In this document: positions 1 to 64,000 of the stretch, piece after piece
Layout: every line of letters begins with the position of its first letter
Position numbering within the stretch: position 1 is the stretch's first letter
Assembly (NCBI RefSeq): GCF_023715895.1
Contig: NZ_JAMBOO010000012.1
Location: 1 to 64,000 of the forward strand
Length of the DNA: 64,000 bases
Reading direction: 5' to 3'
Source of the DNA: Domibacillus indicus
GTDB lineage: Bacteria; Bacillota; Bacilli; Bacillales; Domibacillaceae
The notes under the pieces: generated by a model
What the model was told of the DNA's origin: nothing
Seen by the model: the letters and a program-made list of their open reading frames with translations, nothing else
The model's database searches: none
Program-made: the position numbers and the translations under genes

Positions 1-53
1 TTGAAATCATTGGAAGCACCACCTGTATGTATTGAATTTATTATAAATGAAAA

Positions 54-94
54 AAACCAGGTATTCGACGATTCAATCGTCGAATACCTGGTTT
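54..94 (-). terminator. Perfect 20-bp palindrome, probable minus-strand terminator
   Basis: Two perfectly complementary 20-nt arms (54-73 and 75-94) are separated by one base. On the minus strand the hairpin is followed by a run of seven T, so it reads as an intrinsic terminator for the minus-strand remnant at 103-200. The length and perfection of the stem are unusual for a terminator and are also typical of insertion-element ends. Confidence 0.5.
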
Positions 95-102
95 GGTTAA
101 AA

Positions 103-200
103 CTATCTAGACTTTTTCAGTGCCCTCTGAGCAAAACAAGCGGGGTGTTTAACATGATTGTTATTTCCTACTGGATAAAAAACGGATTTCAACAGATATA
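103..200 (-). pseudogene. Possible 3' remnant of a transposase
   Basis: A minus-strand reading frame ends ...VKHPACFAQRALKKSR-stop just before the hairpin at 54-94 and is closed upstream by a stop after about 36 codons, with no start or ribosome binding site. The Arg/Lys-rich ending looks like the C-terminus of an insertion-sequence transposase, but I could not name a family from so short a piece. The plus-strand frame over the same bases (1-201) has no ribosome binding site and is taken as a shadow. Confidence 0.25.
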
Positions 201-282
201 GAAAGAAATCAAAAATTCATCAGATTGTCACCCATTCAGTCCTGATTCGTATGCCATTAAAAGTGAATCATGTTATACTAAT

Positions 283-311
283 TTGTACCAATACAAAGTA
301 TGATCTATTAT
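283..311 (+). promoter_or_regulatory. Sigma-A type promoter of the HPr-like gene
   Basis: TTGTAC (283-288) and TATTAT (306-311) are separated by exactly 17 bases and lie about 90 bases upstream of the HPr-like gene. Confidence 0.5.
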
Positions 312-400
312 TCAAATTTCAGCCATTGGATGATATTGTACATAAAGCAGCCGCGGGGTATGCTTGAAAAAAGACTACACTTTCAAAAGGATGATCTTAC

Positions 401-649
401 ATGTTACTAGACAAATCAAGAGCACAGGTTGTTGTAGAAATTAACCAGACAGCCAGCAAATTCAAATCAAGTATTGTGATTATGACAGATAACCAAACAA
501 TCGATGCTAAAAGTATTCTCGGACTGACATACAGTATTTTAAATTCAAAATCATTTAAACTAGAAATTCACGGACCCGATGAGGAAGAAGCAAAAGTAGC
601 GATGTCGAGTGTATTTTGGAAACACAGCCTGCCGGTTGAAGTAGTATAA
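401..649 (+). CDS. HPr-like protein without the phosphorylatable histidine
   Basis: This 82-aa protein has the length and core pattern of the HPr phosphocarrier family. QTASKF and, further on, AKSILGL match the HPr segments around helix 1 and the regulatory serine (Ser46 of HPr). The loop that holds the catalytic His15 (H-A-R-P in HPr) instead reads S-R-A-Q-V, so neither His15 nor Arg17 is present. By family knowledge it cannot carry phosphate from Enzyme I to sugar permeases, but it could still be phosphorylated on the conserved serine, as Crh is. It is a single-gene unit: promoter at 283-311, ribosome binding site AAAGGATG before the ATG, terminator at 663-702. A CcpA co-effector or other regulatory role is inference. 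Confidence 0.7.
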   Translation: MLLDKSRAQVVVEINQTASKFKSSIVIMTDNQTIDAKSILGLTYSILNSKSFKLEIHGPDEEEAKVAMSSVFWKHSLPVEVV

Positions 650-662
650 ATAAAATATTTGT

Positions 663-702
663 AAAAAGTGCAAACCATCAAAGGGTTTGCACTTTTCTTT
701 TT
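663..702 (+). terminator. Intrinsic terminator after the HPr-like gene
   Basis: AAAAAGTGCAAACC pairs with GGTTTGCACTTTT across a short loop, and a T-rich run follows. Confidence 0.8.
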
Positions 703-753
703 GCCCGTAGTTTAAAAGACAGGGTTAAAGCAATAAAAAAACAAATTTCAATT

Positions 754-768
754 TGTGCAAAATTCAAA
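754..768 (+). repeat. Intergenic 15-mer TGTGCAAAATTCAAA, copy 1
   Basis: The exact 15-mer recurs at 4208-4222 and 12412-12426, always on the plus strand and always in AT-rich intergenic DNA. This copy is about 140 bases upstream of dacA. Confidence 0.5.
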
Positions 769-904
769 AACAAATTCTTTTTAAGTTTCTAAAAAAATGA
801 ATAGGTTCTTTCTTTTCTATTTTTACTTCCTATTTTAAAATAGAAAACGGTGTGAAAAATCGTTCGCTGTTTATGTGTTGATAATAAGAAAGAAGGTCTA
901 TTTT

Positions 905-2293
905 TTGAAAAAATGTCGTTGCTTCTCTATGAAATTCATAAAAAATGAAAAAACTGTCTTTAAAAAAATAACTGCCAGTACTTTCATTACAAGTATGCTG
1001 ATTCTGCCAGTAACTCCGTTTTCCTCTCCTGCCGAAATTTCCGCTGTGGCAGCTGAAGGAACCAACGATACGGCTTCTGCAAAAGCAGACAGCGTTCCAT
1101 CTGCTGATTCGCTAAACCTGCATCTTAAATCAGCTGTACTTATGGAGCCGACAACGGGAAAAGTCCTTTTATCGGTAAACGCTGATACAGCTTATGCGCC
1201 GGCCAGCATGACGAAAATGATGACTGAGTATATTGTGATGGACAAAGTAAAAAAAGGCGAAATAAGCTGGAATGATACCGTAACGGTGAAAGCAAATGCG
1301 GATCAAACAATTGGTGCCAGTGTACACCTGGCCGAAGGTGAACAGCACACCGTAAAAGAGCTGTACACAGCGATGGCCCTGCATTCTGCGAATGATGCAG
1401 CGGTTGCCCTTGCTGAATTTGCAGCCGGCTCGGAAGCCGAGTTCGTCAAGCTGATGAACGAAGAAGCGCAACGGATGGGAATGACGAAAACCCAATATAT
1501 CAATGCGACAGGGCTGGACCGGTCCGATATGCCGGCTGCATTCCGTCCGGCTGAAGAAAAAGAAACAAAAATGTCAGCAATGGATGTAGCAAAGCTTGTC
1601 CAGCATATTATCCAGGATCAGCCGGAATTCAGCGACTTTACGTCTCTTCAAACCTATCAATTCCGCGAGACTGATGCGGAGCCTCTCGTGAATTCAGACT
1701 GGATGCTTGAAGCCAACAAAAATGATCCAGAGCTGAAGAAATATGCTTATGAAGGGCTTGATGGATTAAAAACAGGTTATACCACCAATGCCGGCTATTG
1801 TTTTGCAGGAACAGCTGAACGCGATGGCATGCGCCTGATCAGTGTGGTAATGGGCGCAGAAACAATGGGCAGCCGCTTTACCGAAACGAAAAAAGTGCTC
1901 GATTATGGATTTGATCATTTTGAAGTCAAACAAGTCGTAGCCGCTAAAAGTTCCGCACAGGAAGAAAAAGCCCCTGTACTGGATGGAAAAGAAACAGAGG
2001 TTTCGGTTGTGCCTGACCAAACGATACATTTTGTGGTTCCAAAAGGTGTAAAGTCGCCCAAATTGGTTGCGGAAACAGACTTTTCAAATGAAGGTTTAAC
2101 TGCTCCCGTTAAAGAAGGGATCAAAGCAGGAACGGTTACCTACACGTACCGCATTAACGGGGTAGAAGGTGCCCAGACTCAAACGGTTAATCTTGTTACG
2201 GCAGAAGAAATAGAAAAAGCAGGTTGGTTCCGGTTAATGTTCCGTTCAATCGGTCATTTTTCGGCAGGCATTTTTTCTGATGTAAATGAATAA
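905..2293 (+). CDS. dacA: D-alanyl-D-alanine carboxypeptidase (PBP5-type)
   Basis: This is a low-molecular-mass penicillin-binding protein that removes the terminal D-Ala from peptidoglycan pentapeptides outside the membrane. All three active-site motifs are present: S-M-T-K with Ser101, S-A-N with Ser161, and K-T-G with Lys289 (numbered from the TTG at 905). A signal peptide lies near the start. The C-terminal beta domain ends in a short amphipathic stretch, KAGWFRLMFRSIGHFSAG, like the PBP5 membrane anchor but somewhat shorter than in B. subtilis DacA. The TTG at 905 is preferred because AGAAGG lies at a proper distance; an ATG at 929 has no clear ribosome binding site, and an ATG at 875 lies before that site. 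The gene stands alone. Confidence 0.93.
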   Translation: MKKCRCFSMKFIKNEKTVFKKITASTFITSMLILPVTPFSSPAEISAVAAEGTNDTASAKADSVPSADSLNLHLKSAVLMEPTTGKVLLSVNADTAYAPASMTKMMTEYIVMDKVKKGEISWNDTVTVKANADQTIGASVHLAEGEQHTVKELYTAMALHSANDAAVALAEFAAGSEAEFVKLMNEEAQRMGMTKTQYINATGLDRSDMPAAFRPAEEKETKMSAMDVAKLVQHIIQDQPEFSDFTSLQTYQFRETDAEPLVNSDWMLEANKNDPELKKYAYEGLDGLKTGYTTNAGYCFAGTAERDGMRLISVVMGAETMGSRFTETKKVLDYGFDHFEVKQVVAAKSSAQEEKAPVLDGKETEVSVVPDQTIHFVVPKGVKSPKLVAETDFSNEGLTAPVKEGIKAGTVTYTYRINGVEGAQTQTVNLVTAEEIEKAGWFRLMFRSIGHFSAGIFSDVNE

Positions 2294-2416
2294 TTTGTAT
2301 CGATGCTTCTTTCATTTTCTATGAGAAAACCAGTTTTAAAAATGTTGTTTTCAGATCGAACCAGAGATGATATAGTAATTAAAATACAGAGATTATTATA
2401 TTGGGGGTAGCAAAAG

Positions 2417-2653
2417 GTGTTAGCGAGTTGTAATTATTGTCATCATGGCGTTTTGTTGCCGTCTCTGGACATTGCCTGCCTTTACTATAAAGGACGAACA
2501 TTGTTTATTCACAACGTGCCATATGGTCACTGTACCCATTGCGGAAACAGAGATTATGATTCTTTGCAAGCGAGCAGAGTACAGGCCTTGGAAGCATTTG
2601 AACAATACGGAATCACATCCATTGATTTCGTTCAAAGTCCTGAAAGAATATAA
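2417..2653 (+). CDS. Small YgiT-type zinc-finger protein
   Basis: This 78-aa protein carries two CxxC pairs (CNYC near residue 5 and CTHC near residue 39) flanking a segment resembling the YgiT/MqsA-type zinc finger (YKG...NVP...C.HCG). The GTG start follows a GGGGGT ribosome binding site. No mRNA-interferase partner is adjacent, so it is not a clear antitoxin. The zinc-finger call rests on the spacing of the four cysteines. The role is unknown. Confidence 0.6.
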   Translation: MLASCNYCHHGVLLPSLDIACLYYKGRTLFIHNVPYGHCTHCGNRDYDSLQASRVQALEAFEQYGITSIDFVQSPERI

Positions 2654-2658
2654 ATTAA

Positions 2659-2699
2659 CAAAAAGAACCAACAAATTGATTTTGTTGGTTCTTTTTTTG
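2659..2699 (+). terminator. Terminator after the zinc-finger gene
   Basis: AAAAAGAACCAACAAA pairs with TTTGTTGGTTCTTTTT, followed by further T. Confidence 0.8.
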
Positions 2700-2713
2700 T
2701 ATAAAAAGCAATT

Positions 2714-2757
2714 ATATATAACATAATGCAAATAATCATTTACATTATGTTATATAT
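2714..2757. promoter_or_regulatory. Inverted-repeat operator before the XRE regulator
   Basis: Two perfect 15-bp inverted arms (2714-2728 and 2743-2757) are separated by 14 bases. The right arm lies inside the promoter at 2739-2767, which is where a repressor would block RNA polymerase. The adjacent XRE protein is the obvious candidate to bind it (inference). Confidence 0.6.
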
Positions 2758-2767
2758 CATTTACAAT
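2739..2767 (+). promoter_or_regulatory. Promoter of the XRE regulator/membrane protein operon
   Basis: TTTACA (2739-2744), 17 bases, then TACAAT (2762-2767), close to sigma-A consensus, about 30 bases before the regulator gene. Confidence 0.6.
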
Positions 2768-2798
2768 AAAACAAAATAGTGATGGAAGGAATATGAGG

Positions 2799-2999
2799 AT
2801 GTTAGAAAACCGAGTACGTGAACTTCGTGCACGTTTTAAATGGACACAGCAAGACTTGGCCGATGCAATCGGAGCTACCCGCCAGACCATTGGGCTGATC
2901 GAAAAAGGAGATTATGCACCTTCAGTGATTTTAGCTTTGAAAATCTCTAAAGCATTTAATGTACCGGTTGAAGAAATCTTTTATTTAAAGGAGATGTAA
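2799..2999 (+). CDS. XRE-family helix-turn-helix regulator
   Basis: A 66-aa single-domain Cro/C1-type DNA-binding protein. The helix-turn-helix is visible as TQQDLADAIGATRQTIGLIEKG. This compact type usually represses its own operon. The ATG at 2799 is chosen over the one at 2793 because the GGAAGGA ribosome binding site is only two bases from 2793. It is followed after four bases by a four-helix membrane protein gene, a common arrangement for this regulator type, and is preceded by a promoter and large inverted repeat. Confidence 0.85.
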   Translation: MLENRVRELRARFKWTQQDLADAIGATRQTIGLIEKGDYAPSVILALKISKAFNVPVEEIFYLKEM

Positions 3000-3003
3000 C
3001 TTC

Positions 3004-3444
3004 GTGCTTCCAAACATTCTGCGTTCGCCGTTTGTCCCTATGGCCTTGTTAGTTTTAATTATGACATTTCTGATTTTGTCGTTGTCAGGTCCTGATTCTG
3101 TACAGCAGGAATTAGCGAGATACAGCTTTTTGGGATTTACCTGTTTTTTATTTCTCTGGATTTTTTTGATCCGGTTGAATAACCGCAAAAACCCTCAAAA
3201 TCGGATTCATTCCTGGGGAGTAATCCCGCCGGAATTTCGAGAAATGGATGAAGGACAGCAATGGGTAACGTTCAAGGCCTGCCGTAATGTGTATATCTAT
3301 TACACTTACGCATTGCCGGCAGCAGCTTTATTTTGTTTTGTGTTTTTTAAGTGGCCCATTGCTCCTTTACTGGCTATAGGTGTTCTTGGATTAGGACAGT
3401 ATTTGGTGTACTGGTTAACGATTCGGAAGCTAAATCATTTTTAA
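3004..3444 (+). CDS. Small integral membrane protein in the XRE operon
   Basis: A 146-aa protein with about four hydrophobic segments: two near residues 12-30 and 43-60, two near 97-140. A conserved-looking soluble part lies between them. The GTG start has a good GGAG site inside the end of the upstream regulator gene, so the two are translated together. I recognise no catalytic motif. Small XRE regulators are often paired with such membrane proteins; function is unknown. Confidence 0.75.
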   Translation: MLPNILRSPFVPMALLVLIMTFLILSLSGPDSVQQELARYSFLGFTCFLFLWIFLIRLNNRKNPQNRIHSWGVIPPEFREMDEGQQWVTFKACRNVYIYYTYALPAAALFCFVFFKWPIAPLLAIGVLGLGQYLVYWLTIRKLNHF

Positions 3445-3464
3445 CTGAATTGCTAAGGAGCTGA

Positions 3465-3947
3465 ATGGCGATGTTAGAGTGGGCTCAAGAAGCAAATGCT
3501 ATATGGCAGTATGTTGTTTTGTTTTTGCTGGGGGCAGCGCCATGGATGGATGTATCCATCATTGTGCCACTCGGTGTTTTATGGGGGCTATCACCTGTGG
3601 GAGTTGGTTTAACGGCTTTTATGGGGAATTTCCTATTAATTGTCCTGCTTGGCCTATTTTTTAAGCAAATTGAAGAGTGGAGAACAGCAAGAAAGCAAAA
3701 GAAAGGGATAATGAGCCCTACCAAAAGAGAAACCCGGTCAAGGGAAATATGGGATAAGTATGGAATCCCAGGCTTAGCTCTGCTGGCACCTATCCTTGTT
3801 GGAACCGATATTGCTGCAATCCTGGCCCTGACATTTGGGTCTTCGAAAATCGTCGTCGTGGGCTGGATGACTGTCAGTTTAGCATTATGGACTATTGTAT
3901 TTGTAGTTGCCTCTATGTATGGTTTTAGTTTTTTGAATGTTATGTAA
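3465..3947 (+). CDS. Small multidrug export family protein (COG2426)
   Basis: A 160-aa membrane protein with the features of the small multidrug export family: the motif GAAPWMDVSIIVPLG after the first helix, a charged cytoplasmic loop near residues 70-95, then GIPGLALLAPILVGTDIAAI before two more helices. The substrate is not known. AAGGAG precedes the ATG. It lies 20 bases after the preceding membrane protein gene and probably belongs to the same XRE-controlled unit. Confidence 0.8.
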   Translation: MAMLEWAQEANAIWQYVVLFLLGAAPWMDVSIIVPLGVLWGLSPVGVGLTAFMGNFLLIVLLGLFFKQIEEWRTARKQKKGIMSPTKRETRSREIWDKYGIPGLALLAPILVGTDIAAILALTFGSSKIVVVGWMTVSLALWTIVFVVASMYGFSFLNVM

Positions 3948-4106
3948 AAACAAAATGGGCATCGGTTAATGTGATCATGAACCATTCTGGGCAAGTTATT
4001 CATTGATATTTAAAGTAAGTAAATTAGAAACATGAACATTCACTCACGGTTATGGAACAGGCATTGAGGGGAAACAATATCCAAAATTAATCTAAGTATG
4101 ATTGGT

Positions 4107-4136
4107 AAGCCAATTTTCGTAAAAATTGGCTTTTTA
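4107..4136 (+). terminator. Terminator after the XRE/export cluster
   Basis: AAGCCAATTTTT-like arms pair across a short CG loop, followed by TTTTTA. The rest of the 3948-4453 gap is AT-rich and holds one copy of the 15-mer repeat; I see no gene in it. Confidence 0.7.
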
Positions 4137-4207
4137 TTGTATTGTTCGCTTGATATGATTTTCGTTTTCAAAATAATATTCCTATTGTTTTTTTTAATAA
4201 TACATTT

Positions 4208-4222
4208 TGTGCAAAATTCAAA
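4208..4222 (+). repeat. Intergenic 15-mer TGTGCAAAATTCAAA, copy 2
   Basis: Exact match to 754-768 and 12412-12426, about 240 bases upstream of selO. Confidence 0.5.
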
Positions 4223-4453
4223 TAGTATCCAAAAAACAATTAAACAGCAAAAGAATTATAAAATCAGCTTTTATTCCAAATCGCCATTCATCATACCATT
4301 TAAAAGCTTGATCAACGGCTGGAAAGGGTATAAGAAAATGATTAGAGCAAACATTAATCATGCTTGTAACATGATAAAATAAAATGCATTGTTTAAATGA
4401 AGCAAAAAAGGAAACCCACATAATAAAAGACACAAAAAAGAAAAGGGGATACG

Positions 4454-5926
4454 ATGATAAAGGAAAACAAATCAACCCAAACAGGCTGGAACTTTGATAA
4501 CAGTTATACCCGTCTGCCAAAAGCATTTTTCTCTGCTATTGACCCAAATCCTGTACGCTCGCCGAAACTTGTTGTTCTGAATGATTCACTGGCTGCCTCT
4601 CTTGGACTGGATGCACAGGAGCTTAGGAAAGCAGAAGAGGTCGAAGTGTTAGCCGGTAACCGGGTTCCTGAGGGCGGCGCAAAAATTGCGCAGGCCTATG
4701 CAGGCCATCAATTTGGGCATTTTACGATGCTGGGGGATGGCCGGGCCCTGCTCGTCGGCGAACAGATCACGCCTACTGGTGACCGTTTTGACATTCAGCT
4801 TAAAGGCTCAGGCCGAACACCTTATTCACGCGGAGGCGACGGTCGGGCAGCACTGGGTCCGATGCTGCGTGAATACATTATCAGCGAAGCGATGTATGCG
4901 CTCGGAATTCCGACTACCCGCAGCCTGTCTGTTGTAACAACAGGTGAAACCGTTAACCGCGAAACCGGACTAACAGGCGCGATTATGACCCGTGTAGCGG
5001 CGAGCCACCTGCGTGTCGGCACGTTTGAATTTGCGGCTCAATGGGGTTCTGAAGAAGACTTGCGCAGTCTGGCTGATTACACCATTGCACGTCATTATCC
5101 TCATATCGAGGCAAATGAAGACCGATATCTTTCACTGCTTCGTGAATTAATTAAGCGTCAGGCTGCTTTAATAGCCAAATGGCAGCTGGTCGGCTTTATT
5201 CATGGAGTTATGAATACAGACAATATGACCATCAGTGGAGAAACCATTGATTACGGTCCTTGCGCTTTTATGGACGTATATGATCCAGAGACCGTTTTCA
5301 GCTCTATTGATATTCATGGCCGTTATGCGTATAAAAATCAGCCGCCGATCGGCGGCTGGAACCTGGCACGATTCGCTGAAACGCTGCTGCCGCTTCTGCA
5401 TCAAGACCAGGATGAAGCCGTCAACCTTGCTCAAAAAGAATTAACGGATTATCTTGAGATTTACCGCTCGAACTGGCTGGCAGGAATGAGAGCCAAACTA
5501 GGCATCCTAAATGAAGAAGCTGGGGATGAAGCACTTATTGAAGAACTTCTCAGCCTGATGCATAAACATCGTGCAGACTATACGAATACGTTCCGTGCAT
5601 TAACATCTGATGAGCGGGAAGATACGACTTTGTTTAAAGCACCGGAATTTACCGAATGGCAAAAACGCTGGCACGAGAGACTGGACAGACAGCCGGAATC
5701 AAAAGAGGCTTCGCAGCAAGTAATGCGTAACAACAATCCGGCTGTGATCCCGCGGAATCACCGGGTAGAAGCCGCCTTAGAAGCGGCGGGGCAGGGCGAT
5801 TACAGCGAGATGGAAAAGCTGGTGAAGGCTCTTTCTCAGCCATATGCTCATTCCCAGGAACAGGCGGAATATGCGTGCCTTCCGGAGCCGACTTTACGCC
5901 CATACCGCACTTTCTGTGGGACATGA
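4454..5926 (+). CDS. selO: Protein adenylyltransferase SelO (YdiU/UPF0061)
   Basis: SelO is a pseudokinase-fold enzyme that transfers AMP from ATP to Ser/Thr/Tyr of target proteins, linked to redox stress. The 490-aa length is normal. Family signatures are present in order: [12 protein letters not shown] near residue 80, [20 protein letters not shown] near 118-137, a nucleotide-binding region with GVMNTDNM near 253, and the ending FCGT. Many bacterial SelO proteins end in a redox-active cysteine, which fits this C-terminus. A strong AAAAGGGGA site precedes the ATG. It is monocistronic, with a terminator immediately after. Confidence 0.92.
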
Positions 5927-5964
5927 TAAGAAAAGCTTTTGTATGTTCAACTTAAGATCGGTTC

Positions 5965-6001
5965 AAAATAAGGATGCCTTTTCTAAAGGCATCCTTATTT
6001 T
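5965..6001 (+). terminator. Terminator after selO
   Basis: AAAATAAGGATGCCTT pairs with AAGGCATCCTTATTTT across a four-base loop. Confidence 0.85.
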
Positions 6002-6023
6002 AAGTTTAAGGAGAATATGGCTG

Positions 6024-6437
6024 ATGGAAGAAAAAAAATTTATATACGTGTATTATGACGAAGACGATTTGTTGTGGAAAATTAATGCTTTAAAAGAAGA
6101 AGGCTATAAGGAAGAGGATATGTACATTATCGTAAAGGATAAAGAAGAAATCCTGATGACAAAAGGGCAGATGGGTATCAATGTGGAATCAGCCGGTCTT
6201 CAATCCTGGCGGGACCGCTTTGCCGCATTCCTATTAGGGGAAAAGCCTGTCCGTGATGCTTTGCTTCGTATAGGTCTGTCTACCGGAATGTGTGAGGAAG
6301 AAGCAGAAAAACATTATACAGATGTTATCACCGGCGGCATGCTGCTTTATGTGGATACAAATTCGCAAAACAGCAGCGAAAATTTTCATCCAGCAAGCCA
6401 AGATACAAGCCAGGTTATGGAAGATTACTCAATCTGA
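6024..6437 (+). CDS. YflT-type general stress protein
   Basis: A 137-aa soluble acidic protein with the N-terminal pattern of the heat-induced stress protein YflT domain (general stress protein 17M): IYVYYDEDDLLWKINALKEEGY, then YIIVKD. The C-terminal 20 residues are polar and likely disordered. AAGGAG at 6008-6013 selects the ATG at 6024; longer versions of this frame run back through the selO terminator and into selO. In Bacillus this family is often under sigma-B; no clear sigma-B promoter was seen. Confidence 0.8.
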   Translation: MEEKKFIYVYYDEDDLLWKINALKEEGYKEEDMYIIVKDKEEILMTKGQMGINVESAGLQSWRDRFAAFLLGEKPVRDALLRIGLSTGMCEEEAEKHYTDVITGGMLLYVDTNSQNSSENFHPASQDTSQVMEDYSI

Positions 6438-6451
6438 AAAAACGGATTGCA

Positions 6452-6486
6452 GAAAAAGCCTGGATAAGTTCTATACTTATTCAGGC
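6452..6486 (-). terminator. Minus-strand terminator of the M50-like gene
   Basis: GCCTGGATAAGT and its near-complement (11 of 12 pairs) form a hairpin, with a five-T run following it on the minus strand. Confidence 0.6.
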
Positions 6487-6580
6487 AAATATCATCAGTA
6501 ACCAGTTTTGTTTAAAGGTATTCATTTATCTTTATTCTGCCATCCCTAAATCTGTCCTTTATCTGTACTGTTCCCTTTTT

Positions 6581-7159
6581 TCAATGATCCTGCTTCTGTT
6601 TTTTAACTTCTTTGATTTTTTTCATTTTCTGTTGGTATTGCTTTTCTACATCCTTTGTAGCAGGGATAAGCGGTTCCTGGTTATAATCCATTCTCCTGCC
6701 GTATCGAACCATTTCGTAAATAATATAACCGTTATTTGGCTTCCCATTGACCGTCTTCATCGGCACAATATCAAACAATACGTAATAAAAAGCATAAAAA
6801 ATAAACCGGTCCCAAAATGTGGCATGCGTTTGCCAATAGCCGTTTGCTAAAAGCGAATTAATGGTTAAGGCAACAACAATGTTTATTAAAATGGGGCCTG
6901 CGTATACACAAACATAAACCCATCTATTTTCTTTGGTTAAGGAGTCATAAGAAAACCAGCTGTACAGGTGATAATATTTTCTAACGTCAAATATCCCAAT
7001 CTTAAACAGCCTAGGACCTGAACCAATTGTAATTCTTGGATTTTCGACCCCAAAAAGGACACTGACAATTAAGTAGCCCGTTTCTCGTAACAGTATGACC
7101 ATTGGCAAAATAATAAAAGCTGAAATGATTAATGATAGTAAGTCGGATAACCCGAACAT
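6581..7159 (-). CDS. Membrane protein, degenerate site-2-protease (M50) homologue
   Basis: A 192-aa protein with about four membrane segments and a basic tail (KKIKEVKKQKQD). The layout matches the M50 intramembrane metalloprotease fold: the segment LLRETGYLIVSVLFGVENP occupies the place of the HExxH motif and its following FGV element, then IGSGPRLF corresponds to the family's GFGP-LF turn. Later FDIVPMKTVNGKPNNGY replaces the second metal motif N-x-x-P...D-G. Both zinc-ligand histidines (R-E-T-G-Y) and the Asp of DG (now N-G) are changed, so it should be catalytically dead. The ATG at 7159 is better spaced from AAGGTG than the TTG at 7162. Confidence 0.6.
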   Translation of the reverse strand: MFGLSDLLSLIISAFIILPMVILLRETGYLIVSVLFGVENPRITIGSGPRLFKIGIFDVRKYYHLYSWFSYDSLTKENRWVYVCVYAGPILINIVVALTINSLLANGYWQTHATFWDRFIFYAFYYVLFDIVPMKTVNGKPNNGYIIYEMVRYGRRMDYNQEPLIPATKDVEKQYQQKMKKIKEVKKQKQDH

Positions 7160-7528
7160 CAAATATTCACCTTAGTTTCTTGCTGTAGTTTATGTCTTTA
7201 TTTAACAGCTACCCCTCTTTAAAGTATACAAACCGCTTTTTTCTTCCCGAATGTTTTCATCTGCAAAATCTATCCCTTTTAATTCTTATGCCAATTTCTT
7301 CTTTTTGACTTGCTGGCTAACCTAATGAGCAGCGAATCATACAACAGTTCAGGTTGAAAAAAAGCGACCGGCTGCTCCAAGGGATCAATCAGGTTTTGTT
7401 TAATTTATAGTGAAATGTGAAAAAGGAGACATAGGTGTTTTAAAAGATGTTATCCAAAACAAAAAGTGAAAGTTTAAGAATGAATTGAACATAATAGGGT
7501 TGTGCAAATATAGGAAGGAGTTTTGACA

Positions 7529-8668
7529 GTGCCTGATACAAACATTTTATTTCAAAAAGTAAAACTGGGAAGTACAGAATTGGAAAACCGGGTAAGTGTG
7601 GCACCCATGACACGTACAAGTGCAACACCTGAAGGGCTTGCGACTGGCCAAATGGATTCTTACTATACATCATTTGCCCGTGGCGGTTTTGGCCTCATTA
7701 TTACAGAGGGGATTTACCCGGATCAAAAATACAGCCAGGGCTATTTCAATCAGCCTGGCATCACAGATGAAGAGCAAACAGCGGCCTGGAAGAAAGTAGT
7801 CGACTCTGTTCACCAGGCCGGTGCCAAAATCTTTGCGCAGCTGATGCATGCAGGTGCGCTTTCGCAAGGAAATCGTTTTATGGAAGACTCAATCGGTCCT
7901 TCTTCAGTCCAGCCCAAAGGGGAGCAAATGGAGTTCTATGGAGGAAGCGGCTCATTTCCGAAACCAAAAGAAGCCTCAAAAGAAGATATTCAGGACGTCA
8001 TTAAAGGATTCACAGAAGCGGCAGTAAGAGCAAAAACAGCTGGATTTGATGGAGTCGAAATTCACGGAGCCAACGGCTATATCCTGGATCAATTTTTAAC
8101 GGACTACACGAACCAGCGTACAGATGAGTACGGCGGCTCGATTGAAAACCGGGTGCGTCTGCTTGTTGAGGTATCCAATGCTGTCCGGGAAGCGGTTGGA
8201 GAAGATTTTACGGTAGGCATCCGGATCTCGCAAGGAAAAGTGAATGATTATGAACATAAATGGGCGGAAAAAGAAAAAGAAGCCGAAATCATTTTCGACC
8301 AATTGGGGAATGCACCATTAGACTTCATTCATGTGACAGAATATGAAGCGTGGCAGCCGGCATTTCCGGAAGGAGAAGGAACCGCGGCTGTGGATTCTGC
8401 TTTTGGTGACGGCGGTCCTTCTTTAGCTGCCCTGGCTAAAAAATATGGAAAACAGCCTGTTATTGCAAATGGGCATTTAGAAAAGCCAGAACTTGCTGTC
8501 AGTATTGTTGAAAAAGGAGAAGCGGATGTAGTTTCGCTTGGTAAAGGAGCTCTTGCGAATCATGACTGGGTCAAAAAAGTCAAAGAAGGGGAGCCATTAG
8601 CGGAATTTCAGCCAGAGAAAGTGTTAAGCCCAGATGCGAAAATTAAGGATTTTGAAGCGCAAGGATAA
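7529..8668 (+). CDS. NADH:flavin oxidoreductase, Old Yellow Enzyme family (YqiG-like)
   Basis: An FMN-dependent TIM-barrel enzyme that reduces activated C=C bonds or similar electrophiles using NAD(P)H. Family landmarks: NRVSVAPMTRTSA near the N-terminus, AQLMHAG in strand 3, GVEIHGANGYILDQFL with the substrate-binding His/Asn pair, and TDEYGGSIENRVR. The phosphate-binding end IANGHL...VSLGKGAL is intact. Length (379 aa) is typical of YqiG-type proteins. GTG 7529 is preferred over TTG 7523 because GGAAGGAG lies 8 bases before it. The 7163-7522 gap upstream holds only AT-rich promoter sequence. Confidence 0.9.
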   Translation: MPDTNILFQKVKLGSTELENRVSVAPMTRTSATPEGLATGQMDSYYTSFARGGFGLIITEGIYPDQKYSQGYFNQPGITDEEQTAAWKKVVDSVHQAGAKIFAQLMHAGALSQGNRFMEDSIGPSSVQPKGEQMEFYGGSGSFPKPKEASKEDIQDVIKGFTEAAVRAKTAGFDGVEIHGANGYILDQFLTDYTNQRTDEYGGSIENRVRLLVEVSNAVREAVGEDFTVGIRISQGKVNDYEHKWAEKEKEAEIIFDQLGNAPLDFIHVTEYEAWQPAFPEGEGTAAVDSAFGDGGPSLAALAKKYGKQPVIANGHLEKPELAVSIVEKGEADVVSLGKGALANHDWVKKVKEGEPLAEFQPEKVLSPDAKIKDFEAQG

Positions 8669-8695
8669 ATAGCGTTTTGTACGCCTAAGAAAGAA

Positions 8696-8735
8696 GCCTT
8701 ACGGAATCTAATTGTTCCGTAAGGCGACTCTTATT
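8696..8735 (+). terminator. Terminator after the Old Yellow Enzyme gene
   Basis: GCCTTACGGAA pairs with TTCCGTAAGGC; only a moderate T-rich stretch follows. Confidence 0.65.
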
Positions 8736-8796
8736 ATTTGGATAAAAGTTCACCGCAAAAAGGGAAATATGGCGAATTAGCAACATTCTGCAGTGT

Positions 8797-8822
8797 AAAA
8801 AAGAGCCGGTGTGGCTCTTTTT
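8797..8822. terminator. Bidirectional terminator
   Basis: AAAAAGAGCC pairs with GGCTCTTTTT across five bases, with A and T tracts on both sides. It serves the plus-strand gene upstream and the minus-strand YczE gene. Confidence 0.8.
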
Positions 8823-8853
8823 AAACGCATAAACCACGCTCTTTATTTCTCGT

Positions 8854-9483
8854 TTAAATGCCTGTCTGTTTAGAAGAAGGAGGTTTTAGCTTAAAGTCTG
8901 TCAAAGCCATACAGTAATGAAGAATAGGACCCCCTAAACAAACAGCTAGTATCGTTCCAACGCCAACAGGTCCTTGAAACAAAAGAGATAAAGAGAGGAA
9001 AAGAATATAAATGATTGTTTTCGTAAGCCATATGTTCATTTTGGTTAATTCCCGGATGATAAGCATAAAGCGATCAACAGGGATAGGGGCGAGATCGGCG
9101 TATAAATAAATGGCGGTGCCCATCCCTATTGTTAAAAGACCTATGCTAAAACATAAAAATTTAGTAACCCATAACTCTGGCGTAACGAAAGTGCCCAGTG
9201 AAAAAAGCCATACATCAATGCTGATTCCTGTAATCAAGGCCGTTAACAAGCCGGAAAACTCTGGTTTCTGCTTTTTTAACATCGAATTGCAGCCAATTAA
9301 GATAAAAGCAATGATCACTTCCCAGCTCCCTACTGTCAACCCTAGATTGGCGGCTAAACCGACTAGCAGAGCATCAAAAGGAGACACGCCGAGGTCTGAC
9401 TGTATTGTAAGTGTAACACCAAGCGTGAGAATAACGATCCCCGTTGTGTAGTACATATATTTCGCCATTCTCAGACGCCTCAT
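8854..9483 (-). CDS. YczE/YyaS-type membrane protein
   Basis: A 209-aa protein with five predicted membrane segments, matching the YczE/YyaS/YitT-type family: YTTGIVILTLGVTLTIQSDLGVSPFDALLVGL at the N-terminus and LAPIPVDRFM in the middle. Molecular function in the family is not settled; B. subtilis YczE affects lipopeptide production. Its start codon overlaps the stop of the upstream GNAT gene (ATGA), so the two are translationally coupled. Confidence 0.8.
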   Translation of the reverse strand: MRRLRMAKYMYYTTGIVILTLGVTLTIQSDLGVSPFDALLVGLAANLGLTVGSWEVIIAFILIGCNSMLKKQKPEFSGLLTALITGISIDVWLFSLGTFVTPELWVTKFLCFSIGLLTIGMGTAIYLYADLAPIPVDRFMLIIRELTKMNIWLTKTIIYILFLSLSLLFQGPVGVGTILAVCLGGPILHYCMALTDFKLKPPSSKQTGI

Positions 9484-9926
9484 AGTGGTTCAGCAGATAA
9501 TTCTTTTTTCATTAAAAGATGGGGGATACCATCTTCCATAAAAACATCAGACGCAGCATAATAGCCGAGTTTCTTATAAAAACCTTCTGCCTGTATCTGG
9601 CCATGCAGTTTAACTTGAGATGTTCCTTGTTCCTTAGCGATCGTCTCTAGCGCTTTAATGATCACTTTCCCGAGACCGAACTGACGGTAAGGTTTTAGTA
9701 TACAAATTCTCTCCAGTTTACCGACACTGTCAGCCCATCTTATCCGCCCCGTTCCAACAGCTTGATCCTGATAGTAAACCAATATATGCAGAGCGGGTCC
9801 CTCAAGAGTATCAAATTTATCAAATTCGTCTTCTAAAGGTACTCCTTGTTCGTCAACAAACACTTCTTTCCTGATGGAAAAAGCTTTTTTTAATTCACTT
9901 TCTAATGTTATTTTTATTGCATCCAT
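9480..9926 (-). CDS. GNAT acetyltransferase, YjcF/ElaA-like
   Basis: A 148-aa single-domain GNAT enzyme that should transfer acetyl from acetyl-CoA to an amine. Signatures: IRKEVFVDEQGVP at the N-terminus (shared with YjcF and ElaA), GTGRIR in beta-4, and KLERICILKPYRQFGLGKVIIKALE, which holds the pyrophosphate-binding R-x-x-G-x-G loop in the slightly altered form RQFGLG. It closes with FYKKLGY. AAAGGA precedes the ATG. It is divergent from the MarR gene at 10053, whose operator lies in the shared gap. Confidence 0.85.
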   Translation of the reverse strand: MDAIKITLESELKKAFSIRKEVFVDEQGVPLEDEFDKFDTLEGPALHILVYYQDQAVGTGRIRWADSVGKLERICILKPYRQFGLGKVIIKALETIAKEQGTSQVKLHGQIQAEGFYKKLGYYAASDVFMEDGIPHLLMKKELSAEPL

Positions 9927-10000
9927 TTTTCTTCAGTCCTTTTCTAGATTTCTCAAAACGGTCCAGTCATAATACAGATATGACTTGTTATAATAAAAAC

Positions 10001-10006
10001 TATAAT
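10001..10006 (+). promoter_or_regulatory. -10 element of the marR-type gene
   Basis: A perfect TATAAT, with a poor -35 (TATGAC at 9979-9984, 16-base spacing), located just before the operator-like inverted repeat. Confidence 0.4.
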
Positions 10007-10010
10007 GTAT

Positions 10011-10032
10011 TTTTGTTGCAAATACAACAAAA
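10011..10032. promoter_or_regulatory. MarR-type operator
   Basis: TTTTGTTG and CAACAAAA form a perfect 8-bp inverted repeat with a 6-base spacer, the size expected for a MarR dimer site. It lies over the expected transcription start of the MarR gene and between it and the divergent GNAT gene. Confidence 0.6.
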
Positions 10033-10052
10033 TTTTATAAAGGGGTTTACAT

Positions 10053-10505
10053 ATGAGGGAAATTCTTCGGGAAATCGGCATGATTGCAAGAGCGCTCGAT
10101 TCGATCAGCAATATTGAATTTAAAGAGTTTGACCTTACGAAAGGGCAGTATTTATACCTTATTCGAATCTGTGAAAATCCGGGCATTATCCAGGAAAAAG
10201 TGGCGGAAATGATCAAAGTAGACCGTACCACAGCAGCGCGTGCGATCAAAAAATTAGAAATTCAAGGTTTTATTGAAAAAAAAGACGACGATCAGAACAA
10301 AAAAATTAAGAAGCTACATCCAACAAAAAAAGGCAGAGAGCTTTATCCCTTTTTGAAAAGGGAGGGGGATTATTCTAACAAAGTAGCTCTATCTGGGTTT
10401 TCAGAGGAGGAAGCTGAGGTACTTCATGATCTTCTTCAAAGAGTTAGAAAAAACGTAGAAATCGATTGGGATTTTGTGAAAAAAGGGAACAAAAGAGAGT
10501 ATTAA
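10053..10505 (+). CDS. MarR-family transcriptional regulator
   Basis: A 150-aa winged-helix protein. The recognition helix region reads EKVAEMIKVDRTTAARAIKKLE, followed by the wing GFIEKKDDDQNKKIKKLHPTKKG. MarR proteins bind as dimers to palindromes in their own promoters and release on ligand or oxidant binding. The TTTTGTTG inverted repeat at 10011-10032 is the likely site. Candidate targets are itself and the divergent GNAT-YczE pair; the downstream PTS-type gene is also possible. Confidence 0.88.
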   Translation: MREILREIGMIARALDSISNIEFKEFDLTKGQYLYLIRICENPGIIQEKVAEMIKVDRTTAARAIKKLEIQGFIEKKDDDQNKKIKKLHPTKKGRELYPFLKREGDYSNKVALSGFSEEEAEVLHDLLQRVRKNVEIDWDFVKKGNKREY

Positions 10506-10713
10506 CTATACCTACCTATCCAGCCACTGAGCATTTGATGTATAAACGTAGGTAAATGGATTGAGAAAAGAATTAAAAATTCTTTTAATTTTTCAGAAAA
10601 AGAGTGTTATATTAAATAAATAAACATATTCATGTATTTTTATTCTTTTTCATCAGTCTTTATTTTTAAGGGAAAGTAGATTTTTGCTCAGTGAAGTATG
10701 GAGGGAGTGCGTT

Positions 10714-12327
10714 ATGAAGAAGATTGCTATTATAGGAAGCAGCGGTGGGAATTTATACAATTTAGGAGGGAAGGATCCCGAAAAGCTGCTGCAGGAGATC
10801 ATTACACAAAGTGATGCAGCTGGGTTAACCATTTCTGCTGTTCAGTTTATTGCTGCGGCTGAATCGATGGATTCTATTAAAGATACGACTAAAGCAAAAG
10901 TATTTACCTTTGATAAACACGGACAGCCGGCTGAAATGTTCCATGGACTTCTTGCAGAAGCCAACAAGGCAGCGGTGGAGCTGGATAAAGATATTGCTCA
11001 AAAAATTCGAAACGGGCAGATAGATGGATTAATTTTAATGAGTGCAGATCCGGAGGGCACGAACAAGCAGGCCACTGAAGCCGCTGTTGAAATGAAGCTG
11101 CCCATTGTCGGTACAGGCGGTACATCCATGGCTATGATCGGTTCAAAAGGAGCCAACATTATAGCGCAGTCGGGAACAACCGGAACAACAAGCCGGACGC
11201 GTGCTATTTCTTTTGTTACTTCCTTATGTAAGATATGGGGGATAAAATACCAGCCTATTATTGGCGCATCCAGTAAAAACCATTCCGCACAGCAGGGAAA
11301 TGTATTTAAAAGAATTAATATTCGCGGAATCATGGTTTCGGCCCTTCCTGGTTTTATTGCAATGGCTATTGTGTTGGCTTTGAGCCAGGTTCCCGGCCTC
11401 TCTGGCATGAAGGAAGTGTTCGATGTAATGATTCAGGCACTTCCCGTAGTGGTGGCAGTCATAGCAGCTAAACAAGTTTCTGATTTAGATGAAGTATCCA
11501 TTGTTTCCGGTGTGATTGCAGGAATTTTATCTGTAAATGGCGGCATTATCGGAGGAATTATTGGCGGTATTTTAGCTGGTATACTCGTTCAGTTTCTTTT
11601 TAAAAAATGTATTCAATGGCGCTTTCCAATGACAACCGTCAATATTGTGGCCGGAGGATTTTCAGGATTGATTGCCGGGTTAATAGTGTACTATCTGCTT
11701 GCTCCGCTGGCTTTACAGATCGGTGACGGATTCAAAGCTGCTATCGAGTTTGCGATCAATTTCAATCCAATTCTTGCAGGAGTAGTGGCAGGCCTATTAA
11801 TCTGGCCAGCTATTTTAGGTGGTATTTATCATGCCGCTATTCTGCCTATTGTTTTATTGGAAATGGAAAAAACGGGAGCCAGCTTTTTAGGGGCTGTTGA
11901 TATGGTAGGACTTGTTATGGTATCTGCTGGAATTAATTTAGCGAATGTGATTGCTCCAAGGGACAAGGGAGAAGCAGCGGCCGCAACTCCAGGTTTTTTG
12001 ATCAATATGGGATTTGGCACCTTTGTAGAAGCCGCGTATCCTTTTATGTTTTCCAATAAAGCCGTGTTTGCAGGAGCGATTCTTTCAGCAGGGGCAGGGG
12101 GGGCCTTGGTTGGTATGTTTAATGTTCGTGGAACAGCTTATGTACCGACCTTTACAGCGCCGCTGTTAACCAATAACATGGCTGGTTTAATTATCGCGAT
12201 GGCTGCTGCATTGATTTTGTCTTTTATCATAACGATTATCGCCAATAAAGCAGCAGGCTTAATGAGGAAGAAGGATAACGCAGTGAAAGGTAAGGCAGAG
12301 AATCCAAAGTCTTATAAAGCAGAATAG
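10714..12327 (+). CDS. PTS EIIC-like sugar transporter with N-terminal cytoplasmic domain
   Basis: A 537-aa protein. Residues 1-175 are soluble, Gly-rich and nucleotide-fold-like (KKIAIIGSSGGNLYNLGG; later PIVGTGGTSMAMIGSKGANI and SGTTGTTSRTRA). The rest has about nine membrane segments resembling the EIIC_2-type phosphotransferase permeases, with GGIIGGIIGGILAGI, NPILAGVVAGLLIWPAILGGIYH and GFGTFVEAAYPFMF. No EIIA or EIIB domain with a phospho-Cys or His was recognised and no PTS partner gene is adjacent, so it may act with EIIA/B encoded elsewhere or not be a true PTS component. The ATG at 10714 has GGAGGG 8 bases upstream; the longer frame start at 10684 has none. Confidence 0.7.
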   Translation: MKKIAIIGSSGGNLYNLGGKDPEKLLQEIITQSDAAGLTISAVQFIAAAESMDSIKDTTKAKVFTFDKHGQPAEMFHGLLAEANKAAVELDKDIAQKIRNGQIDGLILMSADPEGTNKQATEAAVEMKLPIVGTGGTSMAMIGSKGANIIAQSGTTGTTSRTRAISFVTSLCKIWGIKYQPIIGASSKNHSAQQGNVFKRINIRGIMVSALPGFIAMAIVLALSQVPGLSGMKEVFDVMIQALPVVVAVIAAKQVSDLDEVSIVSGVIAGILSVNGGIIGGIIGGILAGILVQFLFKKCIQWRFPMTTVNIVAGGFSGLIAGLIVYYLLAPLALQIGDGFKAAIEFAINFNPILAGVVAGLLIWPAILGGIYHAAILPIVLLEMEKTGASFLGAVDMVGLVMVSAGINLANVIAPRDKGEAAAATPGFLINMGFGTFVEAAYPFMFSNKAVFAGAILSAGAGGALVGMFNVRGTAYVPTFTAPLLTNNMAGLIIAMAAALILSFIITIIANKAAGLMRKKDNAVKGKAENPKSYKAE

Positions 12328-12339
12328 AAAATACACTAT

Positions 12340-12387
12340 AAAACCTTTGTTATCAATGATTCGTTAACAAGGGTTTTTCTTTTTTTA
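12340..12387 (+). terminator. Terminator after the PTS-like gene
   Basis: AAAACCTTTGTTA pairs with TAACAAGGGTTTTT (one mismatch), followed by a long T run. Confidence 0.75.
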
Positions 12388-12411
12388 ATAACATTTAAAC
12401 TTATTACATTA

Positions 12412-12426
12412 TGTGCAAAATTCAAA
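12412..12426 (+). repeat. Intergenic 15-mer TGTGCAAAATTCAAA, copy 3
   Basis: Third exact copy of the 15-mer at 754-768 and 4208-4222, between two convergent terminators. Confidence 0.5.
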
Positions 12427-12511
12427 TAAAATCAATCAAAAACAAAGAAATAACAACAATCAAACAAGGAGATAAAAATTATCACACGCTATCTATTTTT
12501 ATATATTCAAC

Positions 12512-12550
12512 ATAAAAAATACCCCTGTCGACTTTAAAAAAGACAGGGGT
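12512..12550 (-). terminator. Terminator of ggt
   Basis: ACCCCTGTC and GACAGGGGT form the stem; on the minus strand TATTTTTT follows. Confidence 0.75.
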
Positions 12551-12600
12551 CATAATTTGGATTTGTAAAAATCAATCTGATACTCCACAAAATGAAATCT

Positions 12601-14682
12601 TTAGTGGGTAATTACCTCGTCATCTTCATCATCATTTGGATTGTCAACGTCAGATAAGTCCTTTTGGAGAAGTACTTCTTTTGTTTCCTCGTTCCAAGTC
12701 ACTTCATATCCAAGTGATTGTGCCACTTTTAAAACCGGCAAGTAAGAGCGCTTATGCGGTTTGTATGCATTTAAATCGGAAGAGTCAATTGCACCTAAGC
12801 CAAGCAGCAGCTTATCTGACTGAATATAAGGTGTACCATTTAACAGCTTCATTTGATCAGCAGTGTATGGATAAACAGCGCCATTGACTTTAAGGGTAAA
12901 CGGCCCTTTTTTCTCGTCTTTTATCTCCTTTGGCTGTTTAGACGTGTAGGAGACAGCATCCACCCCTAGAACCGTTCCTTCTCTCGTGTTATCTGCTCCG
13001 CCATACATTTGGCCATTTTCGTAATCAAAGATCACGGCTTGTACGTTGCCGATATTTTCAGGCTGTTCCTCAAAAACGTGTCCTTTCGCCATTAATTCCA
13101 ATCTTGTATTTTGACTGATTCCCGATTCCCATCGTACCGTTGGATAGCCTGCTGAGTAAATGCGAGGCGTTAAAATGGCTTCTTGAATCGGCATCTGGTG
13201 ATCAATGACATTCATGATCGTTTCAGCCACTGACGCAATAATAGTTGGTCCGCCGGGGGATCCAAGGGACATAAATGGCTGTCCGTCTTTTAACACAAGA
13301 GTAGGGGACATACTGCTTCTTGGCCGTTTGCCGGGTTCTACCTCGTTCACTCCGCCTGGAGCTGCATCAAAGTCTGTCATTTCATTATTTAGCATAAATC
13401 CATAGCCTGGAACCATGATGCCTGATCCAAATACCTGTTCAATTGTTGTGGTATATGAAACCATATTTCCCCATTTGTCCATAACCGAAAAATGAGTGGT
13501 CTGCCCGGTTGGGTTTGTTTCTTTTACCGTCACCTCAGCAGCAGGTTCTTTATTTTCATACTTCCAAGGATCGCCTTCTTTGACTACCGCTGTTGCTTTC
13601 AACGGGTTGATCAGCTTTCTTCTTCCTTCAATATATTGCTCATTTAAAAGTCCTTCTGATGGAACATCATAAAAGTCTTCATCTGCCATATAAGCAGCAC
13701 GATCTGCATAAGCGAGATGCATGGCTTCAATCAAATGATGAAGGTAGGCAGGAGAATTCACACCCATTTTTTGAACATCATAGCCTTCCATTAACTTTAG
13801 AATTTGAAGAACAGTTAAACCGCCTGAGCTTGGAGGAGCAGCACTGACCACATCATATCCCCGGTAATTTGCCTGCACGGGTTCCCGCTCTTTTGCAACA
13901 TACTTCGCCAAATCTTCAGTTGTCATTGTTCCGCCGGTTTTCTGCACTTCTTGTACAATCGCTTCTCCGATTTCACCGCCGTAAAAAGCATTCGTCCCTT
14001 GCTGCTCGATCAGTTTAAAGGTTTTAGCCAGGTCCTGCTGAACAAGGGTTTGTCCTTCTTTTAGCGGCTTCCCATTCGGCACAAACACATCTGCTGCCGC
14101 TTTATATTTTTGCAGTTTCTCTGCATTTTCATCAATATACTGCGCCATCGACCAGTTTACTTTAATTCCGTTTTCCGCCTGGTCAATAGCTGGGTCAATG
14201 ACTTCAGACAATTCCATCGTTCCGTATTCTTCAAGAGCCATTTCAAGCCCTTTTAATGTTCCCGGAACCGCTACCGCTTTACCGGTTGTATGACGTTCCC
14301 CAAAAGGCACAGGCTGTCCGTTTTGGTCTAGGAAAAGTTCAGGCGTTACATTCGCTGGAGCCATTTCCCGGCTGTCGATCATGGTAATGTTATTTTCTGC
14401 TTTGTTATATACCATCATAAAGCCGCCGCCGCCAATCCCTGACATCATTGGTTCCACAACATTTAGTGACAGCTGAATAGCCGCTGCCGCATCTACGGCA
14501 TTCCCGCCTTGTTTTAAAATTTCTTTGCCGACTTCAGCGGCTAATGGGTGAGAGACAGATACAATTCCTTCTGTTGCTCCTTTTTTCATCGAATCATCTA
14601 CACCGGGAACAGCTGCAGAAACAGGGGTGATCATCATAAAAAAGCTCAATGTAGCGAAGGCACTTCTTTTTAGATGTTTCAT
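12601..14682 (-). CDS. ggt: Gamma-glutamyltransferase/hydrolase with extra C-terminal domain
   Basis: A secreted N-terminal-nucleophile enzyme that cleaves gamma-glutamyl bonds (glutathione, poly-gamma-glutamate) and can transfer the glutamyl group. A signal peptide lies at residues 1-23. The self-processing site is intact: GQTTHFSV, where the first Thr of TTH becomes the nucleophile of the small subunit; PRSSMSPT and GSPGGPTII follow as the glutamate and oxyanion loops. At 693 aa it is about 100 residues longer than B. subtilis Ggt. The extra C-terminal part (from FTLKVNGAVYPY to VTWNEETKEVLLQ) resembles the copper-amine-oxidase-N/stalk type wall-associated domain and ends in an acidic tail. 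Start at 14682 is chosen for its AAGGAGA site; an upstream ATG at 14712 has none. Confidence 0.92.
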   Translation of the reverse strand: MKHLKRSAFATLSFFMMITPVSAAVPGVDDSMKKGATEGIVSVSHPLAAEVGKEILKQGGNAVDAAAAIQLSLNVVEPMMSGIGGGGFMMVYNKAENNITMIDSREMAPANVTPELFLDQNGQPVPFGERHTTGKAVAVPGTLKGLEMALEEYGTMELSEVIDPAIDQAENGIKVNWSMAQYIDENAEKLQKYKAAADVFVPNGKPLKEGQTLVQQDLAKTFKLIEQQGTNAFYGGEIGEAIVQEVQKTGGTMTTEDLAKYVAKEREPVQANYRGYDVVSAAPPSSGGLTVLQILKLMEGYDVQKMGVNSPAYLHHLIEAMHLAYADRAAYMADEDFYDVPSEGLLNEQYIEGRRKLINPLKATAVVKEGDPWKYENKEPAAEVTVKETNPTGQTTHFSVMDKWGNMVSYTTTIEQVFGSGIMVPGYGFMLNNEMTDFDAAPGGVNEVEPGKRPRSSMSPTLVLKDGQPFMSLGSPGGPTIIASVAETIMNVIDHQMPIQEAILTPRIYSAGYPTVRWESGISQNTRLELMAKGHVFEEQPENIGNVQAVIFDYENGQMYGGADNTREGTVLGVDAVSYTSKQPKEIKDEKKGPFTLKVNGAVYPYTADQMKLLNGTPYIQSDKLLLGLGAIDSSDLNAYKPHKRSYLPVLKVAQSLGYEVTWNEETKEVLLQKDLSDVDNPNDDEDDEVITH

Positions 14683-14969
14683 ATACATCTCTCCTTTGTC
14701 CGCATTTTTCACTGACAGGTTTATGGAAAAGTCCGAGAAACCGGCCTCCTTCTTAGTAAATAATTTACAAAATTTATTCCCTGCTTAGCTCTTTATATTA
14801 ATCTATTTAACAGCAGTAATGGATTTTCCTACATAAATAACTAATAAAAGTAAAAATTCGTCTTTTGAACTACTTATCCACCAGTCATATTGTAGGCTAT
14901 TTTCCTGGCATTTATTTTGGGGCAGGTGTAATAAAACACATTAAAAGGCAGGAGGGAACGTTTTTAAAA

Positions 14970-15001
14970 AAAAGAAACCCGGCTTCAAGAGCCGGGTTTT
15001 A
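14970..15001 (-). terminator. Terminator of the first STAS gene
   Basis: AAACCCGGCT pairs with AGCCGGGTTT; on the minus strand it is followed by TTTCTTTTTTTT. The remaining 14713-14969 is AT-rich and I see no gene in it. Confidence 0.8.
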
Positions 15002-15088
15002 AAATGAATCATCCATTGTAATGAATGATTATGTTTCATTTCATTATATTAGTGCTTCAGGCCAAACGAGTGGGGAGGAAGAAGGTCA

Positions 15089-15922
15089 TTATTGCATTAA
15101 TTTATAAGCGGAAATAGCATTTTTTAGGGTTCCTTTTACGTTAAGCTGGTCAAGAGGGACTCCTAAATTAACCATCGGCAGAGCAAGGCTGGGTTTTATA
15201 CCTGTAAAGATCAAATTAATACCAATCAGGCCGAGTGACTGTTTCAGCTGAAACAGTTTATCTGTACCCATTGTATCTACCTGAGGGACTCCAGATAAAT
15301 CTAAAATTAGGTCATTGATTTTTAAATCTTTACATTTAGGCAGCACATTTTCTAATAAAATGCTGGCTCTTTCTTCACTTAACTCACCAATTAAGGGAAG
15401 AACAGCTACTTGATCTGAAAGTGCGACAACTGGAAAAGACACTTCATTAAATGCTTTTTGTGCAGCTCTTATCGCTTTAGTATGATATTCCACATACGAA
15501 ACACTAAAGACTTGCGCAGTTTGATCCAAAATAGCATCAATAATCCGGTTTACTTTTAACACCGAGAAAGGGTTCATAGCCTCAATGTCTATTTCTTTCT
15601 CAATATAATCCCAAATCACTCCTCGGTAACAGCGGACCGTAAGCATCAAATCATCGATTCCTACTCCATGGTGAACGGCTCCTTCAGCTGTTTGTACAGC
15701 CCAGTCAGCTACAGAATCAGTGACATGAGCGTCACTCTGATCTAAGATGGCTGTTCCAATAAAATGAATTAACTGGGCTCTCCATTTGGTAATTGCATCG
15801 TCGGCAAGCCCGCTTTCATTAAGAAAAGAAGTATATCGTTTATCTAATTTCCGGCTGATTTCTATTGATATTTCTATATGGTGGCTCCTTAATAGCTGAC
15901 CCGCTGCTTCAAAAAACTTCAT
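15089..15922 (-). CDS. RsbR-like stressosome protein (STAS) A
   Basis: A 277-aa protein: a helical non-haem-globin-like sensor region (residues 1-150), a linker helix with KAFNEVSFPVVALSD, and a C-terminal STAS domain (about 160-277). RsbR proteins form the stressosome core with RsbS and bind the RsbT kinase, which phosphorylates threonines to release the sigma-B cascade. Here the first site is kept (GVPQVDT, like Thr171 of RsbRA), but the second, the A-Q-T of RsbRA Thr205, reads A-L-P. It is nearly the same length and layout as the protein at 17782-18615, so they are probably duplicates. GAGAGGTGG precedes the ATG. Confidence 0.85.
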   Translation of the reverse strand: MKFFEAAGQLLRSHHIEISIEISRKLDKRYTSFLNESGLADDAITKWRAQLIHFIGTAILDQSDAHVTDSVADWAVQTAEGAVHHGVGIDDLMLTVRCYRGVIWDYIEKEIDIEAMNPFSVLKVNRIIDAILDQTAQVFSVSYVEYHTKAIRAAQKAFNEVSFPVVALSDQVAVLPLIGELSEERASILLENVLPKCKDLKINDLILDLSGVPQVDTMGTDKLFQLKQSLGLIGINLIFTGIKPSLALPMVNLGVPLDQLNVKGTLKNAISAYKLMQ

Positions 15923-16163
15923 TGTGATAAACCACCTCTCCAGTTAGACCTCTTTAGATTTATTTATAACATGTTTGTTTATTATTACCTTTTATTGCTT
16001 TTTCGATGCTATTCATCCATGCTTCTTTACCTTCCATTCATTGTGCCATTTCTTTATAAAAGAAATCAATTGAAAATTTATAAAAAATAACGTTATGTTT
16101 ATCTTTTTAGGATTTGTTGATGTTATTGATTAAAGGAATGAGGGGAGTAGTGAAAATGAAGAG

Positions 16164-16196
16164 AACCTGTTTTGAAGGGATCAAAACAGGTTTTTG
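16164..16196. terminator. Terminator-like hairpin
   Basis: AACCTGTTTT pairs with AAAACAGGTT, followed by TTTTTG on the plus strand. It lies downstream of the minus-strand secreted-protein gene and may work in both directions. Confidence 0.6.
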
Positions 16197-16260
16197 TTCA
16201 ATTACATGCAAATGAAGTCATGCTGCGCCTGAAGTTGCGTCAGGGATAGAAGCCATTACT

Positions 16261-17097
16261 TCACTGATATGTATAGGAACCGTAATTCGTGTAGTTGTTG
16301 TATTTGTTTGAACCAAAGTCTGAATCAATAAATTTATCTAATGGATGCCCGGCTTCTGTGATATTTTCAATGACAGGTCCTAAATAAAGATCTGTCTGCC
16401 AGTCGCCAGACGGCAGGTCAACTTGAACAGTATAAGTGCCTGGACCATACAGAGCGGTTTGGTTATCATAGCTGGTTTGATTGCCGTCACCGATTTTACG
16501 GTAGCTTGTAAAACTAAGTTCTGCCGGTTTCATTCCTTCAGGTACCGTAAATGTAACTGTTCCTTTATCTACATGAGACTTAAAAAATTCATTGTACGGC
16601 TGTTCAGGCTCCAAAATAGTATAATTTTCATTTACTTCTGTTACAGGAATGGCCTCACTCCATAACTCTCCCTTACCAGGATGGTTTGGACGCTGATACG
16701 CTTTAAATATGTAATTTCCTTCTTCACTCGGTATGTATGTTAATGTTTGTGACTCACCAGAAGCTAACTCATCTACTGTTCCTGTGTACACCACTTCACC
16801 GTTTTTAGGGTTGCCATCCGCCGCCCAGTATATTTCATACGTTACGGTACCTTCCATATCACGAGAATCCTGCCCATTCTCTATTACGGCAGATATAGAA
16901 TCTGGCGTATCATTTTGTCCGGTGAAAACTAAAGAACTCTTATCCCAGCTAAGCGCTTTACCGGTTGATGATGTTTCTTTTTGTACATTCGCACTTTTTG
17001 CTGCGTCAGCAAATGCTAAATGTCCTGGCAGCGCCAAAGAACCCCCTAATAGTGAAGCTGCAAGGGCGCCCGCAGTGATTTTCGTGAATTTTTTCAT
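16261..17097 (-). CDS. Secreted protein with TapA-like domain
   Basis: A 278-aa exported protein with a clear signal peptide (MKKFTKITAGALAASLLGGS...AFA). Residues 50-150 read ISAVIENGQDSRDMEG, then YEIYW...NGEVVYTGTV, then YIFKAYQRPNHPGKGELWSE. By eye this follows the core of the TapA amyloid-assembly protein (AVLENTG, W-E-L, G-x-V, Y-x-FKVY-P, WSE). The remainder is unique, Asn/Tyr-rich at the end. No tasA or sipW lies nearby, so the TapA resemblance is a fold-level suggestion. The upstream region holds the palindrome CGCAACGAGTTGCG (17143-17156). Confidence 0.5.
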   Translation of the reverse strand: MKKFTKITAGALAASLLGGSLALPGHLAFADAAKSANVQKETSSTGKALSWDKSSLVFTGQNDTPDSISAVIENGQDSRDMEGTVTYEIYWAADGNPKNGEVVYTGTVDELASGESQTLTYIPSEEGNYIFKAYQRPNHPGKGELWSEAIPVTEVNENYTILEPEQPYNEFFKSHVDKGTVTFTVPEGMKPAELSFTSYRKIGDGNQTSYDNQTALYGPGTYTVQVDLPSGDWQTDLYLGPVIENITEAGHPLDKFIDSDFGSNKYNNYTNYGSYTYQ

Positions 17098-17656
17098 AGT
17101 CTCACTCTCATTTTCAATAGATTTTTTACCGCCTGACTTTTTCGCAACGAGTTGCGTGCCTGCTTTTTCATGAAGGCTAAACTAGCTTAGCGAACATTAA
17201 AATAAGTTGTCAATTAGAGCCGTGCCGCCAAAATGAGATATGATTTTGGATGTAGAAGCGTTGATAAATATGAGGTGAAAACGCAGTCATTCAGCAGGAT
17301 AGCGGTTTCAAAGAGTGGAAAAATTGATCCGAAAATCCTGTATTTTCTAATATATCATCTAGGGAAAATAACCTCAAAGAAGGAATATATTTGAAATGAT
17401 TTTCGCATCTCTTTGACGTGAAGTTTTATACATCTATATACAAATAAAGGGTTGTTTAGAGAAAAAACTATATTTCTCACCATACGCTTACAAAAATCTC
17501 AAGAAGCATGATGAGCATCAAAAAAGGGAGATGCCTCGCTTTAAAAGCATTTGTTATGATTTCGTTTTATAGCTGGAGGAAGCGAGGAAGAGAGAATCTG
17601 CATTGAATAGATATTTGCAAGTTGCCAGGACATTCAGTTTTGCGATGAGGCAACAG

Positions 17657-17693
17657 CATAAGGCAAGCCGGCTTTTGTGCCGCTTGCCTTATG
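17657..17693. other. Strong hairpin in a 600-bp gene-free gap
   Basis: CATAAGGCAAGC and GCTTGCCTTATG (12-bp arms) extend through an inner GGC/GCC pair to a six-base loop, with one bulge. There is no T run on either strand, so it is not an ordinary terminator. It sits in 17173-17781, where I find no convincing gene; an 8-bp inverted repeat CCTCGCTT/AAGCGAGG also occurs there (17534 and 17580). Confidence 0.4.
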
Positions 17694-17781
17694 GAATGGC
17701 GGCCAAATCGTTGAAGGCTGGTTCTGTGTGATGTTCTGATGTACATACTGGAAGCGCTGCAGCCGGCAAAAGGGGTGATGC

Positions 17782-18615
17782 TTACAGCACTTTGGACGTA
17801 GCAATCGCATTTTTCAAGGTACCTTTTATATGAAGCTTGTTAATCGGAATCCCCAAGTTGACCATAGGTACAGCCAGTTCTGGTTTTATGCCTGTGAAGG
17901 TCAAAGAAATACCGATAATTGCAAGAGAGTCTTTTAACTGAAATAACGTATTAGCCGATATTGTATCGATACGGGGAACCCCTGATAAGTCTAAAATCAG
18001 CTCATCAATTTTTAAGTCTTTACATTTAGGCAGTACATTTTCTAATATGATGCTGGCTCTTTCTTCATCCAGTTCGCCGATTAAAGGGAGAATCGCTACT
18101 TTATCTGATAGGGCTACTACAGGAAAAGAAACTTCGTTAAATGCTTTTTTGGCAGATGCTATCTTTTGTTTATAATAATTTATATATGTAGCATTAAATA
18201 GGTAAAGTATTTGATCAAGAAGATCCTCTATAAATTGATGCACTGCTAAAACTGTAGAAGATTTTATTTGATCAATTTCTATTTCTTTTCTAATATATTT
18301 CCAAATGGTTGTTTTATAAGAGGCAAGAATAATGATTAGTTTCTCCATCTCTATTCCTTGCTCAACGGATACTCGAGCCGTTTCCTTAGTCCAATCAGTT
18401 ACTTCTTCCGCTACATCGGTACCATTTTGATTTAAGATGGCTCTGCCAATCAGCCCAACTAAGTGTGCCCGTCTTTTATTTGCAATATCATTAGAAAGAC
18501 CACCTTCATGAAGCAATGAATGATATTCGTTGTTCAATGCTCTGTTAATGTCTACTGCTATCTCAGCACTATTATTCTGTATCAGCTGTCCTACTGTTTT
18601 AAAAAATGACATCAT
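17782..18615 (-). CDS. RsbR-like stressosome protein (STAS) B
   Basis: A 277-aa paralogue of the protein at 15089-15922 with the same order: helical sensor domain, linker KAFNEVSFPVVALSDKVAILPLIGEL, and STAS domain. The first phosphorylation site is kept (GVPRIDT) and the second is again replaced by proline (A-V-P). The sensor halves have diverged far more than the STAS halves, as expected for stressosome subunits that sense different signals while packing into the same core. GAAGGTGGG precedes the ATG. Confidence 0.85.
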   Translation of the reverse strand: MMSFFKTVGQLIQNNSAEIAVDINRALNNEYHSLLHEGGLSNDIANKRRAHLVGLIGRAILNQNGTDVAEEVTDWTKETARVSVEQGIEMEKLIIILASYKTTIWKYIRKEIEIDQIKSSTVLAVHQFIEDLLDQILYLFNATYINYYKQKIASAKKAFNEVSFPVVALSDKVAILPLIGELDEERASIILENVLPKCKDLKIDELILDLSGVPRIDTISANTLFQLKDSLAIIGISLTFTGIKPELAVPMVNLGIPINKLHIKGTLKNAIATSKVL

Positions 18616-18850
18616 GACAACCCACCTTCCTATTTTGACGATTTTTAAATAGATCGATTAATCTAAATAATAAAGAAAACCCCAATTAAAAACCATCTTT
18701 TCTTTAAAAATTCTCTATCACATATGTCTTTAATGGGCTCTGTATTGTTATGAAAAATGGTAAATCAACATTTATAGATGCAAGTGCCCGAAACATTCAA
18801 TAAGAAATTCATAAACTAATAAAAAAAGCGGCGTATTCAAAATCTCTTGA

Positions 18851-18883
18851 AAGCGGACTGCGATTGGCAGCCGCTTTTTTTTT
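18851..18883 (+). terminator. Orphan plus-strand terminator
   Basis: AAGCGG-A-CTG pairs with CAG-CCGCTT, followed by nine T. No plus-strand gene ends upstream of it: 18616-18850 contains the divergent STAS promoter only. It may end a small RNA or untranslated transcript. Confidence 0.5.
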
Positions 18884-19151
18884 GTGTAAGTACACATACA
18901 TAAGCGGGCTGCGTGTCTTTCAATCAGGGAATAGTAGCCGTTTGGTCCTTGTTTCTTTTAAAATGCAGACTGCAATAGGTTTCAAATTGCTTTTAACAGG
19001 GAAAATAATGTTGGTTGAATAGGCTACCCCCAGCACCCCACTCTTACTTCCTATTCTTACTCCTGAAAAACAGATTAAATTTTTTGGTTGATTGGTTTTC
19101 GTAGTAATATACATAAGAAAGATGTTACCTAATAAAAGTGAGGACATTGAA

Positions 19152-20000
19152 ATGACAGAAAGATTAAATCCATCCCTGGATATTCGTTTTCAAGATTTTG
19201 AAGAAGCGGCGGTCCGGGTTCTTCAAATCATGGCGGAATTCATCCATGTAAATACGTTATTTATTGCCCGAAACGATGGCAAAACGAACCGCATGGTAAA
19301 GGTATTAAACAAAAGTGAAAAGCTTGTGAAGGAAGGGGATGAACGCCCATTCCCCGAAGCGTACTGCAGCTTAAGTGTGGAACATGGCGAACAGGTTCTT
19401 GTCATTCCAGACTTGAAACAGCATAAAGAAACAAAAAACATGGACGTTACAGAGAAACTTGGCGGCGGGACATTTATTGCGATTCCGATTAATTATAAAG
19501 ACGGAAAAAACTACGGAACGATTTGCGGCCTCGATACAGAAAAGCAAACATTTACAGAAAAACAAATGAAGATGTTTGAGACGATGTCTGCTCTTTTATC
19601 GTACGTATTAGAGCTTGATTACACGAACAAGCAGTTGTTTACCATATCGGCGCCGGTTGTAAAGGTCGCAAAAGGTATTGCGATTTTGCCCGTTGTAGGT
19701 GACATCGATGAACAGCGTGCAGAAAGTATTATTGAAAAAGCGCTTTTTAAAAGCCGTGAATTAGAGCTTGAGCGCCTCATTGTAGACTTGTCCGGCATTT
19801 TGCATATAAATCATACAGTCGTAGCCTCACTATTAAAAATCTCCACAGTTTTAAAGCTGGTAGGTGTAGATTGCACAGTAACCGGCTTGCGTCCTGACTT
19901 AGCTATGAAAGCCGTTCAAATGAATGCAGATTTAAAAGAAATGGTGTTTGAAAAAGATTTGGAAAAAGCATTGCAGAAAATTGGCTTCAAATTGAAGTGA
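19152..20000 (+). CDS. GAF-STAS sensor protein
   Basis: A 282-aa protein with an N-terminal GAF domain (about residues 20-165; GGGTFIAIPINYKDGKNYGTICGLD is the GAF core) joined to a C-terminal RsbR-type STAS domain (about 170-282). It may place a small-molecule or redox sensor on the stressosome. Both phospho-threonine positions are lost: V-D-T is I-N-H, and A-Q-T is A-M-K. The start at 19152 is supported by a GAGGA site; the frame extends to 19092 with no such site. A terminator overlaps the stop codon. Confidence 0.85.
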   Translation: MTERLNPSLDIRFQDFEEAAVRVLQIMAEFIHVNTLFIARNDGKTNRMVKVLNKSEKLVKEGDERPFPEAYCSLSVEHGEQVLVIPDLKQHKETKNMDVTEKLGGGTFIAIPINYKDGKNYGTICGLDTEKQTFTEKQMKMFETMSALLSYVLELDYTNKQLFTISAPVVKVAKGIAILPVVGDIDEQRAESIIEKALFKSRELELERLIVDLSGILHINHTVVASLLKISTVLKLVGVDCTVTGLRPDLAMKAVQMNADLKEMVFEKDLEKALQKIGFKLK

Positions 20001-20043
20001 AAACAAGCCCGCCGGTAGAAAGCGGGCTTGTTTTCACTTTTTT
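19997..20043 (+). terminator. Terminator overlapping the GAF-STAS stop codon
   Basis: GTGAAAACAAGCCCGC pairs with GCGGGCTTGTTTTCAC (16 bp), then TTTTTT. Confidence 0.9.
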
Positions 20044-20142
20044 CTTAGTATCTCCTAAAAACAGGAAAATGAGTCGTCCCTCATTCTAATCTTATGCTAG
20101 AATAAAAAGGAAAAAACTGAATAAAAGAAAGGATTTTGAAAA

Positions 20143-20766
20143 GTGTCTTTGCTAACCGTTATTTCTTTTTTAGGTACGGCTATTCTGCTTACGCTTATGC
20201 CAGGACCGGATAATTTATTTGTTTTGGCACAAAGCATCGTAAAAGGGAAACAAGCAGGAATCGCTACCGCTTTTGGGCTTTGCACCGGGCTTCTTGTCCA
20301 TATTACAGCCGCTGCTGTTGGCATTTCAGCTCTTGTGTATCAATCTTCTGTTGCGTTCGCCCTGGTCAAGTATGCAGGAGCTGCTTACTTGCTGTATTTG
20401 GCGTATAAATCTTTCCGCGCTTCAGGATCCGATTTTTCTCTCAGTGGGCATGATTCCTTAAGCTATAAAGCGCTTTATAAAAGAGGCATTATTATGAATG
20501 TGTTAAACCCAAAGGTTTCTCTCTTTTTTCTCGCTCTTTTTCCCCAGTTTATCGATCATACGGCCGGCAGTATTACCATGCAGATGATCGTTTATGGCTT
20601 TATTTTTCTGATCCAGGCCTTAATTCTATTTACACTGATCAGTGTGTTTGCCGGTAAAATCGGAGAATTCCTTCGTAAAAGCCCCTCCGTGTCAAGAAAA
20701 ATGAATATCATCCAAGGATCTATTTTTACTTTAATCGGTGTGAAAATAGCCTTCAGCCAAAAATAA
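20143..20766 (+). CDS. LysE/RhtB family exporter
   Basis: A 207-aa membrane protein of the LysE/RhtB amino-acid efflux family: six hydrophobic segments, the N-terminal LMPGPDNLFVLAQSI motif and GIATAFGLCTGLLVHI. The family exports amino acids such as lysine, homoserine or threonine; the substrate here cannot be read from sequence. The GTG start follows AAAGGA. It is monocistronic with its own terminator. Confidence 0.88.
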   Translation: MSLLTVISFLGTAILLTLMPGPDNLFVLAQSIVKGKQAGIATAFGLCTGLLVHITAAAVGISALVYQSSVAFALVKYAGAAYLLYLAYKSFRASGSDFSLSGHDSLSYKALYKRGIIMNVLNPKVSLFFLALFPQFIDHTAGSITMQMIVYGFIFLIQALILFTLISVFAGKIGEFLRKSPSVSRKMNIIQGSIFTLIGVKIAFSQK

Positions 20767-20802
20767 GGAAGAGGAAGGACAATAATATCCTTCCTCTTTT
20801 AT
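20767..20802 (+). terminator. Terminator after the LysE-type gene
   Basis: AAGAGGAAGGA pairs with TCCTTCCTCTT, then TTATTTT. Confidence 0.8.
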
Positions 20803-20924
20803 TTTACATGCTTTAAACGTCAGCCATAAAGTATCATTTGTGCTTAAAAAAAGGATGTGATACAGTATGATCGAGACTTATTAAAGAAGTTTAATAAGCG
20901 GAAGAAAAAAGAGAGGTGAGGATC

Positions 20925-21953
20925 ATGAGCGAGATGTTTGCCACTCCCAAATCCATGAAAAAGGTGATTCTTTATCGCATTCGTAAAGCCTTATTGGAGA
21001 TGGGAGGAGCGACCAAAGCAGAACTCAGCGAAAAGTTAAACATTAGTTTTCCAACCATCAGCAAGTTTCTCACACAGATGGAGAAAGACGGGGAACTGAA
21101 GCTGCTTGGGCTCGATGATTCCAGCGGCGGCCGTAGAGCAAAACGGTACGCATACAATCCTGAATTCCGGCTTGGTTTGGCCATTTTTCTGGAGAGAGAA
21201 GAAACCCACTATACGATCTTTAATTGTCTGGGCGAGATCAAGAAACAAGGAAAAGCAGGCAGTGTTTTAACAGGGGGGTTACCTATGCTGACCGCCTGCA
21301 TAGAGGAAATCATGGATCAGTATCCCAAAATACGCGCGATTGCCATCGGCGTGCCGGGATCGGTGGAGAATGGCCGCATTTTTTTTATACCGGGCTATGA
21401 ACAATTTCAGCAGGTTGACTTAAAAGAATATTACGAAACGCACTTTTCCATGCCTGTTGTGGTTGAAAATGACATGAACGCAGCGGTCCTCGGTTATCAT
21501 CGGGAGAAGACCACGCAAACCAATTCATCACTCATTTATTTGTATTTCGGACAAAATGGACCGGGGGCTGGCATTTTGGTGAATGGGAATATTGTGCGTG
21601 GAAGCACATTTTTCTCAGGAGAAATTTCGTTTGTACCCCAGTACAATCATCAAAACTTTCAGGAAGCATTGGGAACCAATCGTTCTTCCGGTTATAGCAA
21701 TCAGCAGGTAGATGCTATTAGCCGCCTGGCAGCCGCGTTTGTTTCCATCCTTAATCCTCATGCCATTATATTTTACGAAGAAGAAGCCGATGAAGCTTTG
21801 ATGGAACAGATTTCGGCTCAAACTGCAAAGTACGTTCCGGCGGAGCATCTTCCGGAATTGATTGTGAGTGACTTGAAGCAGGATTACCTATATGGATTGC
21901 AAAGTCTGGGGCTGGACTTAATTATCAATGAAACAGGGCTGTCTTCTACGTAA
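20925..21953 (+). CDS. ROK-family transcriptional regulator
   Basis: A 342-aa protein. The N-terminal winged helix (residues 10-70) reads TKAELSEKLNISFPTISKFLTQMEKDGEL. A ROK (repressor/ORF/kinase) actin-like domain follows, with GVPGSVENGRI, then VVENDMNAAVLGYH and a glycine-rich loop GQNGPGAGILVNGNIVRG. The usual ROK cysteine zinc motif is not seen, so it should be a sugar-responsive repressor rather than a kinase. The ATG at 20925 follows GAGGTGAGG. It lies just upstream of a decayed sugar acetyltransferase gene, possibly its former target. Confidence 0.83.
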   Translation: MSEMFATPKSMKKVILYRIRKALLEMGGATKAELSEKLNISFPTISKFLTQMEKDGELKLLGLDDSSGGRRAKRYAYNPEFRLGLAIFLEREETHYTIFNCLGEIKKQGKAGSVLTGGLPMLTACIEEIMDQYPKIRAIAIGVPGSVENGRIFFIPGYEQFQQVDLKEYYETHFSMPVVVENDMNAAVLGYHREKTTQTNSSLIYLYFGQNGPGAGILVNGNIVRGSTFFSGEISFVPQYNHQNFQEALGTNRSSGYSNQQVDAISRLAAAFVSILNPHAIIFYEEEADEALMEQISAQTAKYVPAEHLPELIVSDLKQDYLYGLQSLGLDLIINETGLSST

Positions 21954-22014
21954 TAACAAACGCTTTTACAGAAAATGAATCATCCTCATGACTTACTTTT
22001 GAAAGGAACTGTTT

Positions 22015-22481
22015 TGGGATGAAAAAGAAAAAATGCTGGCTGGAGAGCTCTATAAAGCATGGGATTAAGAATTAGGGAAAGAACAGACCCATACACGAAG
22101 GCTCACGCGGTTATTTAACGAAACCATTGAAACAGGTAGCGATACTCAGAGAGAACTGTTAAAAGAGCTATTAGGCTCAACAGGTAAAGAGTTGTACATA
22201 GAGCCAGTGTTTCGCTGTGACTACGGCTAAAATATTTATGTAGGCGGGTATTTCTATGCAATTTCGACTGTATCTTTTTAGATGTCTTTGAAATCCGGAT
22301 TGGTGACAGCCCCTGGAGTGCACATTTATCCGGCAGCTTATCCTAATAATGGTCGCGTGAGAAGCTGCCGTAACCAGAGAATGTGCCGGATAATGTTGTC
22401 ATAGGTGGGAATCCAGCAAGAATGATTAAGGCAATCGAATCTTCAATGGAAAGTGCCCTTATGAGAAAGGAGAAAACATAA
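22015..22481 (+). pseudogene. maa: Decayed maltose O-acetyltransferase gene
   Basis: The reading frame starts EKEKMLAGELYKAWD, then has an in-frame stop, continues ELGKEQTHTRRLTRLFNETI and KELYIEPVFRCDYG, then stops again. After a frameshift come NFDCIFLDVFEIRIGD and APGVHIYPA, and a final segment ends PENVPDNVVIGGNPARMIKAIE. These are, in order, the maltose/galactoside O-acetyltransferase sequence with stops, frameshifts and loss of most of the hexapeptide-repeat region. The stop overlaps the ATG of the next gene by one base. Confidence 0.85.
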
Positions 22482-23110
22482 TGGACAGCCTGATGATATT
22501 GTTAGAAGAATTTAACCACAAAGACATAAACAAAGGACTTAAATGGTTTTCGCCTCCCCAGCATTGGAATCATGATTCCGAATGTGCCACTTTCATGATC
22601 AGAACGGACAAGCAAACGGACTTTTGGCAGAAGACGCACTATGGATTCGAAGCTGATAATGGGCATTTTCTCTACTATGATGTAAACGAAGACTTTCGGT
22701 TAACGACGAAAGTACATTCAAAACCCAAAAATCGCTATGACCAGGCCGGCTTAATGGTGAGATATTCCAAAGACACATGGATAAAAACGTCTGTTGAGTA
22801 TATACCGGGCGGAAAGAGTAAATTAGGAGCTGTGGTTACGAAGCATGGATATTCTGATTGGTCCAGTCAGGCCTTTTCCCAAGAAGACTTTTCTCTCTAT
22901 TACAGAATCACAAAAAAAGAAAGCGACTTTTACGTCGAGTACTCAGTGGATGGTGATGTCTGGACTCAAATCAGAATGACCCATTTACCCGAAGCGACTC
23001 ACGTCCAGGCTGGCATTTATGCCTGCAGTCCTCAGGGAGAAGGATACGAGGCAGCATTTGACTTTATAAAAATTGAAAAAGTCCATGATCAGACAACAGT
23101 ATACGAGTAA
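22481..23110 (+). CDS. DUF1349 domain protein
   Basis: A 209-aa soluble protein of the DUF1349 family (concanavalin-like beta sandwich). Markers: LKWFSPPQHW and TDFWQKTHYGF near the start, NRYDQAGLMVRYSKDTWIKTSVEY in the middle, GIYACSPQGEGYEAAFDFIKI at the end. The family has no established biochemical role; the fold suggests carbohydrate binding. AAAGGAG lies in the end of the acetyltransferase pseudogene, so both were probably one operon. Confidence 0.82.
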   Translation: MDSLMILLEEFNHKDINKGLKWFSPPQHWNHDSECATFMIRTDKQTDFWQKTHYGFEADNGHFLYYDVNEDFRLTTKVHSKPKNRYDQAGLMVRYSKDTWIKTSVEYIPGGKSKLGAVVTKHGYSDWSSQAFSQEDFSLYYRITKKESDFYVEYSVDGDVWTQIRMTHLPEATHVQAGIYACSPQGEGYEAAFDFIKIEKVHDQTTVYE

Positions 23111-23160
23111 TGGAGAGTATCCAGCTATACTCATTAGGCATAAGGAAAGAGGTGAAAAAA

Positions 23161-23544
23161 GTGAAGATTGAGCACGTAGCAGTCTGGGTGAGAGACTTAG
23201 AGAAAATGAAAGCCTTCTATGTTGATTATTTTGACGGAATATCGAATGAAAAGTACGTGAATCAGGCTAAAGGATTTGAGTCCTATTTTATTTCCTTTGG
23301 AAAGGGCACTGCAAGGCTCGAGATTATGCGGAAAACAGGGATCAATCAACTCCAGGATGAAAATATGACTGGGTGGGCTCATGTGGCATTTTCAGTAGGA
23401 AGCAAAGAACAGGTAAATCAAAAAACGGAGCAGCTTCGGGATGCTGGCTATGAAGTAGCCGGAAACCCACGTGTTACCGGCGATGGCTACTATGAAAGTG
23501 TTATTAAAGATCCAGAAGGAAACCTTGTTGAAATTACGGTCTAA
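23161..23544 (+). CDS. VOC-family (glyoxalase/bleomycin-resistance-like) protein
   Basis: A 127-aa protein made of two beta-alpha-beta-beta-beta modules. KIEHVAVWVRDLEKMKAFYVDYF opens the first; GWAHVAFSVGSKEQV opens the second; KDPEGNLVEI closes it. The metal-ligand positions (His near residue 4, Glu in the LEI strand, His in WAHVAF, Glu in NLVEI) are all present, so it may be a metal-dependent lyase or dioxygenase. The substrate is unknown. GTG 23161 is chosen because GAGGTG is 7 bases upstream. Confidence 0.82.
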   Translation: MKIEHVAVWVRDLEKMKAFYVDYFDGISNEKYVNQAKGFESYFISFGKGTARLEIMRKTGINQLQDENMTGWAHVAFSVGSKEQVNQKTEQLRDAGYEVAGNPRVTGDGYYESVIKDPEGNLVEITV

Positions 23545-23582
23545 AAAAGTCGATCATATTATTTACAAGCTTGTAACGAACC

Positions 23583-23612
23583 AAAGCCTTCTTTTTTAAA
23601 GAAGGCTTTTAC
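23583..23612 (+). terminator. Terminator after the VOC gene
   Basis: AAAGCCTTCTTT pairs with AAAGAAGGCTTT. Confidence 0.8.
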
Positions 23613-24890
23613 TGTTTTAGCTCAATTTTTTACGTAATGGTTTGAGAAGCCAAACTAAATGAAAAATCATTTAGAAAAGAAGTATGTTAGATTTTCTGCC
23701 GTATTTTTATTTTTGAAATTTGAATCATATAAGATGGAAGGAAGGGAGGAACATGTTTATGCTACACATGCAAATGCTTCAGAACCAATCAATTCAATTA
23801 AAAATTTCACCAGAGCTGTCACAAGCGATCTCTATGCTGCAGTATTCAGCAGAAGAGCTTCTGTCTTTCTTGCAAGAAAAAGCGGAAGAAAATCCGTTAA
23901 TCGAATTCGACGAGCTTATGGATTATTCCTTCTTGCCTAGTCATTCTTCTCCTAATACCCAAGCTGATCCTTTGGAGTTTATCGCTGCAGAGGACATACA
24001 TTTAACAGACTACTTATTAGAGCAGCTGCTCTTTTTTGATTTATCTCCTGACGAAAAGCGCTTAACGACTTATCTCATTCAGTGCCTTGATGAGAACGGT
24101 TATCTTCAGGAAGATGAAAATGAAATGGCTCTTCGTCTTCACACAACGCAGTCAGAAGTAGAAAGATGTCTCCAGCTTATTCAAAGTTTGGAGCCAGCTG
24201 GAGTGGGAGCACGCAATTTGCAGGAGTGTTTACTTCTCCAGCTTGAGAACATTCATATGCGCACGCCTCTTGCTGAACACATCCTTTCCATTCACTTTGA
24301 AGATTTTGCTTATCGAAAATGGACCAAGCTTGCAAAGCTTTTAGAAGTCGACATCGGGCAAATTCAGGATATTCATCAAATGGTTTTAACATTAGATCCA
24401 AAGCCTGGCCTTTCTTATTCAAACCAAGGGAGCCCGGCTGTGATGCCGGATTATACCATGCAGTTTCAGAATGGAAAGTTACTCGTGACAAAGAACGGAC
24501 AGGGCATTTGGAATATCAGCTTAAACAAAGCGTATGAAACCATGTTACGTCAAAACAAAAAGACAGAAGAAGGCTCTTATTTACGGGAAAAATATAAAGA
24601 ATTTCAATGGATTCAAAACGGGCTACATACTCGAAATAATACTATACATAACGTTGTACTCAGCTTAGCAGACTGTCAATAAAGCTTTTTTCAAAAAGGA
24701 CCCGAGTATTTAAAGCCTCTTACAATGAAAGAGCTCGCCGCTCACTTAAATGTTCATCAATCTACGATAAGCCGGGCGGTTAGAAATAAATATGTCCACA
24801 CACCTTTCGGCGTATTTGAATTGAGGTCTTTTTTTACAGACCTTACGAGCAGGAAAGCCCACTCCTTCAGGTGTGGGATGATAGCGAGGT

Positions 24891-24936
24891 CGAACCGGGC
24901 ATGTCTTCAGACATGTCAAAGGTTCGGTTTTTTTCT
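24891..24936 (+). terminator. Terminator inside the left end of the sigL element
   Basis: CGAACC pairs with GGTTCG around an inner CATGTCTTCAGACATG hairpin, followed by seven T. It would stop sigL readthrough before tnpB. Confidence 0.7.
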
Positions 24937-24951
24937 TTTAGTTTATCTCTC

Positions 24952-24980
24952 TTGTGTACCGAACTCTCGTTTGGTATAAT
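24952..24980 (+). promoter_or_regulatory. tnpB promoter in the sigL element
   Basis: TTGTGT (24952-24957), 17 bases, TATAAT (24975-24980). Confidence 0.6.
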
Positions 24981-25014
24981 TGATATAACCTAATTTTTGG
25001 AAATGAGGAACGAA

Positions 25015-26094
25015 ATGGAAACCATTTCTTTAAAGCTGGAACTAATGAAGCCAACCCATGCAAAAGAACAGATATACTGCAAAATGACCGAATTAAACAC
25101 CGCCTTTTCCAATTGGCTTCTTCAGTATGATGAACTTTCAAAGGCCACTTCGAAGGTCTACAAACTGTTTTCTGCGGACAAGTTGCCTTCGGCCATTGTC
25201 AACCAAACCATCCGAGAAGTGAAGTCACAAAAGAAAAATCAAAAAGCAAAAGCCTTTCGCCGTTTCTGGTGTACCTTTAACAACCAAAATTTAAAAGTTG
25301 AAAAAGAAAACGGCTTATACAAACTCTCCTTTCCTACATTAGAGAAACGGGTCGGTGTTCCCGTTGTGGCAGAGCTCTATCAGCAGCATTGGCTTGATAA
25401 AATATTGTCCGGCGAAGCAAAATTAGGTGCCGGCGAGCTTTATAAGAAAAAAGGGAAATGGTATATGTCTGTGGCGGTTTCCTTTGAACCGAAGGTTGTT
25501 TCCTCTTCTTCTAAAATGATGGGTGTAGACGTAGGGCTAAATTATTTAGCTGTTGCTTCAATAGGGACAAATTCATTGTTTTTCAAAGGAAACGAGGCTG
25601 CTTTTATTCGAAGAACATTTTCTTCAAGGAGAAAAACCTTAGGAAGCAATAAGCTTCTTTCTGTTATTAAAGCCTCTAAAGATAAAGAGTCCCAATGGAT
25701 GAAAAATCTGAACCATAAAATAAGCCGGCAAATCGTTCATTTCGCTGCAGAGAACGGTGTTCGCTGCATTCGAATGGAAGATTTGACAGGCATTCGCCGT
25801 AAAGCCAAATCAAAAAAAGACGCAGGCAGAAATCTGCACTCCTGGGCACATTATCAGCTTCAGCAGTTTATTGAATACAAAGCCAAAATGGCAGGGATTC
25901 AAGTTGAATATGTGAATCCACATCATACCTCTCAAACATGTAAATGTGGCCATGTAGACAAAAAGAATCGAAAAAAACACACGTTTGTGTGTGTCAAATG
26001 TCAGTATAAACTTCATGCCGATGCGAATGCGGCCATTAATATTTCGAAAGCCATCAGCGGCCTTTCAAAAAAGAAAAACAAGCAAGCAGCTTAA
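25015..26094 (+). CDS. tnpB: TnpB RNA-guided nuclease
   Basis: A 359-aa TnpB, the RuvC-type RNA-guided DNA nuclease of IS200/IS605 elements and ancestor of Cas12. All catalytic positions appear intact: Asp172 in GVDVGLNYLAV, Glu255 in RMEDLTGI, Asp336 in HADANAAINIS. The zinc finger is complete (CKCGH, then CVKC). The N-terminal wedge region is present, and the length is within the usual range. The ATG at 25015 has GAGGA six bases upstream; a TTG at 24997 is less likely. It differs strongly from the TnpB at 30642-31856, so the two elements were acquired separately. Confidence 0.9.
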   Translation: METISLKLELMKPTHAKEQIYCKMTELNTAFSNWLLQYDELSKATSKVYKLFSADKLPSAIVNQTIREVKSQKKNQKAKAFRRFWCTFNNQNLKVEKENGLYKLSFPTLEKRVGVPVVAELYQQHWLDKILSGEAKLGAGELYKKKGKWYMSVAVSFEPKVVSSSSKMMGVDVGLNYLAVASIGTNSLFFKGNEAAFIRRTFSSRRKTLGSNKLLSVIKASKDKESQWMKNLNHKISRQIVHFAAENGVRCIRMEDLTGIRRKAKSKKDAGRNLHSWAHYQLQQFIEYKAKMAGIQVEYVNPHHTSQTCKCGHVDKKNRKKHTFVCVKCQYKLHADANAAINISKAISGLSKKKNKQAA

Positions 26095-26313
26095 CCTAGT
26101 CCTGTGGTAACAGCAGGACCGCCTGTAAGGTACATGTATGCCGAAGGCATACAAAACGAAGCAGGACGGGCTGATGACACCGCCCCTAACTGAAGGCGAG
26201 TTCTAAACAGAAATGGACTGGGAACGCGTTCGCACTTCAGAATCCCACCCGTTTCACCGCAAGGTGAAGGGCTTGCGGCTTCAGCCGTGGGAGTGTCAAA
26301 GGAAGTACTCAGG
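26095..26313 (+). ncRNA. Predicted omega RNA (reRNA) of the sigL element
   Basis: By family knowledge, TnpB uses an RNA made from the 3' end of tnpB and the right end, with a guide of about 16 bases read from just outside the element. This stretch is non-coding, GC-rich and full of short hairpins (for example TTCACCGCAAGGTGAA). The guide would begin near 26298 (AAAGGAAGTACTCAGG), which is sigL sequence. The exact 5' end is unknown and probably overlaps tnpB. Confidence 0.5.
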
Positions 26314-26553
26314 CGGTTAACCAGGAGGAAATATCATCAAATCAAGTGAAGCTGCTCATCAAACAAATCGTCGAAACAGAAAATAAATACAATCCGCTGT
26401 CCGATCAGCAGATTACGGCTATGCTGAAGCTGAAACATGAAATAAACATTTCGAGAAGAACAGTCGCCAAGTACCGCGATGAGTTAAGAATTTTGTCTTC
26501 TTCCAAACGAAAGCAGTTTGCCGCAAGTGGAGCTATTTAATAGATCTCTAAAG

Positions 26554-26588
26554 AAAAACACGACAAGAACAAGCTTGTCGTGTTTTTT
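26554..26588 (+). terminator. sigL terminator
   Basis: AAAAACACGACAAG pairs with CTTGTCGTGTTTTT. Confidence 0.85.
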
Positions 26589-26617
26589 GCTTTTTAGTTG
26601 TAAGTGCAAAGCGAAGT

Positions 26618-28048
26618 TTAAAGAAGCATCTTTCTATCAGCCGATAAATGAATCTCCTGCTGTTCTTTTTCGATCGCCTGGTTTTTCTTGATCTTCAGGT
26701 GATAGATCGCATAGCAGGCCAGCATAAATGGAACCCCGCAGTAAAGGGCAAGCCGCTGGTCCGGATTAAATGCCATGCTGACCAGGACGGCGCAGTTCAG
26801 CACGAGGCCCAGCATCGGGAAAAACGGATAAAGAGGTGCTTTGAATTTCAAGTCTGCCACATTGCCGCCTTCCCGGACATATTTTCTGCGAAACGCAATC
26901 TGGGAAGCGGTGATGGAAATCCAGCCGACCTGGGCGCCGAGCCCGGCAATAGAAAGCAGCCAGAGAAAGACGGTTTCTTCTGCAAAAAAGCCGGATAACA
27001 GCGATAGAAGGGCAATGCCAAGCGTCAAAATAAGCGAGTTCATCGGAATGCCTTTTTTGTTTACTCTTGCCAGGGCAGGAGCAGCCATGCCTTCTTTCGA
27101 AAGCGAGTACAGCATGCGGGAAGCCGCATACAGGCCCGAGTTTCCAACCGATAAAAGAGCCGTCAAAATAACAAAGTTCATGATATCAGCCGCATACGGA
27201 ATACCGATGCTGTCGAGCACCAGAACAAACGGGCTTTCTGTTACACCTGCCTGGTCCGAAGGAATTAAGCCGGCCAGGACAAAAATCGATAAGACAAAGA
27301 ATACAAGGATGCGCCACACCGACTGTTTGATCGACTTTGGAATGGTTTTTTCCGGGTTTTCACTTTCCCCAGCCGCAATCCCGATCAATTCAGTTCCCTG
27401 GAACGAGAAGTTAACCGCAATCATCGTAATCAGCAGGGCAGTGACGCCGTGTGGAAGCAGGCCGTCCGAGGCATAATTCGAGAAAAAGGGTGCTTCCTGG
27501 CCGCCTTTCATGTCAATCAGTCCAAACATCGCGGCGCCACCCAAAATAATAAACAAAAGGATCGCCACAATTTTAATGCCGGAGAACCAGAATTCGGCTT
27601 CCCCAAATGCCTTGGCCGACAGGGCATTGAGTGAGAAGAGCAGTCCTGCAAAGACCGCACACCAAATCCATGTCGGTGTATCAGGAAACCATCTACCCAT
27701 CAGCTGTCCGGCAGCCAGAAACTCCAGGGCAACCGTGACGGCCCAGCCGAGCCAGTACGTCCAGCCGAGGGCAAAGCCTGCGCCGGGACCGATAAATTTT
27801 GTGGTATACGTCTGAAAAGAGCCGGATACCGGCATCGCCACTGCCAGTTCCCCGAGGCAGACCATCGTTAAATACATGACAAAGCCGCCGACTAAAAACG
27901 CTAAAATAGCTCCTCCGGCGCCGGCTTGATTAATCGTATAGCCCGATCCGAGGAACAAGCCAGAGCCGATGACCCCTCCGAGTGAGATCATAAATAAATG
28001 CCTGGTTTTCATGGTTCGTTTCAACTCTTGTTGATGATGTTCCTTCAT
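26618..28048 (-). CDS. Amino acid permease, APC superfamily (AAT type)
   Basis: A 476-aa transporter with about twelve membrane helices, related to YbxG/RocE-type permeases. The first helix carries the substrate-binding GGVIGSGLFLGSG motif; later GTELIGIAAGESENPEKTIPKSI is the family signature. Import of an amino acid by proton symport is the family role; the substrate is not evident. The ATG at 28048 follows AGGAGGAG; the frame extends upstream without a ribosome binding site. Two terminator-like hairpins lie in its upstream region on the same strand. Confidence 0.9.
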   Translation of the reverse strand: MKEHHQQELKRTMKTRHLFMISLGGVIGSGLFLGSGYTINQAGAGGAILAFLVGGFVMYLTMVCLGELAVAMPVSGSFQTYTTKFIGPGAGFALGWTYWLGWAVTVALEFLAAGQLMGRWFPDTPTWIWCAVFAGLLFSLNALSAKAFGEAEFWFSGIKIVAILLFIILGGAAMFGLIDMKGGQEAPFFSNYASDGLLPHGVTALLITMIAVNFSFQGTELIGIAAGESENPEKTIPKSIKQSVWRILVFFVLSIFVLAGLIPSDQAGVTESPFVLVLDSIGIPYAADIMNFVILTALLSVGNSGLYAASRMLYSLSKEGMAAPALARVNKKGIPMNSLILTLGIALLSLLSGFFAEETVFLWLLSIAGLGAQVGWISITASQIAFRRKYVREGGNVADLKFKAPLYPFFPMLGLVLNCAVLVSMAFNPDQRLALYCGVPFMLACYAIYHLKIKKNQAIEKEQQEIHLSADRKMLL

Positions 28049-28162
28049 GTATTCTCCTCCTATTTTGAGTAAATTGTTTTCCTGCCTTTTATACTGCAAT
28101 TCTGATGCCAGACAAATATTTTCACTTTTCTAAAAAAAAGTGATGATTTTTTCCTTTTTCAA

Positions 28163-28187
28163 GAAAAAAACGCCAACATTTTTGGCG
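28163..28187 (-). terminator. Terminator-like hairpin upstream of the permease
   Basis: On the minus strand CGCCAA pairs with TTGGCG and seven T follow. It lies about 115 bases before the permease start on the same strand, so it may be an attenuator. Confidence 0.55.
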
Positions 28188-28195
28188 GATGTTAT

Positions 28196-28230
28196 AAAAA
28201 AATCTTTGCATGCCAGTTGCTTGCAAAGAT
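28196..28230 (-). terminator. Second tandem hairpin upstream of the permease
   Basis: On the minus strand ATCTTTGCA pairs with TGCAAAGAT, then seven T. It directly precedes the hairpin at 28163-28187. Confidence 0.55.
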
Positions 28231-28514
28231 CAATGGTCTCAAATAATAGATAAAGCAAAGCGGTGCAGCCCGCCAGGCACTTAAGAGGTGAAGCAGCTCA
28301 GTAAAAGAAAAGTCCTTCTATAGGATTGGCATGAAGATTGCATTCTAAAAGGTACGATTCATTTTGATGGAGGTGAACAGCACTAAAGAGCAGGGGAGGG
28401 GACAAAAGTTCCCCAATAAAAAGAATGGAAGCCGCTAATGGAAGAAGAACACTGTTCAAGTAATGACTAAAAAGGAAAGGCGGCTCATCCGCTTATAAAG
28501 AAAGGGCGATTAGG

Positions 28515-28673
28515 ATGTGGAATATTACAGTTTTTCTGCCAAATAAGATTTGTATGTATGAGTTTGAAACAAAACGGGAAGCAGAGGAGATGTATCAAAA
28601 AATCCATAAAGGCTCTAAAATCATTTCCGAAATCATCTACATGCAAGAAAGTAAAACAGCCATTTCAGTTTGA
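28515..28673 (+). CDS. Small hypothetical protein, 52 aa
   Basis: The frame starts at ATG 28515, a few bases after AAAGGG, and encodes a compact 52-aa protein (MWNITVFLPNKICMYEFETK...SKIISEIIYM) rich in beta- and helix-forming residues. The pattern of a beta strand, then FETKREAEEMYQKI helix, then SKIISEIIY strand looks like a real small folded protein. The overlapping longer frame from 28558 has no ribosome binding site. The surrounding 28231-28514 holds a short GGGGAC/GTTCCCC hairpin (about 28397-28413) and no gene that I can support. Confidence 0.55.
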   Translation: MWNITVFLPNKICMYEFETKREAEEMYQKIHKGSKIISEIIYMQESKTAISV

Positions 28674-28793
28674 ATGTAAAGATAAACGATTCATTTTTTC
28701 TGTTCTTTCAACAGAGAAAAACAGACTTTTTCATGGGTTAAACAAGCCGGCTCGTTTCCTTTATTTAATGAATCTGTGAAAGAGGTAGAAACA

Positions 28794-29648
28794 ATGAAAA
28801 ATTATTTGATGGAAATAACGCTTATTATAATAGGTTCGTTCTTTTTTGCAGCTGGTGTTAATTTTTTTGCTATTCCAAACGAGCTGGGGGAAGGCGGCAT
28901 CACTGGCATTTCTATGATCTTATATTATCTTTTTGAATGGTCTCCCGGCCTTACTACTCTTTTATTTAATGCTGTGCTTCTCGCTGCAGGATACAAGTTA
29001 CTGGAAAAAAGAGTCACCCTTTACACAATCCTTTCGATTCTGTTTACGTCCTTTTTTCTTCATTGGATTACAGGGATAGAAATGGTTTTTGATGAAAGCA
29101 TTTTAGGAACTATTTTTGCCGGCGTATTTATTGGAATAGGGATCGGTCTTGTCCTGCGGGGAGGCGGCACAACAGGCGGATCGACCATTCTGGCCAAGTT
29201 TGCCAATCAGTATTTCGGCTGGGGAATGAGCACGGCCCTGCTTATTTTTGATTCCATTGTTGTCTTTTCATCCTATTTTGTGATAGGCATTGAAAATACG
29301 ATGTTCACGATTCTGTCTATTTATATCAGCACAAAAGTGATTGATTACATTATTGATGGGCTGAATATGCGAAAAGCCGTCACGGTTATCTCGAAAAAGG
29401 CTCCTCAGATTGCAGGGCAAATTAATGAGGAACTCGATAGAGGAGTTACGATTTTGCCGGCACGGGGCCACTTTACGCAGGAATCCAGGGAAATCTTATA
29501 TATTGTCATTAATAAGCAGGAGTTGTTTAAATTTAAAAAGATCGTCCATCACATTGATCCAAAAGCGTTTGTTGTGATTCATGATGTACGGGATGTGTTT
29601 GGGGAAGGATTTAGTTATCCAAAGTCTGCATTAAAACAAAGTATGTAG
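28794..29648 (+). CDS. YitT-family membrane protein (DUF161 + DUF2179)
   Basis: A 284-aa protein: five or six membrane helices (residues 5-195) of the YitT type with FFAIPNELGEGGITGISMILYY and RGGGTTGGSTILAKF, then a soluble C-terminal DUF2179 domain (VTVISKKAPQIAGQINEELDRGVTILPARGHFT). The family is widespread in Bacilli and its molecular role is unknown. The ATG at 28794 follows AAAGAGGT; a GTG at 28776 is possible. It has its own terminator. Confidence 0.87.
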   Translation: MKNYLMEITLIIIGSFFFAAGVNFFAIPNELGEGGITGISMILYYLFEWSPGLTTLLFNAVLLAAGYKLLEKRVTLYTILSILFTSFFLHWITGIEMVFDESILGTIFAGVFIGIGIGLVLRGGGTTGGSTILAKFANQYFGWGMSTALLIFDSIVVFSSYFVIGIENTMFTILSIYISTKVIDYIIDGLNMRKAVTVISKKAPQIAGQINEELDRGVTILPARGHFTQESREILYIVINKQELFKFKKIVHHIDPKAFVVIHDVRDVFGEGFSYPKSALKQSM

Positions 29649-29658
29649 TACAACCAAA

Positions 29659-29695
29659 AAGAAAAAAGCACCTTTAATGGTGCTTTTTTCTTTTC
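29659..29695 (+). terminator. Terminator after the YitT-family gene
   Basis: GAAAAAAGCACC pairs with GGTGCTTTTTTC. Confidence 0.85.
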
Positions 29696-29885
29696 GAGAG
29701 AAGTAAACGTAAAATGTAGGTTAAATTACATAGTTAACAAGCAGATAATTCATACTATATTCTTTTAAATCAAGAAATACGGTATATGTAATGTTGAAAA
29801 TTTGTTAATAAAAAATACTTTATTCCTAGTAAGCTACCATAAATACTGGTATAGTGTTTTTGGAGCTGGAGGATAGACAATCTTT

Positions 29886-29939
29886 GAACTACCGTCCAGT
29901 TACCTGACGGTTGAAGTGGGAGTGTTCTCACCGAAAATG
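29886..29939 (-). mobile_element. 54-bp internally deleted derivative of the rsbR-type tnpB element
   Basis: Read on the minus strand it begins like the left end of the element at 30532-31998 (CATTTTCGG-GAGAACAC) and ends like its right end (ACCGTCAGGTAA...GGTAGTTC). The join falls on CCCACTTCAA, a 10-base sequence present in both ends of the full element, so it probably arose by recombination between those repeats. It follows TTTTAT, like the full copies, and lies at the 5' end of the broken rsbR. Confidence 0.75.
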
Positions 29940-30531
29940 ATAAAAGTAAAGAGCTACAGGAGTTTTTGCTGCTAAAAGCCCGTCAAATAATAGAGGAATG
30001 GTATCATTCTTTAGATAAAAGCAATCCTTCAGGGGTTTACAGCCCTACAGATCCTCAAGCTGTCTAAAGGAGCAAAACTATGAGTTTCATTTGCACTTTT
30101 GCCGGGTGTTTGTCCAGGAGGAATTCACCTTCCTGCAGGAACTCGAGGAATGGGTGTTAAAGGTAGCTTCGGATGAGCGTCACCTATCCACGCCGATTCA
30201 TTTTATTATGAGGGAATTTTTTAGAACGTGCGATCAGTTTCTTCAATTTGTTCAGCATTTTGTATCGGCCAACAAAGGAAGCTATTCATGGGAAATCATC
30301 GAAATGTGGAATCAAAAAATTACGAGCACAATCTCTAAAATCGTTACTTGGTATACGGAAACATATCATGAATTCTCCGCAAAAAGATTGCAAAGCCAGC
30401 AGGAATTGATCAATGAATTAAGCTTGCCTGTCATCAGCCTTAGCCGGAACGTATCACTTCTTCCGTTAGTAGAGAATATTGACACGACCAGAGCTAAATA
30501 TATTCTTAAACGGATACTAAAACAATGCTTT

Positions 30532-30690
30532 GAACTACCGCCCACTTACCTGACGGTTGAAGTGGGGGATTCCTGGGCAAGAGGATCTTCGACCCCCAGT
30601 AATCAGGCTAACCCCGTATTCCAACGGTTTTATGACCAAACTTAAATAGACTGAAGTGAAAGAAGCCGAAGAGCTTCTTTTTTAATATTC
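30532..30690 (-). ncRNA. Predicted omega RNA of the rsbR element
   Basis: This is the right end of the element, downstream of tnpB on its strand, with the CCCACTT/AAGTGGG hairpin that TnpB guide RNAs typically carry next to the guide. The guide would be read from outside the element, starting at 30531 on the minus strand (AAAGCATTGTTTTAGT), which is rsbR sequence. The 5' limit is unknown. Confidence 0.5.
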
Positions 30691-31856
30691 AGGCTTGCAT
30701 TCAGGTCCCGGTCGTGACGTGCGCCGCAGGATGGACATTCCCACACTCGGACAGCGAGATTTTTTACATCCTTATGCTGGTGGCCGCACCTTGAGCAGAG
30801 CTGGCTTGATGGGAAGAACGGATCGACGTTTATGATCGTCCGTCCGTACCACTTCGCTTTGTAAGCGAGCATTTCGTTGAACCTCGACCATGATGCATCG
30901 TGAATCCCCTTGCTTAGTTTTTTGTTTTGGACGAGATTCTTCACCGACAAATTCTCCACCGCGATCACTTGGTTTTCATGAACGAGCCTGGTCGTCAGCT
31001 TGTGAAGAAAATCTTCTCTTGTGTGTTTGATTTTTTCGTGCAGTTTAGCAATCTGGGCTTTATTTTTTTTCCACGATTTCGACCCTTCTTTTTTACGTGC
31101 AAACGCACGCTGAAGAAAGGCTAATCGCTTTTCGTATTTTTGATAGTATTTCGGGTTGGCAATGGATTCACCGTTGGAGAGCACGGCAAATTCTTTTAAT
31201 CCCAGATCAATGCCAACGGCATCGTTGGTGCTTGGTTTGTACGGGGAATAAGGCATCTCGCAAATGACCGAAATCGAATACCGGCCGGTACTGCTTCGGC
31301 GCACGGTGACACGCTTAATGTCACCTTCAATGTTTCGGGACTTTGAAAAACGAATCCAGCCGAGTTTCGGCAGCTGAACGCGATTGTCCACGATTTTAAT
31401 ATTGTTATTTGTCATTTTGGTTGTGTAGCTTTGGACCGGTTTTTTCTTGCTTTTGAATGTCGGATGGCCCTTAAAGTCATACGCCGTTGGCGTATAGCCT
31501 TCTGCACATTTTTTAGCGGCTCGTTTTTTTAATTCTTTTTTCGGCTGTTCCTTATATTTTTTGAATCCTTCGTACTGATATTCGATGCTTGCCTGAAGAG
31601 CAATACTGTCAGAATCAGACAACCATTTGAACGTTTCTTTTAGGCCAGGGAGGAGCTTTTTAGCGGCTGTTTCTGTATACCGTTTTTTTGTTTTTTCGAA
31701 ACTCTTGATGTTTTCATTTAATATATAATTGTAGACAAACCGGCAGCAGCCGATCGTTTGGTTAATCAGTTGTTTTTGCTCGTCACTTGGATGGATTTTA
31801 AACCGAAAGGCTTTAAAATGAAAGTTCTTTGTTTCATCTGTTTTGGTTTTCATCAT
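30642..31856 (-). CDS. tnpB: TnpB RNA-guided nuclease
   Basis: A 404-aa TnpB with all RuvC residues: Asp217 in GIDLGLKEFAVLS, Glu301 in VENLSVKNL, Asp384 in RDLNASLNI. The zinc finger reads CSRCGH...CPSC. The N-terminal region (AFRFKIHPSDEQKQLINQTIGCCRFVYNYIL) is the usual OrfB helix-turn-helix start. It should cut DNA next to a TTTAT-like motif matched by the guide from its right end. GTG 31865 is possible, but ATG 31856 lies at a better distance from the GGGGGTGG site. A TATAAT promoter lies at 31891-31896 (minus strand). Confidence 0.9.
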   Translation of the reverse strand: MMKTKTDETKNFHFKAFRFKIHPSDEQKQLINQTIGCCRFVYNYILNENIKSFEKTKKRYTETAAKKLLPGLKETFKWLSDSDSIALQASIEYQYEGFKKYKEQPKKELKKRAAKKCAEGYTPTAYDFKGHPTFKSKKKPVQSYTTKMTNNNIKIVDNRVQLPKLGWIRFSKSRNIEGDIKRVTVRRSSTGRYSISVICEMPYSPYKPSTNDAVGIDLGLKEFAVLSNGESIANPKYYQKYEKRLAFLQRAFARKKEGSKSWKKNKAQIAKLHEKIKHTREDFLHKLTTRLVHENQVIAVENLSVKNLVQNKKLSKGIHDASWSRFNEMLAYKAKWYGRTIINVDPFFPSSQLCSRCGHQHKDVKNLAVRVWECPSCGARHDRDLNASLNIKKEALRLLSLQSI

Positions 31857-32290
31857 TTTTCCCACCCCCTGAACGTTTGTTCTATACCTAATTATACCAT
31901 TTTAGCAATAGAGCGTTCAAGGAAAAAGAATGACTGAAAGAGCAGCGATTCATCTCCCACTTAGCGAGCTTGAAGTGGGAGTGTTCTCGCCGAAAATGAT
32001 AAAAAATGTAGACCAGCTTCTTATTCATTTATCGGGTGTAGTGGTTGTTGATACGATAGTTGCCCAGCAGCTGTTTCAGCTGGTAGAAGCAATAGAGCTG
32101 ATTGGAGTCAAAACATCTTTGTCTGGTATCCGTTCGGAAATAGCACAGACAGCTGCTCAGCTTGGTATAGATTTTGATACCGTTTCTATTGCAGCCAATT
32201 TATCAAGCACACTACTCACTCTCCATTTGTAACATTTTACTTTTATGTATATATAAGGTATCATTTGGTTTGTTCCTATCATCAAGTCTA

Positions 32291-32328
32291 ACCCAGTCAC
32301 GCTAGTGTGGAATGACTGGTTTTTTTGT
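32291..32328 (+). terminator. Terminator of the rsbR locus
   Basis: CCAGTCA pairs with TGACTGG, followed by eight T. The rest of 32233-32547 shows no gene. Confidence 0.7.
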
Positions 32329-32547
32329 TTTAGCAAGCGGAAAATAGGATTAAGCAAATCCATGAAAGTTCTTTTCATGATAAAAGCCCTTAACGGGTGC
32401 AGTGCCGCTGTATAAGAAACTAGGTTATAACGATGACACAAAGAAAAAGGAGGAGGCAAGATATGCTGGGTTATTTAAGGTAAAGTAATTATCTACAAAT
32501 ACCAACAGCTATAGAAAGAGATAATCAATTAAAAGGAATGACCGTTT

Positions 32548-33372
32548 GTGACTTATACGAAAGACGATTTACAAGCCATTGCGAAAAAACATGCCCGTTA
32601 CTTTAACTCGGTAGTGGAATGGAATGAATTTGCGGCCGAAATGGAGCTGCCTAAAGCCCGCACATTTATTTATACATACGGAACGTGGAACCGGGCGAAA
32701 AAAGAAATATTTTTAGAGGCCTCCCACATTCACTATTCAGGTAAAGCTGCCTGTGACAGAAAAAAAGAACTGGTCGATATTGCGATTCAGCATGCGGAAC
32801 ATTTTGAAAAAATAAAGGATTGGAACAAGCATGCAGAAGAGATGAGCCTTCCATACAGCAGATGCTATATTTACTTGTTCGGCAGCTGGAACAAAGCGAA
32901 AGAAGCGATTTTTGGGCATCAAAAAAAGAAAAACGGTGTACTGGTGGAGAAAAAGCAATTGATTCAAAGTGCCCGCACACATATAGATGCGTTTACAGAT
33001 ATACAAAGCTGGAATCAATATGCCGAAGAGCGAGACCTTCCGAAAGCCCATCATTACATTCATCACTTTGGAAGCTGGAATGAAGCAAAGTTAGCGATCT
33101 TTCGCAGTACAGAAGAGGTTGAGTACAATCCTGTCCGGCGTTATGAAAAAAAAGAGCTGAAAAAACTAGCACAGGACCATGCTCATCATTTCACGACAAA
33201 AAAAGACTGGGATGACTATGCGAAAGAACGGGAGCTTCCTCGCTCTGAAACGTTTGCCAATCATTTTGGCGGCTGGAACAAAGCAAAAAAGCTAATTTTC
33301 AAAGAGAAGGCCCGAATTAGGCGAAGAAGACCTAAAAAATCCGATCCTGAAAAAGCTTATTCCATGACTTAA
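32548..33372 (+). CDS. Protein of four homing-endonuclease-associated repeats
   Basis: A 274-aa protein made almost wholly of four about 55-60-residue repeats. Each has the form [K]-x-L-...-A-x-x-H-A-x-x-F-...-W-x-x-x-A-x-E-x-x-L-P-x-x-x-x-[Y/F]-...-F-G-[S/G/T]-W-N-x-A-K-x-x-[I/L]-F. Repeats begin near residues 5, 73, 137 and 203, and a basic tail RIRRRRPKK follows. This is the HNH/homing-endonuclease-associated repeat, thought to bind DNA. No HNH, GIY-YIG or other nuclease domain is present, so it is probably a stand-alone DNA-binding protein. The GTG start follows AAAGGA. It has its own terminator. Confidence 0.75.
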   Translation: MTYTKDDLQAIAKKHARYFNSVVEWNEFAAEMELPKARTFIYTYGTWNRAKKEIFLEASHIHYSGKAACDRKKELVDIAIQHAEHFEKIKDWNKHAEEMSLPYSRCYIYLFGSWNKAKEAIFGHQKKKNGVLVEKKQLIQSARTHIDAFTDIQSWNQYAEERDLPKAHHYIHHFGSWNEAKLAIFRSTEEVEYNPVRRYEKKELKKLAQDHAHHFTTKKDWDDYAKERELPRSETFANHFGGWNKAKKLIFKEKARIRRRRPKKSDPEKAYSMT

Positions 33373-33398
33373 GCACGACAGTAAAAGAACAGACAAAA

Positions 33399-33437
33399 AT
33401 AAAACCCTCTGTCCGGTTATCAGACAGAGGGTTTTGT
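33399..33437. terminator. Bidirectional terminator
   Basis: AAAACCCTCTGTC pairs with GACAGAGGGTTTT, with A and T tracts on both sides; it separates convergent genes. Confidence 0.85.
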
Positions 33438-33476
33438 GCGTTTGTTTAAAGGTGTATGCCCATCCGCACGATATTT

Positions 33477-35054
33477 TTATTCTTTTACAACAAAAGCATC
33501 CTTGCTTTCTATACCAGTTGCAGACACGGACTTTACGCCATATGTGTAGGTTCTGTCCGAACGTGCTGATTTATCCAAAAATACGGTTTTGCCCTTTGTA
33601 TTGTATACGACATCTACAATATTACGTGCATCCTCATAAGATCCTAGTGTTTTGCCTGCAAAACGATAAATCACGTATTTACGCGGCTGTTTGCTGGCCT
33701 GGTCCTGAATCACGATTTTTCTGCCTGCTGCTTCTTTCTTTACTTGTACGGATGTCGGCTTTACAGGCTGCGATGCATCTTTCCAGGAAGACGCCGGCGT
33801 AAGGGAAGGGTACTTATACAGCTGCTGTTTTACAATCGTTGCATAGCCAAGTGAATTTTTCTTCCAGCTTTTCAGCGAAAAGTGCATTTGCCCTTTTGTC
33901 ATTCGGTCTGCCCGGTTAGAAACAATTTGATTGGGCAGCTCCATTTTGTTTTTCCATGCCGGATCAGAGTCCTGTCCAACTTTATAATCGGCTACTCCGA
34001 TATACAAGTTTACCGGATGTGTTTTTGCATATACTTTTACCTCATTGCTCCACCAGTTAAGAAGTGTCCCGTATTTAGCAGCAGCTAATTTTTTCGACCA
34101 ATAGATTTGCGGCGTAATATAATCGACTGTTCCTTCTTTGATCCATGTACGCGTATCCGCATATAAATCATCATAATTATTTACGCCAGCTTTTGTGGCA
34201 CTTCCTGTTTTATCGATCGATTGATTGCGCCAGACGCCAAACGGTGAAATACCGAACTGGACATATGGTTTTGTCGTTTTAATCGTAGAATAAATCTTTT
34301 TAACAAGATGATTCACGTTATTTCTGCGCCAGTCTTCTATTTTCTTAAAGGACTTTCCATACTTTTTAAAAGCAGCCTGGTCTGGAAAGGTTTCATTTTT
34401 AATTTTATATGGATAAAAGTAGTCATCCATATGGATGGCATCCACATCATAATTCTGCACCAGCTCTTTGACAGACGATACGAGATAGTCTTGTACTTCC
34501 GGAAGGCCGGGATTTAAATAGTACTGCTTGCCGTATTTCACGACCCAGCCAGGGTGTTTGCGTGCCGCGTTTTGAGATGACAAGTTTTTCAGCGTTTCAC
34601 CCGGCATGGTCACCCGGTACGGATTAATCCACGCATGAAGCTCCATTCCGCGGCTGTGAGCTTCCGTAATCATAATTTGCAGCGGGTCATAGCCCGGGCT
34701 TGTCCCTTGCTTTTTCCCTGTGATATACGCTGACCAAGGAGCCAGCTTAGAAGAGTACCAGGCATCACTGGTCGGCTTTACCTGAAAAATAACTGTATTA
34801 AACTTGTTGGCTTTCAAGCTGTCTAATGTCTGCCGGGCCCAAGTTGTATACTGCGTTTTATTCATTCCTGCTTTTACATCACTGTTTTGAACAGATGCAA
34901 TCCATACCGCCCGCATTTCTCTTTTTGGTGGTGCAGACTCCGCTGCATGAGAAAGCGACGGGATGAGAGACATACATAAAACAAATGTTAATATCCACAC
35001 GAGCCAGCTGCATTTTTTCATTCTCACATTTTTCTTTCTATCTTTAAACAACAT
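33477..35054 (-). CDS. YngK-like secreted glycoside hydrolase (GHL10/DUF187)
   Basis: An exported protein of about 525 aa. A signal peptide (MKKCSWLVWILTFVLCMSL...SHA) is followed by a TIM-barrel GHL10/DUF187 catalytic domain: REMRAVWIASVQN, FNTVIFQVKPTSDAWYSS, GMELHAWINPYRV and VDAIHMDDYFYPY. Acidic residues in DDYF and PQIYW are in catalytic positions by family analogy. The last 90 residues look like a fibronectin-III-type domain. The natural substrate of the family is uncertain, probably a wall or extracellular polysaccharide. The start is uncertain: ATGs at 35075, 35054 and 35021 all keep the signal peptide, and none has an ideal ribosome binding site. Confidence 0.85.
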   Translation of the reverse strand: MLFKDRKKNVRMKKCSWLVWILTFVLCMSLIPSLSHAAESAPPKREMRAVWIASVQNSDVKAGMNKTQYTTWARQTLDSLKANKFNTVIFQVKPTSDAWYSSKLAPWSAYITGKKQGTSPGYDPLQIMITEAHSRGMELHAWINPYRVTMPGETLKNLSSQNAARKHPGWVVKYGKQYYLNPGLPEVQDYLVSSVKELVQNYDVDAIHMDDYFYPYKIKNETFPDQAAFKKYGKSFKKIEDWRRNNVNHLVKKIYSTIKTTKPYVQFGISPFGVWRNQSIDKTGSATKAGVNNYDDLYADTRTWIKEGTVDYITPQIYWSKKLAAAKYGTLLNWWSNEVKVYAKTHPVNLYIGVADYKVGQDSDPAWKNKMELPNQIVSNRADRMTKGQMHFSLKSWKKNSLGYATIVKQQLYKYPSLTPASSWKDASQPVKPTSVQVKKEAAGRKIVIQDQASKQPRKYVIYRFAGKTLGSYEDARNIVDVVYNTKGKTVFLDKSARSDRTYTYGVKSVSATGIESKDAFVVKE

Positions 35055-35326
35055 TATTCTAACTTGTTCCTCCATCCATCCTTTTTTTAGTGTTATCGAC
35101 AAATACTTTGGAAAATGAAGTATTTTTTAAAAATAATGTTGGTGAATAAGCTTCTTTTTCACCTCAAAAGTTCCACTATACAGTTATTTTTAGTTTTTTG
35201 TGTCTATTTTTTATAGATAAACCGTTTTTGCACCAAATCACTAAAACTACATACAAGAAATACCGATAGAAGAGATAGAATACAAAAATAGGGTGTGATA
35301 CCTATAAAGTGAACGGGGGCGCAGTT

Positions 35327-35641
35327 ATGATTTACACAGAACAGCAAATGTCTAAAAGCTATGCAAATCAAGATCATCAGCTGAAAAAAGAAGAAGACGT
35401 AGAACAATTAATTGCCCAAAATATTATTCGCCGGAGAAAAAAGCTTGGCCTTACGCAAAAGCAGATGGCCGATCAGCTGAATACACAGCAAAGTGTCGTA
35501 TCAAGAATCGAAACAGGAAACCATAATTTAACCATTGCGAATCTAAAAGGAATTGCCGAGGTCCTCGAAACAGATGTCAGTTCCCTGGTGGCAAGGGAAA
35601 CAGGACTGACGCACAAACGATACAAACTTGTTAAAAGGTGA
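35327..35641 (+). CDS. XRE-family regulator
   Basis: A 104-aa DNA-binding protein with one Cro/C1 helix-turn-helix: LIAQNIIRRRKKLGLTQKQMADQLNTQQSVVSRIETG near residues 27-63, and LKGIAEVLETDVSSLV after it. The N-terminal 25 residues are polar. ATG 35327 has GGGGG 8 bases upstream; GTG 35309 is in frame but has no site. It lies divergent from the glycoside hydrolase gene and upstream of a toxin-antitoxin locus; no target is evident. Confidence 0.82.
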   Translation: MIYTEQQMSKSYANQDHQLKKEEDVEQLIAQNIIRRRKKLGLTQKQMADQLNTQQSVVSRIETGNHNLTIANLKGIAEVLETDVSSLVARETGLTHKRYKLVKR

Positions 35642-35733
35642 AAAGCCGAGTTGGCACTGGTGTATAGAACAAAAAATAAATGAATGTTTTTTCCTTACTT
35701 TCTTTGAAAACCAAGGCAGCCTTTCCGATAAGA

Positions 35734-35742
35734 TGATATAAT
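35734..35742 (+). promoter_or_regulatory. Extended -10 promoter of the toxin gene
   Basis: TGATATAAT is a perfect extended -10 (TG-N-TATAAT). No good -35 is seen. Confidence 0.5.
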
Positions 35743-35812
35743 AAAAGAACAATAGAACAGGTTTTCTCAATGGTGGTCAGCAAAATCCCCTTTACAGAAA
35801 GGGGGTGGCGCT

Positions 35813-35896
35813 GTGACAACTTTCGAATCACTCATGTTTGCAGTTAGTTTTGCAAGCCTCGTTGTAGCGATTTTGTCATTTAACCAAAAAAAATAA
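35813..35896 (+). CDS. Type I toxin, holin-like membrane peptide (TxpA/Hol_Tox type)
   Basis: A 27-aa peptide, MTTFESLMFAVSFASLVVAI followed by LSFNQKK, with the standard layout of the putative holin-like toxin family: a short N-terminus, one membrane helix and a short polar Lys tail after FNQ. The GTG start follows a very strong GGGGGTGG site. Such peptides insert in the membrane and stop growth unless their mRNA is neutralised by an antisense RNA. A promoter lies at 35734-35742, a plus-strand terminator at 35976-36012, and a minus-strand RNA overlaps the 3' half. Confidence 0.85.
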   Translation: MTTFESLMFAVSFASLVVAILSFNQKK

Positions 35897-36028
35897 TCCA
35901 CCATTGAGTTGAGCGCTCTGGTGGATTATCCCCTTAGACTGCTGACTCCCCATAAGGGAAGCCTGCTATTGGTAGGCCGATTTGATGTTACCAGCATCGA
36001 ATCGGCTTTTTTAATATAGCTGTTTGTT
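35886..36028 (-). ncRNA. Predicted antisense antitoxin RNA of the type I module
   Basis: On the minus strand an extended -10 TGTATACT lies at 36035-36042. About 140 bases downstream, a hairpin (AATCCACCA pairing with TGGTGGATT, 35895-35927) is followed by a long T run that overlaps the last codons of the toxin gene. The resulting RNA is fully complementary to the 3' end of the toxin mRNA, as in TxpA/RatA-type pairs. Start and end are estimated from these signals. Confidence 0.7.
35976..36012 (+). terminator. Terminator of the toxin mRNA
   Basis: GCCGATTTGATG pairs with CATCGAATCGGC (one mismatch), then six T. Confidence 0.8.
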
Positions 36029-36296
36029 ACCTTCAGTATACACGATCTTTTGAGAAAAGAGAAATAGAATACGCTTTTCTTTTCCTCTGCGTGGAGCATA
36101 ACTGCTTTGGCAGCTGAAAAAGGAGGAAGCTGAGCAATCAATCCCACTGCTTTCGATTAAAATAGGACTGAGCGGCTCTTTTATGGCTTTCTATACTTCC
36201 TAAATATAAAATTTACCAGCAAGCCTGGTTCAATCCGTTATAACATATATATAAAGATAATCTGCAAGGGAGGGGATCGATATACATAATGCCTTT

Positions 36297-37079
36297 TTGA
36301 GAAATGTCATTTTATTATCCTTATTTGTCTCTCTTCTTGTTTTCATACAGCTTCATCATTATTGGGGTATTGGGCTGTGGGCCGCTGCCGCTGTTTATTG
36401 GTTCTCGGTATTCGATCAAGCAGCGAAAAGGTTTGTTGTCACAACCCTTTTATTTGGGATCGGTTTTTATGCATATCTGATGTCAGCTCCTCAATGGGCG
36501 GAACAGTTTCAACTAAGGGAGCTGCAGATATTATTCAATAGAGGATCATTGGTTTTAATTTTGATCCCCTTATTTTGTTATTCTTTCTTTTCGCATTCTT
36601 CTTTTATAAAATATACAAAAAAACCAATGTGGCAGGAATTGATTCATTTTCCGTTTATCTGGTCAGGGTTTCACCAGACAAGCATCAAAGTCTTTTTAAT
36701 CATTGCCTTGGTGATCAATATTGCTTCCCTGGCACCCTTTATGGCTCGAAGCGGCTGGGGTTATTTTGAAGAAATCTGGCTTCTGCTGCTTATCTTTTCC
36801 GTTACAAACGCTTTGCTTGAAGAACTCATCTGGAGAGGAGCGCTGCTCAGCCGCTTTTCAGAACAACTAGGCGAGAAATGGGCCGTTGTCATAACAAGCA
36901 TAGGCTTTGGCTTGCAGCACTACTCTCTTGGCATTCCTTGGGCAGTATGTATTGCTTTTTCTATCGGCGGTGTGTTTTATGGAGGCATTACCGTTAAATC
37001 AGGAAGCATGATTCCTGCAATGGTTTGGCATTTTGTTTTAAATATATTGATGGTTTCAAGTGGTTTCATTCTAAATTAG
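36297..37079 (+). CDS. CPBP-family intramembrane protease (Abi/CAAX type)
   Basis: A 260-aa polytopic membrane protein with the CPBP motifs in order: EELIWRG (EExxxR), the GLQHYSLG histidine motif, then WHFVLN. These form the metal-independent glutamic-protease-like active site; roles in the family include bacteriocin self-immunity and peptide processing. The start is unclear. The TTG at 36297 lies over 20 bases from the AGGGAGGGG site. An ATG at 36289 is at a better distance but one base out of frame across a run of five T; one more T would join it, so a frameshift or sequence error is possible. Confidence 0.75.
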   Translation: MRNVILLSLFVSLLVFIQLHHYWGIGLWAAAAVYWFSVFDQAAKRFVVTTLLFGIGFYAYLMSAPQWAEQFQLRELQILFNRGSLVLILIPLFCYSFFSHSSFIKYTKKPMWQELIHFPFIWSGFHQTSIKVFLIIALVINIASLAPFMARSGWGYFEEIWLLLLIFSVTNALLEELIWRGALLSRFSEQLGEKWAVVITSIGFGLQHYSLGIPWAVCIAFSIGGVFYGGITVKSGSMIPAMVWHFVLNILMVSSGFILN

Positions 37080-37182
37080 GGAGGGCTTGAGATCTTATCT
37101 CGTGATCTCTGAGCTAACAAGGTTAACATACAGTAACTTAATAAAAATTAGTTTAGTACACGTATTTTAAAGGAGAAGTATC

Positions 37183-38052
37183 ATGAACGTGGCTGCTGCT
37201 ATTGATAAACTACAAAAAAGGTGTATTTACCTACAAGGAAAGAATGTCTCATTTCACATCCATTCTTGGGGGGCACATCCCAATCACCCAGATAACCCAC
37301 TTCACAAACACTCCTTTTTTGAGATCTGTTATGTATTTGACGGAACAGGTCTTTATGTTGAAGACGGTCAAAGCTATCCTCTGCAAAAAGGCGTGTTCTT
37401 CTGTTCACGCCCGGAAAAACTGCATAGAATTCATAAAGGAAAAAACCTTTCGCTTTTCTGGATTGGTTTTGAAGTAGATTTGTCGTCTTCAACAGAAAAA
37501 GGAGTTTCTCTTTTTAAAAAGCTTTCCGAAACGAATAATATCCTTATTCAGGATGCTGAAGATTCGCCGGCGTCTCTCTTATTAATAACATTAATGAAGC
37601 ACGGAAGCACATCCTGTTCAACCGACGTTTTGAACGCCCTTAGTCATTCTTTGTTACTTTCACTTCAGACGTTGTTTTGCGGAGCGGAGGAGGAAGAGAA
37701 CGAGAGCGATATGAGTCATGAAACAAAAGGCCGGATGCTGGTCAACCAGGCTCAGTTATTTATTAGAGACAATTTAAACAGGCCTCTTTCAATAAAAGAT
37801 GTAGCGCAATATCTGCATATATCAACCCGGCACCTATCCCGCTTATTTACTCATCATTTAGGGGTATCCTATACGGCTTTTATACGCCAAGAACGTGTTG
37901 ACGCGGCAGCAGAGATGCTTCGGATGACGAACCTGGATATTAAAATAATTTCGGAGCAATACTGTTTTTCATCAGTCCATTATTTTACTCGTGTGTTTCA
38001 AGAAGAAACGGGTTTAACCCCGGGAAAATACAGAAAACAAGCAAGCCTCTAA
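37183..38052 (+). CDS. AraC-family regulator with cupin sensor domain
   Basis: A 289-aa activator. The N-terminal cupin (residues 20-100: HNPLHKHSFFEICYVFDGTG-like strand, then YPLQKGVFFCSRPEKLHRI) should bind a sugar or polyol. The C-terminal pair of helix-turn-helices (from residue 190) contains SIKDVAQYLHISTRHLSRLFTHHLGVSYTAFI and YCFSSVHYFTRVFQEETGLTPGKYR. AAAGGAG precedes the ATG. It lies directly upstream of the inositol/sugar operon at 38397-42060 on the same strand and is the likely activator of its weak-minus-35 promoter. Confidence 0.9.
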   Translation: MNVAAAIDKLQKRCIYLQGKNVSFHIHSWGAHPNHPDNPLHKHSFFEICYVFDGTGLYVEDGQSYPLQKGVFFCSRPEKLHRIHKGKNLSLFWIGFEVDLSSSTEKGVSLFKKLSETNNILIQDAEDSPASLLLITLMKHGSTSCSTDVLNALSHSLLLSLQTLFCGAEEEENESDMSHETKGRMLVNQAQLFIRDNLNRPLSIKDVAQYLHISTRHLSRLFTHHLGVSYTAFIRQERVDAAAEMLRMTNLDIKIISEQYCFSSVHYFTRVFQEETGLTPGKYRKQASL

Positions 38053-38075
38053 GAACCCTTTAGAGGTCTTTTTTT
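38046..38075 (+). terminator. Terminator after the AraC gene
   Basis: CCTCTAA pairs with TTAGAGG, then TCTTTTTTT; the left arm overlaps the stop codon. Confidence 0.75.
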
Positions 38076-38127
38076 ATTCTTCATGTCCTTACATTATAAA
38101 AATTTAGTCTTTTCAGGACAAATACTT

Positions 38128-38142
38128 TGTAAGCGCTTTTCA
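38128..38142. promoter_or_regulatory. cre site (CcpA) of the sugar operon
   Basis: TGTAAGCGCTTTTCA fits the catabolite-responsive element consensus. It lies just upstream of a -10 TATACT (38144-38149), so CcpA bound here would block the promoter when preferred sugars are present. Confidence 0.8.
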
Positions 38143-38143
38143 T

Positions 38144-38149
38144 TATACT
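38144..38149 (+). promoter_or_regulatory. -10 element of the sugar operon
   Basis: TATACT without a recognisable -35 at 17 bases, as is usual for activator-dependent promoters. Confidence 0.45.
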
Positions 38150-38157
38150 CAATTTAA

Positions 38158-38171
38158 GTTAAGCACTTAAC
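38158..38171. promoter_or_regulatory. Palindrome GTTAAG-CA-CTTAAC after the promoter
   Basis: A perfect 6-bp inverted repeat with a 2-base centre immediately downstream of the -10. It may be a repressor operator; AraC-type activators usually bind direct repeats, so another regulator could be involved. The leader between here and 38397 shows no coding sequence. Confidence 0.4.
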
Positions 38172-38396
38172 CATTCAAGAAAAGGAGGGGAACTTTAGAA
38201 ATACGACCTTTACATCCAAGGTACATAATGGAAAGGTAGGTGGAGGATTTTTCTGTCTTCCAAATGCAAACAAGACAGGCTGCTGCCTGATGCATAAACA
38301 GATGATTACATACGTTGATGGATCTGAAAATAAGCCAGAGCAAATTCTCAGGTGAAAGAGCATCTACTACAACGCAGCCCATGGAGGTGGTTACAC

Positions 38397-39830
38397 ATGA
38401 GTAATCAAGTAATGAAGAAATCCATCAATCACAAAATGTATTTGCAAATTATTATGGTTTCCGCAACATTTGGAGGGCTTCTTTTCGGATATGACACAGG
38501 TGTGATCAATGGTGCTTTACCGTTTATGGAAAGGCCTGATCAGCTTAATCTCACACCGGTTACAGAAGGGCTTGTAACGAGTTCACTCCTGTTAGGAGCA
38601 GCATTTGGCGCCCTGATATGCGGGAGATTAGCAGATCGCTATGGACGCCGGAAAATGATCCTCAATTTATCCTTTTTATTCTTATTGGCATCACTTGGCA
38701 CTGCATTTGCTCCTAATGTTTCCATCATGGTTGTCTTTCGATTTTTACTTGGTCTTGCTGTTGGAGGAGCTTCCTCTATGGTCCCGGCCTTTTTAGCAGA
38801 AATGGCACCTCATGAAAAAAGGGGCCGAATGGTGACCATGAACGAATTTATGATTGTGGGCGGGCAGCTGCTGGCCTACGTCTTTAATGCCATTCTTGGT
38901 GTCACTATGGCGGATACTGGTCATGTTTGGCGGTATATGCTTGTTCTTTGTGCTATTCCAGCTTTAATCTTATTTGTTAGTATGCTCGTTGTACCAGAGA
39001 GTCCGCGGTGGCTGGCTTCAAAAGGAAAAAATACGGAAGCGCTGCGTGTTCTTAAGCAAATACGAGATGAGAAACGAGCGAAAGCGGAATTTCAAGAAAT
39101 TGAAGCAGCCGTAAAAAAAGATTCAGAGCTTGAAAAAGCCTCTTTAAAAGACTTTTCTGCTCCATGGCTGCGCCGTATTTTGCTTATTGGGATTGGTATT
39201 GCCATGGTGAATCAAATTACAGGTGTTAACTCCATCATGTACTACGGAACGCAAATTCTTGAAGAATCAGGCTTCGGCACGAAAGCGGCCTTAATCGCAA
39301 ACATTGCAAATGGACTTATTTCAGTCATCGCAGTCGTAGTCGGTATTTGGCTGGTTGGGAAGGTGAACCGGCGTCCTATGCTGATCATCGGTTTATCTGG
39401 AACCACAACGGCTCTTTTTCTGATTGCCATCTTCTCTATGGTACTCGATGGATCTGCAGCACTTCCGTATGTCGTACTTTCTTTGACCGTTCTGTTCCTT
39501 GCTTTTATGCAAGGCTGTGTTGGGCCGGTGACATGGTTAGTCATTGCAGAAATCTTCCCACAAAGATTAAGAGGTCTTGGTTCTGGTATAAGCATCTTTT
39601 TCCTCTGGATCATCAACTTTGTAATTGGTTTTGCTTTTCCGATATTACTAAGCTCTGTCGGTTTATCGGCTACATTCTTTGTTTTCGTAGCTCTAGGTTT
39701 ATTAGGAATCGGATTCGTATATAAATTTATGCCGGAGACAAATGGGCGTACACTTGAAGAGCTGGAAGAACATTTCCGCTCACAATCTAATAAAGGTGAT
39801 AAAAGGGATTCAATTGTTAAGGCAAGATAA
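38397..39830 (+). CDS. iolT: Sugar/inositol:proton symporter, MFS (IolT-like)
   Basis: A 477-aa, twelve-helix MFS sugar porter. Signatures: FGGLLFGYDTGVINGALPF in helix 1, GRLADRYGRRK in loop 2-3, PESPRWL after helix 6, QITGVNSIMYYG in helix 7 and PETNGRTLEELE at the end. It is closest in pattern to the myo-inositol transporter IolT, but xylose or other polyols are possible. ATG 38397 follows GGAGGTGG; an upstream in-frame ATG (38352) has no site. It is the first gene of a three-gene operon with an isomerase and a dehydrogenase. Confidence 0.85.
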   Translation: MSNQVMKKSINHKMYLQIIMVSATFGGLLFGYDTGVINGALPFMERPDQLNLTPVTEGLVTSSLLLGAAFGALICGRLADRYGRRKMILNLSFLFLLASLGTAFAPNVSIMVVFRFLLGLAVGGASSMVPAFLAEMAPHEKRGRMVTMNEFMIVGGQLLAYVFNAILGVTMADTGHVWRYMLVLCAIPALILFVSMLVVPESPRWLASKGKNTEALRVLKQIRDEKRAKAEFQEIEAAVKKDSELEKASLKDFSAPWLRRILLIGIGIAMVNQITGVNSIMYYGTQILEESGFGTKAALIANIANGLISVIAVVVGIWLVGKVNRRPMLIIGLSGTTTALFLIAIFSMVLDGSAALPYVVLSLTVLFLAFMQGCVGPVTWLVIAEIFPQRLRGLGSGISIFFLWIINFVIGFAFPILLSSVGLSATFFVFVALGLLGIGFVYKFMPETNGRTLEELEEHFRSQSNKGDKRDSIVKAR

Positions 39831-39858
39831 TAATAACTGTCTACTTTAAAAAGATAAT

Positions 39859-39872
39859 TGAAAGCGCTTCTA
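39859..39872. promoter_or_regulatory. Second cre-like site, inside the operon
   Basis: TGAAAGCGCTTCTA matches the cre core with one mismatch, between the transporter and isomerase genes. CcpA could act here as a roadblock. Confidence 0.6.
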
Positions 39873-39918
39873 ATTATAGGGACTTTGCATTCAGAACGAT
39901 TTAGAGGAGGGTTTTAAC

Positions 39919-40842
39919 ATGGGAGTTAAAATTGCAGGGGCACCGTGCTGCTGGGGAGTGGATGATCCAAAAAATCCATATCTTCCGCCATGGGAACGAG
40001 TGTTATATGAAGCATCACAAGCAGGCTACAAAGGCATTGAACTTGGTCCATACGGATATATTCCAATGGATATTGAGCGGGTACGGGCAGAGCTATCTAA
40101 AAACGATTTAAACATCATTGCGGGGACCATTTTTGATGATTTGGTATCGCCCTCTAACTTAGAGAACTTATTGCACCAGGTAGACGATATTTGTTCTCTG
40201 ATCACTAAACTTCCATTGTCACCCCCAGAAGAAGGACAAAAGTTTCCGACTCCTTATCTGGTGATTATTGATTGGGGACATGAGGAAAGGGATTATAAGG
40301 CAGGCAAGCCGGATGAAGCACAGCGACTATCTTCAGATGCCTGGACTACAATGATAACACATATACGGGCACTTGCCGATCGCGCCTGGACAAAATATGG
40401 CGTCCGTTCTGTGATTCATCCTCATGCGGGCGGCTACATTGAATTTGAAGATGAAATTAAACAGTTATTAGAAGATATACCTTATGAGACAGCCGGCCTT
40501 TGCCTGGATACGGGTCATCTTTATTACTCTAAAATGAACCCATACCAGTGGATTCAAGACTATGCAGACCGCTTAGACTACATTCATTTTAAAGATATTA
40601 ACCTCGATATTTACAACGAAGTGATGGGTGAGCATATCCGTTTCTTTGAAGCATGCGCCAAAGGCGTAATGTGCCCGATTGGACAAGGCATCATTGATTA
40701 CAATTCCATCCATAAGCTGTTAAAAGAAATTGGCTACCAAGGCTATATCACGATCGAGCAGGAACGGGATCCCCGTAATGCAGATACGAGTTTGCGAGAT
40801 GTGAAGCAAAGTGTCGACTATCTAAAAAGCGTAGGTTATTAA
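39919..40842 (+). CDS. Sugar phosphate isomerase/epimerase-type TIM barrel (IolE/IolI-like)
   Basis: A 307-aa xylose-isomerase-like TIM-barrel protein. APCCWGV at the start, GYKGIELGPYGY, then metal-ligand regions VIHPHAGGYIE, GLCLDTGHLYY, YIHFKDIN and ITIEQERD are as expected for the family. Relatives are inosose dehydratase (IolE), inosose isomerase and keto-sugar epimerases. With a Gfo/Idh-type dehydrogenase next door, oxidation of an inositol or sugar followed by isomerisation or dehydration is likely. GAGGAGGG precedes the ATG. Confidence 0.8.
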   Translation: MGVKIAGAPCCWGVDDPKNPYLPPWERVLYEASQAGYKGIELGPYGYIPMDIERVRAELSKNDLNIIAGTIFDDLVSPSNLENLLHQVDDICSLITKLPLSPPEEGQKFPTPYLVIIDWGHEERDYKAGKPDEAQRLSSDAWTTMITHIRALADRAWTKYGVRSVIHPHAGGYIEFEDEIKQLLEDIPYETAGLCLDTGHLYYSKMNPYQWIQDYADRLDYIHFKDINLDIYNEVMGEHIRFFEACAKGVMCPIGQGIIDYNSIHKLLKEIGYQGYITIEQERDPRNADTSLRDVKQSVDYLKSVGY

Positions 40843-40872
40843 CGAAAACATAAAAGAAGGGGAGTATGGCAA

Positions 40873-42060
40873 ATGATTAACGGCGAAAAAGTAATTCAAC
40901 AACCAATCCGCTGGGCGATGGTAGGAGGCGGGCGCGGAAGTCAAATTGGCTATATCCACCGCTCAGCTGCACTGCGTGATCACAACTTCAAACTTGTTGC
41001 AGGCGCTTTTGATATCGATGCAGAACGTGGCAAAGACTTTGGGGTAAACTTGCACGTTTCTCCAGAGCGCTGCTATCCTGACTATAAAACGATGTTTGAA
41101 GAAGAAGCAAAACGTGAGGACGGCATTCAAGCGGTTTCTATCGCTACGCCGAACGGCACGCATTATGCGATCTCTAAAGCAGCCCTGGAAGCAGGCCTGC
41201 ATGTGATCTGTGAAAAGCCGCTCTGCTTCACAACGGAAGAAGCACTGGAGCTTGAAATGTTAGCTAAAGCACAGAATCGCGTCGTCGGGATTACATACGG
41301 TTATTCCGGCCACCAAATGATCGAGCAGGCGCGCCAGTTAATCGCGAACGGTGAGTTAGGTGAAATTAGAATCGTGAATATGCAGTTTGCCCACGGCTTT
41401 CATTCGGGAGAAGTGGAAGAGCAAAATGCCAGCACAAAATGGCGTGTCGATCCTAAAATGGCTGGACCGAGCTATGTACTCGGCGATTTAGGAACACATC
41501 CGCTATTCTTGTCAGAAGTGATGCTGCCAAACATGAAAATCAAAAAGTTAATGTGTACACGCCAGAGCTTTGTTAAAAGCCGTGCGCCGCTTGAAGATAA
41601 TGCTTACACGATCATGGAATATGAAAATGGCGCAGTGGGCACAGTCTGGTCTTCCGCTGTGAATGCAGGCTCTATGCACGGACAAAAAATACGGGTGATT
41701 GGTTCTAAAGCAAGTATTGAATGGTGGGATGAACAGCCGAACCAGCTTCGTTTCGAAGTCCAGGGGCAGCCTGTACAGATTTTAGAACGCGGAATGGACT
41801 ACCTGTATCCACAAGCATTAGCAGACGATCGGATTGGCGGCGGCCATCCTGAAGGGTTATTTGAAGCATGGTCTAATCTGTATACTCGTTTTGCTAAAGC
41901 AATGGCAGCGTTGGACAATGGAGAAGAGATGAATGATGTTTGGTATCCAGGGATTGAAGCGGGTGTAGAAGGCGTTCGCTGGGTAGAGAACTGTGTACGC
42001 TCTGCTGATAATGGTTCTGTCTGGGTTGACTACCAGCACGAATTAAGCCCATCCAAATAA
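40873..42060 (+). CDS. Gfo/Idh/MocA-family dehydrogenase
   Basis: A 395-aa NAD(P)-dependent oxidoreductase. The Rossmann loop reads WAMVGGGRGSQIGYIHR, followed by IATPNGTHYAISKAALEAGLHVICEKPL (the catalytic Lys of EKP) and GDLGTHPLFL with the active-site Asp/His pair. Members oxidise inositols, glucosides or sugar acids; an inositol dehydrogenase role fits the operon but is inference. GAAGGGGAG precedes the ATG, 30 bases after the isomerase gene. Confidence 0.85.
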   Translation: MINGEKVIQQPIRWAMVGGGRGSQIGYIHRSAALRDHNFKLVAGAFDIDAERGKDFGVNLHVSPERCYPDYKTMFEEEAKREDGIQAVSIATPNGTHYAISKAALEAGLHVICEKPLCFTTEEALELEMLAKAQNRVVGITYGYSGHQMIEQARQLIANGELGEIRIVNMQFAHGFHSGEVEEQNASTKWRVDPKMAGPSYVLGDLGTHPLFLSEVMLPNMKIKKLMCTRQSFVKSRAPLEDNAYTIMEYENGAVGTVWSSAVNAGSMHGQKIRVIGSKASIEWWDEQPNQLRFEVQGQPVQILERGMDYLYPQALADDRIGGGHPEGLFEAWSNLYTRFAKAMAALDNGEEMNDVWYPGIEAGVEGVRWVENCVRSADNGSVWVDYQHELSPSK

Positions 42061-42071
42061 GAAGAGCGAAC

Positions 42072-42115
42072 AAAAAGCTGCCTGACAGTAGAATGGGACT
42101 TCAGGCAGCTTTTTT
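42072..42115 (+). terminator. Terminator of the sugar operon
   Basis: AAAAAGCTGCCTGA pairs with TCAGGCAGCTTTTT (14 bp). Confidence 0.9.
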
Positions 42116-42747
42116 GCTGCTACTTTTAGAAATAACGAAGAATAATTTTGCATAAAAGGGAATAATTATTCATTTTTGCGTAAAATATTTATTTATCACA
42201 AAGTTTGACCAATTTTGACCTTTTAACTAAAAGGACAGAACACGGCTTTCAAGACAAAAGAAACTGAACAGCATCGCTTATGTGCTGCACGTTGACTCGA
42301 AAGTTTTTTATCAATCATTGTAGAGAACTAGCTGAACACGATTTTGGTATAAAATAATCTTGTTTCTTCAGAAAAATAATGTTTGATTTTAAAATGAGCA
42401 TCCAGTGATCTGGTTTATGAAATCATGTTTGGATCAAGTTTTCTGTTTATCTTTTTGCGAACAAATGTTTCGTTATAGGGGATCGATAAAATGACATGAA
42501 CATGCTTAAAAGCCGATTTTTTAGGAACTCTGAAGAATTTCATGCATCATTTACGGCACACGGCCGGCTAAGTGTAGATAGCTAATGCGTAACTCATTCA
42601 AAGTAAAATCATTTAGCTCAAATCATTAAAAATATTTGCATGAAAAGCTGAATTTACCAAACGGATTGGGTATAATGAATATATACTATCTTTTCTTAAA
42701 AATTGAATTTTACGCAAAGTTGAAATTGATCGAAAGAGGTTTGAAAA
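42116..42747. other. 630-bp AT-rich gap upstream of xerS
   Basis: I see no gene here. It contains the palindrome GAATAATTATTC (42160-42171) and an 11-base inverted pair TTTGCGTAAAA (42174-42184) and TTTTACGCAAA (42709-42719) that brackets most of the gap, the second copy lying about 30 bases before xerS. Confidence 0.45.
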
Positions 42748-43863
42748 ATGGCTAATACACGTCAGCATCAATTACACGAAAAAAAATTAGAAGAATTAAT
42801 GAATATCATGCCGTTTTACGTGGTGGAATATGTGGATCAGAAACTGGGCAGCCGGTCTCCTTCTACTCTTTTAAATTATGTGCATGATTATAAGCTGTTT
42901 TTTGAATGGCTCATTGCAGAAGGCATTACCGACGTCAAAGAAATAAAAGATATACCCATGACCGTACTCGAAAACCTTAAATTGGTAGAAGCACAAGGAT
43001 TTATCCGCTTTCTGGAACGACGTGATATCCAAGTAAATAAACAGGATACGAAAAAAGCGGAAAAAGTATCGATTAATCGTAAAATCTCAGCACTTCGCTC
43101 TCTTTTTAAGTATTTAACGACGCAAACAGAAAATGAAGACGGCGAACCTTACTTTCACCGTAATGTCATGCTGAAAATTGAAGTCACCAAAGTAAAAGAA
43201 ACACTAAATGCCCGCGCTGCGCGTATTGCAACGAAAATCTTTCACCAGGATGACGATATTCGTTTCCTGGAATTCCTGAAGAATGACTATGAACAGGAAC
43301 TGCCTGCTGATTCACGTAAAGTTGTTTATTTTAAGCGGGATAAAGAACGGGATATTGCCATTCTTTCGCTTTTCCTCGGAAGCGGCATCCGGGTAAACGA
43401 GCTGTCTAATCTCCGCCTGCGGGACATGGACTTTGAAATGGGCCAAATCAGCGTTCTGCGTAAAGGAAATAAGCGGGACATTGTCGCAGTCATTCCCCAG
43501 GCAATGGATGACGTAAAAGCTTATCTCACCATCCGCAATGAGCGGTATAACGCAACCGGTGAAGATTATGAGTTCGTTTTTTTAACAAAAGTTAAAAATG
43601 AACCGCAGCCTCTCTCCAACCGGACCATTGAAGCCCTGGTGAAAAAGTATACGAAAGCATTTATGTCCAATAAATCGATGTCACCGCACAAACTGCGCCA
43701 TACGTTCGGTACAAATTTGATGGAAGAAACAAATGACATTCATCTGCTTATGATGCAGCTTGGCCACAGTACGACTTCGACCGCTGCGCTTTATACAAAT
43801 CCTGAGCAGGAAAAAGCACGTAAAGCGCTGAAAGAGTTAGGAGAAAAACGTAAAGAGCGTTAA
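42748..43863 (+). CDS. xerS: Tyrosine recombinase XerS-like
   Basis: A 371-aa site-specific recombinase. The N-terminal SAM-like core-binding domain (residues 25-150) precedes the catalytic domain with GSGIRVNELSNL (first Arg), HKLRHTFGT (His-x-x-Arg), LGHSTTSTAALYTN (His and the nucleophile Tyr). Length and sequence, including PFYVVEYVDQKL and SPSTLLNYVHDYKLFFEWL, match the XerS group known from streptococci, where it resolves chromosome dimers at a site next to its own gene. Bacilli normally use XerC/XerD for this, so its task here is open. AAAGAGGT precedes the ATG. Confidence 0.85.
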   Translation: MANTRQHQLHEKKLEELMNIMPFYVVEYVDQKLGSRSPSTLLNYVHDYKLFFEWLIAEGITDVKEIKDIPMTVLENLKLVEAQGFIRFLERRDIQVNKQDTKKAEKVSINRKISALRSLFKYLTTQTENEDGEPYFHRNVMLKIEVTKVKETLNARAARIATKIFHQDDDIRFLEFLKNDYEQELPADSRKVVYFKRDKERDIAILSLFLGSGIRVNELSNLRLRDMDFEMGQISVLRKGNKRDIVAVIPQAMDDVKAYLTIRNERYNATGEDYEFVFLTKVKNEPQPLSNRTIEALVKKYTKAFMSNKSMSPHKLRHTFGTNLMEETNDIHLLMMQLGHSTTSTAALYTNPEQEKARKALKELGEKRKER

Positions 43864-43929
43864 ACGTTGAATAAATAAGTGAAAGATTCGACATTGAGGT
43901 CTAGGAATGGAACATACCTGCATTCCGAA

Positions 43930-43965
43930 GGAGCCCCCGCCTCGGCAGCTTTATAGGCGGGCTCC
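43930..43965. terminator. Hairpin between convergent xerS and ogt
   Basis: GGAGCCCCCGCCT pairs with AGGCGGGCTCC (one bulge). There is no clear T run, and the right arm lies in the last codons of ogt. Confidence 0.45.
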
Positions 43966-44481
43966 CGCATATTTTGCTTCTAATTGGAGTAAATACTGCT
44001 TTAACTCCAGGCCGCCTCTGTAGCCGGTCAATGCCCCGTTTTTTCCAATCACCCGGTGGCATGGAATGGTAATCAGCACGGGGTTTGCGCCAATCGCGGC
44101 TCCTACTGCCCGGACAGCAGCCGGCTTTCCAGCAAGCTTGGCAATATCCGAATACGAATAAGTTTCTCCATAAGGAATCTGCTTGAGCGCCTCCCATATT
44201 TGCAGCTGAAAAGGTGTCCCCCTTACATCAACAGGCAAATGAAAAGTACGGCTCGCTCCGGTAAAATAAGCATACAGCTCGTCCTTGTAAGGCTTTAAAG
44301 CACTGTGATCTTCTATAAGAACAGCCGCTAGAAACCGTTTATTCACCCATGCTTCGAGCTCTTCAAACGTCTGACCTGGTGATCCTACATAACAAAGCCC
44401 TTTCCCTGTTTTGGCTATATAAAGCGATCCATGTTCATAATCGACTGTGGACCACTGGATCGCTTCTGCTTTCTTGTTCAT
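43951..44481 (-). CDS. ogt: Methylated-DNA-[protein]-cysteine S-methyltransferase
   Basis: A 176-aa DNA repair protein that takes the methyl group from O6-methylguanine onto its own cysteine. The active site PCHRVIGKNGALTGYRGGL is intact; FQLQIWEALKQIPYGETYSYSDIA is the conserved helix-turn-helix region before it. Size and the degenerate N-terminal domain fit the constitutive Ogt type rather than Ada. GGAGGCGGAG precedes the ATG. Confidence 0.92.
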   Translation of the reverse strand: MNKKAEAIQWSTVDYEHGSLYIAKTGKGLCYVGSPGQTFEELEAWVNKRFLAAVLIEDHSALKPYKDELYAYFTGASRTFHLPVDVRGTPFQLQIWEALKQIPYGETYSYSDIAKLAGKPAAVRAVGAAIGANPVLITIPCHRVIGKNGALTGYRGGLELKQYLLQLEAKYAGARL

Positions 44482-44520
44482 CTTTCTCCGCCTCCTCTAT
44501 CCGTATTATACAGGTAAACG

Positions 44521-44550
44521 AAAAACAAGGCGCTTCTTTTACAGAAGCGC
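44521..44550 (-). terminator. Terminator of the putative immunity protein gene
   Basis: GCGCTTCT pairs with AGAAGCGC; the minus strand then reads CTTGTTTTT. Confidence 0.65.
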
Positions 44551-44557
44551 AAAATAA

Positions 44558-45013
44558 CTACATCTCTTTCTCTAAATCTAGTAAATGCTTATACTGCCAG
44601 GCACGTTCATCAGCCACCGCTTCCGTATCAAAGTGGGTTGCATGAGCAATGGCCTTTACCGCATAGGTGGATGCATGGATCGCATGGCCAAATATATGAA
44701 CGGTTGCGACGGCCTGCCCTGCTGCCCGTGCAGCAGCAGTCGCTGCCTTATCATCTGTTTGACGGGCCGCGGCATGAGCTGCAAATGAAGCTTTTCGAAC
44801 TTCTCTCACTTTCATAGTTCCCTGCAGCCAGGCGCGTCCGGCTTCAATGGCCTCTCTTGGGCGTCCGTCATGGGGGAACTTTTGTTCATAATACTGAATC
44901 ACATGTTCTGCACAATCTAATGCCCAACGCACCGCGACTGGATGGTTAATGCTTCGAAGGTGTTCTTCGATCGTTTCTTTTATCTCTGTATCGACGAATC
45001 GCTGCGTTATCAC
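44558..45013 (-). CDS. Putative immunity protein (Imm-5-like)
   Basis: A 151-aa all-helical, Ala/His-rich protein: WALDCAEHVIQYYE, REAIEAGRAWLQGTMKVREVRKASFAAHAAAR, then AGQAVATVHIFGHAIHASTYAVKAI. This pattern belongs to the family annotated as putative immunity protein (Imm-5-like). The label comes from toxin loci in other bacteria; here no polymorphic toxin gene is adjacent, so the role is unproved. The GTG start follows AAAGGAGG. Confidence 0.65.
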   Translation of the reverse strand: MITQRFVDTEIKETIEEHLRSINHPVAVRWALDCAEHVIQYYEQKFPHDGRPREAIEAGRAWLQGTMKVREVRKASFAAHAAARQTDDKAATAAARAAGQAVATVHIFGHAIHASTYAVKAIAHATHFDTEAVADERAWQYKHLLDLEKEM

Positions 45014-45190
45014 GGCAGTTTCCTCCTTTTATTTTATTGTTTTTTTTGGATCTTTTATGTTAATCGATGGATTTCTTAGCAAGCTGTTTTCATCGCTTAT
45101 TAAGAGAAGGGGTATACCATTCTCTTCCTTGTTTGCTTTTATTTAAACATCTCTTGTTCATATATGCATGGAAAAATTTGTGCATTGTAT

Positions 45191-45225
45191 AAAAAAGCAG
45201 GGACCCATACCGGGTCCCTGCTTTT
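45191..45225 (-). terminator. Terminator of the DUF1399-like gene
   Basis: AAAAGCAGGGACCC pairs with GGGTCCCTGCTTTT, with T on the minus strand. Confidence 0.85.
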
Positions 45226-45256
45226 CACTGTATATTGGCTTCATCCCTGTCTTCGA

Positions 45257-46285
45257 TTAAGAGCTTCCTCCACAGCTGCTACAGCTGCTTGAAGAACAGC
45301 TGGATCCACTATTGCTGTCAGAAGAACAAGAAGAATCATTCCCGGAGTCATGATGATCATAGCGGTCGTCACGGTCATCACTATCGTAATAACCGCCTGA
45401 ACTCATGTAGTTATTGTCTTCCGGTATAGGCTCATGCAGGGCCAGGATCGAATAAGACAGCAGCAAGACAGGTGTTTGATCCTCCGGCCGGGTCGCCACA
45501 ATCGTTTTAGACCGTGTTTTTTGACGGTGGTCAACATGTTCTTCTGCTTCTTCAAGAAGCTCTGCAAGCTTCTTCGTTAAAGCATGGACAAGAGGCTCAT
45601 ATTCTTCTGGCGCTGCTTCAAACAACTCTTTTTGAAGATACGTTTCTCGTTTCTTTCCTTTTGCTTTCTGCCACTTTTCTACAAAAGATTTGCGAAGCAG
45701 CGTTTTTCCAAATGGGCCTTGAATGGTTTCAGTGTAATCATGCTCGATGAATAAAACCGAATACACCAATTCAAAAACAGCCCGCTCGTGCTGTGATGCT
45801 CCTTTTGTTACTTTAGCTTTGTCAGTTGGAGTATGATGAATCATCGTACCATGAAATTGCTCGCAAAAAGCCGCGTAATCCTTCGTAAATAAAATCATAT
45901 CATGCCAAATGGCATCGACCTTTGCGCTGTACATCGGTACATTTTTCATAATGGCAGAAAGAATGAAGAATCGCTTTAATTCAAGCTGGTACCATGAAAA
46001 CGACTGCTCGGACACCATTCCTTTTTCGATCAACCGTGCTTTTATGGACGCTTCGAGACTCCGGTTCCAGGCATGCTCCAGTTTTTCAGCTAACAGTTTT
46101 CCTTCCGGCATTTTTAAGCCAAGTGTCTGTTCCAGTTCAAAAGAAAGCGGCTTGTCTATTGCCGGTCCCTTATAACTTCTTGCTTTCTGGCCGGAGCGCC
46201 TGCCAGGCGTGTTTTTTTCGCTGGCCTTTTTAATAATGATGCTGGCTATAATGGCTGCAATCACGAGGAAAAATACAACTTCCAT
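45257..46285 (-). CDS. Membrane-anchored DUF1399-like protein with Ser/Cys-rich tail
   Basis: A 342-aa protein with one N-terminal membrane helix (VVFFLVIAAIIASIIIKK), a large helical soluble region, and a low-complexity C-terminus: Tyr/Asp/His-rich (YYDSDDRDDRYDHHDSG) then Ser/Cys-rich, ending CSSCGGSS. The segment VDAIWHDMILFTKDYAAFCEQFHG resembles the W-H-x-x-[I/L]-L...Y..FC motif of the DUF1399 (glycine-rich domain protein) family. The acidic His/Cys tail could bind metal; this is inference. AAAAGGAGGG precedes the ATG. It is monocistronic. Confidence 0.55.
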   Translation of the reverse strand: MEVVFFLVIAAIIASIIIKKASEKNTPGRRSGQKARSYKGPAIDKPLSFELEQTLGLKMPEGKLLAEKLEHAWNRSLEASIKARLIEKGMVSEQSFSWYQLELKRFFILSAIMKNVPMYSAKVDAIWHDMILFTKDYAAFCEQFHGTMIHHTPTDKAKVTKGASQHERAVFELVYSVLFIEHDYTETIQGPFGKTLLRKSFVEKWQKAKGKKRETYLQKELFEAAPEEYEPLVHALTKKLAELLEEAEEHVDHRQKTRSKTIVATRPEDQTPVLLLSYSILALHEPIPEDNNYMSSGGYYDSDDRDDRYDHHDSGNDSSCSSDSNSGSSCSSSSCSSCGGSS

Positions 46286-46583
46286 TTCAGTCCCTCCTTT
46301 TAACTCTCCCTGCTGTTTTTTCTCTGTTTGATCTGCTCTCTTATCTCGATGAATAAAGGGAAAAAATGAAATAAATAGAATTTTTTTCTGCAGGGCTTCT
46401 CTTCTATTGTATCATGCTCTTCTATTTGTTCATGTCTCCTTGGCTAAAAAGTTTAAAACATTGTGCCGGTATTTTTTTGCAGAAAAAGGATTAAAAGAAA
46501 TAAGGGAAGGGAAAAGGCTAGATAAAATTCAGTGAAACAGCTCACACTACCTGAATACATAACTGTCTATGGAGGGATTTTTT

Positions 46584-48323
46584 ATGTTCAAGGAAGCTAT
46601 TTATCACCGGCCTAAAAACAATTTTGCTTATTCCTATGACCCGGATACCGTTCATATCCGCCTGCGCTGCAAGAAAGGTGATCTCACGCATGTATCGCTG
46701 CTTCACGGAGATTCCTATATCCTTAAGGACGGTATATGGGTATATGACGAAGAAGACATGATTTTAGCTGGATCAGATATGCTGTTTGATTACTGGATGG
46801 CGGAGATTAAGCCTGCCCACCGCCGTCTCCTTTACGGATTTAAATGTGTCAGCGGGGACGAGACTATTTATTACACAGAGCGCGGCTTTTTCGATCAAGC
46901 GCCAGAAAAAACAGCGAATTACTTTAACTTCCCATACATTAACCCGGCCGATATTTTCACTGCTCCCCGCTGGGTAAAAGATACGGTCTGGTATCAGATT
47001 TTCCCGGAACGGTTCGGCAATGGCGATCCACGTCTGAATCCTCCCAATACACAGCCTTGGGGAGGAAAGCCGGAGTTTGATAACTACTTTGGCGGCGACT
47101 TCCAGGGAGTCATTGACCACTTGGATTACCTGCAGGATCTCGGCATTACGGGTATTTACTTCACCCCTATTTTTAAAGCAAACACAAACCATAAATATGA
47201 TACCATCGACTATCTTCAAATCGATCCACAATTTGGCGATGAGGCACTGCTGAGAAAGCTCATTGATGAATGCCATCAAAGAGGCATTAAAGTGATGCTT
47301 GATGCAGTGTTCAATCATAGCGGTTACTTTTTTGGCCCGTTCCAGGATGTGCTTGAAAAAGGTGAAGCATCGAAATATAAAGACTGGTTCCACATTCGAA
47401 AATTTCCGCTGCAGGAAGGTGACCAGTTAAATTACGAAACCTTCAGCTTTGAAAAAAACATGCCCAAGCTTAACACCGAAAATCGGGAAGTAAAAGACTA
47501 TTTGTTGAATGTTGCCTCACATTGGGTGAAGAATTTTGACATAGACGGCTGGAGACTGGATGTGGCCGATGAAGTCGATCATGCCTTTTGGAGGGAGTTC
47601 CGCCGCACGGTAAAAGCGATAAAGCCGGATGTGTATATTCTAGGTGAAATCTGGCATGATGCCCTGCCATGGCTTCAGGGAGACCAGTTTGATGCAGCGA
47701 TGAACTATCGCTTTGTCCATGCCATTGTAGACTTTTTCGCCCAAAGAAAAATCACAGCCGAACAGTTTAAACAGGAAATTACCCATGTCTATCATTCTTA
47801 TCCGATTCCCATCAATGAAGTTGCCTTTAACCTGCTTGGAAGCCATGATACGCCAAGACTTTTAACGGTTGCGTATGACAATAAAGAAAGCGTCAAGCTG
47901 TCTTACTTGTTTGCTCTGTCTTCCCCGGGGTCTCCATGTATTTATTACGGCGATGAAATTGGCTTAACAGGCGGACCAGATCCGGACTGCCGCAAATGTA
48001 TGGTTTGGGATGAAGACAAGCAGGACCGCGATTTACGGGCCTTTATTCAAAAAGCGATTGCGCTGCGCAAACAGATCCCTGCTTTTGGAAACAGCGGCAG
48101 CTTTGCGTTTGCGGATATCCATCCGGAGCTGATCAGCTACACGCGCGAAAATAAACAAGAAAAACTTCTGTTTTTGATTAATTCAAGTGATACACCGATA
48201 CAAGCTGATGTGCCGGATGTCTTTATGAATGCTCGAAATGTGTGGACGGAAGAAACACACAATGAAAAGACCGTCGTCATTCAGCCGCAGAACTTTGTAA
48301 TTTTGCATAAAACAATGCAGTAA
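46584..48323 (+). CDS. Maltogenic amylase/neopullulanase (GH13_20)
   Basis: A 579-aa glycoside hydrolase with an N-terminal CBM34-type domain (residues 1-120), the GH13 barrel and a C-terminal beta domain. The triad is intact: Asp326 in GWRLDVADEV, Glu355 in LGEIWHD, Asp422 in LGSHDTPR; VWYQIFPERFGNGD starts the barrel. Enzymes of this type split cyclodextrins, pullulan and starch oligosaccharides to maltose or panose, usually in the cytoplasm; no signal peptide is present. GGAGGGA precedes ATG 46584. It stands alone, without a maltodextrin transporter nearby. Confidence 0.92.
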   Translation: MFKEAIYHRPKNNFAYSYDPDTVHIRLRCKKGDLTHVSLLHGDSYILKDGIWVYDEEDMILAGSDMLFDYWMAEIKPAHRRLLYGFKCVSGDETIYYTERGFFDQAPEKTANYFNFPYINPADIFTAPRWVKDTVWYQIFPERFGNGDPRLNPPNTQPWGGKPEFDNYFGGDFQGVIDHLDYLQDLGITGIYFTPIFKANTNHKYDTIDYLQIDPQFGDEALLRKLIDECHQRGIKVMLDAVFNHSGYFFGPFQDVLEKGEASKYKDWFHIRKFPLQEGDQLNYETFSFEKNMPKLNTENREVKDYLLNVASHWVKNFDIDGWRLDVADEVDHAFWREFRRTVKAIKPDVYILGEIWHDALPWLQGDQFDAAMNYRFVHAIVDFFAQRKITAEQFKQEITHVYHSYPIPINEVAFNLLGSHDTPRLLTVAYDNKESVKLSYLFALSSPGSPCIYYGDEIGLTGGPDPDCRKCMVWDEDKQDRDLRAFIQKAIALRKQIPAFGNSGSFAFADIHPELISYTRENKQEKLLFLINSSDTPIQADVPDVFMNARNVWTEETHNEKTVVIQPQNFVILHKTMQ

Positions 48324-48352
48324 GCAGTCTTTTGCTGTAAAAAAAGGCATAT

Positions 48353-48402
48353 AAAAAACCGGTACGCCCCCTTTTCCATCACAAGGGAGCGTACCGGTTT
48401 TA
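48353..48402. terminator. Bidirectional terminator
   Basis: AAAACCGGTACGC pairs with GCGTACCGGTTTT between convergent genes. Confidence 0.85.
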
Positions 48403-48419
48403 TTCTATGCTATATACGA

Positions 48420-49235
48420 TTAATCCAGGCTCTCTAATGCTCTTTTCACAGTAGAAAACGTATCTGTACCTGAAAGCTCAAGCCCGCTTTTCACCACAAT
48501 TTGAGCTAAATCAGGACGAAGACCGGATGTGATGAGGTGAATACCCACTAACTTGAGCATCATGCCCAGCTGTTGAAGGTAGGCCGCCATCTTTACATCA
48601 ATTTGGGAAAGACCTGAAAAATCGACAATGAGATGATCGATCTCCATATCTGATAGTTTAGGAAAAACGTGCTCTAGTATATAGTTGGCCCGGTAGGCAT
48701 CCATTTCTCCTATAAGAGGGAGAATCACAATTCCTTCCCTTACAGGTATAATAGGCGCGGATAGAGCGGCCATTTCTTTTTTCGCCTGCTCTTTCTTTTC
48801 CTCATACAGCTGTTCAAATGCAAAAATGGTCTCATTTAAGCTGCTGTCCAGCATTTGATTGATACGCTTAATGATCAAAACGATTTGTTCCAGTGACAAC
48901 TGAAGCTTTTGTCCGATTTCTGTAAACATATCGGTTAACACTTCCCGTGTTGGAGGATACCGGACAGCCAAAAGAGAAACCCTGCCGCCTGAAGAAGTCT
49001 GCATATCTGCATTTTTTCGGCTCCACTCTATAAAGAAATCAGGAACGCATTTTTCTTCTTTCACAAAGGAATCTCCAAAAAACCGTAAAAACTCAAGGTA
49101 CATTGTACGTGCCTGCTCTTTTTCCCAGTCTGGAATCGTCAATTCCAGCTTTGAAATCACTTTTTCAACGACCTCAGTTGCTAATGCTTCTACGTTGTCA
49201 TTAATATAAGCCGAAAATTTTAAAAATGAACTCAC
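48420..49235 (-). CDS. RsbR-like STAS protein with altered phosphosites
   Basis: A 271-aa protein with a helical N-terminal half (about 1-150), a charged linker helix (FAFEQLYEEKKEQAKKEMAALSAPIIPV) and a STAS domain. It has the RsbR layout, but the first threonine site reads Q-I-D-V instead of V-D-T and the second A-Q-I instead of A-Q-T, so RsbT-type phosphorylation should not occur at either position. GTG 49235 follows AAGGGGA at the right distance; the frame runs on to 49295 without a site. Confidence 0.82.
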   Translation of the reverse strand: MSSFLKFSAYINDNVEALATEVVEKVISKLELTIPDWEKEQARTMYLEFLRFFGDSFVKEEKCVPDFFIEWSRKNADMQTSSGGRVSLLAVRYPPTREVLTDMFTEIGQKLQLSLEQIVLIIKRINQMLDSSLNETIFAFEQLYEEKKEQAKKEMAALSAPIIPVREGIVILPLIGEMDAYRANYILEHVFPKLSDMEIDHLIVDFSGLSQIDVKMAAYLQQLGMMLKLVGIHLITSGLRPDLAQIVVKSGLELSGTDTFSTVKRALESLD

Positions 49236-49511
49236 GATGGCTTCCCCTTTTTCTCTATTACATACTTTAACACATGTATTTAATGGTTGTTCCATAAAAA
49301 TCTATTTTCTGTTTTCATTCCACACAAATAAAACAAAAAGCAAACATCATCCTAGTATTAAGTATCGGGTCATTTTCTTTATATTAAAGATGACTTTCTT
49401 CACAAATTAGTATTATTTATGATCAGCAATGTGCATTTATTATATAAAAAAAAGCCCATTCTTACTAGGTTAATAAGAACCAGCGTTTTTTTATGTTACC
49501 AGAAGAGCATG

Positions 49512-49544
49512 AAAAAACAGGTGCCTGAAAAAGCACCTGTTTTA
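49512..49544 (-). terminator. Terminator of the ATP-grasp operon
   Basis: AAAACAGGTGC pairs with GCACCTGTTTT, with six T following on the minus strand. Confidence 0.8.
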
Positions 49545-49584
49545 ACAGCCCAATTGTAATTATCTTACATGTATAGGAAAGTTT

Positions 49585-51549
49585 TTAATCAAGCCATGTA
49601 TATTGTCTGCCCCAGCTTTCTTTTGCAAGAGATGTAATCTCTTCAACGATCTCATCTTCTACTGCATACGAATCCCCTTGTTCGTAAGGATTATAATGAA
49701 AAGCATACATACGTGCCGTAAATTGTGAAAACGGAAGAGATGCTTCTCCCTCCTGTTCTCCATACCCTTTTACAGAAGGCTCAATGCCCTGTCCCCAGTT
49801 TTGGCCGCTGTCGTTATTAGGATTGTAAAAATAAATGCGGTACTCTCCTGCTTCGTCTGCAGCGATCCGCTGAATAGAAACCGCGTGAAGACCTAACAGA
49901 TCACCATGCACATTGGTAATATAAATACCTACTGGATTCGGATAAATTAATTCATACCCTTCGTTATAGTCAGGATGATGGGTAGAATAAAATAATCGGA
50001 CAAAACCGGCGTAATCTGTTACCGCTCCGGTCGCAGGATTAATGATATTCGCAAATCCGCGCGGCACCCACTCTCCATAAAACTCGGGATTCACCCATTT
50101 ATGGCCGTCTTCTCCGCGCAAAGCAGTTCGTTTCATCATTTCATTGTAAATCTTATCTAAATGGGGAACGAGAACCTTTGAAACGGGATCTAGTTCTTGA
50201 TGAATCTCTGAAGCGACCCCTCCTTCAAGCGAAGAAGAGTGAAGGGGTTCTCCTTCAAAAATAATGTCTACATCGTTGTCTCTTGCTCCCCGGGCAATAA
50301 ATTCAAGAAGCTGGCCAGGGCCGTGCTGTGCCCAGAGGCTGAGAGCCCGTGCAGACTGGCATGTCGGATTTAAACCCTGCCCAATTCCTAAAGGCTGGCC
50401 AAGTACACTAAGCGTTCCGGCTAAAAGAACAGCGTTCGCTGTTAAGCCTTCCCGTTTATTTTCAGGCGTAAGCAGGATTTGTTTCACTTCCGGATGAATA
50501 TCAAGTTCAATCAGCCGGCGAATACTCGGAAGAAGCGGTTCCTGTGAAAGCAGTCCCCGGTCCAGTACCTTCCCAAGCCCGTAAATAGATTGAGCTGTAT
50601 GAGGGTGGATAGCGACCTGAATCATGTCATGGACAAGATTGGATTGAGCATTTAAAATCGCTTCACCAGTTTCAGATAAAGAAAGAGCGGCTGGCAGAAG
50701 CTCCGGTTTTACCCGATTTAAATGTCTTAAAAAAACAGCGTGATAAGGAGAAACAAGCCCTGTATCCCTTACTGATCCGGCAAATGCTTCTGCTTCTTGT
50801 TTCAATTCCTCTTCTGACGCATTTTTTAAGCTTAAGCGGTATTCCCTAAAGCTGGACCACTCTTTGCTTAACGGGCTTGGTGCCGTAACAGCAGCCGAGT
50901 ATGCCTGTAAAGACTGCTTCACTTCCTCACTAATATCACTTTCCATCATTTGTTTGGCCATCGTAATCATTTTTACAATTCGGTTGACCATGATCGGCCT
51001 TTGGACAGTCAGCCGGTCAATTTCGGCTACAATCTGATTGGCAATTGCCTGAAAAGAAAGTTCATTTCCTAAGAAGCGGAATAACCGTTCTGCCCGTTCA
51101 ATATGTTCACCTGAACCAATTCTGGCTTCTTCTGTTTCTGGCGGAAAAAGAATATCTAAATTTAATGCCAGTACTTCGTTTAAAAATTCTTTCGCTTCCT
51201 GGTCAGACACTTCTTTATGCTCGTACAATCCTTTGGCAATCGCGAGCATGCGCAATTCACTAAGCAGCTCAACAATCGAATTGACGCCTTTTAGCTTTAA
51301 AGAGCCGCCGACAAAAGGGGGCTGGAGCTTTGATGCTTGCTCCCATGGACCTCCCTGGAAAACCCCTGCTTCATCAAATCGAGGGGCATAGCTGAATAAT
51401 TGTTTAAGGCCATCATCGGTTCGTGCCAGATCGATGGCTTGTTGAAATACTTCTGTTTGATACAAACTTTTGGCATAAGGTTTTGCCTGCCCCAGCGTAT
51501 CAAGAGCTTGTTCGAATTTTGTCGGTGCCAGTTTGCTTTCAGCGTCCAT
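49585..51549 (-). CDS. Uncharacterised 654-aa protein with a Cys-His-Asn triad pattern
   Basis: I do not recognise a named family. The N-terminal 350 residues are helical. From residue 385 comes GIGQGLNPTCQSARALSLWAQHGPG, with Cys397 at the start of a helix as in papain-like enzymes. His555 lies in LLGLHAVSIQRI on a strand, and Asn576 in YRIYFYNPNNDSGQNWG. Order and spacing (158 and 21 residues) resemble papain (Cys25, His159, Asn175). A thiol peptidase, amidase or transglutaminase-like activity is therefore plausible. Start 51549 is chosen for its GGGAGGA site; the frame runs to 51615, overlapping the upstream gene. It lies 40 bases after an ATP-grasp ligase gene and surely shares its operon. 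Confidence 0.6.
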   Translation of the reverse strand: MDAESKLAPTKFEQALDTLGQAKPYAKSLYQTEVFQQAIDLARTDDGLKQLFSYAPRFDEAGVFQGGPWEQASKLQPPFVGGSLKLKGVNSIVELLSELRMLAIAKGLYEHKEVSDQEAKEFLNEVLALNLDILFPPETEEARIGSGEHIERAERLFRFLGNELSFQAIANQIVAEIDRLTVQRPIMVNRIVKMITMAKQMMESDISEEVKQSLQAYSAAVTAPSPLSKEWSSFREYRLSLKNASEEELKQEAEAFAGSVRDTGLVSPYHAVFLRHLNRVKPELLPAALSLSETGEAILNAQSNLVHDMIQVAIHPHTAQSIYGLGKVLDRGLLSQEPLLPSIRRLIELDIHPEVKQILLTPENKREGLTANAVLLAGTLSVLGQPLGIGQGLNPTCQSARALSLWAQHGPGQLLEFIARGARDNDVDIIFEGEPLHSSSLEGGVASEIHQELDPVSKVLVPHLDKIYNEMMKRTALRGEDGHKWVNPEFYGEWVPRGFANIINPATGAVTDYAGFVRLFYSTHHPDYNEGYELIYPNPVGIYITNVHGDLLGLHAVSIQRIAADEAGEYRIYFYNPNNDSGQNWGQGIEPSVKGYGEQEGEASLPFSQFTARMYAFHYNPYEQGDSYAVEDEIVEEITSLAKESWGRQYTWLD

Positions 51550-51589
51550 TCTATATTCCTCCCTAACCGGTCTCCAAAATAAAAGTTTT

Positions 51590-52807
51590 TCAAAGATAGA
51601 AATCATAGGTTTCATATTTTTTCATCAAACCGCGCATTTCTTCACTGTCTTCCCCAAAGAAGAAAATAGTCCCGTAGTGATTGCCAAATCCAACCCGCTC
51701 CGCTACTTTGCTTGTAGCCGGGATGAACATATCATGCTTTTCAAAATAAGGATGCGATTTTAATTCTTCCGGCACTTCCAGGCGGTCGATAATTTTAACG
51801 CGTGGATAAACCATCAAGCTTCCAGCATACCCTTTCGCAGAAGTTACCTCTTCAGGAAAAAACACTTCCAGCTCTTCTGCGGTTGTATCTGGGTCACTGC
51901 AAAGAACCTGGGCCTGGTATGCACTGAAACCGTATGCCCGCTCAATTAAATCAAAAATATGTCCCCCAGGGATCCGCGCTGCGACTTCTCCAAAATGAAG
52001 CGTGCCGTCAGGTGAAATGAAAAATTCCGGGTGGATCACTCCATATTTGATTTCAAAGGAAGCGACCAGCTTTTCAATTTCTTCTCGGATTCTAGGGCGC
52101 CATTCTTCTAGAGAAGGAGATGCAGGAACAAAATTAGAATGCCCTAATTGGACATATTCCGTAATGTTTAAGAAATAAACTTTCCCATTGTGAACAAACG
52201 CTTCACAGGAAAACTCCTGACCGTCTAAGTGGCTTTCCATTAAACAAGGAAAATCTTCTTGAGGAATCAGGTCAATATCAGAAGCATCCCGTATAACCCG
52301 GTGGCCAACCGTGCCGGCTTTATTTAAAGGCTTTACATGAATAGGGTCATTGATATCCCCGTCTATTTTAATTAAAGCCTCGTTCACTCGTTTTAAAAAG
52401 CGGTACACATCTTCTTTTTGGTACGCTTCTTCAAATACCCCGACTTTGATGCCGGACATTTGCGCTTTTCGCTTCATAAGCCCTTTATCTCGAAGAAGAA
52501 GAGATCGATTGAAAATACGGGGATCATCCTGGAACCTCGCGTTTAAAGCACCTGCCCATTCAACCGTTTCTTCATAGATTGGAACCGCAAGCTTTACGCC
52601 TAAAGAATACAGCTCTTTATATAGCTCCTCTGATTTTTCATTTAACCGCTCGAACTGCCAGCCGACAAACTGAATATCATTTTCTTTGGCAAACGGTTCA
52701 AATTCAGGCGGTCCTACTACAAGAAAAGGCCGGTCAAGCTTGTCTACCGCTTCAATGACAGGCAGACTCCACCCAAGAAGGGCTGTAACTTTTTTTTCAT
52801 TTTCCAT
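51590..52807 (-). CDS. ATP-grasp ligase
   Basis: A 405-aa ATP-grasp enzyme, which activates a carboxylate as acyl-phosphate and joins it to an amine. Features: a Rossmann-like N-domain (VTALLGWSLPVIEAVDKL...FLVVGPPE), the ATP-binding Lys segment IHVKPLNKAGTVGHRVI, then EFSCEAFVHNGKVYFLNITEY and HPEFFISPDGTLHFGEVAARIPGG, where Glu and Asn/Arg positions bind Mg-ATP. The pattern is nearest to amino-acid/peptide ligases of the BacD or carnosine-synthase type. Substrates are unknown. ATG 52807 follows GGATGGGAAG. It is the first gene of a two-gene operon with the Cys-His-Asn protein. Confidence 0.8.
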   Translation of the reverse strand: MENEKKVTALLGWSLPVIEAVDKLDRPFLVVGPPEFEPFAKENDIQFVGWQFERLNEKSEELYKELYSLGVKLAVPIYEETVEWAGALNARFQDDPRIFNRSLLLRDKGLMKRKAQMSGIKVGVFEEAYQKEDVYRFLKRVNEALIKIDGDINDPIHVKPLNKAGTVGHRVIRDASDIDLIPQEDFPCLMESHLDGQEFSCEAFVHNGKVYFLNITEYVQLGHSNFVPASPSLEEWRPRIREEIEKLVASFEIKYGVIHPEFFISPDGTLHFGEVAARIPGGHIFDLIERAYGFSAYQAQVLCSDPDTTAEELEVFFPEEVTSAKGYAGSLMVYPRVKIIDRLEVPEELKSHPYFEKHDMFIPATSKVAERVGFGNHYGTIFFFGEDSEEMRGLMKKYETYDFYL

Positions 52808-52840
52808 TTCTTCTTCCCATCCTTTGACTAAAAAATAACA

Positions 52841-52943
52841 AACAGGGGTATAATTCCCTATCTTACTATAAATCAAACTTTTTTGTCTGATTTTTGTTTA
52901 TTTTCTAATATTTTATGGTACTAATTAATAGTTTATATATGTA
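52841..52943. repeat. Imperfect direct repeat, copy 1 (period 120)
   Basis: About 100 bases line up, without gaps, with 52961-53063 exactly 120 bases away; the best part is TTTTTGTTTATTTTCTA and TTAATAGTTTATATATGTA. It lies in the divergent promoter region of the ATP-grasp operon. Confidence 0.75.
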
Positions 52944-52960
52944 AGAGATAAATATTCCAA

Positions 52961-53063
52961 AAGAGTAGTGTAATTACCCATTTTTAAATAAATTAAACTT
53001 TTTTTGAATTTTTTTGTTTATTTTCTACTTTTTTAAGGTAGTGATTAATAGTTTATATATGTA
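52961..53063. repeat. Imperfect direct repeat, copy 2 (period 120)
   Basis: Second copy of the unit at 52841-52943; its end is 10 bases before the ribosome binding site of the GNAT gene. Confidence 0.75.
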
Positions 53064-53084
53064 TATGACAAAGGAGGAATGAAA

Positions 53085-53651
53085 ATGAACACTTGGTATA
53101 TGGCACTATCAGAATATTTTCCGGCAAATGAAATGAAATCAGAAGAGCATTTTGAGCGGCTTCTAAAAGACAAAGGCTGTTCCTACAAGATTGAAGAAGG
53201 TGCTGGCTATGTACTCGCTTATTTTGAACAGGAGGATTTTTTGTTTGTAGACTACGTACTGGTACATAGCCATAGCCGGAGCGCAGGTTTAGGAAGCCGA
53301 ATCATGGACCAGTTAAAAAAGAAGAAAAAGCCCATCCTTCTTGAAGTAGAGCCGGAGTCGATTCACGAACCGGATACCATTAAACGGGTTCACTTTTACA
53401 AAAAAATCGGCTTTCAATGTATTGATCACATTCAATACGTGCGCAGGCACCCGATCACCAAAGAACTGAATGAAATGAAGCTTTATTGCTGGTCTTTCGC
53501 ACCAAAATCAGATAGATGGATAATAGAGAAGATGGCTGCTGTTTATCAGGAAGTTCATGCTTACCAATCAAAAGCTTTGTATGGGACACAACCGCAGGCA
53601 ATCAATGAAATTCTTATTCTACGGGAACATACATACAATCAGGCTAAATAA
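53085..53651 (+). CDS. GNAT-family acetyltransferase
   Basis: A 188-aa protein with a GNAT core in residues 35-120: YVLAYFEQEDFLFVDYVLVHSHSRSAGLGSRIMDQL, where RSAGLGSR is the acetyl-CoA pyrophosphate loop, then ILLEVEPESI and VHFYKKIGFQCID. The C-terminal 70 residues are extra and include a Trp/Lys-rich stretch. The substrate is unknown. ATG 53085 is used because AAGGAGG is 7 bases before it. It is transcribed divergently from the ATP-grasp operon across a tandemly duplicated promoter region, so the three genes may be co-regulated. Confidence 0.8.
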   Translation: MNTWYMALSEYFPANEMKSEEHFERLLKDKGCSYKIEEGAGYVLAYFEQEDFLFVDYVLVHSHSRSAGLGSRIMDQLKKKKKPILLEVEPESIHEPDTIKRVHFYKKIGFQCIDHIQYVRRHPITKELNEMKLYCWSFAPKSDRWIIEKMAAVYQEVHAYQSKALYGTQPQAINEILILREHTYNQAK

Positions 53652-53732
53652 AAAGGATTTTAACTATTTTTGCATCATTGTATGCGCTTAACATGTTGAG
53701 GCGCAAATGGACAGATTTGAGGAGGAAATAAT

Positions 53733-55079
53733 TTGGAGAGTTTTGAGCAAATCGTCGCTTCGCTGTCAGGGTGGATCTGGGGAGTGCCAATGATTATTTT
53801 ATTATTAGGATGCGGCCTGATTTTAAATGTCCGGATTGGTTTTTTTCAGTTCCGGTACTTCCCTCACATTATGAAGCAGACATTTGGCAAAATGTTCTCA
53901 AAAGGAGATGCACCCGGCTCTGTTACGCCTTTTCAGGCTTCTACGTCTGCCCTGGCTTCTACAGTCGGAGCGGCCAATATTGTCGGAGTGCCTCTTGCGA
54001 TTGGGCTGGGCGGGCCTGGAGCCGTTTTTTGGATGTGGCTCGTTGCGCTTATCGGCATGGGAACCAAATATTCAGAAGTGGTTCTCGGATTAAAGTACCG
54101 TACAAAAAATGAAGCCGGCGAGTGGACCGGCGGGCCTATGCATTATATTGAAAAGGGACTCGGCTGGAAACCGGTCGCCACCTTTTTTGCTTTTTTTCTT
54201 ATGCTTGAAGTGATTGCAAGTACGATGGTCCAGTCTAATTCCCTGTCTACCACCGTCGAATCTTCCTTCGGTATTCCGCCGCTGGCAACAGGTATTGCGG
54301 TTTTACTGGCTGTTGGCATTGTAACCTATGGAGGTATTAAACGAATCGGTTCTGTTACTGAAAAGTTTGTGCCGATCATGGTCGTTCTGTATTTAATTTG
54401 CTCAGGGCTTGTGCTGGCTGGAAATCTGTCTGAAATCCCAACAGCCTTTGGCTTAATTTTCTATCACGCTTTTACGCCTATTTCGGCTGCCGGAGGCTTT
54501 GCAGGTGCGAGTGTAGCTGCTGCTATTCGCTGGGGGCTTGCCCGCGGTATTTACTCAAATGAAGCAGGCATGGGAACAGCGCCTATCGCCCATTCAACGG
54601 CTATGAACGATCACCCAGCCAAACAGGGCTTATGGGGCGTGTTCGAAGTACTGGTGGATACCATTATTGTCTGTACATCAACTGCACTCGTCGTATTAAC
54701 ATCAGGTGCCTGGAAAGAAGTCGAAGCGAATGACGCTTCGACGATGGTGATCGAAGCATTTGCCACCATTGTTGGTCATGGGGCTGCCGGTGTAATTCTT
54801 TCCATTTCTTTGTTCTTTTTCGTATTATCTACCGTACTGGTGGTTGTTTTTTACGGAGAAAAACAGGCGGAATATTTATTTGGGATTCAATTTTCCAAGC
54901 TGATGCGCGTTGTTTACTTAGTGGCTATTTTAGCCGGGGCTGTTGGGGCTCTAGAATTTATCTGGCAGTTCCTTGATTTAATGCTGGCATTAATTATTGT
55001 GCCGAATGTCATCGCTCTTGTGTTCTTAAGTAAAGAAGTTCGTGAAATAACAAAAGATTACATTAAAAAATATATTTAG
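53733..55079 (+). CDS. Alanine/glycine:cation symporter (AGCS)
   Basis: A 448-aa transporter with about eleven helices. TPFQASTSALASTVGAANIVGVPLAIGLGGPGAVFWMW and RGIYSNEAGMGTAPIAHSTA are the AGCS signatures that line the substrate and sodium site. It takes up alanine or glycine with sodium or protons; some relatives carry glutamine. The TTG start follows AGGAGG. It ends 50 bases before the SIR2-like gene on the same strand. Confidence 0.92.
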   Translation: MESFEQIVASLSGWIWGVPMIILLLGCGLILNVRIGFFQFRYFPHIMKQTFGKMFSKGDAPGSVTPFQASTSALASTVGAANIVGVPLAIGLGGPGAVFWMWLVALIGMGTKYSEVVLGLKYRTKNEAGEWTGGPMHYIEKGLGWKPVATFFAFFLMLEVIASTMVQSNSLSTTVESSFGIPPLATGIAVLLAVGIVTYGGIKRIGSVTEKFVPIMVVLYLICSGLVLAGNLSEIPTAFGLIFYHAFTPISAAGGFAGASVAAAIRWGLARGIYSNEAGMGTAPIAHSTAMNDHPAKQGLWGVFEVLVDTIIVCTSTALVVLTSGAWKEVEANDASTMVIEAFATIVGHGAAGVILSISLFFFVLSTVLVVVFYGEKQAEYLFGIQFSKLMRVVYLVAILAGAVGALEFIWQFLDLMLALIIVPNVIALVFLSKEVREITKDYIKKYI

Positions 55080-55128
55080 GGGAAAAGCTAAAGTAACCCT
55101 GCTTGCCAGAAGAAAGGAGCCGTCAGAA

Positions 55129-55947
55129 GTGATAGAGGAGTTAGCCGCTGCAATCAAAAAGAAAAAAGCCATTTTGTTTGCCGGATCTGGCGTCTCTAAA
55201 AACTTGGGACTGCCGGATTACTCAGAAATGATTCAACAAATTGCTGAAAATCTCGGTTATAACCCAGACGAGTTTACAGCATGGGGTAACAATGACTTTT
55301 TAACTCTGGCCGAGTATTATTGTTTAGAAAAAGGTTCACTCGGCGAACTGCGCAGCTGGATGGACCGGAAATGGCATAACCCGAAGATTGAGCTTGAACA
55401 CTCGGAGATCCATCGAATGCTGATTGAATTGAATTTCCCCTTAATTTATACAACCAATTTCGACCGCTGGCTTGAAGAGGCACATGACTTTTATGGAAAG
55501 CCGTACACGAAAATCACCAATGTTGCGGATATTACTCAAATTGAGGAAGGAAAAACGCAGATTGTCAAATTTCACGGTGACTTTGACGATGACTCCTCTA
55601 TTGTGTTAACGGAATCCAGTTTTTTTAAGAGGCTGGATTTCGAAACATCCTTGGATATTAAGCTCCGTTCAGACTCATTAGAGAAATCTTTGCTTTTTAT
55701 CGGCTACAGCCTTTCGGATATTAATATCCGCTATATGCTTTATAAACTGCATAATCAGTGGAAAATTTCTAAATACGAGCATTTAAGGCCAAAATCGTAC
55801 ATCTTGCTGAATGAACGGAATCCTATTAAAGAAACAATCCTAAAAGAAAGAGGGATTACCCCGATCATTTATGAAAATGAAAATCCCGGAAAATCCCTGC
55901 ATGCTTTTTTAACGGATTTACTCAAACTTGCCCGAGAAGAATCATAA
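55129..55947 (+). CDS. SIR2-like domain protein
   Basis: A 272-aa protein that is almost entirely one SIR2-like (NAD-binding) domain. Family motifs are present: AILFAGSGVSKNLGLPDYSEMI (the GAGxS loop), YTTNFDRW with Asn110, and VKFHGDFDDDSSIVLTE with the catalytic-type His149; FIGYSLSDINIRYML is the second nucleotide-binding loop. Proteins of this SIR2_2 group are mostly found in anti-phage systems, where they degrade NAD; some are stand-alone. No TIR, Argonaute or HerA partner lies beside it. The GTG start has GAAAGGAG upstream. Confidence 0.82.
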   Translation: MIEELAAAIKKKKAILFAGSGVSKNLGLPDYSEMIQQIAENLGYNPDEFTAWGNNDFLTLAEYYCLEKGSLGELRSWMDRKWHNPKIELEHSEIHRMLIELNFPLIYTTNFDRWLEEAHDFYGKPYTKITNVADITQIEEGKTQIVKFHGDFDDDSSIVLTESSFFKRLDFETSLDIKLRSDSLEKSLLFIGYSLSDINIRYMLYKLHNQWKISKYEHLRPKSYILLNERNPIKETILKERGITPIIYENENPGKSLHAFLTDLLKLAREES

Positions 55948-55952
55948 GCAAA

Positions 55953-55991
55953 GAAAGGGCCGCTGCTGCCCATTCAGAGCGGCCCTTTTCT
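55953..55991. terminator. Terminator between SIR2-like gene and thrZ
   Basis: AAAGGGCCGCT pairs with AGCGGCCCTTTT, then TCTCTT. Confidence 0.8.
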
Positions 55992-56018
55992 CTTGCGAAC
56001 CCGTGGAAATAAAACCCG

Positions 56019-57953
56019 TTATACTCCATCCATAGCGTTCAGACTTCGGTTTTTCACCACTTCTTTTATCTCATCTACAAATGTTTCTATCCTTTTTTGA
56101 GACGCGTCTCTTTGCCCGTAACGCCGTACATTGACCGTTTGGCTGGCACACTCTTCATCTCCTACTACTAATGTGTACGGTATTTTCTTCATTTGCGCTT
56201 CTCTTATTTTATAGCCGAGTTTTTCTTCACGAGCATCCCATTCCGCCCGTATACCGGCCTGCTGTAATTGCTGCATGATTTCTTCGGCATATGTTTGATG
56301 AACATCATTCGAGACAGCGATCACTTTTACCTGTACAGGCGCGAGCCAAACAGGAAACGCTCCAGCAAAATGTTCGATTAAAATACCAAGAAACCGGTCA
56401 AGAGATCCGAAAACAGCCCGGTGAATGACAACCGGCCGGACTTTTCGGTTTTGTTCATCTACATAGGATAAATCAAATTTTTCAGGCATTTGGAAATCCA
56501 GCTGCACCGTTGCGCATTGGTGGCTTCTTTTTAAAGCATCTTTAATATGAATGTCGATTTTAGGTCCATAAAAAGCTCCATCTCCTTCATTTACCCGGTA
56601 TTCCTGTCCAAGTTTATCTAAAACCCTCTTTAACGCTCCTTCCGCCTGATCCCATAATTCGCGGCTGCCCATCGAATCAGCTGGTCTTGTGGAAAGCTCT
56701 ATTTCATATGGAAAGCCAAAGATATTGTATACATAATCAATTAATTCCAGGACAGAGGCGATCTCGTCTTCGATTTGGTCCGGCCTTACAAAGATGTGGG
56801 CATCATCCTGGCAGAATGTGCGGACCCGCAGCATTCCATTGAGAGCTCCGCTGAACTCATGGCGGTGTACCTGCCCAAACTCGGCCATACGAATCGGCAG
56901 ATCGCGGTACGAACGGAGTTTATCCTTGAAAATAAGCATATGTCCCGGACAGTTCATCGGCTTCAGGGCAAAACGCTGCTGGTCAACCTGTGAAAAATAC
57001 ATATTGTCTTTATAATGATCCCAATGTCCAGACCGTTCCCACAGCCCCTGGTTCATCATAGTCGGTGTCCTTACTTCTTGATACCGATGCTTGAATTGAA
57101 GTTCCCGCAGAAAAGATTCGAGCTCGTTCCGGATGATTTGTCCGTTCGCTAAATAAAAAGGCATACCCGGCGCTTCTTCCGAAAACATAAACAGCTCTAA
57201 TTCATTGCCAAGCTTCCGGTGATTTCGGTTTTGTGCTTCCTCTAGAAAGTGAAAATAGTCATCCAGTTCTTTCTTTGAGGCAAAAGCAGCCCCATAAACG
57301 CGCTGAAGCATTTGGTTGCGGCTGTCACCGCGCCAGTAGGCACCGGATATATGTGTCAGTTTAAAAGCCTTCAAAAAGCGCGTAGATGGCAAATGCGGTC
57401 CCCGGCACAAATCAACGAACTCTCCCTGACGGTAAGCCGTGATCTTTTCTTCCGGCGGAATACGTTCCAGCAGCTCCAGCTTTAGTGGATCATCCTTAAA
57501 CCACTCTTCCGCTTCCTGCCGTGTCCATTCCTCGCGGCGGATCTCCAGGTTTTCAGCAATAATTCGATTCATTTCTTTCTCAATTCTTTTTAAATCACCG
57601 GGGTTTAACGGCTGATCGATGTTTATGTCATAATAAAAGCCGTTTTCAATAACCGGCCCCACGCCTAAGTGAACGGAGCCGTACAATCGTTTTACGGCCT
57701 GCGCCAGTACGTGGGCGGCTGTATGGCGCATCACACCTGTTCCCTCTTTTGATTGGAGGTCAAATAATACAACACTGGCGGATTCGTCAATGCTTCGTTT
57801 CATGTCCCAGAGAACACCATTCACCATTCCCGCAGCTGATTTCTTTTTTAAACCCAGACTGATTGACTGGGCAATCTCTTCTAGCGTAATCCCCTGTAAA
57901 AAGCTTTTTTTCTCCCCGTTTGGAAATGTAATAATGACGTTTTTTTGATTCAT
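56019..57953 (-). CDS. thrZ: Threonyl-tRNA synthetase, T-box controlled
   Basis: A 644-aa class II synthetase that charges tRNA-Thr. Domains in order: TGS (1-65), editing/SAD domain (70-220, with HTAAHVLAQAV and CRGPHLPST), catalytic core (240-535) and anticodon-binding domain (540-640). The zinc ligands of the active site are in MNCPGH, HRHEFSG and VIHRAVFGSLDRF; motif 2 reads RVRTFCQDDAHIF. The three tandem Thr T-boxes upstream are the hallmark of B. subtilis thrZ, the starvation-induced second enzyme, rather than thrS. AAAGGAG precedes the ATG. Confidence 0.93.
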   Translation of the reverse strand: MNQKNVIITFPNGEKKSFLQGITLEEIAQSISLGLKKKSAAGMVNGVLWDMKRSIDESASVVLFDLQSKEGTGVMRHTAAHVLAQAVKRLYGSVHLGVGPVIENGFYYDINIDQPLNPGDLKRIEKEMNRIIAENLEIRREEWTRQEAEEWFKDDPLKLELLERIPPEEKITAYRQGEFVDLCRGPHLPSTRFLKAFKLTHISGAYWRGDSRNQMLQRVYGAAFASKKELDDYFHFLEEAQNRNHRKLGNELELFMFSEEAPGMPFYLANGQIIRNELESFLRELQFKHRYQEVRTPTMMNQGLWERSGHWDHYKDNMYFSQVDQQRFALKPMNCPGHMLIFKDKLRSYRDLPIRMAEFGQVHRHEFSGALNGMLRVRTFCQDDAHIFVRPDQIEDEIASVLELIDYVYNIFGFPYEIELSTRPADSMGSRELWDQAEGALKRVLDKLGQEYRVNEGDGAFYGPKIDIHIKDALKRSHQCATVQLDFQMPEKFDLSYVDEQNRKVRPVVIHRAVFGSLDRFLGILIEHFAGAFPVWLAPVQVKVIAVSNDVHQTYAEEIMQQLQQAGIRAEWDAREEKLGYKIREAQMKKIPYTLVVGDEECASQTVNVRRYGQRDASQKRIETFVDEIKEVVKNRSLNAMDGV

Positions 57954-57984
57954 AAGAAAGCACTCCTTTAATGATTATTTATAT

Positions 57985-58225
57985 AAAAAAACACACCCAT
58001 CCCTAAGAAGGGACGAGTGTGTTTTTCCTCGTGGTTCCACCCAAATTCCCACTGCTGAAAAAAGCAGCGGCTTCAGTCAGTTTTATCGCACTGCTGCGGT
58101 ACCGGTTCGCCAGTACAGCTCCAAGGCGGTAAATGATTTTGCTGCGCTGGGAAGCTTTCAGCCTTGGCTTTCCTCTCTGTGAGCCGGTCAAAATCACTCA
58201 TGTCCTTGTCGTCGCTTATTTCTTT
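57985..58225 (-). promoter_or_regulatory. T-box riboswitch 1 (Thr), next to thrZ
   Basis: The minus strand carries the T-box AATTTGGGTGGAACCACG (58030-58047) followed by a terminator hairpin and T run (57985-58025). Stem I is formed by CAAGG/CCTTG and GTGATTTTG/CAAAATCAT, leaving the specifier loop with ACC, a Thr codon (58128-58130). Uncharged tRNA-Thr would pair with the T-box and prevent termination. Confidence 0.92.
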
Positions 58226-58239
58226 ATGCCTTAAAAAAC

Positions 58240-58470
58240 AAAAAAACACACTCATCCCTAAGAAGGGACGAGTGTGTTTACCCGTGGTTCCACCCAAATT
58301 CCCACTGCTAAAAAGCAGCGGCTTCAGTCAGTTTTATCGCACTGCTGCGGTACCGGTTCACCGGTACAGCTCCAAGGCGGTAAATGTATTTTCAGCGCTG
58401 GGAAGCTTTCAGCCTCGGCTTCCCTCTCTGTGAGCCGGTCAAATACAGTCATGTCCTTGTCGTCGCTTAT
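58240..58470 (-). promoter_or_regulatory. T-box riboswitch 2 (Thr)
   Basis: Second copy: T-box at 58283-58300, terminator at 58241-58278, specifier ACC at 58379-58381. The stem I helix next to the specifier differs (TGTATTT with AAATACA), and the changes on its two strands compensate each other, which confirms the pairing. Confidence 0.92.
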
Positions 58471-58488
58471 TTCTTTATGCCTTAAAAA

Positions 58489-58718
58489 ACAAAAAACACA
58501 CTCATCCCTAAGAAGGGACGAGTGTGTTTACCCGTGGTTCCACCCAAATTCCCACTGCTCAAAAAACAATGGCTTCAGTCAGTTTTATCGCACTGCTGCG
58601 GTACCGGTTCGCCAGTACGGCTCCAAGGCGGTAAATGATTTTGCTGCGCTGGAAAGCTTTCAGCCTTGGCTTCCCTCTCTGTGAGCCGGTCAAAATCACT
58701 CATGTCCCTGTCATTGCC
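58489..58718 (-). promoter_or_regulatory. T-box riboswitch 3 (Thr), promoter-proximal
   Basis: Third copy: T-box at 58533-58550, terminator at 58489-58529, specifier ACC at 58630-58632. It is the first to be transcribed and is slightly more diverged than copies 1 and 2 at its outer end. The promoter must lie beyond 58718; I could not fix it. Confidence 0.9.
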
Positions 58719-58891
58719 TGTATAGATTACAACACTTCATGTTATTTAATCGGGGATTAAAACCAGCCTGCCTTACAAGAAATTAAGATGTGTAACATGC
58801 AAATAAATGACAGATGGCTAGTAAGATATTACAGCCACTTTATCATTTCCTTAATTGGAAATCAAGTGCCAAAAACAAAAAATCTTTAATA

Positions 58892-59752
58892 TTATACGGC
58901 TGTCAAAGCCTTCTCATTTTCAGCAGTATTCAAGGATAGTTCGTGAAGAGTGATCTCAGGGCGGCTCCCCACTCTTATGTTAATAGAGGTTTGTCCCAAT
59001 CCTTCACTTATATAAAGAGGTTTTTCATGATAATAGTGCAGCCCTTTAATCATATCCATCCGCATCATCGTTCGTCCCAGTTTTGCAAGATGGTACGGCT
59101 TCGGCCAGTAAATCTGACCGCCATGAAAATGGCCAGCCAAAAGATAATGGTATGCGTAACTCTCCATACCAAGAACAATGTTTGGATCGTGAGTTAAAAC
59201 AAGGCGGTATCCTTCTTTGACACCTGAAAAAGATGCCTGCAAATCGCTTTTCTTTGTATGAAAGTCGTCCACTCCAATAATGTTAAGCGGTTTTCCTTCC
59301 ACCAAAATAGTTTCATGTGCATTTTGAAGTGTTTTACAGCCGTGCTTTTCCAATACATTTTTTAAAGAGTCAAAATCCGTTTTGCTTAAACGATAATCAT
59401 GGTTTCCAAATACAGCATACATACCATATTGAGGATTCAAGCGGTTCAACATATCTAAATAGGGAATTAATCGAGGGATGCTTCGTTTTTTATCTAAAAA
59501 GTCTCCGGTGAGGGCAATAAGGTCTATTCTCTCGCCTGCCAGTTTGCTATAAAGCTGCTCAGGGGAAATAGAAATATTCTCAAGATGCATATCTGAAATG
59601 TGTAATATAGCCAGAGAGCTGGTTGCGTCAATGGAATCTATTGAAGACAAGTGAATTTTTTTAAACGCCACTTCATGTGTATTCTTATAAGCCTTGTAAA
59701 AGAGGATCAGCGAAGCGATAAACAATACAAACAACAACAACAATAATTTCAT
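58892..59752 (-). CDS. Membrane-anchored metallophosphoesterase (YkuE/YkoQ-like)
   Basis: A 286-aa calcineurin-like phosphoesterase with one N-terminal membrane anchor (LLLLLFVLFIASLILFYKAY). All metal-site motifs are seen: ILHISDMHLE (D-x-H), LTGDFLD (GD-x-x-D), FGNHDY (GNHD), LTHDPN and LLAGHFHGGQ (GHxHGGQ). Relatives include YkuE and YkoQ; phospholipid or nucleotide substrates have been proposed for this group. No ribosome binding site stronger than GGGGGTG is seen. Confidence 0.88.
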   Translation of the reverse strand: MKLLLLLFVLFIASLILFYKAYKNTHEVAFKKIHLSSIDSIDATSSLAILHISDMHLENISISPEQLYSKLAGERIDLIALTGDFLDKKRSIPRLIPYLDMLNRLNPQYGMYAVFGNHDYRLSKTDFDSLKNVLEKHGCKTLQNAHETILVEGKPLNIIGVDDFHTKKSDLQASFSGVKEGYRLVLTHDPNIVLGMESYAYHYLLAGHFHGGQIYWPKPYHLAKLGRTMMRMDMIKGLHYYHEKPLYISEGLGQTSINIRVGSRPEITLHELSLNTAENEKALTAV

Positions 59753-59861
59753 TCTATTTCACCCCCGCCTATCATTATAGAGGAATTTAGAATGAACTTT
59801 TACCGGTAATTCATGGGCTTTTTAATAATGTAAAGATATTAGTGTAAAAGAATCGTTATAT

Positions 59862-59908
59862 AACAGTTAAGCAAGCTGACTGTCTGCAGTTCAGCTTGCT
59901 TAACTGTT
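59862..59908. other. Perfect 18-bp hairpin between two minus-strand genes
   Basis: AACAGTTAAGCAAGCTGA (59862-59879) and its exact complement (59891-59908) enclose 11 bases. It lies after the methyltransferase gene on the minus strand and could end its transcript, but no T run follows on either strand. Confidence 0.6.
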
Positions 59909-59993
59909 CATAAAAAGAAGTGTTTATATGAATCGCTGGGAATCAAGCAGGAGAACTGCAGATGAAGCCCATTTCCACTAAGGCTTCTAAACA

Positions 59994-60629
59994 TCAGAGA
60001 AACGCTGTAAAGTACAATTCGTTATAAAGAAAGCATTTTTTAAACCTGCTGATCACATTGTAGCGAAAATGTTCCTTTGTAAAATAATCAAGATATTGTT
60101 CTTCCTTTTGAATATAATCCCCTTTATCGTTGGTTTTCATAAACCAATTACAGATCGGAGATGCATCACATAAGTAAGGTTCAATGACCACTACTTTTCC
60201 ATTCGGTCTTAAAATGCGCTTGAATTCTTTGATGTAATGTCGAACCATGTCTGGCGGAATATGATGCAGAACCGCAATAATCAAAATGACATCAAAGCTG
60301 TTTTCTTCCACAGGAAGTTCATGGCCGCTAAATGCTTCAAATTGATAAGCGGCATACAGTCTTTTGGCAAAGTCAATCCTATTTGTGTCAGGATCTATCC
60401 CAACGTAATAATCTGGTGAACATAACGTGCAGTTCGCACCTGTCCCCGCTCCGAAGTCCAGCACTTTCTGCCCCGTTAAATCAAAGTGCCGCTGAATGTT
60501 ATTTTGAATGTAAATTTTTGTAAACCATTTTGGCCGAACCAGTGAGTGATAAATTTTAGGGGATAATTGCACTAACAACACCTGCACTTTTTTGGATTCA
60601 CGTTCAATTAGTGTTAGATTTCGTTCCAT
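59994..60629 (-). CDS. Class I SAM-dependent methyltransferase
   Basis: A protein of about 211 aa with a Rossmann methyltransferase core: VLDFGAGTGANC (motif I), YVGIDPDTNRIDFAKRL (motif II acidic residue), ENSFDVILIIAVLHHIPP (motif IV) and EFKRILRPNGKVVVIEPYL. The target is unknown; the layout resembles small-molecule or lipid methyltransferases. The start is uncertain: ATG 60629 (MERNLTLIE) has no clear ribosome binding site, a GTG nearer the domain has AGGTG upstream, and the frame runs up to 60779. Confidence 0.75.
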   Translation of the reverse strand: MERNLTLIERESKKVQVLLVQLSPKIYHSLVRPKWFTKIYIQNNIQRHFDLTGQKVLDFGAGTGANCTLCSPDYYVGIDPDTNRIDFAKRLYAAYQFEAFSGHELPVEENSFDVILIIAVLHHIPPDMVRHYIKEFKRILRPNGKVVVIEPYLCDASPICNWFMKTNDKGDYIQKEEQYLDYFTKEHFRYNVISRFKKCFLYNELYFTAFL

Positions 60630-60865
60630 AGTATAAAAACAATACACACAACATTCATTTCTAAAAAATACAAAGGGCCAGTTTAGAAAGTACAGGGTGG
60701 TTTTCCTAACCGCCTGATGGGTCGTTATTAGATTGGGGAAAAACCTTATTTTTATGTTTTTTAAAATCATCCATCTCATGCAAAAAATAATATCCAGAAT
60801 AATGAGCCTTCTATTTCACATACTACAAATGATCTTTTTCAATGAATCGTGAGGAGATGAAATGT

Positions 60866-61480
60866 GTGAACAACCGAAATGGCATGTTTAAATCTGTGTT
60901 GCCTATAGCTGCAACAGGTGTCGCTATCCTTGGCATCGTCAGAGGAATACGCAGCAGGTCTTTCCAGCCCTTTTTCCAAACCATTTTAAGTTCTCTAAGG
61001 GGAGCGGCTCCACAAGTTGCACAAGGTATGATGGGCGGACAAATAGGGAAAAGTTTGGCACAGCCTCTTCAAGGAATAATGAATAGCCAAGGCGCTCAAC
61101 AACAGCCAGCTAATCAACAAAACCCGCAGGCTTCGCAAGGTATGACAGGTGGACAAACTGGGCAAAACATGACACAGCCTCTCCAAGGAATGATGAATAA
61201 TCAAGGCGGTCAACAGCAGCCAGTCAGTCAACAAAACCCGCAGACTTCACAAGGTATGATGGGTGGACAAACTGGGCAAAACATGGCACAACTTCTCCAA
61301 GGAATGATGAAAAATCAAGGCGCTCAGCAGCAGCCAGCCAATCAGCAAAACCCGCAGACTTCACAAGGTATGATGGGTGGACAAACTGCACATAACATGG
61401 CACAGCCTTCTCTGGGAACAATGAATAATCAGGGCTCCCGGCAGCAAGCTGCAATTCCAAAAAATTCGGCCCGTCAATGA
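60866..61480 (+). CDS. Gln/Gly-rich tandem-repeat protein
   Basis: A protein of about 204 aa. A hydrophobic N-terminal helix (SVLPIAATGVAILGIVRGI) is followed by four tandem 38-residue repeats of the form SQGMMGGQ-GQNMAQPLQGMMNNQG-QQQPANQQNPQ, then a short tail. The composition (Gln, Gly, Asn, Met, no Cys) suggests a disordered or fibrous protein at the membrane, or a spore-coat-like component; I know no family. GTG 60866 has GAGGAG at a proper distance; the frame opens at ATG 60842. Confidence 0.6.
   Translation: MNNRNGMFKSVLPIAATGVAILGIVRGIRSRSFQPFFQTILSSLRGAAPQVAQGMMGGQIGKSLAQPLQGIMNSQGAQQQPANQQNPQASQGMTGGQTGQNMTQPLQGMMNNQGGQQQPVSQQNPQTSQGMMGGQTGQNMAQLLQGMMKNQGAQQQPANQQNPQTSQGMMGGQTAHNMAQPSLGTMNNQGSRQQAAIPKNSARQ
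61022..61473 (+). repeat. Four 114-bp tandem repeats inside the Gln-rich gene
   Basis: The unit CAAGGTATG starts at 61022, 61136, 61250 and 61364, exactly 114 bases (38 codons) apart. Units differ by scattered substitutions; the second and third are the most alike. Confidence 0.9.
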
Positions 61481-61558
61481 ACAAATAGAACAGACATTTA
61501 AACATACCGACAGCGTACATGATGGAGAATACAATGATGATGGCAAGAAAAGACGTGT

Positions 61559-61588
61559 AGCCCCGGCGGGAGAACCAGGGCTTTTTTT
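61559..61588 (+). terminator. Terminator of the repeat-protein gene
   Basis: AGCCC pairs with GGGCT across a long loop, followed by seven T. Confidence 0.6.
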
Positions 61589-61589
61589 G

Positions 61590-62390
61590 TTACTTATTTT
61601 CATGACGAATCTGGGGATTCAAACCGACTTTGCGGGCGATTACATTCCGGCCGGCTTCTGCCGCTTCTCTGCTTAGGAAAGTGCCTGTCCATACCCTCTT
61701 GTCTTTCGAGAATGTGTGAAAACCAGTTACTTTTTTGATTGTATCCGCCGCCGCTTCTGCGCTTTCGTCAGTTGAGAACGTACCGGTGAAAATCCGGTAT
61801 GTGCCTGGTGTAGAAGCCGCTGTAATGGTACTGAGAAAAAATGCTAATGTTTTGTCGCTGTTTAACCGGCTTAAGTCAACAGGCCCAGACACACCAGCAA
61901 GCCGGCCATTATCTGTATACTGCCACAAGTCACAGGAATAATCCGGCTTTTGGCTGCTATAGCGGGGAAGCCAGACAAAGTCCGCATCTACCTGATCGGC
62001 ATCAAATGCTTTGTATGTATGATGACCTGTATACAGCCCCACTTTTTTTGCGCCCAGGCGGCGTAATTCATCGAGGTAAGCCTGCGTGCCCGCTCTCATA
62101 TCCTCCATCGTTTTTACTTCAACGTCCGCTATCCAAAAGAAAGCGTTTTCGTCGCCTCGGTTCCAAAAATCCTGCGCTTCTTTTTTTGCATCGTTTATAG
62201 AAACAAATCGGCAAAATGCATAATTGCCAAATGGAATGTTATTTGCTTTGCAGCCAGCCGCATTTTGGGAATAGGTTCGGTCCTGAATACTCGAGCCATC
62301 CTGCACCCGAAGAATCGCCAAATCCAATTCTTTTGCTGCAGCAGCCCAGTTAATAGTGCCTTGATGATGAGATATATCGACAATTTTCAT
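61590..62390 (-). CDS. GH25 muramidase with SPOR domain
   Basis: A 266-aa lysozyme-type enzyme. The GH25 barrel (1-185) opens with [13 protein letters not shown] and has the catalytic acid pair in [33 protein letters not shown] is the typical end. The C-terminal SPOR domain (190-260, [24 protein letters not shown] and [19 protein letters not shown]) binds denuded glycan strands. There is no signal peptide, as in phage-type endolysins and some spore or mother-cell hydrolases. AAGGTGG precedes the ATG. The 62391-62700 gap upstream shows no gene. Confidence 0.9.
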
Positions 62391-62700
62391 CGTGTTTTAC
62401 CACCTTTCTTGATTAATTATACGATGCTCTCTTCCAGCTATTCGAATCCCTCATAGAACACTCGTAACAAAAACTTTAAACAGCCTGTTCATACTTTTAT
62501 TATTCCTGCTCCCGTCAGTACTGCATACTTTCAAACGACTAAGGGTTAGGTTTACTATTCGTATGCGTAAAAAGGCGGAAATAACGTGAAAATCAAGACT
62601 ACATGCAGGCATATATGATACATTTCAAATGTGTGTAAGTTAAGATTGATCCTAATAAAATATTTTTGCGGGAAGCTTATAAAAATACAGGAGGAACAGT

Positions 62701-63084
62701 ATGGGATATTTTAAAGCAAGAACCGCTGATAGGTTGAGGAATATATACAGTGTCATTATTGAATATACCGGAACAAAAGAATCATTGGAATCTTTGCCGC
62801 TCTCCACATCAAAGTTAATTTGGCAATATGATCACAGCCGCAGCTCTTCTTTTTTAACAGGTATGTTTAACAGAAGAAAAAAACCAGTGTTTTTGATTGA
62901 TATAGTGGAGACCGATCAAATAAGTGAGAGTATGCTGGAAGATAAACGTACGGCATTATATGAATTAGATGATTTACTGACCGATGGAATATACATTGAA
63001 TTTAAAGATCCAAAAGAACAAACAATATTCATGTTGGAGGCACCTCATGTTTTGAACAAGTGGGCTGCCCTTCAAAGAGTTTAA
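62701..63084 (+). CDS. Hypothetical protein, 127 aa
   Basis: Not recognised. It is soluble, with a basic start (MGYFKARTADRLRN), beta-rich middle (LIWQYDHSRSSSF, PVFLIDIVETD) and an acidic helix (ESMLEDKRTALYELDDLLTDGIYIEF). No metal or catalytic motif is evident. AGGAGGAA precedes the ATG, and a strong terminator follows, so it is very likely a real monocistronic gene. Confidence 0.65.
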   Translation: MGYFKARTADRLRNIYSVIIEYTGTKESLESLPLSTSKLIWQYDHSRSSSFLTGMFNRRKKPVFLIDIVETDQISESMLEDKRTALYELDDLLTDGIYIEFKDPKEQTIFMLEAPHVLNKWAALQRV

Positions 63085-63121
63085 CATACATAATCTTTGG
63101 AGCTTAGCAAAGCTGGATTAC

Positions 63122-63158
63122 AAAAAAGCTGGACTGCAGAGCAGTCCAGCTTTTCTCA
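63122..63158. terminator. Bidirectional terminator
   Basis: AAAAAGCTGGACTGC pairs with GCAGTCCAGCTTTT across three bases, between convergent small genes. Confidence 0.9.
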
Positions 63159-63184
63159 TTTCACACTTTCTTTTTGAGCAGCCA

Positions 63185-63397
63185 TTAAGTGCAGCCTTCA
63201 CACTCATAATAATTGTCTTTCAAATCTAATACCTTCAACAGGTCGCCAATCTCGATATCTTCTTCTTCTGTCATTTCGATATCTGCTACTCTGGCTTTGA
63301 TCGCCTTATGAGCTGCTTCTTCGTCAGGCATGGCTACGCTGAACTCGCCCTCAGTACCTGTTGATACTACTCGATAGGCAAACAAAAATCGTTTCAT
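63185..63397 (-). CDS. Small acidic protein with C-terminal CxxC
   Basis: A 70-aa protein: MKRFLFAYRVVSTGTEGEFSVAM at the start, then a Glu/Asp-rich helix (DEEAAHKAIKARVADIEMTEEEDIEIGDLLKVLDL), ending YYECEGCT. The terminal C-E-G-C pair could bind metal. No known family. ATG 63397 has AAAGGGGG about 11 bases upstream; the frame continues to 63451 without a site. Confidence 0.6.
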   Translation of the reverse strand: MKRFLFAYRVVSTGTEGEFSVAMPDEEAAHKAIKARVADIEMTEEEDIEIGDLLKVLDLKDNYYECEGCT

Positions 63398-63835
63398 CGC
63401 TTGTTTGTCCCCCTTTCCTATATCCTGCTTTCCCATCATAAACGAAAACAATTGAATAAGGAAAAGTTTTGACTTCGAAGTAAATCAATGAAACCATTTC
63501 ACTAGGCACGTATATTTTTTGTGAGCATTTCTTGTTTCAGAAAAATTTTTAAATCTTTTCACCAACATTTATGCTCATTTCATTAAGTGACAAAAATAAA
63601 CATTCTTAAACATAGTGTGAAGAAATAATGATTCTCGTACAAAATTCGTGTATTTTCGACAAAACAGACCTCTACCGCATATAAAAATGTCATGATATAT
63701 TTGGAAAAACTCAATCTTTGTTGAAAAGAATAGAGCCAGAGAAAAATATGTCCCCACACTTTATTCTTACCATGCTGAAAACGTTAGAAACATTTCCGAC
63801 AACAGAGATATGTTTAACATTTTATAATTTTCGGC

Positions 63836-64000
63836 GAGAACACCCCCACTTCAAGCTTGCTAAGTGGGAGATGAATCGCTGCTCTTTCAGTCATTCTTTT
63901 TCCTTGAACGCTCTATTGCCAAAATGGTATAATTAGGTATAGAACAAATGTTCAGGGGGTGAGGAAAATGATGAAAACCAAAACAGATGAAACAAAGAAC
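63836..64000 (+). mobile_element. Left end of another copy of the rsbR-type tnpB element
   Basis: From 63836 the plus strand is nearly identical to the minus-strand left end of the element at 30532-31998: ATTTTCGGCGAGAACAC, the CCCACTT/AAGTGGG hairpin, the TATAAT promoter (63928-63933) and the start of tnpB. It again follows TTTAT (63831-63835). The element continues beyond the window. Confidence 0.9.
63968..64000 (+). CDS. tnpB: tnpB, 5' end only (cut by the window edge)
   Basis: The first 11 codons, MMKTKTDETKN, equal the start of the tnpB at 30642-31856. GGGGGTGAGG precedes the paired ATGs. Confidence 0.85.
   Translation, partial: MMKTKTDETKN

Follow-up and report, generated by a model that had tools for sequence, protein, structure and literature searches.

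The locus studied here, positions 49585-53651 of a 64,000-nt stretch of the Domibacillus indicus contig NZ_JAMBOO010000012.1 (hereafter the window), comprises three genes and a duplicated promoter region (Table 1). Two of the genes, GRASP and FAM, lie on one strand with the FAM start 40 nt past the GRASP end, and the third, encoding a GNAT, is divergent, in agreement with the open reading frames given in a sequence-only reading of this DNA. The FAM frame runs from the ATG at 51549 to the stop at 49585 and encodes 654 aa; an alternative ATG further upstream, at 51615, would give 676 aa. Taken as a whole, the observations of the earlier reading were confirmed, and its interpretation, the making or modification of a small peptide or amide, was partly supported.

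Table 1. Features of the locus in window coordinates
Feature	Position	Strand	Remarks
FAM	49585..51549	-	unnamed family, 654 aa; residues ~1-384 all-helical, ~386-620 a papain-like domain
Predicted catalytic residues of FAM, span	49822..50379	-	codons read from the window sequence
Codon of N576 (predicted catalytic)	49822-49824	-	
Codon of H555 (predicted catalytic)	49885-49887	-	
Codon of C397 (predicted catalytic)	50359-50361	-	
Codon of Q391 (predicted catalytic)	50377-50379	-	
GRASP	51590..52807	-	ATP-grasp ligase of 405 aa (PF13535), preceding FAM in the pair; start probably ATG 52807, stop at 51590
Promoter duplication, first copy	52829..52948		120 nt
SigB-like promoter toward GRASP (site 1)	52853..52878	-	GTTTGA-N14-GGGAAT
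Promoter duplication, second copy	52949..53068		120 nt, 75% identical to the first
SigB-like promoter, second copy (site 2)	52974..52998	-	GTTTAA-N13-GGGTAA
Divergent GNAT, YjbC paralogue	53085..53651	+	alternative ATG 53079

GRASP scored 37.1 bits against the Pfam profile PF13535 (curated cut-off 27), and its residues K159, E261, E274 and R278 (numbered from the ATG at 52807), which we take to be the ATP/metal residues, are invariant in 36 of 36 sequences; profile score and conserved residues together assign it to the ATP-grasp ligases. The closest PDB sequence is 4wd3 (E 5e-9), and 3vot was also matched (E 1.5e-4), both of them L-amino acid ligases by title. On sequence similarity, GRASP may be a ligase of the amino-acid type.

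FAM had been described as a protein of no recognised family, and this held for the window's sequence, which found no match in Pfam or NCBIfam at E≤1 or among PDB sequences at E≤10; searches for PDB relatives with the protein and with a domain profile returned nothing useful. When 67 FAM members were scanned, calpain (C2), phytochelatin synthase (C83), C39 and DUF3335 were absent from the 25 families listed of 48. The AlphaFold models of the full-length protein (pLDDT 88.9) and of the C-terminal domain alone (pLDDT 88.2) place C397 at the opening of helix 397-409, H555 inside strand 551-564 and N576 right behind strand 570-575, a predicted papain-like topology in which the central helix begins with the Cys and the sheet after it carries the His and Asn. 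Foldseek matched this domain to the calpain-1 core (E 1.2e-3, probability 0.99), with no match at E≤0.001 in the PDB or the viral library, and VIA returned papain-like enzymes, judged by title or known family, in 49 of 50 rows, the best Z of 7.9 staying below 8, a level that the tool itself grades as common. Calpain, C39, staphopain and phytochelatin-synthase structures are among the fold matches, and identity to the VIA matches is ≤15%. The papain-like fold that the sequence-only reading had anticipated for 49585-51549 was thus predicted and then matched in fold searches, and the C-terminal domain is predicted to belong to clan CA. The papain-like order of Cys397, His555 and Asn576 was likewise upheld and extended by a fourth residue, as Q391 and C397 are present in 126 of 129 alignment rows and H555 and N576 in 124 of 129, the remaining rows being gaps; all four are invariant wherever a row has a residue, including the Cys, whose loss in homologues had been named beforehand as refuting the idea. 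FAM is therefore best regarded as a candidate papain-fold thiol enzyme with Q391 at the oxyanion position, C397 as the putative nucleophile, and H555 and N576. Its helical N-terminal part, of ~350 residues, is without a clear relative, and structure searches gave weak matches to ARM/HEAT-like repeats.

In 80 of 80 named loci, GRASP lies immediately 5' of FAM and shares its strand. Among 299 genomes of the order, the 47 that carry GRASP are also the 47 that carry FAM; the GRASP match lies 18-118 bp upstream of the FAM match in 48 of 48 cases, and 46 of the 47 carriers have a single GRASP. The Fisher p of this co-occurrence (about 5e-56, 299 genomes) is overstated because the genomes are related, and the correlation of pairwise FAM and GRASP distances (r 0.80; 105 loci, duplicates dropped) is not counted as proof, since shared phylogeny contributes to it too. 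The linkage and the enzyme classes are nevertheless well supported. That the two genes are neighbours without joint function, with a Cys-His-Asn order arising by chance, might be argued from VIA's own remark that a Z below 8 can reflect a common arrangement; however, nearly every fold match to the domain is a papain-like enzyme, and this reading is strongly disfavoured, to the point of being extremely improbable, because the four catalytic-type residues are invariant and the pair is inseparable (both genes in 47/47 genomes, adjacent in 48/48). Halophilic genera carry the pair too, as does a sequence record under the name Halomonas sp. PA16-9. FAM relatives were absent from the phage collection, and 26 stretches of viral contigs that fit the pattern encoded none (0 of 26). 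A defence role is not suggested, since Padloc gave no match for FAM, GRASP or the GNAT at E≤0.01. No publication describing the pair was found in the open-licence PMC literature.

The window's GNAT scored 31.1 bits against PF13508 (cut-off 27), and R65, G68 and G70 are invariant in 26 sequences; R-x-x-G-x-G is the acetyl-CoA motif of GNATs, and profile and motif together identify the gene as one. It shows full-length similarity (38% identity over 175 aa) to a copy beside Spx in the same genome, which we name YjbC here in view of its place upstream of spx. This similarity makes the window's GNAT a YjbC paralogue, the other copy being the one that adjoins spx. The C-terminal domain noted earlier is indeed present but is not extra, being common to the whole YjbC-like family, which was matched in 248 of 299 genomes. 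Similarly, of the three families expected to co-occur, GRASP and FAM do so strictly, but a YjbC-like GNAT adjoins them in only 32 of 80 loci.

The paralogy to a gene upstream of spx, together with the phytochelatin synthase Alr0975 among the fold matches (Z 6.6), would suit a role in thiol-stress metabolism, in which FAM would act like phytochelatin synthase on a GRASP-made thiol peptide by γ-glutamyl-type acyl transfer and the YjbC paralogue would have come from the Spx/disulfide-stress network. The Spx link is, however, limited to the YjbC-type lineage, none of the annotated neighbours was recognised as a gene for thiol synthesis and the window's FAM lacks a Pfam match, so that such a role appears distinctly unlikely.

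Linkage of the pair to acetyl-transfer genes is recurrent. In a second ligase lineage (subtype B), an unrelated AblB-like GNAT was found in 10 of 11 named loci, and all ten copies, matched by coordinates, score above the TIGR03827 cut-off (220-246 bits). A second argJ lies in or near the GRASP-FAM operon in five genomes, as argCJB(D) in four of these; ornithine genes are limited to this one group, L038 retains argJ alone, and four genomes with operon arg genes carry, where read, a separate second arg set elsewhere. The proposed theme of ligation plus acetylation is supported because two GNAT families that are unrelated to each other, and likewise a second ArgJ, accompany GRASP-FAM in different lineages. 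In 38 of 80 loci, no GNAT of either type was found next to GRASP and FAM, the neighbours there being only partly annotated; these loci include all those titled Rossellomorea and L085, titled Halobacillus halophilus, which is the very species whose acetylated solutes are cited below in support. AblA was not found within the ablB-carrying pair loci by motif scan or genome search, which sets them apart from the Nε-acetyl-β-lysine route. We know of no ligase or papain-like enzyme in that route as described. Because lysine 2,3-aminomutase (AblA) is encoded elsewhere in five of the ten genomes with the AblB-like GNAT, the substrate of this GNAT could be β-lysine unrelated to the pair; ordinary Nε-acetyl-β-lysine synthesis is weakened as an explanation, though only weakened, by the five others having no AblA above the cut-off.

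Other neighbours were lineage-bound or single: a yebC-type gene, a ClpC-type ATPase, DUF1232, DUF3231, HAD and SLH/SLT proteins, and a C45 acyltransferase beside the pair in Pontibacillus. In 13 loci of the Rossellomorea type, FAM is followed by three small ORFs, which were taken as synteny. ATP-grasp, protease and GNAT genes are a common make-up of secondary-metabolite/RiPP clusters, and such a cluster would have GRASP as cyclase or ligase, FAM as leader peptidase and the GNAT in tailoring or self-resistance. This assignment is very unlikely, since no precursor-type small ORF is conserved beyond genus-level synteny, no transporter family stood out in the partly annotated neighbour clusters as linked to the pair in several lineages, and the pair is normally single.

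The promoter region between GRASP and the GNAT is duplicated with a 120-bp period, as had been noted, although Tandem Repeats Finder did not score the duplication. In a self-comparison of the 32 adjacent-GNAT loci (without L024), a comparable repeat (64% ungapped) was seen only in L012, Domibacillus sp. PGB-M46, whose FAM is 98% identical, the others reaching ≤49%; the duplication looks species-level. Each copy holds a SigB-like site. The SigB consensus is given as GTTTAA-N15(±2)-GGGTAT, with the Bacillales form KTTTW-N12-17-GGGWAW (PMC9847131), which site 2 fits and from which site 1 is one letter off. A strict SigB-like site at matching positions upstream of GRASP recurs in 22 of 80 regions, one from the window and 79 from other loci (100 shuffles gave a mean of 0.56 and a maximum of 2), with the pattern picked after the sites were seen and the sites limited to one group of related loci. 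A looser pattern was found in 25 of 80 regions upstream of GRASP (shuffle mean 2.76, maximum 9) and in 9 of 33 upstream of the GNAT (mean 1.54, maximum 5), and scoring against the plain consensus showed only a slight excess (10 of 80 regions reached ≥10 of 12, versus 3.8% of shuffles). Upstream of the window's GNAT there is no strict site. SigB is encoded in the same genome, and yjbC of B. subtilis is described as having a perfect SigB promoter (PMC9847131); in the same source, PygaO, a site of equal grade (GTTTAT-N14-GGGAAT), is without clear SigB dependence. From the conserved promoter element, we infer that GRASP-FAM may be under SigB control.

Based on these features, a possible role can be proposed. 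GRASP and FAM would form a two-enzyme cassette acting on an amide or peptide bond, in which GRASP would activate a carboxylate with ATP and join it to an amine, and FAM would form an acyl-thioester whose acyl group is then hydrolysed or transferred. An acetyl group could be added to or moved on an amine by the lineage-specific enzyme, i.e., the YjbC-like GNAT, the AblB-like GNAT or the extra ArgJ. A diamino acid of the ornithine or lysine type would be the most likely substrate. The product would be a small peptide or amide bearing an acetyl group, plausibly a stress/osmotic protectant made when SigB is active. Halobacillus halophilus is reported to accumulate Nε-acetyl lysine and Nδ-acetyl ornithine (PMC2412884). 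We consider it an even call that the pair is a stress-linked cassette for the synthesis or turnover of a small peptide or amide that is built on a diamino acid, carries an acetyl group and possibly serves as a protective solute. A more specific and unlikely version is an undescribed biosynthetic pathway whose products, acetylated ornithine/lysine-based peptides or amides, would form a novel class of stress solutes. In it, FAM would be a papain-fold acyltransferase rather than a protease, and each of the three unrelated acetyl-transfer enzymes would have been acquired separately to complete or supply the product.

The alternative to a small peptide or amide is reversible protein modification, in which GRASP would tag a protein with a peptide or an amino acid, FAM would strip it via a helical binding platform and the GNAT would cap or regulate. 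The large, all-helical domain of FAM, whose weak ARM/HEAT-like likeness could point to protein substrates, the de-conjugating ZUP1 and UfSP among the papain-like fold matches, and the failure to find a precursor peptide or transporter shared between lineages are in keeping with this; however, no conserved candidate tag or target was found nearby, free diamino acids are suggested by the extra ornithine gene set and the AblB-type GNATs, and the nearest solved ligases are titled L-amino acid ligases. Protein modification is accordingly unlikely.

A strict pair of ligase and papain-fold enzyme in 47 of 299 genomes of one order, one partner without a Pfam or NCBIfam match, is a clear annotation gap. 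If the protective-solute proposal is true, the pair could provide a gene basis for the acetylated diamino-acid solutes reported from salt-tolerant bacilli, and it could show an enzyme of papain fold at work in the synthesis of small molecules. With the ornithine genes and the SigB-like promoter as leads, the nature of the product is directly testable.

Predicted amidoligase-peptidase-GNAT neighbourhoods were reportedly described by Iyer et al. in 2009 (cited in PMC10318531). These are reportedly of the same general kind as the present loci, an amide ligase with a papain-like enzyme and a GNAT, as are DUF3335-GNAT fusions, but the families differ, the window's FAM having no Pfam match at E≤1. 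DUF3335 proteins are papain-like and occur fused to GNATs according to PMC10318531. Like the L-amino acid ligases 4wd3 and 3vot, GRASP is a PF13535-type ATP-grasp protein, and its conserved HxE and E-V/I-A-x-R-x-x-G-G segments align with 4wd3; in contrast, the sequence similarity is weak and GRASP always accompanies FAM in the searched genomes. FAM shares its predicted fold and the Gln-x5-Cys…His…Asn order with the calpain core, staphopain, C39 peptidase and phytochelatin synthase, and differs from them in its low identity, helical N-terminal part and strict ligase partner. The osmotic-stress-induced N-acetylglutaminylglutamine amide (NAGGN) cluster, asnO-ngg-peptidase, similarly combines acetylation, peptide-bond formation and a peptidase gene to yield an acetylated dipeptide amide (PMC8070244). 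There, Ngg alone acetylates and ligates and AsnO is the amidotransferase (PMC8070244), whereas GNAT and ATP-grasp are separate genes in the pair loci, neither AsnO nor a fused GNAT-ATP-grasp Ngg was among the proteins scanned at these loci, the peptidase counterpart is papain-like and the hosts are mainly Bacilli. The compatible solutes Nδ-acetylornithine and Nε-acetyl-lysine (PMC2412884) and, in methanogens, Nε-acetyl-β-lysine (PMC1224877) are acetylated diamino acids, and some pair loci carry an AblB-type GNAT or ornithine genes.

The ATP-grasp ligase (GRASP), the Cys-His-Asn protein (FAM) and the acetyltransferase (GNAT) of the sequence-only reading, together with the catalytic-type residues and the promoter repeat on which it drew, are all present in the window sequence. 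For FAM, family searches at E<=1 were empty in both Pfam and NCBIfam, as was a PDB sequence search at E<=10. In the AlphaFold model of the whole protein (mean pLDDT 88.9), the chain is all-helical to approximately residue 384 and is followed by a mixed domain, in which C397 begins helix 397-409, H555 lies within strand 551-564, and N576 stands just after strand 570-575; as modelled, the Cys-His-Asn residues are thus in papain order. The domain modelled alone (pLDDT 88.2) found no Foldseek match at E<=0.001, the best being the calpain-1 core (E 1.2e-3, probability 0.99), and nothing at E<=0.001 in a viral structure library. Of the 50 VIA matches listed for the domain, 49 are papain-like cysteine enzymes, as classed by title or known family, with 22oc left unclassed. 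They include calpain-3 (Z 7.9, rmsd 4.3, 202 aligned), the C39 domain of PCAT1 (Z 7.9, rmsd 3.2, 126 aligned), phytochelatin synthase Alr0975 (Z 6.6, rmsd 4.2, 150 aligned) and staphopain (Z 6.5, rmsd 4.1, 140 aligned), where a Z below 8 is weak by itself according to the tool's own note. The papain-like assignment is persuasive because these matches are uniform in kind, not by Z alone.

Features of the locus and its surroundings in the window
Feature	Position	Strand	Details
STAS protein	48420-49295		C-terminal half of YtvA family; NF052652 97.9 bits, under cut-off 250
FAM	49585-51549	minus	654 aa
GRASP	51590-52807	minus, same as FAM	40 nt before FAM
120-nt promoter duplication	52829-52948 and 52949-53068		between GRASP and GNAT; copies 75% identical
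SigB-like promoters		GRASP strand	one per duplication copy: GTTTGA-N14-GGGAAT; GTTTAA-N13-GGGTAA
GNAT	53085-53651	divergent from GRASP-FAM	
SIR2-like protein	55129-55947		272 aa; PF13289 91.2 bits
Other weak STAS relatives	15089-15922, 17782-18615, 19092-20000, 30091-30645		

Assuming no gap in the first aligned residues, C397 falls on residues 21 of PCAT1, 24 of staphopain and 70 of Alr0975, which we take to be the catalytic cysteines. In an alignment of 129 rows, which took in fragments, paralogues and a Halomonas protein, 126 rows retain Q391 and C397 and 124 retain H555 and N576, all other rows having gaps at these positions. The invariant Q391 lies six residues N-terminal of C397 and is comparable to the oxyanion Gln of papain, which is likewise invariant. 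By family sequence models, FAM was not placed with calpain, phytochelatin synthase, C39 or DUF3335.

FAM is tightly paired with GRASP. Among named genomes, 578 FAM relatives were counted, of which 80 listed loci are the basis of the named-locus counts given here; in 80/80 a same-strand GRASP lies directly 5' of FAM, with ORF gaps of -26 to 129 nt. The same arrangement was found in 42/42 further loci (L092-L133), a set that includes the window itself (L093), some genomes counted before and one locus with both genes partial (L132). Among 299 genomes of the order, a GRASP profile search at E<=1e-40 recovered exactly the 47 genomes that contain FAM, and each of the 48 GRASP matches precedes a same-strand FAM match by 18 to 118 bp; one genome, G190, has GRASP-FAM twice, both as pairs. 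A shorter paralogue, FAM2 (35-45% identical), follows FAM in 17 of the 80 listed loci, and some pair-bearing genomes hold additional FAM copies away from the pair (e.g., G288). FAM2 (e.g., L014, L015, L063) has about 610 aa and mostly lacks the last ~30 residues; complete copies retain Q, C, H and N.

The FAM of the window is near-identical to those of G012 of the same species (99%), G016 (98%) and Domibacillus sp. PGB-M46 (L012, 98%). Matches occur in 6/24 genomes of the family, one of which (G015) has broken fragments only, and in 47/299 genomes of the order, 13/398 of the class sample and 1/398 of the phylum sample, these samples overlapping and the single phylum match being the window's own genome. 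In G015 (C80; L006, L009-L011), a member of the same genus, the fragments lie between SIR2 and STAS genes resembling those on either side of the window's locus, and probably represent a recent loss of the pair. Residues 1-218 of the window's SIR2-like protein match the SIR2 portion of models for the defence protein ThsA (PDLC00407, E 5e-32), the protein being barely above half as long as that profile. A plasmid-collection record labelled Halomonas sp. PA16-9 (1.83 Mb; L133:4690-8028) encodes GRASP first, then FAM (56% and 40% identical, respectively), and neither GNAT query matched it; should the label be correct, the pair spans phyla. L020, which is titled Chryseobacterium sp. ISL-80, carries a Bacilli-type locus with a YjbC-like GNAT, GRASP, FAM and FAM2, and its organism label is probably wrong. 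No FAM relatives were found in the phages or viral contigs searched.

GRASP is a PF13535 ATP-grasp protein (37.1 bits vs cut-off 27), and its closest PDB sequences are the L-amino acid ligases 4wd3 (E 5e-9) and 3vot (E 1.5e-4). K159, E261, E274 and R278, presumably ATP- and metal-type residues, are invariant among 36 sequences. Two GRASP lineages were distinguished, of which subtype B (15/105 loci) is 47-58% identical to the others.

Acetyltransferases recur beside the pair. The window-type GNAT adjoins it divergently in 32 of the 80 listed loci, and its family has a match in 248/299 order genomes at E<=1e-12. A second copy in the window's own genome (38% identical) immediately precedes spx (Spx model 245.7 bits vs 123), and the window GNAT is therefore a paralogue of YjbC. 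Ten of the 11 named subtype-B loci carry an AblB-type GNAT in place of the YjbC-type; it lies same-strand upstream in seven (with one small ORF between in L083) and convergent downstream in three, and all ten copies, matched by coordinates, score 220-246 bits against a TIGR03827 cut-off of 205.1. In G190, the subtype-B pair is likewise accompanied by an AblB-type GNAT, which is absent from L072 and the Halomonas locus; at L099 and L101 the upstream DNA is too short to judge. Of the ten genomes with the AblB-type GNAT, five have no AblA above cut-off and five have it elsewhere in the genome. Thus, one GNAT type adjoins the pair in 42 of the 80 listed loci (32 + 10, zero overlap; of 578), and neither was found beside it in the other 38, where the neighbours are only partly annotated. 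In the Pontibacillus loci L061, L064 and L071, a divergent 350-aa ORF lies immediately upstream of GRASP; that of L061 is a C45-family acyltransferase/hydrolase (NF040521, 258.1 bits), another acyl-transfer enzyme adjoining the pair.

Excerpts of PMC9847131 give the SigB consensus as GTTTAA-N15(+-2)-GGGTAT, with a Bacillales form KTTTW-N12-17-GGGWAW, and describe both a perfect SigB site at yjbC and a GTTTAT-N14-GGGAAT site without a clear SigB response. SigB is encoded in the window's genome (436.5 bits vs 315). A strict SigB-like pattern occurs upstream of GRASP in 22/80 regions (the window and 79 loci), compared with 0.56 on average and at most 2 over 100 shuffles, and all 22 have a site 98 to 125 nt before a conserved segment around LxGWS; since the pattern was framed after the sites had been seen and the loci are related, the result denotes a conserved element and not proof of SigB. 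Upstream of GNAT the pattern occurs in 6/33 regions (shuffle mean 0.32, maximum 2) and is absent upstream of the window GNAT. Self-comparison of upstream regions found the 120-nt duplication in the window and L012 only. The STAS protein neighbouring the SigB-like operon is possibly an RsbR-type stressosome paralogue.

Ornithine-synthesis genes lie inside the operon in one group of loci only: L037 reads GRASP-FAM-argC-argJ-argB-argD-FAM2, L029 has argC-J-B as far as the contig end, L039 argC-J-B then FAM2, and L038 argJ then FAM2, the arg genes of the latter three being 82-90% identical to the L037 copies. In L041, an argC-J-B-D-FAM2 set at the end of a separate contig is consistent with a continuation of its operon. 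All five genomes of the group have two ArgJ, compared with a single one in every one of three genomes taken for comparison. The other arg set, seen in four genomes, is argCJBD with either argF or carAB plus an argF-like frame behind it (argF, carA and carB each family-confirmed in one genome); identity to the operon copies of L037 is 39-64% for this separate set and 77-89% for the L199 set. The operon sets examined (L037, L199) showed neither carAB nor argF alongside, and would therefore end at ornithine.

The sequence-only reading had suggested a possible undescribed pathway. No paper on the GRASP-FAM pair was found in the open-licence PMC literature; a 2009 survey of amidoligase neighbourhoods reportedly predicted the combination of an amide ligase, a papain-like enzyme and a GNAT, so the general kind of system has a precedent as a prediction, here with an unnamed protein family at its core. 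The gene pairing, the enzyme classes, the invariant site, the recurring acetyl-transfer enzymes and the promoter element are computational findings, on which a mechanism can be proposed. In this possible mechanism, GRASP would form an amide bond, which FAM could break or exchange via a Cys acyl-enzyme, and the acetyltransferase may cap the product or move an acetyl group. The substrate could be ornithine or a similar diamino acid, and the product may be protective under stress. Parts of PMC2412884 report that Ne-acetyl lysine and Nd-acetyl ornithine accumulate in Halobacillus halophilus; a genome titled with this name has the GRASP-FAM pair (L085), with neither GNAT type beside it. The window locus was not identified as an NAGGN system, which is the best-described system working in a comparable way: as set out in sections of PMC8070244, NAGGN is an acetylated dipeptide amide produced by an acetyltransferase/ligase and an amidotransferase, with a linked peptidase gene.
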